Source: Nannochloris sp. 'desiccata' (Eukaryota; Chlorophyta; Trebouxiophyceae; Chlorellales; Chlorellaceae). Taken from it: a DNA stretch of 64,000 nucleotides. The notes below the pieces were generated by a model. That model made no database searches and was not told where the DNA came from. It saw only the letters and a program-made list of their open reading frames with translations. Shown here piece after piece: positions 1 to 64,000 of the stretch. The DNA is taken from contig JAGTXX020000016.1 of the NCBI GenBank assembly GCA_019044685.2, forward strand, positions 1 through 64,000. The letters are read 5' to 3'. The position numbers and the translations under genes are program-made. Position 1 is the stretch's first letter; every line of letters begins with the position of its first letter.

Positions 1-1455
1 TAGCATCAACCTTCTTTGGCAGCATGTGAATGCCTTCAGCAGTAAGCAAATAACCAACAAATTCAATTTCAGTTTGGAAAAACCGACACTTCTGCAGACC
101 AGCATGTAACTGATGTTCACGCAAACGATCTAAAACATAACGAATATGTTTGTCATGTTCTTCTGCAGTTTTACTGAAAATGAGGATATCATCAAGGTAA
201 ACGACCAGAAATTTTCTCCATGCTGTCAGCAAAAATGCTATTCATCAGCTTTTGGAAGGTGGCAGGAGCGTTAGTAAGTCCGAAAGGCATAACGCGAAAC
301 TCGTAATGACCATATCGAGTATTAAAAGCCGTTTTAGGGATGTCTTCTTCCTTGACTCGAACTTGATAATAAGCAGATTTCAAGTCAATCTTACTAAAAT
401 AACGAGCACCTTCCAGGCAATTGAGCAACTCATCCATTTTAGGCAATGGAAATTTATCCTTAATGGTAATTTTATTGAGAGCTCTGTAGTCAACACACAT
501 ACGGAGTGTACCATCTTGCTTTGGAACAAAAATGACAGGAGCAGCATATGGAGAAGAAGAGGGTTGAATAATGCCAGCATCGATCATTTCTCGAATTTGC
601 TTCTGTAATTCTTCCATTTCCCTAGGAGAAATCCTATAAGGGACGTTGACAGGGAGGCACATGACCAGGCTCTAACGGAATTTTCATGCTGAACATTCCT
701 TTCAGGAGGGAAGAAAGTACGCAAATCAAATACATCGAAATATTCTTTTTCATAAGTTTCATGAATATTAGCCCAAGGATCTTCATCTGTAGTAAGACGA
801 GGGATTAGATCACCATCTTCATCAAACTCTTCTTCATCATCATCATTAGTAGCAGCAGCAGGTCTAGAATTCACAGCAGGAGGTGGAGGAGAAGGTTCAA
901 CCAGATTCAGATTGACCAAGAAAACAGGAGTATTTTTATTACGCAGAATTCTTGCCAGCTGAGTAGCAGAGATAAGAGAAGAACCAGAAGTAGGGGCAGC
1001 AGGAGCAGCGTCCGCTCCAGAAGTGGACAACAAGATCTGCTGATCTTGATAAACAAATTCCACAGTATTAAGTCGCCAATCAATGTGGGGATTGTGGAAT
1101 TCCAACCAATTCTTGCCAAGAATAATATCTACAGCAGAATCAACATCCAAGACGAACATTCGTACAGACTGTCGATAAGTACTAATACGCAGAGGCACTG
1201 TGACTGTTTCACGACATTGATAGGTACTACCATTAGCCAGTCGTACAGTGATAGATCCAGCACGAGTACGCGGGTGAAGGTTAAGACGTTTTGCACACTT
1301 TCCAGTAATGAAAGTAGCACCAGCACCACCATCAATCATGACTTTGACAGGAAGAGTACTCACGGAACCTTCCATAATCAATAATTGATTAGCACAAGTA
1401 GGAACACCATCAGCAGAAGTAATCATGTCTGTGGACACAACACCCAAATCTATGA
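1..1455 (-). pseudogene. Gypsy A pol, left-arm mirror copy (broken, runs off the window)
   Basis: This is the reverse-strand mirror of the Gypsy A protease and reverse transcriptase at 8128-9593. The protease-side ORF (584-1447) and the RT-side ORF (192-662) lie in different frames. Small indels near 660-690 and 215-225 that the right arm lacks break the reading frame. The RT part shows the usual [10 protein letters not shown] and [13 protein letters not shown] blocks of Ty3/gypsy polymerases. It has no independent meaning beyond the palindrome. Confidence 0.85.
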
Positions 1456-2144
1456 CTGCAAGATTGAGTAGGAGAAAGAAAGAAACATTTGAAATTAATC
1501 ATTCGTACAATGAATACCAAATTTCAAATTACTTGATGCAAGCACAGCAGCAAAAAAGTACGAAAGTACTGTATATCTTCTCAGTGCAAGTACACAGCAA
1601 CAGAGATCAATGATTTAGATGAGAGTTGCAGCATTTGATGCATATCAGCAATCAAATAAAGAGAGTTTTGGTGCAAGATCTTGAAGATCCTTGAAACAGC
1701 AACCAAACAAATGATGATTTGAAGGGGGAAAGTTTCTTGGATCTCCTCCATTTACTATGAAAGGAGCCAGAATGGGTACCTAGGTTACATTACTGTTACA
1801 GCATTGTCATTTGTGTGCCAGATCAAATAACTATTAGGGCCAGTAATAGTTTATGCAGGCAAAAACACAAACCAATACACAGTAAAAAAGGTGATGATAT
1901 TCAGGCATACGCAGAGTATGTACCATCATCAAAAGAAACATTGCTAAGAACAAGCAATAATCATCATCAAACAGCAACAAAAATATCATCTTTACGCATC
2001 ATTAAGAAGAGATAAGACAAAGAAAAGAAGAAAAAACAAGATATTTTGCAGCCGCAGAAATATCTTCAAGAGGAAAGACCAAAGTGACAGTAATGCCAGT
2101 TCATTGAATTCAAAAAGAACTCGAAATGCAAGCTTATTACTTAC
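1456..2144 (-). other. Mirror copy of the putative Gypsy A gag/pol intron
   Basis: Reverse-strand counterpart of the 7442-8127 intron, with the same GTAAGT donor (at 2144) and polypyrimidine-CTTGCAG acceptor (at 1456). No coding potential is seen. Confidence 0.6.
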
Positions 2145-2420
2145 TTTGAGCTTTCACGTCGACATCCATCATGTTGACACCAGTAGTTTGCCTTAGGACA
2201 ATCCTTCTTCAAGTGATCTGGACTGCCACAGCCCCAACACTTTCTTCCTGGAACAGAAGGCTTGACACCAGTTTTTTGGACGATTTCTGAACGCCGTTAT
2301 TATTGTTGTAGGGAGACTTCCTTGGCGTTGACCAGAGGAATGCTTTCCTTGACCAGAAGCAGACCCAGAAGCGTTTCCAGACTGGAACTTCTTGCGTTGA
2401 CCAGGATTTTGCACTATAGG
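2145..2420 (-). pseudogene. Gypsy A gag C-terminus, left-arm mirror copy
   Basis: Reverse-strand mirror of the gag zinc-knuckle region at 7175-7441. It carries its own indels: six A where the right arm has five, and a lost G near 2320. The frame is broken. Confidence 0.7.
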
Positions 2421-2424
2421 AAAA

Positions 2425-2580
2425 AGTCTTGCTTATCTTGAGCTTATCTGTGACTTATGTGATAAGCAGTTCTTATCTTAGGCTTATACTTTTCCACTAG
2501 TCTTATCTTTGCTTATATTGGCTTATCTTTCGTACACAGTGCTTATCCTGTCTTATCTATGCTTATCTTGTTAATTATTC
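2425..2580. repeat. GATAAG-type subterminal repeats, left-arm copy
   Basis: Mirror image of 7017-7165: many cttatc/gataag hexamers spaced by 8-20 bases. See the right-arm entry. Confidence 0.7.
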
Positions 2581-2767
2581 TTATTAATCTTGCATTAATT
2601 AATTAATTCCATTGAACACTGAAAAAGAAAGAAAGGTTGCAGGCAGATATAGAAAAGAAAACTAATAAAGATAGAAAATACAAGGAGATTTTACTGTGAA
2701 AAAATAAATAATCACTGGGCTACCATAAACGGGCAACTCTGCTGGTGAGAGGAGCAGTGCAGGCACC

Positions 2768-3325
2768 TCAGTGACTGCCTTCACCCACTTCTTTTGCAGG
2801 GCCCACGAGCGTGGGTTGAATACGTTTCTTCTTCTGCTTTTCTTTCTGGTTTGCTTCCGCCTTTGCCGCCCTTTCCTCCCACCTTTTAAGTCGCTTAGGG
2901 TCATCAGGGGCCTCCCGCTTTTCAGGCTGGGTATGAGCCTGTTCCATTTTAAATGCATCGTATATGTGACCTTCGCCTCTGAGACGCAATGCCAGAGCAA
3001 TATCCTTTGTCTGCACAGTTTACGCGCTTGCCATGCAAAGCGCATGCAACCGTATCCTCAAACAAGTGCACCAAATATGGTCTCAGCAGCATGATGCAGT
3101 GCAACCAGTGCCTCCCCCGTCATCAAATGATTGCAGCCCTCCACCGCTCGTAAGATCTGTCGTACCAGGCGCTGAAAAACTCAGTTTTGGGATCATCAGA
3201 TGGTCTGCAAAGTATTCGCCCCTCAGCTTCCTTATCTCCAGTAACCAACTCAGTTTCTTCCGTGCGTTTCTAGGAATTTTATTTATAGCTGCTGCGACTT
3301 CGTTATGATCCAGTTTGCCTTGCAT
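2768..3325 (-). pseudogene. Histone H3-like gene, left-arm copy (frameshifted)
   Basis: Mirror of the intact H3-like gene at 6265-6819. The start (3325) and the stop (2768) are kept. The frame is broken by an extra T after the PKLSF segment, an extra C in the region of the second helix, and an extra A before the VQTKDI segment. All three are single-base insertions relative to the right arm, which looks like sequence error rather than decay. Confidence 0.8.
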
Positions 3326-3668
3326 GTGTTCAAGGCGATTCGGGTCGTAAACGGTATCAGTAACCTTAAACTGAAACTGAAATTAAAGTGATCTCTAGCA
3401 ACAAAATATCGCGTCATCACTCAGGGTTCAGTAGAGCATCCTCTCAAAGTCTACTAGGAGGTATACGAGCCCATGGCTTCATAAAAACAAAAAGAAAAAC
3501 TGAAGCTAAAAGGAGGCGGGACTCGTTCCGGTAAGATGAACCCCTAGGAGCTTCCATCCAGCTCCCTTCACAAAAAATCATCATCAACTTTAATAAACAT
3601 AAAATAAACCTTTGTACATTGCATATCATCCACCATGGGGTAATGGGATCAGATAGAAAGAGGTAAAT

Positions 3669-4794
3669 TCATGAAGCCCGCCGCCTCCGGTGCCGTCGTG
3701 GTGGCGGTGGGTTAAGTACTCGGTGCTGCCTCCTCACACTTCTTGACAAAACTGCCAAGCTGTGTTTGTTGCTGCTCTAAGAACTCATTTAAGTTATTAT
3801 TACTAAAATCTAAACAAGAAAAATCTGCCCTAATGTCATCATAATTAGGGCACTTAAAAAACCATATGTTCGACCGTCTCGACAGTATTCATTTCTTTAC
3901 CAGCACACTGTTTGCATTCCCTCTCTTCCCTTTTAATGTGAGTCCATCGACCTGTTTCCTCCTTCAGCCAGTGTGAGCCCATTCTCAGCTGTAATAGTCG
4001 CTGTCTACTCCTGAAGCCAGGAATTGTAAGGCAAGCAGCAGCACAATATTCTTTTTCAGGCAACCCATTTCTGACTTGTTGAACATACTTGTAAATTTTA
4101 GTCCTAGATTCGTCAACATTCTGGATCTTGCTGAGATACCATTGTTTCCATCTTCTACACACTTGATTCACATGTAGTTCACAGGGTTCTTCTAAAGAAA
4201 TCACTACTCCAAAAAGACTGAAAGCTCGTTGCAGCTGTGCCGCCCAGCACCGCTGTGCTACTGATGGGATGCTGCCAGGTAATGGATTTGCTTTAAGCTG
4301 GCAATTATCTATAAAAGCATTCTTTAAAATGCTATTAGATGGTGCTTTTACGAGTCCATTGTAAAATCGAGTTAGTCTTTTAACCCAACGCAAAGCCAAT
4401 GGCCACCGGCCAGCTTCCGCAAGGACGATACAACTAGCAGCACTTTTTCGAACTCCAAACAGCCATTTAAGAGCTTGTAGATGAACGCGCGTCGCAGCTA
4501 TTTTTTAATGGATCCTGACATAGTAGTTCAGGAGCCCAAACTTCAGCTCCATAGCCAAGCACAGGTTCAACCATCACATCAAAAAGTCTGAAATTGGTAT
4601 CTACACCTTTAAGTTCTAATTCTTCCAGTCTTCTCCTGGTAGCATGGTATGCTTTACGGCCGGATAGAGCTCTGGCGGGTACAGCATACCTAGATAAAGC
4701 ATTAGAGCAGTGGAAAATAGTCCCTAAATATTTGAATTGTTCAACTACTTCCACCGTCTCGCCATCGACATACAGCACAGCTGCCTTTTCTTCT
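3669..4794 (-). pseudogene. LINE-type retrotransposon ORF, C-terminal part, left-arm copy
   Basis: Reverse-strand mirror of 4800-5922. It reads from the palindrome centre through the YLGTIF and YGAEVWAP segments. One extra C near 4490 breaks the frame, and an extra T near 3855 creates a stop just after the HMVF segment. The section between these (3854-4399) is open, unlike the right arm, which is broken in other places. Confidence 0.8.
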
Positions 4795-4799
4795 ATAAA

Positions 4800-5922
4800 A
4801 GAAGAAAAGGCAGCTGTGCTGTATGTCGATGGCGAGACGGTGGAAGTAGTTGAACAATTCAAATATTTAGGGACTATTTTCCACTGCTCTAATGCTTTAT
4901 CTAGGTATGCTGTACCCGCCAGAGCTCTATCCGGCCGTAAAGCATACCATGCTACCAGGAGAAGACTGGAAGAATTAGAACTTAAAGGTGTAGATACCAA
5001 TTTCAGACTTTTTGATGTGATGGTTGAACCTGTGCTTGGCTATGGAGCTGAAGTTTGGGCTCCTGAACTACTATGTCAGGATCCATTAAAAAAATAGCTG
5101 CGAGCGCGTTCATCTACAAGCTCTTAAATGGCTGTTTGGAGTTCGAAAAAGTGCTGCTAGTTGTATCGTCCTTGCGGAAGCTGGCCGGTGGCCATTGGCT
5201 TTGCGTTGGGTTAAAAGACTAACTCGATTTTACAATGGACTCGTAAAAGCACCATCTAATAGCATTTTAAAGAATGCTTTTATAGATAATTGCCAGCTTA
5301 AAGCAAATCCATTACCTGGCAGCATCCCATCAGTAGCACAGCGGTTGCTGGGCGGCACAGCTGCAACGAGCTTTCAGTCTTTTTGGAGTAGTGATTTCTT
5401 TAGAAGAACCCTGTGAACTACATGTGAATCAAGTGTGTAGAAGATGGAAACAATGGTATCTCAGCAAGATCCAGAATGTTGACGAATCTAGGACTAAAAT
5501 TTACAAGTATGTTCAACAAGTCAGAAATGGGTTGCCTGAAAAAGAATATTGTGCTGCTGCTTGCCTTACAATTCCTGGCTTCAGAGTAGACAGCGACTAT
5601 TACAGCTGAGAATGGGCTCACACTGGCTGAAGGAGGAACAGGTCGATGGACTCACATTAAAAGGGAAGAGAGGGAATGCAAACAGTGTGCTGGTAAAGAA
5701 ATGAATACTGTCGAGACGGTCGAACATATGGTTTTTAAGTGCCCTAATTATGATGACATTAGGGCAGATTTTTCTTGTTTAGATTTTAGTAATAATAACT
5801 TAAATGAGTTCTTAGAGCAGCAACAAACACAGCTTGGCAGTTTTGTCAAGAAGTGTGAGGAGCAGCACCGAGTACTTAACCCACCGCCACCACGACGGCA
5901 CCGGAGGCGGCGGGCTTCATGA
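4800..5922 (+). pseudogene. LINE-type (non-LTR) retrotransposon polymerase, C-terminal part
   Basis: Only the last third or so of a LINE ORF2-like protein is present, because the palindrome centre cuts it. The coding sequence starts just before an FKYLGTIF segment (end of the reverse transcriptase palm/thumb). It continues through YGAEVWAP, a long helical connector, and a C-terminal zinc knuckle of CxxC...HxxFxCP form (about 5680-5746). It ends with an arginine-rich tail at 5922. Single-base changes relative to the left arm break it into at least three frames: 7 versus 6 A near 5090, an extra T near 5346, a lost G near 5586 and a lost A near 5638. Each break is absent from the other arm. The family placement rests on these blocks; the clade is not determined. 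Confidence 0.8.
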
Positions 5923-6210
5923 ATTTACCTCTTTCTATCTGATCCCATTACCCCATGGTGGATGATATGCAATGTACAAAGGTTATTTTATGTTTATTAA
6001 AGTTGATGATGATTTTTGTGAAGGGAGCTGGATGGAAGCTCCTAGGGGTTCATCTTACCGGAACGAGTCCCGCCTCCTTTTAGCTTCAGTTTTTCTTTTT
6101 GTTTTTATGAAGCCATGGGGCTCGTATACCTCCTAGTAGACTTTGAGAGGATGCTCTACTGAACCCTGAGTGATGACGCGATATTTTGTTGCTAGAGATC
6201 ACTTTAATTT
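5923..6210 (+). other. Non-coding stretch between the LINE fragment and the H3-like gene
   Basis: No ORF is supported. It may hold the LINE 3' UTR, but no poly(A) or simple tail marks the element end. A pyrimidine-rich ttaatttcagtttcag lies at its right end and could act as a splice acceptor for the H3-like gene; I could not identify a matching donor. Confidence 0.4.
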
Positions 6211-6264
6211 CAGTTTCAGTTTAAGGTTACTGATACCGTTTACGACCCGAATCGCCTTGAACAC

Positions 6265-6819
6265 ATGCAAGGCAAACTGGATCATAACGAAGTCGCAGCA
6301 GCTATAAATAAAATTCCTAGAAACGCACGGAAGAAACTGAGTTGGTTACTGGAGATAAGGAAGCTGAGGGGCGAATACTTTGCAGACCATCTGATGATCC
6401 CAAAACTGAGTTTTCAGCGCCTGGTACGACAGATCTTACGAGCGGTGGAGGGCTGCAATCATTTGATGACGGGGGAGGCACTGGTTGCACTGCATCATGC
6501 TGCTGAGACATATTTGGTGCACTTGTTTGAGGATACGGTTGCATGCGCTTTGCATGGCAAGCGCGTAACTGTGCAGACAAAGGATATTGCTCTGGCATTG
6601 CGTCTCAGAGGCGAAGGTCACATATACGATGCATTTAAAATGGAACAGGCTCATACCCAGCCTGAAAAGCGGGAGGCCCCTGATGACCCTAAGCGACTTA
6701 AAAGGTGGGAGGAAAGGGCGGCAAAGGCGGAAGCAAACCAGAAAGAAAAGCAGAAGAAGAAACGTATTCAACCCACGCTCGTGGGCCCTGCAAAAGAAGT
6801 GGGTGAAGGCAGTCACTGA
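6265..6819 (+). CDS. Divergent histone H3-like protein with long C-terminal extension
   Basis: The 184-residue product contains a full H3 histone fold. An alphaN-like segment ([12 protein letters not shown], about 28-39) leads to [11 protein letters not shown] (47-57), matching the KLPFQRLVREI block of H3. The long second helix with [11 protein letters not shown] (81-91), then CALHGKRVT (94-102) and [13 protein letters not shown] (105-117), is clearly H3 and not H4, H2A or H2B. Loop 1 is about one residue longer than in canonical H3. The N-tail (1-27) lacks the canonical ARTKQTARKS tail and its K4/K9/K27 contexts. About 65 extra residues follow the fold and form a highly charged, lysine-rich tail. 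Histone H3 normally ends at the RGERA motif. The start at 6265 is the first ATG; the frame is open back to 6208, next to a possible acceptor, so an upstream exon cannot be excluded. The gene sits among mobile elements, next to GATAAG repeats. It could be a CenH3-like variant, a transposon-borne H3 or a virus-derived histone; the sequence alone does not decide. Confidence 0.85.
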
Positions 6820-7016
6820 GGTGCCTGCACTGCTCCTCTCACCAGCAGAGTTGCCCGTTTATGGTAGCCCAGTGATTATTTATTTTTTCACAGTAAAATC
6901 TCCTTGTATTTTCTATCTTTATTAGTTTTCTTTTCTATATCTGCCTGCAACCTTTCTTTCTTTTCAGTGTTCAATGGAATTAATTAATTAATGCAAGATT
7001 AATAAGAATAATTAAC
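6820..7016. other. AT-rich 3' flank of the H3-like gene
   Basis: No coding signal. It contains attaattaattaatg and runs of pyrimidines and leads directly into the GATAAG repeats. Confidence 0.4.
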
Positions 7017-7174
7017 AAGATAAGCATAGATAAGACAGGATAAGCACTGTGTACGAAAGATAAGCCAATATAAGCAAAAGATAAGACTAGTGGAAAAGTA
7101 TAAGCCTAAGATAAGAACTGCTTATCACATAAGTCACAGATAAGCTCAAGATAAGCAAGACTTTTTCCTATAGT
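7017..7174 (+). repeat. GATAAG subterminal repeats and probable element end
   Basis: About eight GATAAG hexamers, three near-copies (TATAAG/CATAAG) and one inverted copy (CTTATC) occur in 150 bases. The block ends at tttttcctatagt, directly against Gypsy A gag sequence (from about 7175). Read from that border inward, the terminus is ACTATAGGAAAAA. This resembles both ends of element C (ACTAATGGTCC and ACTAGGGGGAA). I infer that this is the terminus of a DNA-type mobile element that carries the H3-like gene and is inserted in Gypsy A gag; its other end lies beyond the palindrome junction. Confidence 0.5.
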
Positions 7175-7441
7175 GCAAAATCCTGGTCAACGCAAGAAGT
7201 TCCAGTCTGGAAACGCTTCTGGGTCTGCTTCTGGTCAAGGAAAGCATTCCTCTGGTCAACGCCAAGGGAAGTCTCCCTACAACAATAATAACGGCGTTCA
7301 GAAATCGTCCAAAAACTGGTGTCAAGCCTTCTGTTCCAGGAAGAAAGTGTTGGGGCTGTGGCAGTCCAGATCACTTGAAGAAGGATTGTCCTAAGGCAAC
7401 TACTGGTGTCAACATGATGGATGTCGACGTGAAAGCTCAAA
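7175..7441 (+). pseudogene. Gypsy A gag, C-terminal fragment with zinc knuckle
   Basis: The region encodes a Ser/Gly/Gln-rich stretch, then a CCHC zinc knuckle (C-x2-C-x4-H-x4-C, 7348-7389), as in retroelement nucleocapsid proteins that bind RNA. A run of five A near 7310 puts the first half and the zinc knuckle in different frames; the left arm has six A there, so this is probably a sequence error. The 5' part of gag is missing, replaced by the end of the H3-bearing unit. The coding sequence ends at a good splice donor (a|GTAAGT at 7441/7442). Confidence 0.7.
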
Positions 7442-8127
7442 GTAAGTAATAAGCTTGCATTTCGAGTTCTTTTTGAATTCAATGAACTGGCATTACTGTC
7501 ACTTTGGTCTTTCCTCTTGAAGATATTTCTGCGGCTGCAAAATATCTTGTTTTTCTTCTTTTCTTTGTCTTATCTCTTCTTAATGATGCGTAAAGATGAT
7601 ATTTTTGTTGCTGTTTGATGATGATTATTGCTTGTTCTTAGCAATGTTTCTTTTGATGATGGTACATACTCTGCGTATGCCTGAATATCATCACCTTTTT
7701 ACTGTGTATTGGTTTGTGTTTTTGCCTGCATAAACTATTACTGGCCCTAATAGTTATTTGATCTGGCACACAAATGACAATGCTGTAACAGTAATGTAAC
7801 CTAGGTACCCATTCTGGCTCCTTTCATAGTAAATGGAGGAGATCCAAGAAACTTTCCCCCTTCAAATCATCATTTGTTTGGTTGCTGTTTCAAGGATCTT
7901 CAAGATCTTGCACCAAAACTCTCTTTATTTGATTGCTGATATGCATCAAATGCTGCAACTCTCATCTAAATCATTGATCTCTGTTGCTGTGTACTTGCAC
8001 TGAGAAGATATACAGTACTTTCGTACTTTTTGCTGCTGTGCTTGCATCAAGTAATTTGAAATTTGGTATTCATTGTACGAATGATTAATTTCAAATGTTT
8101 CTTTCTTTCTCCTACTCAATCTTGCAG
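7442..8127 (+). other. Putative 686-nt intron between Gypsy A gag and pol
   Basis: The stretch starts GTAAGT after the gag zinc knuckle and ends tttctttctttctcctactcaatcttgcag before the protease. It holds no long ORF. Removing it joins gag and pol in one frame (phase 1). Retroelements usually join gag and pol by frameshift or fusion, so a removable intron is unusual. A stop codon follows gag in the unspliced frame at 7447-7449. Confidence 0.55.
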
Positions 8128-10406
8128 TCATAGATTTGGGTGTTGTGTCCACAGACATGATTACTTCTGCTGATGGTGTTCCTACTTGTGCTAATCAATT
8201 ATTGATTATGGAAGGTTCCGTGAGTACTCTTCCTGTCAAAGTCATGATTGATGGTGGTGCTGGTGCTACTTTCATTACTGGAAAGTGTGCAAAACGTCTT
8301 AACCTTCACCCGCGTACTCGTGCTGGATCTATCACTGTACGACTGGCTAATGGTAGTACCTATCAATGTCGTGAAACAGTCACAGTGCCTCTGCGTATTA
8401 GTACTTATCGACAGTCTGTACGAATGTTCGTCTTGGATGTTGATTCTGCTGTAGATATTATTCTTGGCAAGAATTGGTTGGAATTCCACAATCCCCACAT
8501 TGATTGGCGACTTAATACTGTGGAATTTGTTTATCAAGATCAGCAGATCTTGTTGTCCACTTCTGGAGCGGACGCTGCTCCTGCTGCCCCTACTTCTGGT
8601 TCTTCTCTTATCTCTGCTACTCAGCTGGCAAGAATTCTGCGTAATAAAAATACTCCTGTTTTCTTGGTCAATCTGAATCTGGTTGAACCTTCTCCTCCAC
8701 CTCCTGCTGTGAATTCTAGACCTGCTGCTGCTACTAATGATGATGATGAAGAAGAGTTTGATGAAGATGGTGATCTAATCCCTCGTCTTACTACAGATGA
8801 AGATCCTTGGGCTAATATTCATGAAACTTATGAAAAAGAATATTTCGATGTATTTGATTTGCGTACTTTCTTCCCTCCTGAAAGGAATGTTCAGCATGAA
8901 ATTCCTTTAGAGCCTGGTCATGTGCCTCCCTGTCAACGTCCTTATAGGATTTCTCCTAGGGAAATGGAAGAATTACAGAAGCAAATTCGAGAAATGATCG
9001 ATGCTGGCATTATTCAACCCTCTTCTTCTCCATATGCTGCTCCTGTCATTTTTGTTCCAAAGCAAGATGGTACACTCCGTATGTGTGTTGACTACAGAGC
9101 TCTCAATAAAATTACCATTAAGGATAAATTTCCATTGCCTAAAATGGATGAGTTGCTCAATTGCCTGGAAGGTGCTCGTTATTTTAGTAAGATTGACTTG
9201 AAATCTGCTTATTATCAAGTTCGAGTCAAGGAAGAAGACATCCCTAAAACGGCTTTTAATACTCGATATGGTCATTACGAGTTTCGCGTTATGCCTTTCG
9301 GACTTACTAACGCTCCTGCCACCTTCCAAAAGCTGATGAATAGCATTTTTGCTGACAGCATGGAGAAATTTCTGGTCGTTTACCTTGATGATATCCTCAT
9401 TTTCAGTAAAACTGCAGAAGAACATGACAAACATATTCGTTATGTTTTAGATCGTTTGCGTGAACATCAGTTACATGCTGGTCTGCAGAAGTGTCGGTTT
9501 TTCCAAACTGAAATTGAATTTGTTGGTTATTTGCTTACTGCTGAAGGCATTCACATGCTGCCAAAGAAGGTTGATGCTATTTTAAACTGGCCTGTACCTA
9601 CTACTGCCAGTCAAGTCAAATCTTTCTTGGGATTGGCTACTTTCTATCGCCATTTTGTTGAGCATTTTGCTCATAAAGCTATTCCCTTGTATCAGATTAC
9701 CAGGAAAAATCAGATATTCACGTGGCTGCCTCGTCATCAAGAAGCTTTTGAGCAGTTAAAGTTGGCTTTAACTACTGCTCCTGTGCTTGCTCCTCCTGAT
9801 TTCAATCTTCCATTTGAAATTCACACTGATGCTTCTGATTTTGCTGCTGGTGCTGTGCTTTCTCAAGAAGGGAATCATCCCATAGCTTTTCTTTCTCACG
9901 TTTTCAAACCTGCTGAACTCAATTATTCTACTTATGATAAAGAGTTTCTGGCTATTATTCTTGCTCTGCGTGCTTGGAGACATTACATTCATGGCCATCC
10001 TACTACAGTCTACACTGACCATCAAGCGTTGATCTCTATTCAAACTCAAACCTTTGTGAATCGTCGTCACAATCGTTATTTGCAATTTCTTGCTGAATTT
10101 GGTAATGATCTGATTATCAAATACAAACCTGGTCGTTCAAATGTAGTTGCTGATGCTTTGAGCAGAATTCCTAACCTGAATTCTATCTCAACACTTGGTC
10201 CTTCTCCTGAGCTTCTGCATGAATTTGCTGTAGCTTACGTCTCTGATCCTCTTACTGAGACTTTCTTCACTGGAGGTGCTGGTCCAACCAAATGGTCTCT
10301 GCACGATGGCTTCATTTATGAAGAGAAGAATGGTGAAAAACTTATTTATGTCCCTGCTTCTAAATCTTTAAAAGATTTAATTATTCATGATCATCATGAT
10401 GCCGCA
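8128..10406 (+). pseudogene. Gypsy A pol part 1: protease, reverse transcriptase, RNase H, start of integrase
   Basis: One open frame encodes an aspartic protease with MIDGGAGATFI, where D-G-G replaces the usual D-S/T-G. A short acidic linker leads to a complete reverse transcriptase ([31 protein letters not shown]) and an RNase H with HTDASDFAAGAVLSQ and ADALSR. It then reaches the first histidines of the integrase zinc domain (HDHHDA), where Gypsy B has inserted at ccgca (10402-10406). The apparent ORF continues to 10538, but that end is read-through into the Gypsy B LTR. Codon use is A/T-rich in third positions. Insertion disables the gene. Confidence 0.9.
10402..10406 (+). repeat. Target-site duplication of Gypsy B, left copy
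   Basis: ccgca precedes the 5' LTR and recurs at 16907-16911 just after the 3' LTR; 5 bp is typical for Ty3/gypsy integrases. Confidence 0.9.
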
Positions 10407-10766
10407 TGTAGCACTTTGCGCCTTATTTTACCTTTTTCTATTTTGGTCTCTTTTTCTTTCTTCCGTCGCTCTGGACAGCTATTCTCTGCCAGACTCAGTC
10501 TGACACAGTCACTCTCGTTATGGCTGCGTGCCCTATAACGTTATAGCTTGAGAAGCTACATACTGAATTCCTAAATAGCTCTCCATCGCTCTTTTCCACA
10601 TTCTTAATTATGATTAACTCTTGATTCGTGTAACCAGGTACACCTGATACTCCTAGATACCCTATAGACCTCTAAGACAGTGTAGTTGTGACTCCACTGT
10701 GCGCATTCGATCGAACATCTTGTTCCTAAGAACTTAGCCTTCCACCCAGTTAGGCATAGTTCTACA
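10407..10766 (+). repeat. Gypsy B 5' LTR
   Basis: 360 bp, tgtagcac...gttctaca, identical to the 3' LTR. No clear TATA box is seen inside it; a strong one lies further downstream at 10924. Confidence 0.9.
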
Positions 10767-11264
10767 TTGGTTCTCAGCTTTTGAAACGGGATACGTAAGT
10801 TGCACCTTCTGATTCTCACTTGGCAAGTGAGCGTGCACCTCATCTGATTCGCATCCCGCGTTCTTCGACCTCTTGATTTTGGGCCCCACTCCTCTGCGTG
10901 GCCTTTTGATCTGTTTGATAGCCCTATATAAGCTTGACTTTGGCGAAAGTCCGCTCATAGGCTTCTCACAGGTGTGTTTTTGAGACTTGGCGAGTCGACA
11001 CACCCCCGGCGTACGCGTTTCTGAAATTTTTCTTTGGCGGCTCTTGACCCCGGTTCCTGATATCTTGGTCCAGGTATCTCTGAAGATATTATCTGATTAA
11101 GATCTAGTGAAGCATCCACCACCACAGTACTGAATCCTCATCCGTGACTACCGAGGTAGCTGCTATCAGCGAGAAGTACTGTACTGTCCACGGCTGATCT
11201 AGGTATTAGTCATTTAGTACTTCAAGTGGTCCGGTATTAGTCCTATTCCACTGTACTATAGTGT
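10767..11264 (+). promoter_or_regulatory. Gypsy B leader with primer-binding site and TATA-like box
   Basis: The leader begins with tggttctcagcttttg (10768-10783), a candidate tRNA primer-binding site; the tRNA was not identified. A classic ctatataag is found at 10924-10932, outside the LTR and 333 bases before the first ORF. It may drive an internal transcript, or it may be chance. No other gene is seen here. Confidence 0.5.
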
Positions 11265-11726
11265 ATGGCATCTAGTACTACACTAGTACATCAAGACTTG
11301 GTTAAAGAGGTAAAGAAAGAGAAGCGTAAAGAGAAGTTCAAACAGAAGAAGAAGAAGAAGGTCATTGCTGATACTCGTAAGCGTACTACGTGGCAATACA
11401 ACAAGAGTAAAAGAAGTTCACAACTGAAGAAGTACCTTGACGCGAAAGCTAACGTAGAGGCTAAAGTTAAAGGTACTTACGGGAAGTTTACTTACATAGG
11501 GGGATTGAAACAAGTGCCACTAGACGGCATTCCAGCTGATCTCAAGAACCCTAGTAAGTACAAGTGGGTACTAACTAGTACAGCTTGTTCTCAAGCACGT
11601 GAAGAAGAACAAAGCTTCTTAAAGTACTGGAATCCTAGACGTGTTGACGAAGCACGGTGGTCTCTTTGGGAAGAAGAAAATAAATTAAAGGTTCTTCCCG
11701 ACGGCAGGGTTATATATTTTAATTGA
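11265..11726 (+). CDS. Gypsy B accessory ORF: small basic protein of unknown family
   Basis: A 153-residue ORF starts at the first ATG after the leader and ends 24 bases before gag. The N-terminal third is strongly lysine/arginine-rich (KKEKRKEKFKQKKKKKV and a second basic patch). This looks like a nuclear-localisation or nucleic-acid-binding region. The C-terminal half is neutral with several tryptophans (KYWNPRRVDEARWSLWEEE). I do not recognise the family. Ty3/gypsy elements normally begin with gag, so this ORF is an addition. It is intact like the rest of the element, and its codon use matches gag. A role in RNA packaging or nuclear import is conceivable but is inference only. Confidence 0.75.
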   Translation: MASSTTLVHQDLVKEVKKEKRKEKFKQKKKKKVIADTRKRTTWQYNKSKRSSQLKKYLDAKANVEAKVKGTYGKFTYIGGLKQVPLDGIPADLKNPSKYKWVLTSTACSQAREEEQSFLKYWNPRRVDEARWSLWEEENKLKVLPDGRVIYFN

Positions 11727-11750
11727 AATTCGTATTGCTCGTACGACAAG

Positions 11751-12638
11751 ATGAACGCCGAAGAAGCTGCTCAGTTGATGCAGCAAGTACAGTTCTTGAC
11801 TGCTCAACTCAATGAGTTACAGCAACAACCACCAAACGTGCAACAACCACCTGCTGCACAGCGTATCAAGCCCCGCAAGCCCAATGACTTTACCGGTGAT
11901 AGTAAAGCTTTGCAAGATTGGTTGTACGCTGTATCCTTGTACTGTCATTCTATTGGTATTACTGATGATATGCTGAAGGTGCAAACTGCCTTGCCCTACC
12001 TTCAAGGTGCTGCCAAGACTTGGTTGCGTCGTGTCTACCCTGTTGATGAATGGGCTAACGCTCCTTGGGGGACTTGGCAAGATTTTTGTACGGCTTTGCG
12101 TGGTGCTTTTGGTCCCTTAGAGGAACATCTTCAAGCACGGGAACGCCTTGACAACTTACGTCAGAGGCGTACTCAATCTGTGATTGATTACATTAGAGAG
12201 TACCGTATTATTATGCTTGAATTGCCTGAAGTCACTCAGGATGAAATTGTGCATCGCTTCCGGAAAACCTTGTACTGGGACAAGGTTAAGGATTATATTA
12301 CCCAAGCTACGGCCAATAGGGTTCGTACAACTCTTCAATTTGACGAGATTGCTACTTTGGCTACTCTTGGTGAATTAGAATTGGTACCTGCTGGACAACG
12401 TGGCAGAGGCAATTACTCTGGCCAACACTGGCAGTCCCGCCAGCCGGCTTCTCTTGCTCCTGCTCCGCGTCCTGTGGCTATGGATATAGGTAGTATTGAT
12501 TCTCGTCCCTCTGGTTCTTATGATCGTGACGCCTTGCGTCGTGAAGGTCGTTGTTTCTACTGCAAAGAACGTGGTCATCGTAAAAATCAGTGTCCCGAGC
12601 TTACTAAGAAGCAGGGAAACGCGAGACACCGACAGTAA
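11751..12638 (+). CDS. gag: Gypsy B Gag polyprotein
   Basis: The 295-residue capsid/nucleocapsid protein starts at an ATG 24 bases after the accessory ORF. A glutamine-rich N-terminus precedes a retrotransposon capsid-like core ([19 protein letters not shown] at about 42-60; [17 protein letters not shown] near 130-150). An arginine-glycine linker leads to one CCHC zinc knuckle, [14 protein letters not shown] (nt 12552-12593), for RNA binding. The stop at 12636-12638 lies 16 bases past a GGGAAAC heptamer read in the correct phase for -1 slippage into pol. Intact; it should form the virus-like particle shell. Confidence 0.9.
12614..12620 (+). promoter_or_regulatory. Canonical -1 ribosomal frameshift heptamer GGGAAAC
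   Basis: In the gag frame the codons read caG-GGA-AAC, i.e. X XXY YYZ. The gag codons start at positions divisible by 3, and pol codons at positions with remainder 2, so a -1 slip here enters pol. The pol frame is open continuously from 12620. The gag stop follows 16 bases later. A downstream stem-loop or pseudoknot was not worked out. Confidence 0.8.
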
Positions 12639-15600
12639 GCGGAGTCTTTATTGCCGGTGAATCTGTTGATGATGATGTTGATGACTCCTCCACCCTTGAT
12701 TCGGGCCCAGCTCCCGCCTGCGACCCTCGATATATTCTCGCAGTGCGCTCCGAGACTGAGCTGCAGGTCCTCCGTGGAAGTGTCAATGGCCAGGTCGTCA
12801 CTATCCTTATAGATAGTGGTGCTGCTGGTAATTTTATTTCTCAAGACTTTGTTGAAACATTTGGAATTACTACGAAAAAGAAAGATCCTCAGAACTGGAC
12901 TCAAGCCCTGATGGCTGATGGTACCGCTTATGATTTGGACAAGTTTGTTCACCGTGCCACGATTAAAATCCAGAATTACAGAGATTCGGTATCTCTGGAT
13001 GTAGTGCCTTTAGATTCGGCTTATCATATGATATTAGGACAACCATGGCTGAGTAAAATTAATCCTAGTATTGATTTCTCCGAGAAAACAATAACTTTTA
13101 CTCACCGCCGTCGTCGCCACTTTTGGCAATGTCCGCGACCAGACCGACCCACTACATTGAAGCCCTTGAGTGCTGTACAACTCAATAGAGTTCTTCGTAA
13201 GCGCCCCTCTGCTAAAGTATATGCTTGCTATGTACGGCAAACTGATGACGGTGTCGAAAGTGAAGTTAAAGAAACCACCGCCGCGGGCGCTCGAAAGATG
13301 GCGAAGGATATTATGAAAGATTATGAAGATGTTTTCCCTGATAACTTGCCTCCTGGTCTGCCTCCTGAACGATCTGTAGATCATCGTATTGAACTTGAAC
13401 CTGGTGCTCAACCCACTTCCCGCCCAGACTATAAAAAGAGTCTGCCTGAATACGATGAAATGCAGCGACAGATCAACGAAATGTTGGAAAATGGTGAGAT
13501 ACAGCCTAGTGTGTCTCCCTATGGATCTCCTGTGCTGTTTGTCAAGAAGCAAGATGGCTCCTTACGTATGTGTATTGACTACAGAGCCCTGAACAAACAG
13601 ACTGTGAAGAATAGGTATCCGCTCCCTCGTATTGAAGAAATGTTGGATCGCCTTGGTAAGGCCAAGTACTTTACCAAGCTTGATCTGAGATCCGGCTATT
13701 ATCAAATACGAGTAGCTAAAGAAGATATCTACAAGACTGCATTTAGTACCAGATATGGTCACTATGAGTTTTTAGTGATGCCATTCGGTCTGACGAACGC
13801 TCCCGCCACCTTCCAGACCTTGATGAATGACATCTTCCGCACTAGTTTGGACAAATTCATTATGGTATACTTAGATGATATCCTTATCTTTAGTGATACT
13901 CTTGAGGATCATGAAAAGCACGTTCGCCACGCGCTTGACGTCCTCCGACAGAATAAGCTGTATTGCAAGGCCTCTAAGTGTGAATTTTTCCAAACTGAAG
14001 TGTCCTTCCTTGGGCATGTGATTAATGGTGATGGTGTTAAAGCTGACCCTCGTAAAGTTCAAGCTGTTGCTGACTGGCCTCAACCTAAAACAGTCCGGCA
14101 AGTCCGCTCTTTTCTCGGTCTAGCTAATTATTACCGTCGCTATGTTCATGGTTTCGCCACCATGGCTGCCCCTCTTACCTTGCTTACTAAGAAGAATGTC
14201 CCTTTTCTCTGGACTACCAAGCAAACTCAAGCGTTAGAAGCCTTGAAGACTGCCTTGTCCACCGCTCCTGTGTTGAAAAACCCTGAATTTGGCAAGCCTT
14301 TTGTGATTACTACGGACGCTTCTGAGTTCGCTGTTGGTGCTGTGCTTAGTCAATCTACGCCTGAAGGTGAACGTCCTGTTGCCTTCATTTCTCAAACTCT
14401 GAGTGATACTGAACGTCGTTGGCCTACTCATGATCGCGAACTTCATGCTATTGTCTGTGCTCTCAAACGCTGGCGACACTATGTCGAAGGCGTGCCGATC
14501 ACTGTTCTTACTGATCATAATTCCTTGAAGTACTTCATGGAACAAAAAGAACTGTCTAAGAGACAAGTACGATGGCTTGAAACTCTATTAGAGTACGGTA
14601 ATGACTTGCTCATCAAGTATCTCCCTGGTAAAGCTAATGTTGTAGCTGATGCTTTGAGCCGACGCGCTGATTTTGAACTGCCCCCTGTGTCTGACACTGT
14701 GCTGCCACAGCTGCTTCGTGTGCAAGGTATTCGTGTTAATAGTGTTCGTGTGAATTCTATTGTACATTTTGAACCTAACCAAGGTTGGTTAGCTGAATTG
14801 AAGGATGCTTTGGTTAAAGATCCTTTGTACAAGAAAGTTGTCGCTCCCGCTCCCGTTAGTAACCGTCGTCGTCGCCGCTCTCTTGCTCCTCCTCCATCTG
14901 TCTTGGATTTTGAATACTCAGTTCAAAATGATTTAATTTATGCTCACTCGAAGGGAAGAAAGAAATTGTTCGTTCCATTCAAGAAGTTGCAAGCTAAAGT
15001 TTTAGCTGCAAATCACGATCATGTGACTGCTGGTCACGTGGGCATGGATAAAACTACTGAACTGGTCTCTCGACATTACTACTGGCGTGGAATTGCACAA
15101 ACTGTACAACGTTATGTGAAATCTTGCCTTCTTTGTCAGCGAATGAAATCGAACAACCAAAAGCCTGCTGGCTTGTTGCAACCGCTGCCGGTTCCTGATC
15201 ATAATTGGGAACATGTCTCATTGGATTTGATTGGTCCTTTGCCTACCACTCTCAATGGTTTTGACTGCATTGTTACTGTAGTTGATAAGCTTTCTAAAAT
15301 GGGTCATTTCATTGCTACCACTACCACTGTTGATGCTCCTAGTCTTGCTAAGCTCATGATGAGTAATATCTTTAGGCTCCATGGTTTCCCAAAAGCCTTG
15401 ATAAGTGATCGCGATGCTCGCTTCACCAGTGAGTATTGGAAACAATTTATTGATGCTTTAGGTATTGCTTCTCACATGTCTACTGCTTTCCACCCCGAAA
15501 CTGATGGCCAGACTGAGCGAATGAATAGAACCATTGAAGAGATGCTCCGCTCTTACGTCAACGATAAGCATGATAACTGGGATGAATTGTTACCTTATCT

Positions 15601-16375
15601 GGAATTGGCTTATAATAATTCTCGTCAAGCTTCGCATAAGTTTACTCCGTACTTCTTGAATCATGGTACTCATCCTTTTGTCCCTGGTGCTGCTCTCAAT
15701 CCTACTTCTGCTGCTGCTGTCAATCCTGATACCTTGGCTCACACTGTCGCTACTGCTTTAACTGAAGCTAAACAACATTTGGAGCGTGCTCGTGAACGTC
15801 AGCGTGAATATGCAAATAAATCTAGAAGGCATGTTGAGTTTAAAGTTGGAGATCGTGTTTACCTGTCTACAGGAAATTTGAAGCTGCCCGGTCCTTCTCG
15901 CAAGCTGCAAGAAAGACGTATTGGTCCCTTCACGATATCTAAAGTGCTGTCTCCCGTTACGTATAAACTTACACTCCCTAATGAGATGCAAATTCATGCT
16001 ACCTTCCATGTCAAACTCTTACATCCCTTTGTAGAGTCTCCTGAAGAATTTGGTGAACGCGTTACTGTGGAACTGCCACCGATTGGTTATGCACGTGGTG
16101 ATGGAATCTACCTTGTCGATTATGTATTTGGTCGTAAATGGGATACTATTGTTGGTAAATCTCGCCCTGAATGGTTTTATCATGTAGCTTGGCTTGGTTA
16201 TTCTCTTGAAGAAGCTACTTGGGAACCCCGCCGCCAACTACTCGGCATTAAAGATTTAATTGATGAATATGATGCTGCACACCCACTCAAACGTGGAGAA
16301 GCTACGCTACCACCTTGGCCTACTGTTAATTCTAAAAAGAAGAAGAATATCAAGGAACCTACTAAAAAGAAGTAA
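12620..16375 (+). CDS. pol: Gypsy B Pol polyprotein (protease, RT, RNase H, integrase, chromodomain)
   Basis: The frame opens at the frameshift heptamer and runs without a stop to 16375, giving about 1,250 residues. In order: aspartic protease with [12 protein letters not shown]; reverse transcriptase with [24 protein letters not shown] and [10 protein letters not shown]; RNase H with [15 protein letters not shown] and ADALSRR. The integrase follows, with HHCC zinc domain ([12 protein letters not shown]...CLLCQRMK) and D,D-35-E core ([33 protein letters not shown]). A C-terminal chromodomain-like segment reads [19 protein letters not shown]. The first ATG-type start is unlikely to be used. 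No disabling change is seen. Chromodomain elements usually target marked chromatin. Confidence 0.93.
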
Positions 16376-16533
16376 TTTTATTGTCTATGTGATTTTTTTT
16401 TCCCCTGGTTAAGAAATTTTCAGATTTGTCTATTTATATTTTCATTTTGCTGATTGTCTTTTGTTTTGCTTTCCCCTTGATTCCTTTGTCTGCTTACATT
16501 GTTCTGAGCCAGCGAGGACGTGGCTCTTTTCTT

Positions 16534-16546
16534 AAGGAGGGGATAA
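16534..16546 (+). other. Gypsy B polypurine tract
   Basis: aaggaggggataa immediately before the 3' LTR; primes plus-strand DNA synthesis. Confidence 0.8.
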
Positions 16547-16906
16547 TGTAGCACTTTGCGCCTTATTTTACCTTTTTCTATTTTGGTCTCTTTTTCTTTC
16601 TTCCGTCGCTCTGGACAGCTATTCTCTGCCAGACTCAGTCTGACACAGTCACTCTCGTTATGGCTGCGTGCCCTATAACGTTATAGCTTGAGAAGCTACA
16701 TACTGAATTCCTAAATAGCTCTCCATCGCTCTTTTCCACATTCTTAATTATGATTAACTCTTGATTCGTGTAACCAGGTACACCTGATACTCCTAGATAC
16801 CCTATAGACCTCTAAGACAGTGTAGTTGTGACTCCACTGTGCGCATTCGATCGAACATCTTGTTCCTAAGAACTTAGCCTTCCACCCAGTTAGGCATAGT
16901 TCTACA
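16547..16906 (+). repeat. Gypsy B 3' LTR
   Basis: 360 bp, identical to the 5' LTR. It is followed by the target duplication ccgca (16907-16911) and the resumed integrase frame of Gypsy A. Confidence 0.95.
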
Positions 16907-17220
16907 CCGCAATTGCTGGCCATCTTGGAAGAGATAAAACTATTGCTGCTATTGGTACTACATATACCTGGCCTGGTATGAGAGAAGATATTGCTCGTTA
17001 TGTTGCTGAATGTCCTACCTGTCAAGTGGTCAAATCTTCAAATCAAGTAACTCCTGGGCTGTTGTCTCCTCTGGATATCCCTTGTAGACGCTGGGAGCAA
17101 ATTCATATCGATTTGATTGGTCCTTTACCTGTCACCCCTCGTGGTTTTGATGCAATTGTCACCATTGTAGATCGTTTGAGTAAAGCTGCTGTCTTTATTC
17201 CCACTACTATCACTAGTATG
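16907..17220 (+). pseudogene. Gypsy A pol part 2: integrase zinc domain and first catalytic Asp
   Basis: Continues the frame cut by Gypsy B: AGHLGRDKT, then the CPTCQ cysteine pair of the integrase zinc domain, then IHIDLIGPLPVTPRGFDAIVTIVD with the first catalytic aspartate. It is interrupted at 17220 by element C. The ORF's last two residues (TY) come from the inserted element. Confidence 0.9.
17216..17220 (+). repeat. Putative target-site duplication of element C, left copy
   Basis: gtatg here and again at 22074-22078. The Gypsy A reading frame resumes exactly after the second copy, which confirms a clean insertion. Confidence 0.75.
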
Positions 17221-17560
17221 TACTAATGGTCCTAAAAGTGTCCTAAATCTATCCTGACAAAAGATGAATTCAGGATACTTTCAGGACACTTTCAGGTTTG
17301 CAATTATGATACTTACAGGAAAAGTGATAGGACAACTTCAGGATAAAAAAAGACGAGTAGGAACTTTTAGGAGAAAAGTCCAGGACAGTTTTAGGATAAA
17401 GAAAAGATGGCTAGGGAAGTTTCAGGAGAAAAGTCCAGGAACGTTTTAGGATAAAGAAAAGATGGCTAGGGAAGTTTGCATGAAAAGTCAAGGATGGATA
17501 TAGGATAGACAAAGGATACTTTCAGGAGGAAGAAATGACATTATTAGAAAGAAATAAAGA
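17221..17560 (+). repeat. AGGATA-type subterminal repeats of element C
   Basis: About sixteen AGGA-centred words (aggata, aggaca, aggaga) occur in 330 bases, plus the 35-bp direct repeat at 17388-17422 / 17443-17477. Dense subterminal repeats commonly serve as transposase-binding sites. No ORF is supported. Confidence 0.7.
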
Positions 17561-17662
17561 CAAGTTGGGGAGAGTTCCAAGAGAGGATATACACACATCA
17601 TTATTAAGGCGCTATGGGTAACTGTAATGCAGGACAACAACATAGCAACAACCTCAAGACTT

Positions 17663-19096
17663 CTATCTTTGACTTCCAGTACGTCTATTACGTTGGCTAC
17701 CACTAGCAGCACCCACTGCTGTTGCGACGGCAGCTGCAGCACGCTGGCTACCACCAGCTGCACCTCGCTCCTTCCTGGCATCCTTTTTGCTTTGCTGCTG
17801 TTGCAAAGCAATTTCTTTTGCATTTAATTGTCCACTTTCCCAATCATATTGTTCCGCCTGCTGTTCAGCATCTTCCTGCCCTGCAGCCATTGCTTCCGCC
17901 AATTGTTCCTCGTCCATCTCTTCCTCTTCTTGCTCCTCTTCCTCTTGCATCTCTTCCTCTTCTTGCTCCTCTCCCTCTAAGTTTTCAAGATGGGATACGA
18001 TTTCCTTGGCTTCAGCAAGTGTCATTGCCTTCCACTTTCTCTGCAAATAATTAATTGTGGAATAATTAGTCTAGGGCGGTAACAAAACAATAAGTACCAC
18101 CTGCAATAATATTCACTCGCCCTCATCCCCTGTAGTTTGCCACTGATTAACTTCTCCCATTCTTTTGGGTACCCTTCTGCTTTGTAGTACACCAAGTAAT
18201 CGTGAGTCCAGTTCTCCACTCTCCTTCTAACGCTCTCATCCCACGCTGCACTCTTAGACCCAATATATCCAGGCTCGGCCGCGAACTTTACCATTTCGCT
18301 ATTGAGATTCGACATTCGTGTTCTGACAGCGCTCTTTACGCGTTTTTCTGTGACACGGGGTTGACCTCCACGAGGTGTAGAGAAGTTAACGACGCTACAA
18401 ATGGCAAAAAAGTAGCCAGGGGTCCAAAAAAGCTTTTCGACCTTGTTTTTCAATCTCTCGTTCTGTGGTTTGTCAAAACCAAAGCAACCATATGGGATGC
18501 TCCCATCCCTACCGTTGTATTGAGCGCAATATTTTTCAACCACCTCATTTAATTTCTCTGTCTCCTCCTTTGTCAATTTGTTCCTGTTGACTCCTCCCAC
18601 ACTCTGCAAGCAAGTAAATAGCGCCTGAGTATTAGTTACCTTGCATTGACAGCACAATCAGTTGCCATGTTATACTTACCGTTGCACCAGTACCAGTGCC
18701 ATTGCTTCCGCCATTCTCATCCATAGTGTCCAGACATTGGAAGCTGTGACTTGCTCCGTCCACGAATGACACCTCCAGAGTAATTGTATCACTGGTGCAA
18801 CCAGAAAAGAAAGCTTCGTGGGCGTCATTACCAGCTGCTAAGGACTTAATTCCGTCTAAAATTGCAGCAGGTGACATTAATGTGGCCACTCCGCTTGCAT
18901 CTTTGCCGTGAATGCGGACGCATTTCCGCTTCCCCTCCAAGTCATTTGAGGTCTTGATGTCATCAAATGCCGCCTTTAGGCGACGCTTTGGCGTCGCCAG
19001 CTGCCAGTTGGGGTCATTCTTCAACTCAATGGGGACGTTCACGCTGCCTTGTGCGCCGTCTTCCGTTGTTCTGAGTTGGAGTATTGTCTTAACCAT
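17663..19096 (-). CDS. Element C three-exon gene, unknown family, acidic coiled-coil C-terminus
   Basis: Exons 18680-19096, 18101-18603 and 17663-18038 on the minus strand join in frame to about 431 residues. Introns have GTAAGT...TTGCTTGCAG and GTGGTA...TTGCAGAG ends; the second acceptor must be the AG at 18039-18040 to keep frame. The first ATG is at 19096; the open frame extends slightly upstream to a TTG. Residues 1-139 contain a KRKCVRIHG segment and a beta-rich stretch. The middle (140-306) is helical with many Arg/Lys and aromatic residues (YCAQYNGRDG, WTPGYFFAICS, RRRVENWTHDYLVYYK). The end is a Glu-rich run (EEQEEEEMQEEEEQEEEEMDE) followed by a basic Ala/Arg tail. I recognise no family. 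It sits next to the element's left repeats and diverges from the dioxygenase gene. It is a candidate transposition or DNA-binding protein, by position only. Confidence 0.65.
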
Positions 19097-19629
19097 AATT
19101 TTCTGATCCAAGAATAACAGTTAATTCTGTGAAAACCTCCATCCTTTGCATTCTTTTACGCGATTTCCTCTCTTGTTATTTTTTTTTTGAATCTTTCCTT
19201 AAAAAGCCTTCAGGAAATAAAGCCTCTTTCAATGAAAGCGGGTTGCTTTTCAACCGCTGGTTTTTTACAGTTCCACAAGCGGCAGGGAGCGCTATACCTG
19301 TGTTCTCGCATCTTTAGAGCCAACACAATTCACATTTTAGAATAGAACGTCAACTTGAATCTTCGTTCGAACTTGGCTGGCACCCCATCGGCTTCATCAA
19401 TACTCTACAAAGAATTCCCAGAAATTAGATTTCCTTGTAAAAGGCGCTTTCTCCTAAAACAAGTAAATTGTAATCTTGAAGGTAGGATTCTCTTTGTGAT
19501 GAACAAAAACTGACTGTTTTTAAGTTTCTATTTTCTGAGAAATGACGTACATAGGTGTATTCACTAGTTTCGCTCAGCGTATTGGGTTTTGTAGGTCTTG
19601 CGGAACTTCTCTATTGCTTTTTTGATCAC
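19097..19629. promoter_or_regulatory. Divergent intergenic region inside element C
   Basis: 533 bases separate the unknown three-exon gene (minus) and the dioxygenase-like gene (plus). It is presumably a shared promoter region. No clear TATA box was found; the short ORFs here look non-coding. Confidence 0.4.
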
Positions 19630-21090
19630 ATGCCGCCAAAACGCTCTAATGCTAGCCGTGTGGCTACCACTAATGCCATGCGTAAGAAGAGGTTAAAGAC
19701 CTTGCATGACTATGGAAGCACCAGGTCGTCTATAGATGCAGAATCAAGGATGAAAGGGGCATCTGAGAAAGTGGTGGTGACGGAAGGCACTCCCGCTGTC
19801 GTTTATAAAGCCGGCGGGGCCCATTACTGGGAGTTGTTGACGGAAGCACAAAAGTATTTGTCTAAACCGGTGGAACTACCCAATATCTACGTCGTAACCA
19901 AGGCAAACGTTTTGCCTTTTGGCAAGGACCTGCCCTTAAGCAAGGTATCTGAAACAATACCTACTGCTGCCACCAAAGCACGAATTAAAGGTACTATTAC
20001 CGATACTAATAGTAAAATACAAGACTACCTTGTAGATAATGTGGTTGGGTACCACCAACTGGATTTACCTTGTGTTGTTCTAGCGACGCATGAAGTGAAT
20101 GAAGCTTTGCTAGCAGCCGCAAAGGAGGCAGGCTCTCAAGATCTCAAGATGCCGTCAGAGGAAAAATATTATTTATTATTTGCTAGCGTTGACCTTTGCC
20201 AATTGCGCTTGTTGACGTTAGAGGGAGCGAGCGTGTTGGGTCACGCCAACGAAGCGATAGCTGATTCAACATTAAGCGTACCGATAACATCACCAGCTAC
20301 AAAGCGGGCTCATTGGAAGTTGTTGGGAACTGAAATCTTAAATCTACCAAAACAATTGAAGAGCAAGGTAGGAAGTAATTATAAGAAGATAAAACGTAGA
20401 ATTCCCCCCGCTAACATGTTTTCTACGTTCCTTCGCTACTCTAGGAACCCTAAAGACTATAAAAACGGGACACAAGTTGGTGGTCGTACTGTAAATGGGG
20501 AACCCGTAAAGCAACAAACTGCCTGCTCCTCTGCTATCGCTAGCCGTGAAGTACATAACGTTATTATGCAAGCGATGAAGCCGATAACTCTGTTACAAAG
20601 AGACTTTTTAGCTGCTAACAATCCTACTACCACGTCAGTAGTAGTTAATTGGATGAATATGAATGCCAAGGCTATCACGACGGGTGGTTGGGGCGTTCTA
20701 CCTCACTTAGATGGTATGGATTCTGGGGGCGTAGCTTACATAATTCAGTACGGACTAGGAGATTTGAGAGAATTACACGGAGGACATATGTGCTTGCCGC
20801 AATTACACCTAATTTGCCCAGTAGGAGCCTGCACTGTGCATTTTTTAAGAACTGGCTCTTTATTACACAATTCATTGCCTCACGTTGCAAGTGAGAAAGC
20901 ACGGGTAGTTGGCACATCATTACACGTCAATAAAAGTTTTTTGATAATGTCTAACGCTCAAAGTAGGATGCAGGGTCTTGATGGCGAGGGCTATGTGCAG
21001 TACGCTCAGGAAAGTTGCATTGACAGTGAAACTTTAAAGGACTGCACAGAGATGAAAAAGTTATTAAAATTTGGAAATTGGAGGGTTTAA
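19630..21090 (+). CDS. Probable Fe(II)/2-oxoglutarate-dependent dioxygenase carried by element C
   Basis: The 486-residue product starts at an ATG followed by PPKRSNASR, a basic N-terminus that could be a nuclear signal; the open frame runs 25 codons further upstream without an ATG. The last 150 residues resemble a double-stranded beta-helix dioxygenase. They show an H-x-D iron motif in VLPHLDGMDSGG (H359, D361), a GG-turn followed by a LP pair (ELHGGHMCLP), a distal histidine in SLLHNSLPHV (H413 or H418), and a basic residue in EKARVVGTSL (R425) placed to bind 2-oxoglutarate. The spacing fits TET/JBP-like and related prolyl-hydroxylase-like enzymes. The N-terminal 330 residues match nothing I recognise. 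TET/JBP-type enzymes oxidise methylated bases and are known as passengers of some eukaryotic DNA transposons. Assignment to that branch is inference; assignment to the dioxygenase fold is moderate. Confidence 0.55.
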   Translation: MPPKRSNASRVATTNAMRKKRLKTLHDYGSTRSSIDAESRMKGASEKVVVTEGTPAVVYKAGGAHYWELLTEAQKYLSKPVELPNIYVVTKANVLPFGKDLPLSKVSETIPTAATKARIKGTITDTNSKIQDYLVDNVVGYHQLDLPCVVLATHEVNEALLAAAKEAGSQDLKMPSEEKYYLLFASVDLCQLRLLTLEGASVLGHANEAIADSTLSVPITSPATKRAHWKLLGTEILNLPKQLKSKVGSNYKKIKRRIPPANMFSTFLRYSRNPKDYKNGTQVGGRTVNGEPVKQQTACSSAIASREVHNVIMQAMKPITLLQRDFLAANNPTTTSVVVNWMNMNAKAITTGGWGVLPHLDGMDSGGVAYIIQYGLGDLRELHGGHMCLPQLHLICPVGACTVHFLRTGSLLHNSLPHVASEKARVVGTSLHVNKSFLIMSNAQSRMQGLDGEGYVQYAQESCIDSETLKDCTEMKKLLKFGNWRV

Positions 21091-21261
21091 AGGTGTATTT
21101 CTTAAATATGTTACATATTGCAGTATTTCAGATAATGGTAAATCTTCAAAGAAGGCAGAAGAAATAAACATTTAGCAGCTTGCTGTCAACAATTAGCAGC
21201 TTGCTGTCGGGAGAGAAAGAAAGAAAGCAAAATAAAATGATTCCGCGCCACTTTTATTGCG

Positions 21262-21780
21262 ATGGCTACCAATAAGACCCTAAATAATCCATTTAAATCA
21301 CTCAACCCCATTCATTCGCACGGGAGCAAGGCAGTAGATAAGGAGCTGGACGCGATCAAAGGAGTAATTAATTTAAAAAGTAATCTAATGAATTCATATT
21401 CTTCAAAGAAGTTCCCACACTTGGAATATCATCCAGAGAGTGATAAAATTCACGAAAAGCTTTGGGACTTCCAAGTGAACACCCTGAAAAGAGCGACTTT
21501 TACAGGAGTAATTGCGACCGAGATGCTCTCTCATTGAAGCGGCTTAAAGAGGATGTTGCCAAGTACGCAAAGAAGCTGAAAACCACGTCTTGCCAAGGCG
21601 GATACATTGATATACATGCAATATCTCAGTTACTGAACAAAAAATCATTTTGCAAAAGCATTCGGATGGGGACAAGTACGTTGAGTATGATCCCACCCAT
21701 GGCGTTGCTGAGGATGGTTTGCCGCCATTGCATCTTGCTTTCAGGAAAAACCATTACGTAGCTCTTGTGAAGGCGGAATA
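21262..21780 (+). pseudogene. OTU-like cysteine protease remnant (frameshifted)
   Basis: A first frame (21262-21537, 91 aa) gives way to a second frame from about 21530 (LKRLKEDVAKYAKKLK, then GGYIDIHAISQLLNKK). A third frame from about 21650 reads DGDKYVEYDPTHG and ends with PPLHLAFRKNHYVALVKAE at 21780. GG-x-I-x-I-x-AIS-x-LL followed by a terminal HL-x-F-x-x-NHY matches the second half of OTU deubiquitinases, whose catalytic histidine lies in the NHY. The catalytic-cysteine block is not seen. The frame change near 21646 lies in a run of six A, so it may be a sequence error. OTU-like proteases occur in several transposons and viruses. Low to moderate confidence. Confidence 0.4.
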
Positions 21781-22073
21781 GGAGTATTACATGGTAGGAA
21801 GACTATCTCAAGGCACTAGCTTAAAGTAGTAGATGGGAAAGGAGAAAGGAAGGGCACTTTAGGTGAACCAGTGGCGGTGCCCAGCGCTGGCATGGCGGAG
21901 GTCATTAAAGTAGGTCAATTGCGACTTTTTCTTAAATTTTTTTGTACAGGTACTTTTATGTAAGGTATAGAAGGTATGTAGAACAGTAAATAAGGGCATT
22001 AGAGTCGTTTTAGAGAAATGCAATTTTACAAGATAGTTTTAGGATAGTTGCAAGAAGACTTGTTCCCCCTAGT
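21781..22073. other. Right end of element C, non-coding
   Basis: No ORF. Repeated aaggtat and ttttaggatag words echo the left-end repeats. It ends ttgttccccctagt. Confidence 0.5.
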
Positions 22074-22078
22074 GTATG
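22074..22078 (+). repeat. Putative target-site duplication of element C, right copy
   Basis: gtatg, matching 17216-17220. Confidence 0.75.
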
Positions 22079-23038
22079 ACTGTGACTGCAAGGCAATTAG
22101 CAGAGCTTTTCTTTAATAATGTCTTCAGACATTATGGTCTTCCTTCAATCATTATTTCTGATCGAGATCCTCGTTTTACCAGCAATTTTTGGCGTGCTTT
22201 GATGGATCATTTAGGCATTTCTTTGCATATGACTGCTGCCTACCATCCTCAGTCTGATGGACAAGCTGAACGCCATAATCGTACTATTCAAGATATGTTG
22301 CGTGCTTACGTCAATCCATCTACTAGGGATGATTGGGATGAGCATTTGGTTGCTCTTGAGTTTGCTTACAATAACTCTGTCAATAGGGCTACAGGCTTTT
22401 CTCCTTTTTTCATGCTGTATGGTCAAAATCCCAATACTCCTGCTTCCTTGCTGCGTGCTACTGTCAGCCTTTCTCCTGCTGTTGATGATTTTTTAGCTCG
22501 AATTACTGAGACTCTGACTCAATCTCGTACTAATTTAGCTAAAAACCAGGAGCAAATGCAAAACCAAGTTAACAAACGCAGGCGCTTTGTGAGATATGAA
22601 GTTGGTGAACGTGTTTTGGTGGATGCTTCCCGTCTTTACCAGGCACCGCGTGGTAAATTGACTCACAAATGGGTTGGTCCTTTTGAAGTCGCTGAAGTGC
22701 TAAATGATAATGCTTATGTTTTACACTTACCTCCTCGTCTTAAAAACACCTCTTCTACCTTCAACGTTACTCAATTGAAGCGTTATCAGGAAACGGATCG
22801 TGAATTTCCTCGCCCACCTCCCATTGGCTACGAGAGCGGACAACCACTTTATGAATTCGAGAAAATTTTGGCTCATCGTGGTCCTAAAAACAATCGCTAC
22901 TACCTCGTAAAATGGAAAGGTTGGCCTGTTGATGAAAATCTCTATGAACCTGCTAGTAATTTATCTGGTGTTCAAGCAGATGTTGATGCTTATGAGGCTT
23001 CCATCCCTGTGCAGCGCCGCAAGCGCTCTCGTCGTTGA
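22079..23038 (+). pseudogene. Gypsy A pol part 3: integrase core end and chromodomain
   Basis: Resumes the integrase (second catalytic Asp in IIISDRDPRFTSNFW, Glu region in AERHNRTIQDMLRAY) and runs through the GPFEV/TFNVTQLKRY segment. It ends in a chromodomain with YYLVKWKGWPVDENLYEP and a basic tail, at the stop 23036-23038. The displayed ATG (22076) is only the edge of the insertion. The coding sequence is open, so the element was intact before being split. Confidence 0.9.
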
Positions 23039-23166
23039 TTGTCGCAGCACTCACCTACACATGGATTCAGTACGTCCTGTTTTTGCCCGTTGGGTTTTCA
23101 GGTTGCGTCACCGGTAGGACAGATGCGTACGACATGTTTAGTTTTTAGCCTCTAGATCTGGGTTCC

Positions 23167-23442
23167 TCTTTAAGAAAGGGAGGATGTTGCAGGGCGCAAA
23201 GTTCATTGCGCCCTCATTTCGCCCACTGGTTTCTTTTTCCAATATTATTTACTCTGACTTCTCTTTACCTTCGGATTATTCCTATTATTGCATAAATAAC
23301 CACTCTGTAATCTCTTATAGACAAATACCTTTTAGGGTAGCTTCCTTGAAGCTACATAAGCCTAGCGTCTGCAATAAGTGGTTTCAGCTTCTCGGTTCGA
23401 ACCTTACCGGAGTCTTTCTTTAAGAAAGGGAGGATGTTGCAG
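23167..23442 (+). repeat. Gypsy A polypurine tract and LTR start, present twice
   Basis: The 26-base sequence tctttaagaaagggaggatgttgcag (two overlapping halves: polypurine tract then LTR start) occurs at 23167-23192 and 23417-23442, exactly 250 bases apart. After the first copy the sequence is gggcgcaaagttcattgcg; after the second it is atggggttcgtagcccc. The full LTR and its end cannot be defined, because no 5' LTR of Gypsy A is present to compare. Confidence 0.7.
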
Positions 23443-23945
23443 ATGGGGTTCGTAGCCCCATGGGAAAAAGACCCATGTAGTGGCGGATAATGCCACCCGA
23501 AGGCATGTTACCTTTTGGGTCTGCAATACCGCCTGGCGGCGCATTCTTGCACTCTTGCCTTGAAGCTGGCAGAAAGCCACAAAAACGAACAAGCTGCAGT
23601 GGCACTAAAAAGCACAAGTAAAAACCCCATTGCAAGCTGGCAGCCCTACAATAAGCTGCAAATACCTGCCTTGCTAAAACCCAGACGTGCGGCCAAGTCT
23701 TGAAGGTCCGACCTTTGGACGGTCCGACCTAGACGGTCTAGTTGTTTTAAACAAAACAGCGACATTGAAAAGCGCACACTTTCGAAAACTAATTCAATAC
23801 GGCATTTTCAAGTCGGGTTGTTTTTTGGGCCCGCGTCGTAACAGAGAACCATGAATTATCCTCGCGAAGCTTCGGAAGCAAGGATTAATTATCGCTGCCC
23901 TACCTGAGCAGTGCTACACCCTTCGTGTTGGGTTTAAAAGAGACA
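23443..23945. other. Transition from repeats to host genes, no gene seen
   Basis: Contains small inverted words (atggggttcgtagccccat; ggtccgacctttggacggtccgacc) and no supported ORF. The first part may belong to the Gypsy A LTR. Confidence 0.35.
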
Positions 23946-24677
23946 ATGATTGCATTAAATAAGCTTTCAAGGGTCGCTGCTCGACGTTTAACGACCTCAG
24001 GTGCGTTCTATATTGTAAACAATCTTTTTATCGTTACTGGCTCTTGCAGGCTTCCCACCAACTATCCGTCTTACTTAATCCCACCATTCAATTATTTTGC
24101 AGTCGTAGAAAGCGGACGCTGGATGTCCATGGAAGCGCAGACTTCGCGCATTGGCAGCCAAGATTTCCCGCAGGGATCCAAAAGCGCCCATGAAGGGCAT
24201 ACCCTTTCTGTTGGCAGCACAGATACGGTGTCCGCCCAGCAGCTTTTCGCGGAAATGAGGAAAGTGAGTGACGGAATAGTAGCGAACCAACTAGAGATAA
24301 AGGAGCTTGCTAAAGAAGTAAAGAAAATGAGTGACGGAATAGTAGTAAACCAACTAGAGATGCCGAAGATGGAGGCACGCTTTACCAAGCTTGTCACTGA
24401 CAGCATCAAAGATCTGATTAAGGAGGCCACCAAAAACAAGGAGGATCTGATTAAGGAGGCCACCAAAAACAAAGAAGATCTGACTAGGGAGGCCACCAAA
24501 AACAAAGAAGATCTGACCAGACTTGTGACCGACACGGAGGGGCGTTTGAATAAAGAGGTCAGCAAGGTGGCAATTAGTCACGCAAAGATCTTCGCTACTG
24601 CTACTGCTGGTACAGCAATTATTATGGGCGTTTTAGCCATTTTGCGCATCCCGAGCTTCATTTTTGGAAGTTCATAG
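23946..24677 (+). CDS. Mitochondria-targeted coiled-coil protein with C-terminal membrane anchor
   Basis: Exon 1 (23946-24000) encodes MIALNKLSRVAARRLTTS, a typical mitochondrial presequence. A 102-nt intron (24001-24102, GTGCGT...TTTTGCAG) is then removed, and exon 2 (24103-24677) gives 209 residues in total. Because 102 is divisible by 3 and the intron is open, retention would add 34 in-frame residues. The body has two SDGIV-x-NQLE repeats and three 11-residue repeats L(I/T)(K/R)EATKNKED, encoded by 33-bp tandem DNA repeats starting at 24411, 24444 and 24477. The C-terminus is a hydrophobic helix (ATATAGTAIIMGVLAILRI). The layout of coiled coil plus C-terminal anchor resembles inner-membrane DUF1640/CCDC90-type proteins, but I cannot confirm that family. 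It is host-like and lies just outside the repeat nest. Confidence 0.6.
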   Translation: MIALNKLSRVAARRLTTSGAFYIVNNLFIVTGSCRLPTNYPSYLIPPFNYFAVVESGRWMSMEAQTSRIGSQDFPQGSKSAHEGHTLSVGSTDTVSAQQLFAEMRKVSDGIVANQLEIKELAKEVKKMSDGIVVNQLEMPKMEARFTKLVTDSIKDLIKEATKNKEDLIKEATKNKEDLTREATKNKEDLTRLVTDTEGRLNKEVSKVAISHAKIFATATAGTAIIMGVLAILRIPSFIFGSS

Positions 24678-27067
24678 CGGCATTCCACAACGGTATTGAT
24701 TCTTTCTTTTTCCTTCACTCCCCCCCCCCTCCCCCCCCCCCTTCCCCCCCCCTTTCCCCTTTCTCTTTCTGCGAGCCTCGGATGTACTTTCATGAAATAC
24801 ATTAATATAATAATTTAGTTTTGAGCTAATATGATCTCTTGTTCTACTGGTAATTAAACTTCGCCTTGTAAACAATTATTGAAATCGTCTGGCTTAAATC
24901 CTCAGAAGCTCAGGCGGTGGTGTTGGTAGCAAGTCCGCTGCCAAGGCCATGCCGACCAAGATTGTGGTCAAAAACCAAAGTTAGTGGCATAAGATCTGAT
25001 GGAGGTGCCAATGGCGGGTCTGTATGTTGGCTTATGCAGGCTGTGGTGGTGGCTGCAGCTGCTGGAGTGACTGCGAAGCTAAAAAAAACGTACTCGATCA
25101 CTTGGCTCTGTGACTTGCCTTCCTCTCTCAGTTTTTTTAGATGAAGCATTACTGCTGCCAGCTTAGCTTAGTGCTGAGGCTCTGCTTGTTTCTTTCAGTA
25201 CGCTGATGGCTTCATTGACGGAGGCTGTGACAGCAAGCACATGCCTTAACATCCTCTCGGGGGGCGCTGCAGCCAAGAGATGGTACGGTGCTGGAAAGGC
25301 ACTGCCATCCATTACAATTTTCTGCAAGATCAACAGCTCGTCATAGAAGCTTCCGGCATGATGGGGAACCAAACGTGTTTTGCAAACTTCTGAAACTGAA
25401 ATCAGCAGCCGACGCCGTCACCGCCACCACCACCCTTGCCCCAGAAGCCGCTCAACGGATGCAGTACAGACCCTGCATGGCCTTCTGACCGTGAAATAGG
25501 TTATCTGGCTGATATATTAGCCTCAGCTACGATCTAGGTGCTTCAGCAGTACCGCCACCTCACTGAAAAGGAAAGAGCGGAAGCCTATCTATTCTCACGC
25601 GTTCAGTACAGCAGTGGGCATTTCAATATGATAATGCATTAGGTGCTGTTCCAGCTAAGCAACTCGGCCCAGGCCTGGCGATTTCATCTACTGGATTTAA
25701 CATCACCTCTTAAACAATTTATCCAGTGCATCCCGTGCATAATTATCCAGTAATGCATCCCTTTTGCAGCAGGAGCACCCGCAGCCGGCGGATTAATGAT
25801 GCATTGAGGGCGCCTCAATTTCCTGGACCTTACAAGCAGGGAGCGGCATATCCTGCAGTTATAATGCAATTAAATGGTGGTAATAACTTCAATATGGAAG
25901 ATGCTGCTATGGCAAGGCCTCTAACTTTCGTCAGCAGCCCTTGAAGATATTGGAGCGGGGGTCACCGATGCAGCTATTGATAAAAAAAATCAAACTAGTC
26001 TAGGTACAAGGAGTTATCTGCAGAAGGGGCAGCTTTGCCAATGTGGAAAGACTTTTCAACTCTGGAGAAAATAGTAGAATAGTGTTTTGAGCCTCGATTT
26101 GGAGAGTCGCAGCAGCTGTCTGGTTCAGCTTGAACTGGAGGCCGGCGATGAAAAGGACACGAGCTGGCGCTCTGGCTAGGGCAAGCAAAGAGCTGTGCAG
26201 CTTAGAGCATTCTGGAAACTATCAAAAAGAGATGTTGCCTGCTGGTGTTGCTGCAAGAAAGGGAGCTAGGACCTTCTACAAGTGTTCACAAATTACAGCA
26301 GAAGAAGGCGCGGTTACAGGGAGGAGATAGCCTTCGAAAGAGCCTCAGATCCCAGCCATTCCAGGCAGGAGCTGCCCGGAAGCTACCTAACAAACCTCAA
26401 AACCCCATCCCATCCCTAAACGAGAGTAAAGAGTAATAACAGAAGACTTGGAAAACATACTAAAAGGCAGAAAAGGAAACGGAAACTTATTATGATTAAA
26501 TTGTAGTTCTAATTGTACTTCTTAAAAAAAATCCGAACAAGGTGTATCTAGTAGTACTGCTGCCTTTAAAAAAAAATCAAGAGAACATATGAATAAAACA
26601 AAGCTCTCTCGGCATCTCTAGCATACTATACCAAACCAGCAAATTAATGAAAGGTGACCACATTTTGAGAATCCCCAAAGTTCTACTTCTTCAATGCAGC
26701 GGAAATGACGCTAATTCTGCCTCTTATAACACCATTCGTAGCTATTCCATTGCTGGAGCTAAGGTGCATATCCCTGACACAACGCATATGAGACAGTAAT
26801 GGCATTACGGCGCAAGTAAAAGAACTCACGGGAGACTGTAAAAGTCACGCTGTGAATCTACCAGCGCGATGGTTGGACACCGGTACCTCTCCCACTGATA
26901 ATAATCTGTGTCTGGCTTGCTTTTAGCAAAGACTTAACTTCGCGATACATTTAGATAATTATTTTAATTAAAGCAATGGGTAGGAGATTTAATCCAGCCT
27001 CTCTGTCTAAAGCATCATAAACGTGCAGCATGTCGCCATGGTGACGCCACCAAGGTGCTGCTTCTAC
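24678..27067. other. Long gene-poor region with a poly-C/pyrimidine tract
   Basis: 24701-24770 is almost pure C/T, with three long C runs. Beyond it only short ORFs occur on both strands. Some minus-strand pieces (24910-25149, 25163-25372) have protein-like composition but no recognisable domain and no splice signals that join them. I see no supported gene in these 2.4 kb. It is probably degenerate repeat or intergenic DNA. Confidence 0.5.
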
Positions 27068-28818
27068 TCAAATATCTTTCTTCGCTGCTTCAGACTTGAC
27101 ATTAACTCTTCTTGTGAAAAGTCCATGCGCCATCTTGAAATACATACCATACTGAGCAGCTGCCAACGGATCAGCAGAGAAGGGATAAGGTGCACCAAGA
27201 CGCTCTGCAGCAGCAAGCCCACTCATGACGGCAATCTCGTGGGTATTGAACAAGCAAACAGAGCCAGCGTACCACGTATTCCGTCGACCCTGGAGAAACT
27301 GCACAAATGGTACCCAAAATGCAAAATGAGTCCATGTATGCGCGAATTGCAATGTCTGACGTGTCTTTAGAATCTTGCTAGGATCAATCTCGCCAACAGT
27401 CCAATGCCTTTTCAAATTATCATCCAAAAATATTGTCTGGTAAATAGCACGGCCAGATTCCTGCAGATGGGGTTGGTATGCTGCCAAATTAAAGCTCATC
27501 TCAATAATACTTGGAGATTCTGGATCCGTTCGAACAAAGTACATGTCTTCCGTAGGGTGGAAGTTGTAGTACTTTCTCATGTACTCTTCATCTTCGTGCG
27601 TCACAATCAAATCTTTATAGTATCTGACATTGCCTAAAAGCCGGCGTTCTACCCAGCTTGCGCTATCACCCAGAATACGCAGCGCTTGCTCTGCACCGCA
27701 ACACAGTATTATTTCATCAAAATCTTTATAGCCGCCTTCAACAGCAGAAGAATATAATCTGCTCCTCCCAGGAGTATTTCTTTCAATACGCTCAACAGGC
27801 GTTGATATCCGAACCACCACCGAAGGCATTTCTGCCACTAGAGTTTTGTAGGTGTCCCGCAGCTTGGGGAATGCAAACATGCGGGGCACTTCATCTAGTA
27901 ATCTCTCAGGCGAGTATTCAAATAACCTCAGCTGAGGGTCAAGAAAGACTCTGGCAACCACAGCTGCAGAGACATATGGAGTTTGATTTCCAGTGCCAAA
28001 GAATAACGCCGTTAAAGGAAATAACATGTGATTTCTAAAGTCATCAGAGAAGCCCCACCACTTTAGTACGCTATTGATAGGCACAAACGCAAAGATAAAT
28101 TCTAATCTATTCACCCAGCGCAGTACAGTACCAAATCGAGCAATCTCTTGTTTAAGACGACCGACAAGCTTACTAGATGGACCGTGATTAGACCATGCAT
28201 TCTCTCCAGTACCAAAAGCAATTTTGAAATCTACAGGGTGGGTTTCTACGCCGACTTGGTTCAGTAAAAGCAGGTTGTTTCTGTAGCTAGGGGCGCCACC
28301 TTGCACCTGGGTCCCAAGAATAGAGATTAGATAGAAATGGAGTTAATGATTTATCGATTAAATACTTAGTAATTACAGTTTCTTCGATTCTTTTTTTAAC
28401 TACAGCAACACACCTGGTCATTGATCTCGAGCTCAGTACCGTCTTTGCCGATAGCACAAGTAGAGGCCACGCCACCAATTTCTGGCAAGGCTTCCCATAC
28501 TTCTACTTCATATCTCTCTGGAAATCGTGAAAGAGACCACGCAGCTGCGACTCCTGCAACATTTCAGAAGGGAGTCTCGGTGATCACAAATTATTTTGCC
28601 AGAGAACCAAAGTTTAATGCCAAAGCACATTCGCCATATTATCGATAAACTAAAATGCATCAGGATGTAAAAATAGACCAAAATATCCCAGATTAACAGA
28701 AAACATTTTAAATTTTGATCAAGCGAATTTGAACTGAAAACGCACCAGCTGCTCCAGCACCAATAATTCCAACCCTTTTCTTCTCCTCGGGAGAAGGCTT
28801 AGTTTGCCATGCACCCAT
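27068..28818 (-). CDS. FAD-dependent amine-oxidase-like oxidoreductase (COG2907-like)
   Basis: Three minus-strand exons (28746-28818, 28414-28553, 27068-28306) join in frame to 483 residues. The start is MGAWQTKPSPEEKKRV, right before the dinucleotide-binding GIIGAGAAG (exon 1/2 junction). A VEVWEALPEIGG segment follows, the second half of the FAD-binding beta-alpha-beta unit. Later segments (FRNHMLFPLTALFFGTG, DEIILCCGAEQALRIL) match predicted NAD(P)/FAD-binding amine oxidases of the COG2907 type, which bacteria often encode beside cyclopropane fatty-acid synthases. The substrate is unknown. No transit peptide is seen, so the location is probably cytosolic. Apparent starts inside the last exon are GTG codons at the splice border. 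The C-terminus is complete. Confidence 0.8.
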
Positions 28819-29024
28819 CCTCTATAACTTTATAACAAAATACATCAAGGTAGTCCCTGCATTTTAACAAATTAATTAGGAATATTAAGAAATGTGTGGT
28901 GATTATTCCGCCACCTGGCTTTCTTCCCAGTATTATCAAATCAAGTTACAGAAACATGCATATGCACACCTAATCACATCAAAAACAATATTATTATTAC
29001 TAAAACTACTACTATACGTTTCAA
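28819..29024. other. Short intergenic spacer
   Basis: AT-rich spacer between the KU70 3' end and the start of the oxidoreductase gene, both on the minus strand. It contains ttaca (TGTAA on the minus strand) near 28945, a likely KU70 poly(A) signal. Confidence 0.5.
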
Positions 29025-31344
29025 CTATTCCTTGCTATCAAGATGCTCAGTAATGCGAGCTACTAATTCAGCCTTGTTTCCGCCCTTTTTCAAGCCGTGA
29101 CACTCGCAGTAAAGCTTCAAATCATCATTCTTGAAGCTAGACAGCTTACCTTCTGCAAACTTTCCAGGAAAATCAAGAGCCTCTAAAGCTGCAGCTTTGC
29201 CTTGATCATTCAATTCGGATGCATCAGGGCCAGCAGCAGCAGAACCGGGAGCAGGGCGCTTGGTGCCCTTCTTCTTTTGCCCCATGAGCTGGCCTTCAAA
29301 TCCAGCACCACAAACAGCTACAATGAAGCAATCTACTACATCACCAACAGCTGCAAATGAGTTAGCATCAGGTACTGCTAAGTCTTCTACTTTCCTGACT
29401 TCTTCTACAATTCTCATCTCAAAATCATCATCTGGATCATTGACTTTGTCTTCAGAACCACCACCGCCACCCTCATCATCTTCATCACTATCACCTTCAT
29501 TCTCTGCCTCTAAAGTAATAGCTTTCTGCTCTACCATCTTTAACCAGTGCTGCATGTGAGGATTAGGAATATCTGCAGGATCAAAACCATCATACAGATT
29601 CAAAGCAGCGATGAGCTCTGCAGCTACGTCCACCGCCTCCTGGCTGGGCTGAGGTCTTTCTGTCCCAGTAAAACCAGTATCAAGCTCAGGATAACGAATT
29701 TCATCAGCAAAGGGCAGATAATGCATATACATTCCAGCAGGAGTAATCATAGCACCAGTTTCTTCACTGCTCACTTCTTGCTGCGGAACGAGAGCGACAA
29801 GGCGGGGTTCTGAACGAGGGCCTCTTACTAAAGTGCACACAGCGATCACCTCTCTTTCTATCATTGCTGTAAGCAGAGATGCAAATGCTACAAGACTACC
29901 AGGCATACTGCCTTCATCAGGAAAGATAAACGTAGCCTCACGAATCTGATGCCACTGCTTCAAATCTTCTACAGGCTTAAACCCAAGCAAAGAAATACCT
30001 TTAGTAACAGGGAATTTCAGTTGCTTAATTTCATCAAAATCTGTAGCATACTGGATAGGGAACGTTCCTTCACCTTTAGAAGGATAATAAAGGCGAGGTT
30101 GCTGTCCTTGTTCCAAAGGGATTCCAGTTTGAGCGTCAAGGTTGGTGGGCTTTGTTTTTACTAGAGGTTTATTATCGATGGGATCTATTTGAACAGGAGC
30201 ACCCTTCGCACCAGGCCATGCTGCTTTAATAGTTTGGTATAGTTTAACACCAATGGTGGCACCTCCAGGGCCTAAAGTCCAGTTAATCCGAGTAATAGCA
30301 CGCTTTCGGTAGGCTCTCATGCGTACTACAGAAGAGAGAGATTTCAAACTCAGCACAGTCTCTTCATTGTCTTCATATCCATATTTCTGGCTGAAATCTT
30401 CTGCTTGACTTAAACCATATGCTGCTGCTGTTGCTGCATCAGAATAATTAGTAGCCGCATGAGAAAGTAAGCGACCCCAAAACTGCTGCAAATCGAAGCC
30501 TTCGCCAGTTTGAGGGTTGAACAAGGGAGCGAGCTGCAGCAGGCCTCCTTTACCAGCGATATTTTCAGCTTGCAGCTCAATGCTCTGCTTGAGAGTACCA
30601 GGAGCTGCATCTCGAGTAAATACGACTACACGCTGCTCGACATAAGAACCAGTTTTTTGACGACCAGGCAGCAAGGCATTTGCTATCCAGAAACCATTTT
30701 CTAAACATTCATTACGCATGGAAACATCTGATGATCCAGCTCCTATTTTTCCATTAAAATCTTTTAATAAATTGAAATTCTTCAGCTGTAAGACACGTCC
30801 AGCATCAGGTTCACCCATTTTATGTTTCACATACACGCCACCCATATTCTTGTCGTTTTTCTTGGCGCGTGTATTGAAAAACATGACGGCAACCTCGTCT
30901 GTAGCACCTTGAATGACCTTTGTGCGCAGAACAGCAGCTGCTACATGCACAGATGCTTCAAGCCATGACTTTCCCTGGAACATCTGCAGGTAGAAAAGTG
31001 ATCTTGAAAGTTTTATTACAGTATAGAATGTGTTATAGCAAAGACAGGGCTCCAACCGACACTGCCGCAGCATTTGGAATTATGTTTTACCTTGTCTTCA
31101 AGGGTGCATGGCTCCAGCATATTAGGCTGTGCGTCTATCATAATGACTACATACTCTTTGAAACCTCCCTCCTGCGACACCGAAGTATTTTAAAAGAATT
31201 GGAAGGGAAAAAGTCAAAATGAGATCATAAGGTGCCTAGTGCAGGCTCTTTGGGCCAATTCGGCTCTCGTTATGTCATTACCATTTCGAGTACATCATCG
31301 TCAGCGTCATCCAGGAACGCACTCATATCAAAATGATCAGTCAT
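29025..31344 (-). CDS. KU70: KU70, DNA end-binding subunit for non-homologous end joining
   Basis: Three exons (31282-31344, 31091-31171, 29025-30983) join in frame to 700 residues. Exon 1 is the acidic start MTDHFDMSAFLDDADDD. Exon 2 encodes KEYVVIMIDAQPNM, the first strand of the Ku von Willebrand A domain. Exon 3 begins at MFQGKSWLEASV. The central beta-barrel region contains RINWTLGPGGATIGVKLY and the bridge segment. The C-terminus is a SAP DNA-binding domain (FKNDDLKLYCECHGLKKGGNKAELVARITEHL spans about the last 40 residues), which identifies Ku70 rather than Ku80. A Glu/Asp/Gly-rich loop (EGDSDEDDEGGGGG) precedes it. Ku70 pairs with Ku80 to hold broken DNA ends and telomeres in the nucleus. 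The first 30 residues of the naive exon-3 ORF are intron read-through. Confidence 0.92.
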
Positions 31345-31715
31345 TATTGCAAGATTGCTCAGCGACCCCGATCAAAAAGCCAGCAGACAACCTTTGCCTT
31401 ATCCTAGGCTGCCAATTAAATTTAGAATATCTCGGATAATATACATTGTTAGGTGCTTTTAGGAATAAAGGCAGCATTTTATAGCACGAAAGCATTTGTT
31501 TGCCTGCCACACTGAGGGCGCTGGGTCAACCACTGCCGACTCCTTTGATTATTCTGTGTTCAAGCTACCTCTATACTCAAATCTGTTCACAGATATCAGA
31601 TCAATACAACCAAGTAGTAGTGTGGCAACAGTTTACTCACTTAAATCCACCCCTCTTTATTTTAAAAGGAAATAGAGGGAAAAATACGTACGCCCAAAAC
31701 AAAACACTGCTCTTC
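31345..31715. other. Intergenic region upstream of KU70
   Basis: 371 bases between the VTE4 3' end and the KU70 start, both on the minus strand. It presumably holds the KU70 promoter. No gene or clear TATA box is seen. Confidence 0.4.
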
Positions 31716-32690
31716 TTAGTTTTTCACTCCTGTGATCAAAGCAAACTTGATGAGACCTCTTGTTAAACCTTGAGCCATCAAAGGCATCACTAAAGCTCCT
31801 TTTATTGTAGTCCAGCCTGCACCTAGTAACCCCATAACACCTCTAACACTCAACGCACTCTTAATAACCTCGCCCCAGAATGGCGCTACCTCGTTACTCC
31901 AATCAGCAGTGCGTACATCAGTCATACCTTGAGCTTCAAACAAGTTTTTATAGTCTCCAGCACTGCACCATGCAGGAAGATAATAGGCATCACAGATCTT
32001 TCGAAGTAAATCTTCTTCTTCAGGGCGGAGTGTTGTCTCTCCTGCCGACAACTCTCTATGGCACCATGTAACAACAATGACTCTACCGCCAGGAGCACAT
32101 ATGCGCACAAGCTCTCCCACAAAGCGCTTCTTATCTGGCATATGCTCTCCGCTCTCCAAAGACCACACCAAGTCGTAGTTGTTGGCCCACTCGCTCGGCT
32201 GGTTGAGAGCGTCACAAACTGAAAGGTGTACATGCTCTCCAAGCCCCTCTTCCTGAGTGATTTCATTACCACGCTTGGCTTGAAAAGGGCTAAGAGTAAT
32301 TCCTTCCGCAGAGCAGCCATATTTACGGGACAAATGGCGAGAGCTGCCTCCGAGACCACAGCCGACGTCAACCATCTTGGTTACTTCAGTAACTCCAGCC
32401 CACTCGAGCACCTCTTCAATCATATCTTCCTGCGCTTCACGATTGCTTTTAGTGGCACCACCTGCGGGGTAGTAGCCGTGATGAAGGTGATCACCCCACA
32501 TGCTCTCCCAGAGTCCAGTAGAGGCGTCGTAGAATTGAGCAATGCCCTCATTTAAGGACGTTGCTTGACATGCAACGCGCCTGGTGGCTTTAGATGCTTC
32601 ATCATTTCTATAGGTGGTTAAATGCGCGCGCTTTGCTTGGGAAGGCAAGCTTGCAACGAGCTTTTGTTTAGCTGCGAAGGCCAAGATCAT
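31716..32690 (-). CDS. VTE4: Gamma-tocopherol C-methyltransferase (plastid)
   Basis: A single exon encodes 324 residues. The N-terminal ~40 residues (MILAFAAKQKLVASLPSQAKRAHL...) are Ser/Ala/Lys/Arg-rich and look like a chloroplast transit peptide. The mature part starts near LNEGIAQFYDASTGLWESMWGDHLHHGYY, a hallmark of the tocopherol methyltransferase family. The SAM-binding motif I is VDVGCGLGGSSRHL; motif LVWSLESGEHMPDK and the post-motif GGRVIVVTWCHR follow. The family methylates gamma- and delta-tocopherol to alpha- and beta-tocopherol using S-adenosylmethionine at the plastid envelope or plastoglobules. Length is close to plant and algal VTE4. A related MPBQ methyltransferase (VTE3) would have a different C-terminal membrane region, so VTE4 is preferred. 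Confidence 0.92.
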   Translation of the reverse strand: MILAFAAKQKLVASLPSQAKRAHLTTYRNDEASKATRRVACQATSLNEGIAQFYDASTGLWESMWGDHLHHGYYPAGGATKSNREAQEDMIEEVLEWAGVTEVTKMVDVGCGLGGSSRHLSRKYGCSAEGITLSPFQAKRGNEITQEEGLGEHVHLSVCDALNQPSEWANNYDLVWSLESGEHMPDKKRFVGELVRICAPGGRVIVVTWCHRELSAGETTLRPEEEDLLRKICDAYYLPAWCSAGDYKNLFEAQGMTDVRTADWSNEVAPFWGEVIKSALSVRGVMGLLGAGWTTIKGALVMPLMAQGLTRGLIKFALITGVKN

Positions 32691-33269
32691 GACTGATCAG
32701 ACTATTATTAGGAGTAAAAGGGTACGAGTATATCAATACTGTGGTGTTGAATACAAAAGCAATGATTTTATGGGGCTGGCTTAATACGCTGATATGCTGT
32801 AATTGACTGGCTTGCATCTCTAAAGAAACAGCGGCCAAGTATTAAAAGTAAACCAGGTTCCTTGTCAGTTTAACTGTAATACAGTGAAAAATGTTAATGT
32901 AAACTCTCATTTTACAACTGCAAATAATAACACAAAAAATGGCCAAGTCAGATTAGTTTTCCCTAAGGAACATACAACCCCTAAAATGCTCAAGCTCACA
33001 AAGCGTCCAATGCTCCCGTCCCTGGTCTATATATGTTGTTTATTGCCTGGAGGTCCACTATCTGCCTCTCAGCAACGCTTATTCAGCATTATCTAAGACC
33101 AGAGCACCAATGCAAATGCTATCATGCAAGGCTTAAAGCCATATCATTACCCAAGATACACAGCTCTTCTTGGCCTCAATGACATTGAACCGCCTTTGTT
33201 GTCAAAGCTTTTTGCTCAATGGAAAAGAAGGTATGAATTTAGCAGTACATAAAGAATAACGCTTTACAG
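32691..33269. other. Intergenic region, no gene seen
   Basis: 579 bases between the VTE4 start and the HAKAI-like gene's end. A short piece (about 33050-33240) reads weakly protein-like on the plus strand but is broken by stops and matches nothing I know. It should contain the VTE4 promoter. Confidence 0.4.
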
Positions 33270-33793
33270 CTACCGCTTCTGTGCCAGTTCATTCAAGTGT
33301 TGTACATGCTTTTGTAAATCTGCCTCTGTGCGGTAACCTTGCAAAGTTGCTGGAGAGACGAATAAGGTACTGCCAGCAGGAATAGGCTCAATCTTGGTAA
33401 TTAAAGCAGAACATCTACATAAAAGAACAATTGTAAGTATCAAAATAAAGACCCACGCGATGTATACTTAAAAGGTATTTTTGATTTTAGCAGTACATAG
33501 TGCTGAAGACTTACACGACACACCGACCCATGTTGGCAGCACAGCTCATACAGAAGACATGGAGGCACGGAGCACACCGTGCATGCTTTGCAGCCGGAAA
33601 GTTACATGATGCACAGAAATGCGCTCGCTTCCCCTTGTCAACAGGGCCCAGGTGCCCGACCCCAGCCTGCAGCGGAAGGAATGACATCGGGCGTCAAATA
33701 AATTAGCAGTTTAGCGAATAAACACAATCTTCTGATCTTTAAGATTCAGACTGAAGTGCATTGAAGCCTCACCTGCTCGTAGGAAGCGTTCAT
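33270..33793 (-). CDS. HAKAI: HAKAI-like RING-type E3 ligase (compact)
   Basis: Three short exons on the minus strand (33773-33793, 33515-33666, 33270-33414) splice in frame to 105 residues: GTGAGG...GCAG after MNASYEQ, then GTAAGT...TGTAG. The protein has HFCASCNFPAAKHARCAPCLHVFCMSCAANMGRCVVCSALI over residues about 19-58, a C-x2-C...C-x2-C-H...C-x2-C...C-x2-C RING finger. A segment beginning ITKIEPIP and ending in DLQKHVQHLNELA follows. That order, with IxKIExI after the RING and a terminal helix with His, is typical of HAKAI/CBLL1, an E3 ligase that is part of the mRNA m6A methyltransferase complex. Plant and animal HAKAI are much longer, with a low-complexity tail that is absent here. It is divergent with the next gene, 379 bases away. 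Function is inferred from the RING type only. Confidence 0.7.
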
Positions 33794-34172
33794 TTTGGCT
33801 AATAAAATAAATAATAACGAAAAGTTGATCAAAAGCAGAGAGTGATCAACGACACGTACAACAGAGAGACAGCTTTGTTCATTGGCACGAGCTTAACACG
33901 GTGCTCTAATCTGAAACTTGCAATTAATCAACAGAAAGATGCCTACTGCATCATCAATTTATGTTGTCTATCAATCAAAGCGCATCATCTTGTGACCTTT
34001 ATTTGGTGAATAAATTCTGGTGCTATACGTGTCGCCTAAATAAATCGATATCAAACATTTAATTATCAACCCTCAAAATTCATATTAGCGCCAGCTAATT
34101 ATTGCTGCATCAGGGCATTAGCCTGTTTAATTTTAATCGTTTTAGACCTGGCAGCTTGCTTTAGGTGCAACA
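33794..34172. promoter_or_regulatory. Bidirectional promoter region (HAKAI-like / ATP synthase f)
   Basis: The only space between two divergent start codons; AT-rich, no clear TATA consensus. Confidence 0.5.
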
Positions 34173-34620
34173 ATGCCCACCATCGATAAGCTTGTTCAGG
34201 GTGCTAAGCAGCTCAAGGTAAAGGAGGTGCCTGGCTATGTTGGCAAGTTTGCAGGAGAGCACTGGACTCCTGACCAGACTAAATCTCGCTTGGCTAACTG
34301 GCTCCACAAATATAAGGTCCAGGTAAGGTTATATCTCAGTTCTTGATAAATACGTGAACGAATATAGGGGCGCTGTTTATGCGGGTTCACACCCAAAGCA
34401 GCTTTTTAGTTTGTAATCTACCGTCGCCCCGATTTCCGACCCTTCATAATATTTCTTTTCTATTCCTTTATCACAGCACATTGACACAGGAAGCGCAAAG
34501 CCTTTAATGGACCTTCTCACGTATGGATTTTTATTCTCTTATGCCTACTCTTGGCCTAGAGAGTATGCTCACATGAAACACGAGGAAGCGGTGAAGCTTG
34601 CAGGCGGTGCTGCCCATTAA
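34173..34620 (+). CDS. Mitochondrial ATP synthase subunit f-like protein
   Basis: Two exons (34173-34322 and 34477-34620) with GTAAGG...ATCACAG borders give 97 residues, a normal size for subunit f. The N-terminal half (MPTIDKLVQGAKQLKVKEVPGYV) resembles the matrix-side LGELPSW segment. The second half (MDLLTYGFLFSYAYSWPREYAHMKHEEA) is a single membrane helix followed by the Y-x-x-x-KHE signature of F1Fo subunit f (plant and animal types). The subunit sits in the membrane stalk and helps ATP synthase dimerise at cristae. Chlorophycean algae are reported to have replaced many such subunits with ASA proteins, so its presence suggests another green lineage. A TGTAA poly(A) signal follows at 34754. 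Confidence 0.7.
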
Positions 34621-34888
34621 ATATCAACCCTGGCAGTATCCCTTTGCTTTTTCTGTTTATATTGTTAGTCAGCCCTCTGTACTTTCTATCAGTTAGTTGG
34701 ATTAGTTGTTTTGGAATCCTTCCTTAGCATGCTTAGGAACAACAAATCCTTTTTGTAAGAAATTCAGCTTAACTGCTCTAACAGAAATAGGCAAATAATG
34801 TTTTCGTTTATCTCACAGAATGAATGTTTTACATGGAACAAGGTGCTCATTATATTTCTAATTAATCCAATTGCTAATGCTAATCAGA
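34621..34888. terminator. Convergent 3' region (ATP synthase f / EIF3E)
   Basis: Short spacer between two convergent genes. TGTAA at 34754-34758 (plus) and ttaca, i.e. TGTAA on the minus strand, at 34829-34833 serve the two transcripts. Confidence 0.55.
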
Positions 34889-36271
34889 TTAAACACGCAA
34901 CGTTCCCATGACAGTGTTTCCAAGAGAGAAGGTTCTCAAACTGAGTCCACGTGCTTTTTCAAGGAGTTGTTCATATGCACTTAAAGTTTGTGTTTTAATA
35001 ACTACAGTACCAGCCTTGGAATCAATTCGTGCATTAAGGCGGGCGTTACGGATAAGGTTTACAATCCATTTCTCCGTTGCTTCATTATCCATTCCAAGCT
35101 TGGCAGCAAGGCTATCAATTTCAATTGCCTGGTGAATGCGGCAGTATGTTTCAAATAAAAATTGTCTAGCTGCCTCCATGAATGCATCCTTGGTAGCTAC
35201 CAGGAAGAAATCATTTTCCAATACAGCTTCACACTGTGCAAGTTTTTCTTGAGCACCATCAAAATCAAATTCTACAAACAAGCACCGTAAAAATTCAGTG
35301 ATGGGATCAGAGTATTCGTATTGTTCTTGCTGCACCACACGAATCAAATCTTTAAGAACATTGCGACGTCTTTTATTCACAACAACAGCTACTGCAAGGT
35401 AACGAAGCAAATGCTGGGATACCAACTGAATGGCAGTGACATATCTGTCTTGAAGGAAAAGATCAATGAGAGCGTTCATTCCATTCTCGTGGTTAAAGAA
35501 AACAAACAAAGACCAATGCATTAGCCATGCTTTTTGCTGCAATTGACGAGTTACTGGTGCGAAAGTATCGAGTTCCAAGAGTTCTTTAAGCTTGAGCAAG
35601 TCATCCATGGCGGTGTCAAAGTCTTGCTGCAAGACGTCAGTAGCTACCTTGCCCCAGAGAGCACCAATAACGCGCTCGGGGTGGGTGGAAAGAGAGCGAT
35701 AGTGATATAGATACTCTCCAGCTGCAGAGTAGTTACCACACTCGAAATTCCACTTGGCGAAGTGGTAGAGAGCGTCAACCTGGTCGGGACCAATGCCAAA
35801 CTCTTTTTGAAGGAACGCCATGTTTTGAGTCTTATCCTGCTTCAACAATTTGACGTTTTCCTCATTGCTAAGAAAATCTGTAACGGGCTTGACCTGACCT
35901 TCAAGGGCTTTCAAACGCTGTACTACTTCTGCTCGCCTATTTACCAAAGCTTCGGGAACCTGAACAGGGGGGAAATAACGGAGACGATGTCAAAAGGCCA
36001 GCTCATTTGAACAATAATTCAAATTTGCACCCAAGAATCAAATATCAATGAAACAAATGCTTACATCGGTAGTCTGATGGAGCTGCTGATAAATGTCAAC
36101 AGCATAATCAACCATATTAGTCTTTCCAATGAGATCCAGCTTTGCTGCCTCAATATCTGCTGTCTCATAGATCTGCTTTTGGGACGCAAACTCCAACAAA
36201 GGGAACACCAAGTGTTTGTCTAAAAATTGGCTGTGTGCTTGTGTTAAATCATATTCGGTGTTGGATGTCAT
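34889..36271 (-). CDS. EIF3E: Eukaryotic translation initiation factor 3 subunit e (INT6)
   Basis: Two exons (36065-36271 and 34889-35959), GTAAGC...GTTCAG, phase 0, give 425 residues, the usual eIF3e length. The N-terminus MTSNTEYDLTQAHSQFLDKHLVFPLLEF is the conserved eIF3e opening. The middle has FECGNYSAAGEYLYHYR and the helical repeats before a PCI domain (about residues 230-400), including KLGMDNEATEKWIVNLIRNARLNARID. Subunit e is part of the eIF3 octamer core that binds the 40S ribosome and mRNA; in plants it also contacts the COP9 signalosome. The start is shared with a divergent gene 211 bases away. Confidence 0.95.
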
Positions 36272-36482
36272 GGCGGCCAGGTTCTGGAGAACACCGAGAT
36301 ATTCTCTACGAGAATTTTAGATGACCAGATCACTTGCAAAGTTGCTGTAAAGACCAAAATCGGCCGCCGCAGACCGCAACTTGTCTTTCTAGCGTAAAAT
36401 TCTTTTGAGCCAACCACAAGAAGTGATCTAGACCTCTCAGACAGGCCCATTCTTAAAAGTCTTGCATTTTCAATTTTTAACT
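36272..36482. promoter_or_regulatory. Bidirectional promoter region (EIF3E / DUF4079 gene)
   Basis: 211 bases between divergent start codons. Confidence 0.55.
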
Positions 36483-37550
36483 ATGTTTTGCACCATGACG
36501 AGCACCAGCCTGCGCCTCGACGCTGTGCGCCTTTCCACTACCCCTGCCAGCATTGCTCGCCCTCTTGTTCGCCGCATTACTACGGTTAAGGCCTCTGCCA
36601 AGCCTAATGTCACTAGCCAGGATCTTGTCTCTAAGGCGATGGTGGGTTTTCCTGCTCTCCTCGCTCCCTTGATCCTCGACAGCTCTGCTGCACTTGCCCA
36701 GAACCGCGAGTATGGTATTATCGAGGGCCAGATTTTCTCTCTCATGCATCCTGCCATCATGTTCTTCCTCTTTGGATCTTCTGTGTATGCTGGATACCTC
36801 GGTTTCCAGTGGCGTCACACCCGCGAGCTTGCTACCCAGATTAAGGATCTCAAGTCACAAAAGGCTCCCGCGACGGTCGGTGCTGACGGACAACCCGTTG
36901 CTGCCCCTCCTAGCCCTCTTGATAGGCAAATCTCCGAGCTCGAGAAGGTGAGGATGGTTACAAAGTATAAAATGTGATATCTATAAATTTAGTGTTCATA
37001 TTAACTAATTTATGGTTTGATTTAATTAGATTCCTCTCCTTTTCTCTGTTTTCTAAACCAATCTCTACGTTTTGACTGTGTATAGGAGCGCAAAGAACTC
37101 ATTGGCCAGCGCTTAAACGAGAAGCACAACAACTGGGGCTCTCTTCTCTTGGGTCTAGGTGTATTGATCGCTATATCTGGAGGACTCAACACTTTCTTAC
37201 GTACTGGAAAACTCTTCCCTGGTCCTCATCTTTATGCTGGTGCTGCCATCGTAGTCTTGTGGGCTCTTGCTGCTGCTTTGGTGCCCTCGATGCAAAAGGG
37301 AAATGAGACTGCTCGCAGCCTTCATATTGCATTCAACACTCTCAATATCTTGCTTTTCGCCTGGCAGGTAAGACCTTCTTTTGCTTAGCGCTCTACAGAA
37401 ATTTGAAAATAAAAAAGAATTGCCTGTTTGGTTTTTGTCGTTGTATCTTCTTTTACCCTTATACTGTTATCATGTACATCAAATTTCGTGCAGATCCCCA
37501 CCGGCCTCGAGATTGTTGGCAAGGTCTTTCAGTTTACTACGTTACCTTAG
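36483..37550 (+). CDS. DUF4079 thylakoid membrane protein
   Basis: Three exons (36483-36947, 37086-37367, 37494-37550) splice in frame to 267 residues; a second Met four codons later is also possible. Residues 1-75 are a bipartite chloroplast signal: Ser/Thr/Arg-rich region, then a hydrophobic run FPALLAPLILDSSAALAQ ending in an A-x-A-type site, as in lumen-directed proteins. The mature part has membrane segments near HPAIMFFLFGSSVYAGYLGF, SLLLGLGVLIAISGGLN and YAGAAIVVLWALAAALVP, plus a final LHIAFNTLNILLFAWQIPTGLEIV. This arrangement, with histidines at helix starts, matches the DUF4079 family of cyanobacteria and plastids. The function is not established. TGTAA lies 184 bases after the stop. 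Confidence 0.8.
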
Positions 37551-37997
37551 GTATCTAGATTTCCTCCCTGAATAAGTTCAATTTATATTTTTCTGAGAGA
37601 GACACAGGCACACAAGCGGTCTGCCTTCAAATCACAACGAATACTCCTCAATCTTCCCATGACGATTTAATTGCATATACATCTGATGTTATAGTTACCT
37701 TTTTTTGTGAAACCTGCACAATGCATATAGCTGTAAAGCCACCAAAAAAAATTTGAAATGGGACGAAGCAACTCAAAGGATTTGGCCAAGATCATCGGAT
37801 GAACCTCAAAACAACAAGTGAAAATTTTCATCAGCCTTCGTTCGTTAACAACATCCAGCCTCGGCCATTGTCGTTCAAAAAAGAATTAAATTAAACTCAT
37901 AACATCTAGACCTTACGATCGACTTGAAGAAGGACTCTATTTTTATTTCTTGAGCGTCTTGGACCATAGTTTTTACTTCAATTTTACCATAAACAAG
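37551..37997. other. Intergenic region
   Basis: 447 bases; holds the TGTAA signal of the preceding gene (37734-37738) and presumably the promoter of the MBD9-like gene. No ORF is supported. Confidence 0.45.
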
Positions 37998-40900
37998 ATG
38001 GCGGATAGCAAAGAGCCATTTAGGCCTGAAGACAAGGATAACTGGAAGCCAGAAGATAATAGTGACGATAGCTCACAGGAAGATGCTGCTCCAAAGCGCA
38101 AGCAGCCACCAGGCAACGTTGTGAGTCTTAGTAGAATTTCGATTGTGATCAAAACTCTTGACTACGAACGAAGCAGTATTAGAGCCATGTTAGACTGGTT
38201 GCATCCATATACATGTGAATTCCGGTTGCTGAATCATTTCTTTGCTTGCTGCTTTCGTTTTTTTGCAGGAAACTATTAGGATCAACCTCCTAAATCGTCT
38301 CCAGGAATTTTTCGAAGAGAATGGTAGGTGTTTTGCATGAAAGGTGTTTTTATATATATCAGAATAGGTATACGATGGTGTTATTGATGTGGTTTATGTC
38401 ACTGCAGATGTCCCTTTCGAGGAAGGATGGCGTATTGAAGTGAAACAGCGGACTGGCGGCAGTTCAGCTGGTACCTCTGATGCGGTAAGTTGATGTTTTT
38501 TTACCTGGTGTAGGTGTTTGGGGTTTAGACCAAGCGATCTGAGAATAACAATCCTTCTGCTTTTCTTGTTCTCATGCAGTACTATTACAATCCAGAAAAC
38601 AAGCGTTATCGCTCTCGTGCTGAGGTAAGACTTCTTCTGTTAAATTTAATATTTCTGTGATTTCACTTCATTGTTCTTTAAGTCGTATATATACCTGTAT
38701 TTATACTTCATATATTATTCTTCGTTTTCCCCCTACAGATCGCTCGTGATTATGGCATTACCATTGCAAAAGGCAGTGGTCGTGGTGGTGGCGGTGCTGC
38801 TGCTCCTCGCAAACCAATTGTTCTTTTAAGCCGCGAAGATGCACTTGCACAAGTGAGAACTCGTATGGAATCCGTTAATTTGCCTCTTAAACTATCTGGT
38901 GGCATCACTCTTACAGACTTTGGAGCTGTCAAGCCTGAATATGTCACTGAAACAACCCTTCCTCTTGTCGGTTACAGCACTGAATGGGTTGATAAAAAAG
39001 GAATTAAATTTATCAGTCAAATTGTAGATAATGTCGGCCCTTATTACAAAGTACTTGCTATAGTAGATAAGCCAACCCCTGGTCCTGGCGCTGATGCGTC
39101 TAAAGCAACACCTGCAGAGCCAGTTGAGGTTGGTGCAGGTCTGAGCCCTGACGCTGCTTGGCAAGCTGCTGCTGAACGGCAACAAGAAGTTACTGATCTC
39201 GCATCAATGCATAAACAAGAAGGCAGCAACCATGCAGATGAAATGGAACCTGGTGATAGTTTATTACTTCGTGCGGCTCCTCTAACTGGGTACTGGGGTA
39301 CTGAGCGCTTTGGTCTTATTGACATTCTATGTTTACAAGCTTTGGAAGGACAGCCAGGTGTAGATTCAACTAATTACAAATACGTTGAGGAACGCAGTAG
39401 CTGGGATGAGGTGAATCGTCGTCTTGGTCGTGAAGCTGCTCAACATGGTAAAGCAATGGCGACTGGGAGTGGACATTCTCGTCCTCGTGCTGATCGTCGC
39501 CCTAAATCTCAAGGAGAACGTGATAAGGCTGCTGTAGCTCGTGTAGTAGAGAATATGGTGCGTCAATTGGAAGCTATGGAAGCTAAGAATGCAGTTGCCG
39601 AACAGAGAGCCATGGCAAAGAGGGAGAGAGAAGTCCAGCGTCAACTTGAAAAAGAGGAACGCCGCTTGGCGAAAGAAAGAGAACGCGAGATTTCTAAGCA
39701 GCTTCATGAGCAGAGACGTGCACTTGAACGTGCTGCTGCTGCTGAAGCTGCTCGTAGAGCTGCAGAGGCTGCTAGAACCTTCCCCGATGAAGATCTGGCA
39801 GAGACTGCAGCAGTTCCTCCTCCTAAACCTCTCCCTTTGGCAGAGGGGCGCTTACCTCCTGCAACTGAACCTGTATTATTGGAAGCGTGGCATCTTTTGA
39901 ACCGTTTTAAAGATACTATTGGTATCAATCCTGAAGATATTCCTTCTCTTTCAAAACTGGAATCTTCTCTCCTTGAAGGACCTACTAGCAGTAATGGAAC
40001 AGCAGCTGACACTGGTAATGGTGCCAGCACCACCACTGAAGAAAAGCAAGAAGAAGATCCTGTTGTATGGGCAGCATCTCGCCTCGTGGATTTGTTAATT
40101 CGAGATTTATTCACGAAATCTGCTGCAGCTATTGCTGAAGCTTCTGCTGATGTTTCTGAAAAGGATCTCCGCCCTTCTACAAAAGCTCTTCATCCGGTGC
40201 CTATTAATTCGGATACCTGGCAAGAAGCTGCGCGTAGGTACCTGGCTATAGTAGCAGACGCTGCAGCATGTCAAGCAAAGCTCGGTGAAGATGGTTTGCC
40301 TTACCCTGCTGATCATTTTGAAGATTTTCTTATTATTCAATATTTGTTAGCTGGACCTCCAACAGCTCTTGCACGTGGTTGGGGTGCATTACCTGCCAAA
40401 GGTACTTCTGAACATGCTTGGCTCGGCGCTGTAGCTACCAGTGATGCTGCTGCTGTTGCTGCTGCTGGTCTTCCTGAAGGAAATGTCGCCAACAGAGAAC
40501 CTGCAGAGGTCGAGCTAACTATTCGGGTACAGCGCTGCATTCTTCGTGAACTGGCCACTATTAAAGGCAAAAGTGGTCGCAGTGGAAGAGTGTTATGCTT
40601 CCAGGGACATGGTGCTGGTGCTGCTACCAAGATGGGCCGTTCTTTAGACCTTCGCTATGTTGGTGCCAGAGTAGATACTGGCTTTTATGCTGCAGCTGAA
40701 GATCCGATGGCCGCTTTCAAGGCAGATATTGATTTTGTTACTGATTTGCATCAACAAGCAAATAACAAGAAATATTCTGGGTTTTATGAGGTCAATAAAG
40801 AGAAAGGTGTAGCAGAAGTAGCTGCTATGGTAAGCAGTAAGCTTGATGCAGCCTTGGCGGAGATTCAACAAGTGGGTGCTGATGCTTACTTAGCAGAGCA

Positions 40901-42869
40901 TTCTCCACCTATTGCACGGCCTACCCCCCCTCACGTTGAAGGTGGTGAACGTGTTGCTGATGCTATGCAAGGAGATGGTGACCCAAATGAAGAACCACCT
41001 GAGAGTGACCCTGTTCGTGATTTAAAGCGTCCATTTGCGCCTTGGGAAGGCTGTTGTGTATGCTGGGATGATACAGATGATGAGAGACAACTGCTGTGTG
41101 CTATGTGCAGTGCACCGTATCATACCTATTGCTTAAATCCTCCTCTGGATGATGTGCCTGAGGATGAATGGGTATGCCCTGGCTGTGCTCAGTTTCCTGC
41201 AAAGACTCTGCCACCAAAGTTCCCTGCTGGCAGCGGTGCTGCTGCTGTATGGGAGATGGCCCAGTTGTTAGGATCTAAGGATTATGCTGAATGGACTGCT
41301 GAAAAACGCGCTTCTTTGTTAAGTATGCTGTGCATGTTGGTCGAGGACTCTCCCGCTTTGCGTGAATTGCTTATAGGCGAAGAGAATGCTCAGAGAGATA
41401 TGAGAAAAGAATTGTTTGCTAAAAGAAATGAGCTGAAACAAAAGCAACAAGAAGAAGCTGCTGAGAGGAATCCTCAGGAAGCAGCAGGTGCTGCTGGCGA
41501 TGCTGCTGGCACCGCCACGACAGATGCTCCTGCTCCTTCCACTGCTGCTGAGCAGCAACGTATGTCGAGCCGTCGTGCACGTGATATTGCATCTGACATA
41601 GAAGCTATTGTCCAACGTATTTCTCAATTAGAACATGATGTTGAACAATTTCAACACCCTCGACTTGAATCACTCGGACTTGACAGACATTACAACAGAT
41701 ACTGGTTCTTACCTTCAACTGCAATTAACGGAGATCCATTTGGACCTGGTGCTGTAGTAATTGAACGATACTGCGCCGATACTTCTATTACTAACAAAGA
41801 TCGACCTGGCGCTGCTGCCTCTACGCTATCCCCTGCTGATAGTGAGTGGCAGGTCGGCCTGTATAAAGGAATTGATTCAGTCACCAATTTAATTAATTGG
41901 TTGAATACGAAAGGTGTTCGAGAGAAGGCATTAGAATCTGAATTGCGTACTGTACGTACTCGAGTGACTGTTCAGGCTCAAGAAGCTCAGAGAATGGAGG
42001 AAGAAGCGAAACTTGATGCTGCTGTGAAGAGGGCTGAAGAAAAAGTCGCTGCTGGCGTCAACAGGGCTGAGAGTAAGGCAGAACAAGAAGAAGAAGATGA
42101 ACCAGCAGCTATGGATGTCGATACTAGCCCTGCCAATAAACTGAAGAACCTCTCCCCTACTGAACGTTTACGCAGTGCTCTTCTTGATTTCGAAGCTGGC
42201 CTTGCCCCTGCTGCTCGGCATCCTCTCCACGGCCGCACAGAAGCAATGGACGCGTGGCGTGCACGTATGTCTGCTGCACAAAGTCCTCAAGAGTTCATGC
42301 GTGGTCTTATCGCTTTAGAACAAGGTATTAATCCTAGTTATTTAAAGACTCATTGGAGGCCTTGGGCTATGGCAGCACCTCACCCCAATTCTGCAGGCAC
42401 TTTAGCTACAGTCTGGCTTAGACTTGAAGCTTTGCGTGGAGCTATTCGTATGAAGGTGATGCTAAAGTTTAATAGAGATTTAGGCGGTCTTGGCGGTGCT
42501 GGTGGTCTCAGGCCTCGACGTGAGACGATGAAACGTGCTGCTGGCTCTGCCCCCGACTCTGGCATCGATAGTGATGCTGAAGGCTCAGCTGGAGCTGCAG
42601 AAAATAACAAGATTTCTAGAGCCGAACGTGCAGCAAAGAGATTAAAATCAGAGGTTGGTGGTGATGGTGGTTCAGATATGGAAGGTCTTGATGACGAAGA
42701 AATGGCAAGAAGGTTGCATGCTGAATTAAACGCTGTCGGTGGCCGTGGAAGTAGATTGCGTCATGGTAGCATTGCTGGTGCTGCTGTGGAGGAGGCAAAG
42801 GGACGTGGTGATGGTAAGACGTACAAGGAACCTTCTGATGAAATCGAGGAAGATGAGGAGGACGAATAA
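37998..42869 (+). CDS. MBD9-like chromatin reader: MBD, PHD finger and WHIM motif
   Basis: Five exons (37998-38120, 38269-38323, 38408-38484, 38580-38624, 38739-42869) splice in frame to 1,476 residues. Residues about 66-110 (VPFEEGWRIEVKQR, YYYNPENKRYRSRAEIARDYG) form a methyl-CpG-binding (MBD/TAM) domain. A FY-rich-like stretch (GYSTEWVDKKGIKFISQI) follows. A long charged Arg/Glu/Lys coiled coil lies near 350-440. A PHD finger begins near residue 870 (CCVCWDDTDDERQLLCAMC ... HTYCLNPPL ... WVCPGC). A WHIM2-like motif (LGLDRHYNRYWFL) is near 1,078. The C-terminus is acidic. This order resembles plant MBD9, which links SWR1 and ISWI remodelers to histone acetylation; no bromodomain is visible. 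Residues for 5-methylcytosine contact were not checked. The TGTAA signal is at 43034. Confidence 0.85.
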
Positions 42870-43221
42870 GAGCCTGCTGCTGCTTGAAGGGTGAAAAAGA
42901 TGTCTATGAGCCTGGCGATGAGTAGATTTTAGTTTTGTTTGATTTGATTTGTTTCTTTCTCCGCCTTGCTCTCATGATATGCAAAAGATCAATGAAATTA
43001 TATAAGCACAGAGAAAATAGTAGCTATGTTGTGTGTAAGAAATAATGTTGAGTATACCCTGCTGAAGGTCGGTTAAAGTTTTAGTGGGGCAACTTGGCGA
43101 AGAATTTTCTAACGCGCAGACGCCATTTTTGCATTGCAGGCCACGAGGTTATATGCTTTCTCACCAACCGTTGCCTTGTTTATCCAAATTCAAATTGATT
43201 TGTCGTCAGCTTTGATTCATC
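42870..43221. other. Intergenic region upstream of GAPC
   Basis: 352 bases with the MBD9-like poly(A) signal (TGTAA, 43034-43038) and the GAPC promoter; no ORF. Confidence 0.45.
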
Positions 43222-44920
<1,699 letters not shown>

Positions 44921-45291
44921 AGGACAGGAGAATAAATAACCAAATGAACCTCGTGTAAGGTTTTAAGGTTCTTTCCTTCTCCATCAATTCTGCTCTTTGT
45001 TTCGTTTTGTGTCTTAGTTTAAATACAACAGCAATAAAAACAACATCCTTGTTCACTCATGAATTGATGAAATCTTCTATTCATTCACTTTTGGCTGTAT
45101 CACCGCTTATTGGTTAAAAATTTCTAGCATAGTGGTGGTGTTTTCCAACTTTTGTAATAAGAAAATATAAACCAGAATACGTTACACAGAGATATCTTAT
45201 TGGGATATATAATTGTAACTATTGCTACGAGTACAATAAGCGCTACTACCATCTAATCAGATCATTACAAATACAAATACGCTAATTTTTG
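44921..45291. terminator. Convergent 3' region (GAPC / receptor-like kinase)
   Basis: TGTAA at 44954-44958 for GAPC and ttaca (minus-strand TGTAA) at 45265-45269 for the kinase. No gene in between. Confidence 0.55.
44954..44958 (+). terminator. TGTAA poly(A) signals after plus-strand genes
   Basis: TGTAA, the green-algal polyadenylation signal, is seen after ATP synthase f (34754), the DUF4079 gene (37734), MBD9-like (43034), GAPC (44954), UGGT (55793) and YGGT (56904). Distances from the stop range from about 35 to 185 bases. Confidence 0.55.
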
Positions 45292-47999
45292 TTACTTTCC
45301 TGCTGGGCGACTGCTGCCCCACCCTTGTCGGGACAGCCATTGTGGGAAGCTTCCAGTATGATCCATACTCGCAGCAACAGCCGTAGAACTCATACTAGCA
45401 GTCACATCATCATATACATTCCCATCATTAAACTCGTTGTGGTATTCTGGATAAACTAAAGCTCTGTTGGTGCCACCGCTGGGGGCCACCGTGCTTGGTG
45501 CAGAAGGTACAGAAGTACTTGGAGGCCCTTGTACTACAGGCACTACCGGTACACTACCTCGATGAGAATGAGCTCTGGAGAATGACCCCCCACCTGATGA
45601 CGGTGCTGGACTCGCTCTGTATTCTTCAATTCTTTCAGGCATACTCGATTCCATTCTTTTCAAATCTTGAATAATTTCAGAAAATCCAGGTCGATCATAA
45701 GGATTCTGCGCCCAGCACCGCTGCATCAAATCTAAATAATCATCTAAACGGGTAAACTGATTGGTGTCAAGGCCAGGCAAATCCCATCTATTAGGGATAG
45801 TTAACCGACCACCATTGCCTACGATATGGGCAACCGACCAAGGGTTATCCTTGAACCATGGCAGCTCAAAGGTGAGTAATTCCCACAAAACCACCCCAAA
45901 TGCAAATACATCTGAATACGTGGTAGCATGTTCTCCAGATAATAACTCTGGTGCCAACCAACGTGGATTTGTACCAGCAAGTGAACTGCCTTGTCCACTT
46001 TCTTCCATTATTCTACTCATATTGAAATCACACACTTTAACGCGCCAGTGACTATCAACTAATAAATTAGGACTTTTGAGATCTCTGTGAATAATAGGTT
46101 GTGGACGGGCATGTAAGTATAACATTCCTTTCGCTGCATCTGCTGCCATACTAAGACGTAATCGCCAACCTAGAGCTTCAAGAGCTCCAGGCTCACCTTT
46201 ACGTCCTCTTTTTAAAACGTCTGTCAAGCTACCACGCTCACAAAATTCAGTGACAACACAAGGTGGCATTGATACAATACCCATAAACTGTATAATGTTC
46301 GGATGACGCATAGAGGCCATTAAACCAGCTTCTTCAGCCAATTTATCTAATACAGGGGCAGCTAACCTTCGAAGACGCATGGGGTCGTCAAGTTTACGAT
46401 CAAGGGCAGAGGAGGAATCTACTAATACCTTCACTGCGACAGGTGTTTCATTCCATACAGTGAGATACACTTTACCAAAACTACCTTCTCCGATATTGCG
46501 GCCCATGTGGAGAGTGTCGAAATCGATCGCGTACGCGGATACGTCGTCAAAACGGGCACGAGATGGAGAAGGATTGGTAATACCAGTAGTCTTCTGTCCT
46601 ACTTGCTGCTGTCGTCTTGAAGCTAAAGTGGGTACTTTTTGTATAGCCGCACCGGTGCTACCAGTCACAGCCATACGGTGTTGTTGCTGCTGCATTTCCA
46701 TTTCTTTTTCTCTAGAGAGCTGTCCGCCAATCCATGTTAACAAGGCGTCATTGTGATCTTGTTCTTCTTGAGTGACATTGCTAGCAGCATGCATGGCTGT
46801 TCCACTGATTGTGGATCGTGACTGGCTAGCAGTAGCAGTTGGTTTACTCTTTGTAGGGCTCGCTCCAGTAGAGCGAGCACCCCCTGTCATGGCACTGGCG
46901 GTTGCTGCGACTGCAATGACAGCACCTCCCGTGACAACTGAAACGCCGGCAGCAAGAGGCCCAGTGGAATTCAGCATTGTAGGGGCACCATAAGATCCTT
47001 TAGCTACGTCAGAAGGCTCAAGGAGAGAAACTGGCACTGGCTGTGATTTAACAGAGGTAGTTCTCATCACTCTTGCCGACTGTTGTTGCTGCACCTGCTG
47101 GTATTGCTGTTGTTGGTATTGCTGTGCACGCAGTTCACTTTTATATACATCTGCTGCAGATAAATGATGTTCCATATCAGAACTGTAATACTTGCTATCG
47201 TGTCCATTCATGTGCATAGAGCCTGCCTCTATATCTCCTCCTCCTTGTTTACCGGCTGCGTTAGTGGCGGCTTTCTTGTTCTTTCTACAACTGCACCAGA
47301 TGGAAGTAATAATGACAATTGCAATGAGACCACCTACGCCAGACGCAACTGCAATAATAATGGTGGTGGTCGAGACATCGCCGCTAGATTTCTTGCTAGT
47401 TGATTTACTAGGTGGTGGTGGTGGCTTCTTTTTAGGGGCTTTGAGTTCATCTACTGAAGGAGGATTTTGTGCAGTGGGGGAGGGGCTAGGGGGAGGGCTG
47501 GGCTTTGATGGGGAGGGTAGAATAGTAGCCGGCAAAGGTGAGGGGGGAGGTGAGGGTACAGGGGAAGGCGAAGGCGAGGGCTGTGGTGGAGATGGAGGCG
47601 GTGGTGAGAATACCATTGGACCAGGCTCCAAGGGATTTGTTAGCGGGTTTGATATTGGTGCAGGGATTGTCTGTTGAAAAGAGGATTCAGAATCATCTAA
47701 TTGAGGCTCAGGCGCTACTACACGAGTGGGGTTTGTGGAAGGATTCACCCCCGTTCCAGGAGTAGCCAATGGCTGAGCTGGGGGAGCTTCAGGACTTCCT
47801 GCATAATACAAAAAAGAAATCACGATGCATTCATTTATATATAAAGATACAATTGGCAAGCAAAATATATTGTCAAGGAGTGAAAAATCAACCTACCAAA
47901 GAGGACATTTAAGAAATCTGAGAAAGGGTCCGCCTTCGCTGTGTTGCAGACGCTGGCAAGCAACACAACATAGAGACATAAATGTACTGTTCTTGTCAT
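45292..47999 (-). CDS. Membrane receptor-like Ser/Thr kinase (TKL/Raf-like) with proline-rich ectodomain
   Basis: Two exons (47897-47999 and 45292-47798) join in frame to 869 residues. Exon 1 encodes a signal peptide (MTRTVHLCLYVVLLASVCNTAKA). The ectodomain is rich in Pro/Ser with many SPPPSP/PSPSP words, as in cell-wall hydroxyproline-rich glycoproteins. One membrane helix follows (TTIIIAVASGVGGLIAIVIITSIW), then a basic stop-transfer and a long Gln/Thr-rich linker. The kinase domain (about 470-755) has IGEGSFGKVYL, VAVKVLV (Lys), HRDLKSPNLLV and the APE-like APELLSGE. The metal-binding DFG is DFN (VKVCDFNMSR), a variant I associate with algal TKL kinases. A Ser/Pro-rich tail ends the protein. 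Likely a plasma-membrane sensor coupling the cell wall to a kinase cascade; the ligand is unknown. Confidence 0.85.
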
Positions 48000-48642
48000 G
48001 GCTTAATATCCGTCGAAATTCATGTAAACTTTCAAAGAACTGAAAATCAAAAGGCTAGATCTAACACGCTTTGCTGGTTTAACTAGTAGTTAGGCTCCTT
48101 AAATTATATTCCTTGCACATCAGTGTGGACATTACAACCATCAAAATAAATTCATTAAATAGATATGCTTCTTCTCGCTTGTGGGTTGGATAAAGTGCTT
48201 CAGCCGGAGCCCTTTAATTTTTCTGCACTTGCAGCTTTTAACATTTATTCTTCTCTCCTGCTGTTATTTGTCCTTGCTTTCTACTTGAATTAATGTATAC
48301 CCTGCAGTAGGGTGCGTTCTCCGCGCTATAAGGCTGTAAATCTCTCTCTCTCTCGGAGCCCTTTAATTATTTCGATTCGGTTGCCAACTGCTTTTTATCT
48401 GTTTTTCATCTGCACAACCTCAGGTTGCTTCTCTCTAGATCAAATTTTCAGAGTATTGAAAGGTTTACAGATGAATATGATCAGACAACAAGTGATATGA
48501 ATAGGACTACTAGCCAAGGGCTACTATTCAAACTCTATCTGAGGATGCTAGAGCCACCGCAACGCTTCGTGAGAAATATGGTGGCAGAGATTAATTGATG
48601 CTGTGTACCATGAACATATAGTGTGGGGCAATATCAGGATGA
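48000..48642. other. Intergenic region, no gene seen
   Basis: 643 bases between the kinase start and the eIF2-beta end, both on the minus strand. It contains a short CT microsatellite (about 48341-48353) and the words ggagccctttaatt twice (48209 and 48355). The kinase promoter must lie here. Confidence 0.45.
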
Positions 48643-49756
48643 TTATCCAGCGCGCTGTAACTCCTTTTTTCTACTGCCAACGCGGGCTTGGAAACCAGTC
48701 TTAATTGCACTGACAGTACGACTGGCGTTGCATTGCTGGCACTTGAGGTACATGATGCGTGATGATGAATCACGATCCAACAATGTATCTGGCGATTTGC
48801 ATGAATTGCACAGCACATATTCATTCATATATCTCCTAAGACAGCCTTCAAAGGCTTTGGGTAAGAACCTACCCTTCATAATTAACCTCTGCTGTCCATC
48901 CAAAGAGCCAGACGTACCCAATTCAGCCAAGATATACTGCTGTAAATGCTCAGGGTTACGATTCATGCTCTTTGCAAGATCCATGAAATTAGTAAACACA
49001 GTCTTTTTAGTTCCTTCGCGAGCGACTTGAGGAGGTTTCAGTGAAGTACGTCGTCTTTCACCAGTAAGCTCGGGATTGTTCTCTTTCAGGATGCCAAAGA
49101 CACGGTCAAGAAGCTCTTCATATGTGTAGTCACGCTCAGAGCCTTCCCAGGGAAGACCACCAGCTTTTCGACCTTCACCACCAGCATCAGGACCGTCACC
49201 TTCACCAGCACCGAAATCATCTTCACCACGGAGCTTGCTTTTCTTCTTCTTCTTCTTCTTGCCAAGAGAGAGATTCAAGTCATCATCCATATCCATTTCA
49301 CCGTCATCTCCGGCGCCTTCACCTCCTTCAGCATCCTTGCTCTTGGATTTCTTCTTCTTTTTCTTTCCAAAATCCAAAGACGCACCAATGTCCTCAGCGG
49401 CGTTGTCCTCAACTGCAGGGGAAATATATAAGTAAAAATGGGTATGTTTTGGGGAAATCTAGTGAGAAATGCAGGAAAAACAAGGTTATCGAGAACAGCG
49501 AAGCTGCTAATTTAGGTTTGTGCATCTTAAGCTGTGCAGCTTAAGAGAAAAGGTTGGACAATCATGCAGCTGAGTAATTCAGGCATTGCTTCTATGAACA
49601 CGCGTTATAAACTCTTACCAGTCAACTGCTCAACCTCATTTGCAATTTCTTCTTCTGCCTGCATAAATATAAATCGATTTGCCCATTATTCCAGCTTTTC
49701 TCACTTTCATCACCATTATTATCACGCCGCCAATATCGCCATAGTCAACTTACCAT
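48643..49756 (-). CDS. EIF2S2: Translation initiation factor eIF2 subunit beta
   Basis: Three exons (49754-49756, 49619-49658, 48643-49412) splice in frame to 270 residues. Exon 1 contributes only the ATG, followed directly by GTAAGT. The N-terminal half carries lysine runs (GKKKKKKSKSK, GKKKKKKKSKL) among acidic stretches, the K-boxes that bind eIF5 and eIF2B-epsilon. The C-terminal core (DYTYEELLDRVFGILKENNPEL, FTNFMDLAKSMNRNPEHL) is the eIF2-gamma-binding fold. The end is the C2-C2 zinc ribbon C-x2-C...C-x2-C (NSCKSPDTLLDRDSSSRIMYLKCQQC). Part of the eIF2 ternary complex that brings initiator tRNA to the 40S ribosome. Divergent with UGGT, 325 bases away. Confidence 0.94.
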
Positions 49757-50081
49757 GGTTCCTAAGCTTCTAGAAGATATTTGGAGGGTTATATAACATG
49801 TGTATATTCTTGAGCGAGCTTGCTAGTCGAGTTTATAGCCTCTACCGGCAACAATGTACCTCGAGCTTCCAAGAGCTGTACAGCAATCAAACTTGCACTA
49901 AACGATCAACATTTGCCACGAGAGGGGCATATGCATACATTAAAAAACACGCTTACTGTCTAAAGCCTCCAGCATAGCGTGCACAACGACTGGTTGCAAC
50001 TGATCACACTTAAGTTTGCAAATCATGGTTCTCTGAAGATATTTATTATCTATTTGTTTCCCATTGAAATAATTGATATCG
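49757..50081. promoter_or_regulatory. Bidirectional promoter region (eIF2-beta / UGGT)
   Basis: 325 bases between divergent start codons; no strong TATA box seen. Confidence 0.5.
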
Positions 50082-53000
50082 ATGCGCATTGTTTTACCGA
50101 TTATCGTGCTGCTAGCATTCATTTGTGGATTCGTCCAAAGCCGCGCCTCTCCCAAAGGAGTGAAAATTTCCCTTGCCGCCAAGTGGCCTGCAACACCGCT
50201 CCTCCACGAAGCAGCAGAATTCTTGGTAAGCTATCTGGTATAATTACCTTGTCCTATCATACAATTGTATAAATAAAGAATACTCATTGTTAATCCCCTT
50301 CCAGGCTGATGAGTCTCCTGAATTATTTTGGAAGTTTAGTCGAGGCTGGAAAGCACCGACAGAACAAGGAGCAGCAGAATGCAGCACTGCAATTACGGAA
50401 CAGGCATCATGTCTGTTGACACCTGCTATGGGAGAGATATTCAGAGTTTCGTTAACTGCTCGGCAGTACTCTCCTAGACTGGAAACTTTCCGCCAAATAG
50501 CGACTGCTAACGGTGGTGCTGCAGTACCGTCCGATGCCTGTTGCTGGGCTACTGTTGGCAACCAAATGGTGACTGATTCTTCTAAAATTGATGCGTCTGT
50601 GCAAGAAGGGCTGAGAACTGCCACACACGCTAGCACGTTAATGCCTTTTGATCATATGTACAGCAGCAGGAGTGGTGGCGGCAAAGCAGTGAATATTTCA
50701 GACCCTAATCTGCTCCCTGTAGTGTTGTATGGACCTGTTGGATCTACGTGCGCTACAGAAATGGATGCGATTTTGAGTGCAGCAGCTGAAAAAGATTCTC
50801 GAGTTGTATATGCTTGGCGCCCTGTGCTCTCCGAGGCATGCAGTACTACTGAGATTGATGCATGCGGTGCTCTTGGAACTAAAGGAACATTGAATTTACA
50901 TGGGTATGGTGTAGAGCTTGCTATAAAAAATATGGAATATAACGCTCGTGATGATTCAAAAGCAGCGCCTGAAGTGGAAGCAGAAGAAGAAGACGAAACT
51001 GACACTACTTTTGAGAAAACTGCCAGTACTTTAGGAGAAGAAGATGGTTCTAGTCTCCAATTCAAAACGTTATTAGAACGTACACCTGAGCTGCGCCAAG
51101 AGCTTCTCGCCTTCCGTGACCATTTACTAGCTGCTGCCTCTCAAGAACAGGCACTCAACATCAAAGACTTGAAAGATTTGGGCTTACAGGCAACTCGACG
51201 TATTGTATCTGCATCAGATCCATTGCATTTACTCGGTGAAGTAGCGCAAAATTTTCCTTTAATGGTAGAGACACTCTCAAAGGGAGATGTCAGTGATGAT
51301 TTACGTACGGCAGCGGGAATGCTGAATCAAAAGTTACCACCACAAAATCAATTTTTATTGGTCAATGGTATTCCTTATGAGACAAATGACTTTAATTTGT
51401 ATGATTTTATCGACACTCTGCGCCAAGAAGTACGACTCATGGATACTTTAGCTGCTGCTGGCTTAGCTCCTCTTGCAGCTAGAGAGGCTGCTATTCTTCG
51501 CGGTACACCTGGTACTGCTGCTGCTGCGAGTGTGTCTGGTGGCGGTGCAACACGTCTTGACCTTCTTCCTAGTGCAGATAACAATGAGGTAGTTTGGGTT
51601 AACGATCTCGAAAAAGATCAAGCGTATAAAAACTTACCCAAGGCCTTGATGGGTCTGTTGCAACCTGGGTTTATGGGACAAGCACCGGCGGTAAGAAGAA
51701 ATGTCTTTAATGTTCTATTGGCTATAGACCCTGCAGCCCCGCATGGAATGGATGCTGCGTTAGCTGTACAAAATATGGTGCAGCAACGCTGGCCAGTACG
51801 GCTGGGTATCATGCCTGTGCAAACCACCATACGTGATACCGACAGTGAAAAGACGGCAATGTTGTTTAGTGCCATTGCCGCTGTTCATGGAGGCCCTGCT
51901 GCTGTAGAGTTTCTTGTTCGGTGTGGATCTGGTATAGATGCAACAGATATGCAATTGGATGATGCAGAATATGCAGTCAAGCTACTTCCTGTGGCTGAGA
52001 AAACGTTTGAAGCATTTTGGAAAGATCTTGCCAAGGGGAAAGGCGCTCATAGTGTAAGTTCTGCTTCTGATGACGAGTATGCAGATGACTATGAGGACGA
52101 TACTAACTCTTCGATTAATCCTGAAAAGAAAGCACTAGCGAAAATCAAACCTGTTGATGCATTGCAACAAGTATTACACGCGACTGGAGACATTGGCACT
52201 GCTGCTCGAAAATTTTTGTCAACATCAACTGCACTCATCGCCCATAAAGGCTTAACACCGACTGTTATTTCTGGTGGTGCATTGGTTTTCAATGGTATTG
52301 TATCCAGTGTCCAAGAAAATGGTGGATGGCGTGGTAGTATTGGTGCCACGTGGCAATCTGAGATGCAACGTGTAGCTCAAGATATTTACCTGGGTCGATT
52401 ATCTGATGATTCTGATGATATTTATCAAGATATTCTAAGATTACGTGATACTTTGCCTCGATATAATCTTAGAGTAATGGCATCTGCACCGAAATCCAAG
52501 CGTAGTTTCAAGTTACATGCTGGTAGCGATGAAGTAGAAGGAGAGGCACCGAGGCAAGTTGTCCTGGCTGGGCCAGATGTGGGATTAGAAGCTATTTCAA
52601 ATTTACCGGTGCAGTACTTTGTTGGTGACGTGGCAGCTGATTCTTCTTCTTCTTCTTCTAGCGGGAAGAATCCTCGAAAATCCAGCGATCCTAGCGCATT
52701 CAGTGATGATGATTACAGCGATCTTGACGGCAACAATGAAGAAGATGATGAACAAGAAGACAATGTCGATTCTGCTTCTGCTTCTGCTACAAGGTTGGTT
52801 ACTCATTGGGTAGTCATCGATCCTACGACCCCTTCTGGCTTACAGCTAGCATCTGATGCATTACAGTATGAAAGCTCTGTATCTAGGATCGGCATTCTGG
52901 TCAACCCAAGAGATAACAACAACAACAATCTATTACCAGTAGAAGAGCTTGTGGTTGCTGTGGCGGCTGGTTTTGGCCAAAGTCGAAAAAGCGCTTCACG

Positions 53001-53564
53001 TGCTGATTTGATTGATTTATTCGCTGAGTTGGCTACAATCGATAATGTGTCTGAATTGACATTTGATCAATTAACAAAACAGCTTCCGGAAAGCTTAAGC
53101 GCTCTTAAAGGAGGTGCTGCTGCTCTTGTTGAGCCTGTGCGCTCCGACATCACAGCTGCTATTGGGAAATATAAATTATTTATACAACAAGGTTTATCTA
53201 TTCCTCCTGGACAGAATGCTGTCGTTACCAATGGCCGTATTGTATACGCTCGTTTCCTTGGTGATGTAGTTGAAGAAGATTTCCAATTAATGGATATTGG
53301 TGCTGTTCAACATCAATTTGCTTCACAGAAAGCACTCGGTAAAATTTTATCACGTAGCGCTTCTCTTACTAATATCAAAAATACAGATGAAGATGAGGAG
53401 CAACAACACCACCGTACGTTGTCTGATATAGCAGTGGTTGTTTCTAGTGTTCTTATAGCCTATCAACCAGATGAACTGACTATCAATGTCAAAGTATTAA
53501 TGGGCATGATTGAAGAAGAAGAAAGAAAGAACAGCCCACTTTTTATTTCTACTACCTCGATGAA

Positions 53565-53639
<75 letters not shown>

Positions 53640-55705
53640 ATCTTGCTCATCGCCCTTACGTATTCAAGCTATATTAAACCCATTGACAAAAACAACCCAG
53701 CAGTTCTCTGCTATTTTCACCGCTCTCCGTACTTCAATCGACCCCGACATCCATGTACTACTCAATCCAGTGATGGAATATTCCGAAATGCCTTTGAAGA
53801 CGTTCTACCGATTTGTAGTGCCTATTGTGGATACGCTTGCTCCTATGGAAAGTAATCTTAATTCAATTAGCGCACTATTTGCTACTTTACCTCTGCATAA
53901 AACACTTACGCTGGGTATGGATGTGCCAGAGGGCTGGCTTGTTGAACCTGTTGCTGCCGCACATGATCTAGATAACTTGCGTTTAGATGAATTAGAGGCT
54001 AGTGAGAGGTATGCTACAGCTGGGTTTGAGTTGGAAGCGTTAATGGTCTACGGCATGTGTGTTGATGAAGGGGCTGTTATTGCAAGAGACTATGACAGTG
54101 TCCATCCGAGAGGAGTGCAATTGCAGCTAGGTACGAGTACGAATCCTGCTTTGGTAGATACATTGGTAATGTCAAATTTGGGATATTTCCAAATGAAGGC
54201 TGGGCCTGGCGTGTGGTCACTGAGACTAGCTCCAGGTAGGTCGCAGGAGCTGTATACCATCTCTGGCTCGAATGCTGCTGATGGCGGTGGCAAAGGTGGA
54301 GCTCGTGGTCGCAGTGGAGATACCGCAGCCCCGTCAATCGTACGTCCTTCTTTTAGTGGTACAACTGAAAAATTTGTCTCTGTACCTGTTGCTGTGACTG
54401 GGTTTGGTGATAGTGATGTACTGCTTGTACTTCATAAAGATCCAACACGACGTCATGAAGATGTCCTTGATGCTGACAGCGGTACTGTGACAAAAGGGAA
54501 TGGAAATGGATCTTCTTCTTCTTCTATGTGGTCTAAAGTGACTAGAGCAGTCAGCAGAGAGAGATCTCGTGACGATTCTGACTCTGATGATGATACTATC
54601 CATGTATTTACTGTTGCTTCTGGCCACATGTATGAGCGTCTTCAGAAAATTATGATTTTATCAGCAATAAAAAGAACCAAAAATCGAGTGAAGTTTTGGT
54701 TTATTAAAAATTATATGAGCCCTACGATGAAGGAATTCGTGCCTATTATGGCAAAGCAATATGGATTTGACTATGAGTAAGTTTTTAAAGAAATATTCAA
54801 TATTTAGATAATTATGATTTTGCTTTTTGTGTGCTAACGCTTCTCAAAATTGAGTATCACCCCGTTTCCTTCGCCCCCTCTTCCCTGCTTTCTCCAGATT
54901 TGTCACCTACAAATGGCCTTCTTGGTTGCACAAACAAACAGAAAAACAACGCATCATTTGGGCCTATAAAATTCTCTTCCTAGATGTCCTCTTCCCTCTC
55001 AATCTCAAAAAAGTCATTTTTTGTGATTCTGACCAAGTTATCCGTGCAGACCTGAAAGATCTTTGGAACATGGATTTACAAGGAGCTCCCTATGGCTACA
55101 CGCCCTTTTGTGATACCAACACTGATATGGAAGGCTTTAGATTCTGGAAACAAGGCTTTTGGAAGGATCATTTACATGGCAGACCGTATCACATTTCCGC
55201 TTTATATGTTGTTAATCTTGAAAGATTTAGAGCATTAGCTGCTGGGGATCGATTGCGTGTCATTTATGATGGGTTGTCGAAAGATCCAAACAGTTTATCT
55301 AATTTGGATCAAGATTTACCTAATTACGCACAAGACACAGTCCCTATATTCTCTCTGCCTCAAGAATGGCTGTGGTGTGAGACGTGGTGCGGGGAAGCAA
55401 CAAGACCAGCTGCTCGCACAATTGATCTATGCAATAATCCTTTAACTAAAGAACCAAAATTACAAAGTGCCCGTCGTATCATAGCAGAATGGCCTGATTT
55501 AAATAGAGAGGCTGAAGAATTTACAGCAGCGGTGGAAGCGGTGTTGGAAGGGCGTATGAGTGAACAGCAGTTGACTGATGATAATGGCAGTAGGTTTATG
55601 ACGTATTTAGAGCCTATGGTGGAAGGTAGTGTGAAGACTACAGGTGGTGGCAGCATCAATGAAGAAAACGAAGCAGCGCCAGCACACGACGCCACGGAGC
55701 TATAG
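50082..55705 (+). CDS. UGGT: UDP-glucose:glycoprotein glucosyltransferase (ER folding sensor)
   Basis: Three exons (50082-50225, 50305-54776, 54898-55705) join in frame to 1,807 residues. Exon 1 gives an ER signal peptide ([22 protein letters not shown]). The large middle is the thioredoxin-like, misfolding-sensing region of UGGT, with acidic and Ser-rich insertions. A (AGT)n microsatellite at about 53566-53638 encodes some 25 serines. The C-terminal 300 residues are a GT24 transferase domain: [19 protein letters not shown] segment, [16 protein letters not shown], and [16 protein letters not shown] containing the DxD metal site. The enzyme adds one glucose to misfolded N-glycoproteins so that calnexin/calreticulin retain them. 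The C-terminus is HDATEL, not a standard HDEL/KDEL. TGTAA is at 55793. Confidence 0.95.
53566..53639 (+). repeat. (AGT)n microsatellite in UGGT coding sequence
   Basis: About 25 uninterrupted AGT codons, all serine in the UGGT frame; adds a flexible linker and is likely length-polymorphic. Confidence 0.9.
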
Positions 55706-56073
55706 AATTAAAAAAAAATCTGTTTCTCCTCTTTCCTTTTTGGCTCTGATATTTATTTTTTGAGATCAAGCGTATGAAAATATTTATTTGATTGTAAACC
55801 TGAGAACAAAGATCCCCCTTAAATAGCAGTCCTGGAAACTGTTCCAATTTGTTGGCGGCAGCACACACAGCGGCGATTGAGCAAAAATAAACAATCTTTA
55901 TTTGCTGAAACTTAGCGCTTGCCTGGCAATTGGAACTTTTAAATCAACTTAGCAACATTGTTATTTTTATCGTAGCAACCTGGAACATAGTTGCTGTTGT
56001 TAAAAGACTATACGAAACTCATCATCAATATAATAATATTTAAAAGTTTAAGTGCTAAAGATATTGATATAAT
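55706..56073. other. Intergenic region
   Basis: 368 AT-rich bases with the UGGT poly(A) signal (55793-55797) and the promoter of the YGGT gene; no ORF. Confidence 0.45.
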
Positions 56074-56835
56074 ATGCAGCGCGCAGGAGTCATATGTGCA
56101 CCAACGAAGGTGCAATTCCGTCCTAAAAGGGTTGCCTCTTGCACAATGCGTGTTCAGTGCAGTGCATTAGGAGGACAGCCATCTCAACCATGGAACAGCA
56201 ATCCTATTATCCGTCTTGCTGCGACCGCTTCATCAATGATTAACAGTACCATATACCGAATGAAAGCAGCAGCTGTAGAGTCCACCAAGAACGTTGATGA
56301 AGCTCAGCTCAACCAACAAATCAAAGACAGCGTCAAGAACATGCGCATGTTAGCTTTGATTGCTCCCTTTGCTGCTGTCTCTGGCTCCGCTGATACCTTT
56401 TACATCATCACCAAGGCAGTTGCATCTTTCATCAAGGTTAGGAGATCAGAAAACACAGAAGCATCATGCCTTTTAACTAACCTTTATATTGTATTTCATT
56501 TTTCCCCGCCACCTCGCATTCTCTGCCTACAGAGCACCTGAATTAATGTTCTCACTTCACTCATATTCACTTTACCATTACTTGGCCTGCAGCTTTACCT
56601 TCTCTTACTTTTTGTAAGGGTTCTCCTCTCTTGGTTCCCTACCTTCACCTGGTGGGAACAGCAACCATGGCTCGCTCTCCGTCAAGTAACCGACCCCTAC
56701 TTGAAATTATTTTCTGGATTGGTGCCTCCTTTGCTGGGGACTATTGATTTGACTCCTTTGTTTGGATTCTTTATCCTTCAGTTTTTGGCTGGAGCGTTGG
56801 ATGTCGCTGATGATGAAACCAGATTCTGGTCTTAG
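56074..56835 (+). CDS. YGGT-family chloroplast membrane protein (CCB3/YLMG1-like)
   Basis: Two exons (56074-56436 and 56593-56835), GTTAGG...CCTGCAG, join in frame to 201 residues. The first ~60 residues are basic with Ser/Cys and form a transit peptide. The C-terminal half shows a YGGT domain: first helix ending LYLLLLFVRVLLSWFP, a loop with TDPYLKLFSGLVPPL, then GTIDLTPLFGFFILQFLAGAL. Plastid members act in haem attachment to cytochrome b6 (CCB3) or in nucleoid/thylakoid organisation (YLMG1). The sequence does not separate these. TGTAA is at 56904. Confidence 0.85.
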
Positions 56836-57016
56836 ATGAAAAAGATATTAAAACTTAAAATCTAATGTTGTGTCGATGTTTTGTTTTTCTCAATGTTTGT
56901 TATTGTAAAGAACCGCTGATTAAATGCAGTATACCCAATGCGGAAGATCAACATGAACATGAAACAGCTATGCAACAACACAAAATCAAAACACAAATAT
57001 GCATAACAAAGTAAAA

Positions 57017-59682
57017 CTAAAGTTTTGCTCTCCTACTCAATTCCAATTTTGCTATTGTTTCTAAATGTACTACATCAGGTCCATCAGCTAGTCTTAATGT
57101 TCTAACTGCAGCCCACAATCCTGCCAACGGAGTCACATCACTCACACCAGCACCTCCATGCACTTGTATAGCTCTATCAATGATTGTTAATACAGTCGAG
57201 GGTGCCATGGCTTTTGCAGCGGCAATGTGACCCCGTGCAACTTTATTACCAACTTCATCCAAAGCTCTCGCTGCCTCGAGTACAGTTAATCTCGCTGCAT
57301 TAAGTTCTATTCTACTTCGAGCTATATCTAATCGGACAGATTGATGCCCAGCAAGCTGTTTCCCAAAAGCTTTCCGCTCCGTGGCTCTGGTCACTAGTAA
57401 CTCCAGACTGCGTTCACCCATTCCTATTACTCGCATACAATGATGCAACCTGCCTGGTCCTAATCGACCCTGAGCAATCTCAAATCCACGTCCTTCACCT
57501 AGAATTAAATTCTCAGCTGGTACTACTACGTTCTTAAAGTCGATTTCTGCATGGCCGTGAGGAGCATCGTCAAACCCAAACACGGGTAAAGGGCGAATTA
57601 TGTGTATACCGGGAGTGGTCATGGGGACTAATATCATTGATTGTTGGGCATGTGGAGCTGCATTAGGGTCGGTTTTACCCATAAAAATAGCTATAGCACA
57701 CCGAGGGTCATTAGCTCCTGAGATCCACCATTTCTTTCCATTGAGAATGTAGCCATCACTATTTTTATTCTTCGTGATAGAGCTTTGGATGTTTGTAGCA
57801 TCTGAAGACGCCACCTCAGGTTCTGTCATCGCAAAACAAGATCGAATATCACCTCGAAGTAATGGAATCAACCAACGACGTTGCTGAGCTATGCTCCCAT
57901 ACCTCGCCAGCACTTCCATATTCCCAGTGTCGGGAGCGGAACAATTAAAAATTTCAGAAGCCCATACACAACGACCCATAACTTCAGCACAGTGAGCATA
58001 CTCTAAATTACTAAAACCAGGTCCTAATAATAAGAGAGATAATTCTTCATTTTCACGCCTAGAAAGAGTAAAACTACTATTATTGTTTGAAATTTCAGCG
58101 AGTAGTAATGGTCTTAATTTTATCGCCAGATCAGCTGGTAGCCATAAATTCCATAATCCAGCGTGTTTCGCTTCTTTTTTCAACTGTTCTTGGAGTGGGT
58201 GAATAGTCCAGCGCTGGTCTGAAGCAGCATGTTTATCTAGAATTGACTCAGCAGGGAGTATTCTCTCAGCCATAAAGCAATGTAAACGCTCCAAAATTGG
58301 TTTTACTTTTTCAGAAGGACCCAACCCTGGAAGTGCCAAGGGCACTTTCTCTGCAGAAGAAGAGCTCTGTCGCTCTTGTTTCTTAGTTTTGTTATGTAAT
58401 ATACTCAATGCTTGTGTAGCTAAACTACGCACGACACTGTCAGCTCCCATCTCAGCAGCAATCCTGGAAGATGCATTCCCCGCCTTTGCTCTAGCACCCA
58501 CCCCTGCTAAAATAGACGCAAGCCGAAACAACGCTAATGCAAGATAAAATGACCAATCGGCACTTAATGGGTACTTCAGTCCACGTTGTTTGCAATACAA
58601 TTCAATATACTGCTCTTCTGTAGGAATGCCATCTGGTAAAGGACGTGGTAGTGCAGGTAGATTTGGAATCTGTTGGGCACATTCGTACAAATGGTACGGT
58701 AAACAGTTGTACGATAGGTCTGCTAAAGGGTCACCAAGTGTGGAGAGTTCCCAATCCAATACAGCTAAGACAGTATTATCTTTCACAGGGTCAAATACTA
58801 GATTATCTAATCGGTAATCACCATGTGAGATTCTGGTCACTGTAGGGTCGGTATCTGTGGTAGGGATACGGCATTGTAGTTGATTACTTAGTTCAACCAT
58901 CTCAGGCATTGGGGTTTCATTTGAAGCGACAGAACTGGTGTATTGACGTGACCATCGAGCCACTTGGCGGCGATTGTACTGAGAAGGAGGACCATATTTA
59001 TCTAAATCAACAGAACTGGGAACTACATCGTGTAGTTTTGCTAGATTAAATGCCATTGCAGCGTAGATTTCAGAACGCTGGTGTGGGGCTAAACCAGGTA
59101 GAGCTGGATCTTCAAAAATTCGACCTTGTACATGCGCCATGAGGTAGAAAGGAGTACCAATAATTGAAGTATCTTCACATAAATGGATGGCACGAGGTAC
59201 AGGTACTAATGTAGGACCAAGACCGTGGATTACTTGAAACTCACGCTCGACAGCATGAGCTGAAGGGAGGGTTGGTGGCGGAGGTTTTTTTCGTAAAACA
59301 TACGTACCAGTATTTGCCTGCATTTTTTTTTGTTTTTTTCATAATGTGAACAGACGATTCAAACGAGAAGATATAAAAATTAGTACGCATCTGCGTATCC
59401 ACTCCTCAAGAAAAAACTTACTCGAATGAAGTACGTTGGGTTGCTCTGTCCGTGGCTGAATTTGGCGACGGTGAGAGATGAACGATTGAGACCAGGCACG
59501 TGTTGGGATAAATACCGCCCTAGGGCTTCCTGTAAAAGCATTAAGAATTTTTGTTAGTCTACGGGAAGTGAATGAGCGTGGGAGATTGAGATAAGGAGGC
59601 AGGTGTCTGTTGTTCACGTTACCACATCAATGTTCTCGTTGCCGCGAGGACGAACGAGTGCAGCGCCGGTGTCCAGCACCAT
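57017..59682 (-). CDS. ACAD10/IBR3-like enzyme: aminoglycoside-phosphotransferase-like domain fused to acyl-CoA dehydrogenase
   Basis: Three exons (59623-59682, 59422-59529, 57017-59317) splice in frame to 822 residues. Exon 2 encodes [19 protein letters not shown], the start of the phosphotransferase-like domain. [13 protein letters not shown] and [16 protein letters not shown] are its catalytic Asp and metal motifs. From about residue 390 an acyl-CoA dehydrogenase follows: [28 protein letters not shown]-like [10 protein letters not shown], and [16 protein letters not shown] near the end. This two-domain order matches ACAD10/11 of animals and plant IBR3, which degrade unusual acyl-CoAs such as 4-hydroxy acids or indole-butyryl-CoA in peroxisomes. 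The C-terminus SRRAKL ends in AKL, a PTS1-type peroxisomal signal. Divergent with the next gene. Confidence 0.92.
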
Positions 59683-60041
59683 GATGTCGCTGAGTACAGT
59701 CGGTTTTTTTTAAACATACTGCATTGTGTTCCAAGGCCCCTTTTGTGAGGTGCTCCAGCTTTAAATTTTTCATGCTTTCTCCTGTTTTTTTCTGGCGACT
59801 GCATATTCCTCATTAAGCATCGAGCTAGACTTCATAGTTCTATAACTAAAATTCTTAGGAAGAGATATTCAAAGGTACCCAGCTTAGATACTCGATTTTA
59901 GAGTTTTATTCTTGATCACTTTGTCCAGTTAATTCTCATTTTGGCTACTAGATAGTTATCTAGGCGAGTAGGATTAAGGAGACTACCTGTGAGCGCATTC
60001 CGCCTTTTTCGAGCTTCTTAAAATCAGTGGTGTAATCTAGA
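59683..60041. promoter_or_regulatory. Bidirectional promoter region (ACAD10-like / SAMHD1-like)
   Basis: 359 bases between divergent start codons; no clear TATA box. Confidence 0.5.
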
Positions 60042-61766
60042 ATGGACGACGACATTGTTCCTTTCAGCCAACTGGCCCACGAAGCATTTGAATCGAATCC
60101 CGCTGACCAAATTCTTGGCCCAACAAATTTCGAGGGATCTTTTTTATCCCCGCAGCAAGCTGGATATGCTGCTAAAGGCCCAAATGGAAACGGTATTGTC
60201 GTTACCCACGACCCCTTATCTGGCAAGCACGGCAAGCTGATCAATGACCCAATTCATGGTGCCTACCGCTTGGACCCAGCGTGCACTTTAATTTTCGATA
60301 CCAGAGAATTTCAGCGCATGAGGCGACTCAAGCAACTTGGTATGGCATACTACGTCTTTCCAGGTGCATCTCACAACCGGTTTGAACACTCTTTAGGCGT
60401 TGCGCACCTAGCGTATCGTTTTGCCACTCAGTTGTGGCACGCTCAACCGCAAGAACTCGAAATTGATCGAAGCGACATTCGTGTCGTTGGTTTAGCAGGT
60501 CTTTGCCACGATTTAGGTCATGGCCCTTTTTCCCATGTCTTTGATAGAGAATTCTTACGTCAAAAAGGCATTTTTAATTGGGAACATGAAGAAATGAGTG
60601 CAAAAATGCTGGACCACATTATCGATGAAAATCAAATCGATGTTTTTAGTGAAAATGATCTCTGTAGGATTAAAAAACTAATCACGTCTGGGCATGAAGC
60701 ACCACCTAAAAGCCCTGAAGCTTCCACTACTACTGCTAGTGCAACTCCGAGTGAGAATCGTTGGCTAGGTGAAATTGTAGCTAATGGCAGAAATTCGATC
60801 GACGTTGATAAATTTGATTACTTGGCAAGAGATGCATATTACTGTGGAACGAAAGTAGCATGTGATTTTAGCCGTATCATGCAGTTTTCACGTGTGATTG
60901 GTGATGAAATATGCTACAAATATACTGAATATATGAATTTACATGAGTTGTTTCATGCCAGAGCAACTATGCACCGCTCAGTGTATACTCATAAAAAATC
61001 AAAAGCAATTGAATTTATGGTGGTTGACGCGTTATTAGAAGCTGAGCCTGCGTTACGTATATGTGATAAAATCTACAACCCAAAAGATTTTGTTCTTTTG
61101 GACGATGGAATATTGGATTTAATAGAAAATTTTGATGTTTTGGGTCCCTTATTGAACAACGTTGATGAAGGACACCACGCTCGAATCAAGTCTGCACAAG
61201 CTATTATTAGTAGATTACGTAAGAGACAGCTGTATAAATATGTCACTGATGCCCCGGTACCTGTTGAAGCTTTAGAAAGGGGACAATGGGTCCCTCCAAC
61301 GCCTCAAGATATAGTGAGCCACTACCACGGTAATGGAGATGTTCAGTTGAGCATTGATGATGTACTAATGCATGAGCATAAAATTGATTATTCAATGAGT
61401 AATAAAAATCCATTAGACAATGTTCATTTTTACGATTATATTGGAGATCCCAATAAAAGGAAATTAAGAACAGATCAGATCTCATCGATGGTGGTCTCGG
61501 CATTTCAAGAAAAGAGGATTCGATTATATAGTAGAAATGCTGATCCAAAGGTGATTACGGCATTGCATGAAGCGTTTGAATCGTGGTTGAGGTATAGATT
61601 TGGTGGCCATGTGGAAGCGTCAACGCCAGCAAAGCCCTTGCGGCAACAACAAGCGGCAGAGGGCTTGGCAACCACAAGAGCAATGAAGAGAGGAAGAAAT
61701 CTATTTGCTGGCAATGGTGGTGGTGGCGGTGATGATCGGTCTACGAAGCAAGCTTGCGGAGGGTAG
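60042..61766 (+). CDS. SAMHD1-like HD-domain phosphohydrolase (dNTPase)
   Basis: A single exon encodes 574 residues. DPIHGAYRLDPACTLIFDTREFQRMRRLKQLG is the conserved SAMHD1/dGTPase entry segment. The HD metal site is built by HNRFEHSLGVAHLA (His), GLAGLCHDLGHGPFSHVFD (HD) and, later, SIDVDKFDYLARDAYYCG (Asp). The family hydrolyses dNTPs to nucleosides and triphosphate and acts as a tetramer controlled by GTP and dNTP at allosteric sites. The N-terminal SAM domain of animal SAMHD1 is absent, as usual in plants and algae. The C-terminus is basic and Gly-rich (KRGRNLFAGNGGGGG) and may be a nuclear signal. Confidence 0.92.
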   Translation: MDDDIVPFSQLAHEAFESNPADQILGPTNFEGSFLSPQQAGYAAKGPNGNGIVVTHDPLSGKHGKLINDPIHGAYRLDPACTLIFDTREFQRMRRLKQLGMAYYVFPGASHNRFEHSLGVAHLAYRFATQLWHAQPQELEIDRSDIRVVGLAGLCHDLGHGPFSHVFDREFLRQKGIFNWEHEEMSAKMLDHIIDENQIDVFSENDLCRIKKLITSGHEAPPKSPEASTTTASATPSENRWLGEIVANGRNSIDVDKFDYLARDAYYCGTKVACDFSRIMQFSRVIGDEICYKYTEYMNLHELFHARATMHRSVYTHKKSKAIEFMVVDALLEAEPALRICDKIYNPKDFVLLDDGILDLIENFDVLGPLLNNVDEGHHARIKSAQAIISRLRKRQLYKYVTDAPVPVEALERGQWVPPTPQDIVSHYHGNGDVQLSIDDVLMHEHKIDYSMSNKNPLDNVHFYDYIGDPNKRKLRTDQISSMVVSAFQEKRIRLYSRNADPKVITALHEAFESWLRYRFGGHVEASTPAKPLRQQQAAEGLATTRAMKRGRNLFAGNGGGGGDDRSTKQACGG

Positions 61767-61918
61767 GCTCGTAGAGTGTTGTTGTTTATTTTCGTTCTAT
61801 GAATTGTTGCTTCGCACTGTACTGCTGTTATTTGATGCCTTTTAAAAGCTATTATTATTATTTGAAAATAGCATATCTGATTAATTAAATATGATAAGTA
61901 TACAAAATTCCCTCATCC
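61767..61918. other. Convergent 3' spacer
   Basis: 152 AT-rich bases between the SAMHD1-like and DLDG1-like genes, which converge here. Confidence 0.5.
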
Positions 61919-63475
61919 CTAATGCCTATCCATCATTTTCAATGTAACTGCAGCAGCAGGATCAATCTTATTCAACCCCACAAAGATCCAATACTTAAAC
62001 AATGAATCTAGCAGTACCGGCACCGTGGCCACGAAAATTTGAAGAGTCTCTTGGGGAGCATGCCATCCATAATGATAGCTTAATAAATGTAAACCTGCCG
62101 TCCATCCTTCTTCAGAATGATATCCAAGTAGTATATCAGTCACTAGAATAATTATAAAGGCCTTTGCTGTATCTGACAGACCAGTAAACACACGGCCGAC
62201 AGTTCTGAATAAAATTGCTCTCTGTGAAGTGTCTTGTAGTAATAAAACAAACAACGCAGCACCAGAGCACGAGTCAGATACGACATTCACTAGACTTTGC
62301 CGGTTATACGCCTTCATATTATCTGCAAAGTGGACAGCTTCAACACGCAAATGAGCTAGCATCGCTTCATCTGACAATGGGGGTGCTTGTCCAAGGGAAG
62401 CTTCCAATCTCAATCGAACCTCTTCACGGTGCATTGCTTCCGCTCCAGCCACTTTCTGCTCATCAGATAAAGCAAATGCAGCTGGATTTAAATTTTCAGC
62501 GTAATCCCACAACGGCTTTGCGATCAGATTGCTAACTAAAAATCCAAGTGTTAATGGAATGCCAAATAGTATCGCTGCATAACGTAATGCTTCTCTAGAT
62601 TCGTACTGATTCGTAATTGCTTCTACAAAAACACGTTCTTCTGCTTCTTTTTCTCCTATAGCTAATCGATTATAAATACCAGTCACATCAACAATAGGGC
62701 GCAAGTATTCATCTCGAACCTTGGTTCGACGACCACGCCGTGCTCTACGTCGTTCAATAACTTGTTCTCTGAGTTCAGCTGCTTCGGAGTCATCGTCTAG
62801 ATCTGCAACTGCAGGGGTGCCTTCCCATGCATCCCAGTCTTCTTTGACTCCGCCTGACCAGTCGGTAAAAGAAGAACGAGACGAGGTCGATGGAGCATTG
62901 GCGTTTGTGTTGTTGCTCCCATTTGGTGGTGGTGATTGGCCAGATGAAGCAAAAGAAGAAGCATTAAGGCCTGTAACATTACTGATATTAAATGATGGTG
63001 TCGCAGATGATGTTCCTGCTCTATCTCCTTGGGAATTAGACCTAATGCTGCTGCTAGTCTCTCCACCACCTTCAGCAAAATAGTCTTCAAGATCCATGAC
63101 ACTATCTCCAGGATTAACCTGCATTCCAGACCCTCCAGGGAGTGATGGATCAACACCCAGCCATTTACGTAGGTTTTCAAATGCATCAGTCATGTCTGTT
63201 TTATCATTATTGCTGTCATCTGGGTCTTGAGAAGTTGAACTGCGGCAAATAATGCTGCGTTGGTTGTCGTAGATGTGGGGATGCCGTATTCTGCGAGGAT
63301 GGCCTAAGATTGGTGAGCTAGTAGATTTAAGATGCGAATACACATGTTGTTGTGCACTGCATCGGAGTAGGAGGGAGCGAGAGGGGGCGCTTGTGCTTGC
63401 GGCAGCGTTCATCCTGTCTGAGACAAAAGTGGAGAGCGTGCAGGGAAGGTGTGCACCAAGCAGCATCCCTCGCAT
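61919..63475 (-). CDS. CemA/PcxA-like chloroplast envelope protein (DLDG1-like)
   Basis: A single exon encodes 518 residues; a second Met (63413, MNAAASTSAPSRSLLLRC) gives a typical transit-peptide start. After a low-complexity Ser/Asn region, the C-terminal half is CemA-like. Membrane segments include YAAILFGIPLTLGFLVSNLI, the core VNVVSDSCSGAALFVLLL and AKAFIIILVTDILLGYHSEEGW, and the terminal KYWIFVGLNKIDPAA...LKMMDRH matches the conserved KYWIFR.LN end of CemA. Plastid-encoded CemA and its nuclear relative DLDG1 influence proton flow across the envelope and non-photochemical quenching. A nuclear gene with a transit peptide fits DLDG1 better than CemA. Confidence 0.85.
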   Translation of the reverse strand: MRGMLLGAHLPCTLSTFVSDRMNAAASTSAPSRSLLLRCSAQQHVYSHLKSTSSPILGHPRRIRHPHIYDNQRSIICRSSTSQDPDDSNNDKTDMTDAFENLRKWLGVDPSLPGGSGMQVNPGDSVMDLEDYFAEGGGETSSSIRSNSQGDRAGTSSATPSFNISNVTGLNASSFASSGQSPPPNGSNNTNANAPSTSSRSSFTDWSGGVKEDWDAWEGTPAVADLDDDSEAAELREQVIERRRARRGRRTKVRDEYLRPIVDVTGIYNRLAIGEKEAEERVFVEAITNQYESREALRYAAILFGIPLTLGFLVSNLIAKPLWDYAENLNPAAFALSDEQKVAGAEAMHREEVRLRLEASLGQAPPLSDEAMLAHLRVEAVHFADNMKAYNRQSLVNVVSDSCSGAALFVLLLQDTSQRAILFRTVGRVFTGLSDTAKAFIIILVTDILLGYHSEEGWTAGLHLLSYHYGWHAPQETLQIFVATVPVLLDSLFKYWIFVGLNKIDPAAAVTLKMMDRH

Positions 63476-64000
63476 TGTATGTTGGCTATATTTAGATAAA
63501 TTTCAAGCACTAAGAAAGAGCAATTTGATTTAGGTGCGTAGCATCAGGTAATAGTTAACCCCTCCAATATTCATCGATTACAAATCATGTGGCAATAGCG
63601 GTATTATGAATATCCGGCAAAGAAGACTTGCATCCCATATGGCAGAACTATTATTAAAGATACCTCTGCCACATTATTATAATTACCGGTATTTGAAGGG
63701 CATGTGCGACTTGAAGAAACAGAGAACAGAAGCTCTTTGAAGATCACAGGATAAAGCTCTATAGAGGGCAACGTAGTAGCTCATTTTAAATTTTAAGGAA
63801 GCCTGGGGTCGCACAGCTGTATTGCACCCCTCCAATGGCGCTTGCAGCGCCAAAATGTTCGCACATTGTGCTTCCAAGTCTCGGACATGTGAGGAGAGAA
63901 TCGCAGCGCAAGCAATTGAGAGAGCGTCGACAACTTTGCAGATCAACTCCCACGTCAGAACACTCGTTGGCAACGCGCAGTTCTTCAGAAGAAAATCATG
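63476..64000 (-). other. Window end: possible partial coding exon, unassigned
   Basis: A minus-strand ORF (63683-63973, open toward the window edge) has plausible composition (LICKVVDALSIACAAILSSHV) but no domain I recognise. The rest of the 525 bases contains the DLDG1-like promoter. Treat as unassigned. Confidence 0.25.

Follow-up and report, generated by a model that had tools for sequence, protein, structure and literature searches.

A probable EnSpm/CACTA-type deletion derivative with a dioxygenase-like gene from Nannochloris sp. 'desiccata', a green alga

What kind of mobile DNA can occupy the integrase gene of a Gypsy retrotransposon while carrying a dioxygenase-like gene and no known transposase? 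The question is raised by element C, an insert within a stretch of 64,000 nucleotides (the window, which lies on C16) from the chlorophyte Nannochloris sp. 'desiccata' (Chlorellales). The original prediction, made from the letters of the window, took the insert to be the unit between two 'gtatg' motifs (17221-22073) and judged that it fits an undescribed or poorly described class of DNA transposon. We searched the genome of the alga (21.55 Mb, 18 contigs) for further copies, and the outcome makes it very probable that element C is non-autonomous and derives by internal deletion from an EnSpm/CACTA-type cut-and-paste transposon of about 8.75 kb. The limits of the element are as follows, a slash marking the border.

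17208..17210, no strand: left target-site duplication, TAT (flank ...CTACTAT/CACTAG)
17211..22074, no strand: whole element C, probable EnSpm/CACTA-type deletion derivative, 4864 bp
17211..17230, plus strand: 5' terminus, CACTAGTATGTACTAATGGT, exact at four genome places, with a fifth, in C2, truncated in its first bases
22055..22074, minus strand: 3' terminus, read inward CACTAGGGGGAACAAGTCTT, whose CCCCCTAGTG end is also kept in an old relic in C6
22075..22077, no strand: right target-site duplication, TAT

Element C starts with CACTAG and finishes with CTAGTG, and TAT is duplicated on both sides, giving a 3-bp target-site duplication (TSD); in the terminal inverted repeats the first 6 of 6 bp are paired, with poor pairing further in. 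Gypsy integrase domains lie on both sides and the integrase frame is interrupted, as had been predicted, but the borders that had been given to the base were 10 bp off on the left and 1 bp off on the right: the left 'gtatg' falls inside the element (CACTAGTATG), as its other copies show, and the right 'gtatg' is made up of the element's last G, the TAT duplication and one host base. Similarly, the ends previously read as 'ACTAnnGG' are CACTAG...CTAGTG, and the predicted lack of an LTR was borne out.

The unoccupied state of the site is preserved elsewhere in the genome. A search with the left flank returned seven places, one of which is the window itself, and all six of the other copies of the interrupted Gypsy are free of the insert, reading CTACTAT/GACTG at the site (CCCACTACTAT/GACTG) and containing CCCACTACTATGACTGTGACTGC uninterrupted. 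Genome-wide, the 5' terminus of the element occurs at five places (four with CACTAGTATGTACTAATGGTCCT exact, and the truncated one in C2) and the 3' terminus at four. A 3-bp TSD is present in two of the three copies that have both borders (TAT/TAT in the window and GTT/GTT in C14). The copy at C8:190044 lacks its last TG, its right border being damaged, and shows no duplication; a search for its empty site found none. The copy in C2 adjoins another copy of the element at its left border, in inverted orientation, and a truncated copy at C8:130968 has a left border only.

Searching with the whole element matched at least 14 places in the genome, fragments included. The short form, i.e., that of the window, was found at two sites (the window and C8:190044) with only 2 differences in 4862 aligned positions, a divergence low enough to suggest recent activity. 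Both short copies sit within Gypsy reading frames, and the flanks of the C14 copy, judged by eye, are Gypsy too; such Gypsy DNA around the copies is a likely target of silencing. Four older traces also persist: three stretches that match the element's 3' subterminal part (74-77%), and one half of a dioxygenase gene, the frameshifted and degraded N-terminal half at C6:2289235-2289989. One of the subterminal relics (C6:1547186-1547371, 74%) still ends in CCCCCTAGTG, and this terminus suggests that the family is older in the genome. The matches at C9:424218-424317 and C10:456915-457011 (74-77%) have the stretch AGGATAGACAAAGGATGCTTTGAGGATAG in common, with no CTAGTG end at that point.

The window copy does lack a known transposase, as originally predicted, and within the family the C14 copy encodes a probable transposase, a protein of about 943 aa with Transposase_21-type motifs in relaxed form. 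The difference lies at a single junction:

19255..19256, no strand: deletion junction, with 'CG' in place of the 3889-bp transposase-encoding segment of C14

In the C14 copy, 3889 bp separate element positions 2044 and 2047, which are separated by 'CG' in the window, and by arithmetic the long form would measure about 8751 bp. The segment is whole in C14, and C18 and the two inverted copies of C2 showed parts of it only; its left junction is also present in C2 (in two head-to-head copies) and its right junction in C18. Its open frame in C14 has 946 aa, the transposase protein about 943 (P0005), and in NCBI model P0006 the transposase frame is joined to a further exon upstream, which has a stretch rich in Cys and His. 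Because C14 holds the transposase-encoding 3889 bp that are replaced by 'CG', element C is best read as a non-autonomous derivative by internal deletion, and the window copy would appear transposase-less for that reason. The deletion may have been produced by end-joining that left 'CG', and the short form would have moved afterwards, since its two copies are at different sites, with transposase provided in trans from longer copies. An undamaged long-form copy was not found in the genome: that of C14 has an LTR retrotransposon inside its three-exon gene and has lost 1 bp early in its dioxygenase frame, and those of C2 are truncated or fused. The inserted retrotransposon (C14:4939-14501) has a 1047-aa Gypsy pol frame and a CACCT duplication. 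In C2, two long-form copies lie head to head in a large inverted arrangement with a truncated 5' junction (C2:30768-43016), and at C2:38572-43016 a further deletion fuses transposase and dioxygenase in frame (a 1245-aa open frame; 1304 aa in the NCBI model, P0006).

The assignment of the long-form protein to the CACTA transposases draws on an ordered set of motifs. In the Transposase_21 domain, box I surrounds the first D, box II contains G-P, and box III combines the second D with CxxC, and an H-x3-L-G box occurs in animal and most fungal members (PMC1636069). P0005 has, in order, D217-F-x3-F-x7-G, P257-G-P, D348-x-P, C368-x2-C371 and H487-x3-L-G, with a D-to-D spacing of 131, against about 80 in PMC1636069. 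These look like the CACTA (Transposase_21) motifs in relaxed form, the strict plant form of box I being absent from P0005. None of 20,000 shuffles of P0005 matched the composite motif, but this counts for less than it may seem, since the relaxed pattern was composed with the protein already in view and the strict plant form does not fit. The CMC zinc site has been described as a C(2)C and an H(3-4)H pair that precede the last acidic residue (Kojima, PMC12730594). In P0005, the first pair is C368-x2-C371, and the second is H640-x3-C644 instead of H-x3-4-H, the H-x3-C form being present in both relatives. Pfam and NCBIfam profile searches gave no credible match for the transposase, Transposase_21 included, and the AlphaFold model has no usable structure (pLDDT 32.3). 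The stretch YPELTIAEGYA resembles what we take to be the C-terminal part of plant TNP2 proteins. In a genome-wide search, PF02992 matched nowhere, a negative that means little with the controls silent too. Protein searches found only Nannochloris relatives among the best 7996 candidates, and viral contigs contained none. A diverged relative (29-33% identity) lies in two pieces near a contig end (C1:7266-9214) and keeps the P0005 motifs over its two pieces; the 10 kb examined there contain no paired CACTA/TAGTG ends between equal 3-bp duplications.

To the left of the deletion junction lie the repeats and a gene that had been predicted to be readable in three exons, which was borne out:

17211..17630, no strand: 5' subterminal repeat region with AGGATA-type motifs (a 55-bp repeat in two adjacent copies that are 93% alike, plus a third copy at 64%)
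17663..18038, minus strand: three-exon gene, exon 3, acidic/glutamine-rich, with a basic C-terminus
18101..18603, minus strand: three-exon gene, exon 2, 3' limit uncertain, since P0007 ends the exon earlier
18680..19096, minus strand: three-exon gene, exon 1, start codon at 19096

Our reading of the gene (19096-17663, minus strand) gives 431 aa; NCBI models P0007 and P0008 give 425 and 368 aa, differing in splicing with the same termini. All 17 of its matches in the genome are within copies of the element, and the protein has neither a credible match in Pfam and NCBIfam nor a relative outside Nannochloris among the best 7994 candidates. Dense AGGATA repeats had been predicted to bound the insert on both sides, which proved correct for the left end, with 13 AGGA(T/C/A)A motifs in the first 420 bp (mean 1.96 and maximum 7 in 2000 Markov resamplings), but not for the right, where the single AGGAHA in the last 130 bp was reached in 404 of 2000 resamplings and is not above chance. 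TNPA-type proteins of different CACTA elements have little common sequence, but their known or presumed binding sites are the subterminal repeats (PMC2613891), and by this analogy the three-exon protein is possibly TNPA-like.

To the right of the junction lies the gene from which the question started:

19630..21090, plus strand: intact dioxygenase-like gene, 486 aa, with HxD at H359/D361, H413 and R425 (first Met counted)

The HxD...H...R signature of 2OG/Fe(II) enzymes is invariant in the three sequences aligned and agrees with the prediction of a dioxygenase-like gene inside the element. The closest relatives found are two environmental proteins in ENA (42-44% identical); none were found in viral contigs or genome contigs. 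Searches with Pfam, NCBIfam and PDB profiles produced no credible match.

How element C originated can be weighed against three other accounts. That it results from a one-off rearrangement instead of a mobile element has practically no probability, as several identical-ended copies at different sites, TSDs and unoccupied sites all speak against it and nothing was found in its favor; other copies with the same ends and empty sites were what the original prediction had proposed to look for, and finding them refuted this account. The predicted undescribed class stood as to DNA transposon and fell as to undescribed, given the CACTAG/CTAGTG ends, the 3-bp TSD and the linked transposase. A new eukaryotic class, in which the three-exon protein or the product of the dioxygenase gene would drive the movement, might be favored by the failure of Pfam to recognize the long-form transposase and by a three-exon protein that has no relatives beyond Nannochloris among those best candidates, or beyond the family in the genome; however, the ends, the TSD and the Transposase_21-type motifs of the linked transposase suffice without a new enzyme, and we rejected such a class as highly improbable. 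Of described groups, KDZ (Zisupton) was rejected on its 8-bp TSD, against 3 bp here, and Plavaka on its TGT..ACA or CATCA..TGATG ends, against CACTAG..CTAGTG; a genome-wide search for PF18759 (Plavaka) had no match, with a control so weak (0 of 14 over the cut-off) that this negative means little. An ancestral short form, into which the 3889-bp transposase segment was inserted later, is likewise highly improbable: the two forms do differ by one clean replacement, but the ends of the segment, inspected by eye, have neither inverted repeat nor target duplication, the segment replaces 'CG' with no target duplicated, and it holds the transposase gene that the short form needs. The termini, the 3-bp duplication and the transposase of the longer copies place the family in EnSpm/CACTA or adjacent to it, with element C as its probable deletion derivative.

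What the dioxygenase does within this family is a more finely balanced matter. A role as cargo or in the modification of proteins, unconnected with silencing, comes not far short of an even chance. Consistent with this, Pfam Tet_JBP (PF12851) has no match in the protein at E<=1 and none genome-wide at E<=10 (where a weak control, 0 of 14 over the cut-off, leaves the negative with little meaning), no PDB sequence match links the protein to known 2OG enzymes, and its AlphaFold model has no usable structure (pLDDT 29.5). Against it, the frame is intact in both short copies, the degraded N-terminal relic in C6 speaks of an older history in the genome, and fungal EnSpm elements carry TET/JBP genes (PMC12730594). 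Of the four genome-wide family searches (PF02992, PF18759, PF12851 and PF00145), that for C5-DNA-methylase gave 7 matches, at four loci of the host. Observed/expected CpG is 0.71 in the element, 0.75 and 0.72 in the Gypsy flanks and 0.67 in the window; the element is not below its surroundings, a composition without sign of past methylation that supports neither side. As the other reading, we infer DNA oxidation and relief of silencing: the dioxygenase would keep the element active by oxidizing its methylated bases or some other silencing mark on it, and the three-exon protein would bind the AGGATA motifs of the left-end subterminal repeats, in the manner of TNPA in the Spm element of maize. 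Spm is also activated by TnpA, in correlation with DNA demethylation (PMC10398659). In its full form, this reading would make the family a green-algal CACTA lineage with a DNA-modifying dioxygenase of its own, apart from the TET/JBP family, and a TNPA-like protein that brings the dioxygenase to the subterminal repeats, and the transposase-less form, by keeping both, an anti-silencing parasite moved by others; we put this forward tentatively, at rather less than an even chance.

Among known systems, the EnSpm/CACTA elements of maize and soybean (Spm/dSpm and Tgm) have, like the element C family, CACTA ends, subterminal repeats (here an array at the 5' end), a transposase with a second protein (here candidates for both), and internal-deletion derivatives that need proteins in trans (PMC2613891). 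Unlike in Spm and Tgm, divergence puts the transposase of the element C family out of reach of Pfam Transposase_21, its second protein is without a credible Pfam or NCBIfam match, the host is a green alga, and a dioxygenase gene is present. The fungal TET/JBP EnSpm elements (Kojima 2025, PMC12730594) combine 5'-CAC..GTG-3' ends and a 3-bp TSD with an EnSpm/Plavaka-like transposase and a dioxygenase together, as the long form here probably does; element C differs in its chlorophyte host, in a dioxygenase outside Pfam Tet_JBP and in a window copy without transposase. The words 'green alga' and 'chlorophyt' have no match in the searched text of PMC12730594, where Chlamydomonas occurs twice, both times for its TET homologue CMD1. 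EnSpm-Plavaka elements of Auxenochlorella (PMC12636532) belong to the same transposon clade in a related trebouxiophyte alga, but the main text of that paper has 0 matches to 'dioxygenase'. Chlamydomonas CMD1 has HxD...H...R at similar spacing (H345, D347, H397, R410) but is not presented as transposon-borne in the text seen (PMC7854593), and our dioxygenase profiles gave no PDB sequence match. Among the matches listed, the open-licence literature holds no report of a dioxygenase-bearing algal CACTA element, and an element of this kind in an alga, its dioxygenase lying outside Pfam Tet_JBP, appears to be new, fungal TET/JBP EnSpm elements being already known. With a candidate demethylation enzyme and a candidate binding protein in one element, the link between them is directly testable. 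If the dioxygenase acts on DNA, the capture of base-oxidizing enzymes by DNA transposons would extend from fungi to green algae, and the captured enzyme family would be one that current models miss.

Two further features concern the surroundings of the dioxygenase gene and of the insert. Downstream of the gene, the original prediction had seen an OTU-like remnant:

21261..21780, plus strand: broken reading frames, called OTU-like in the original prediction, without Pfam support

Pfam, searched at E<=10, matched none of its three fragments to OTU, and the OTU domain, a call made by eye, is not supported. Directly upstream of the interrupted Gypsy, the window contains an uninterrupted Gypsy pol frame of 1255 aa (12608-16375).
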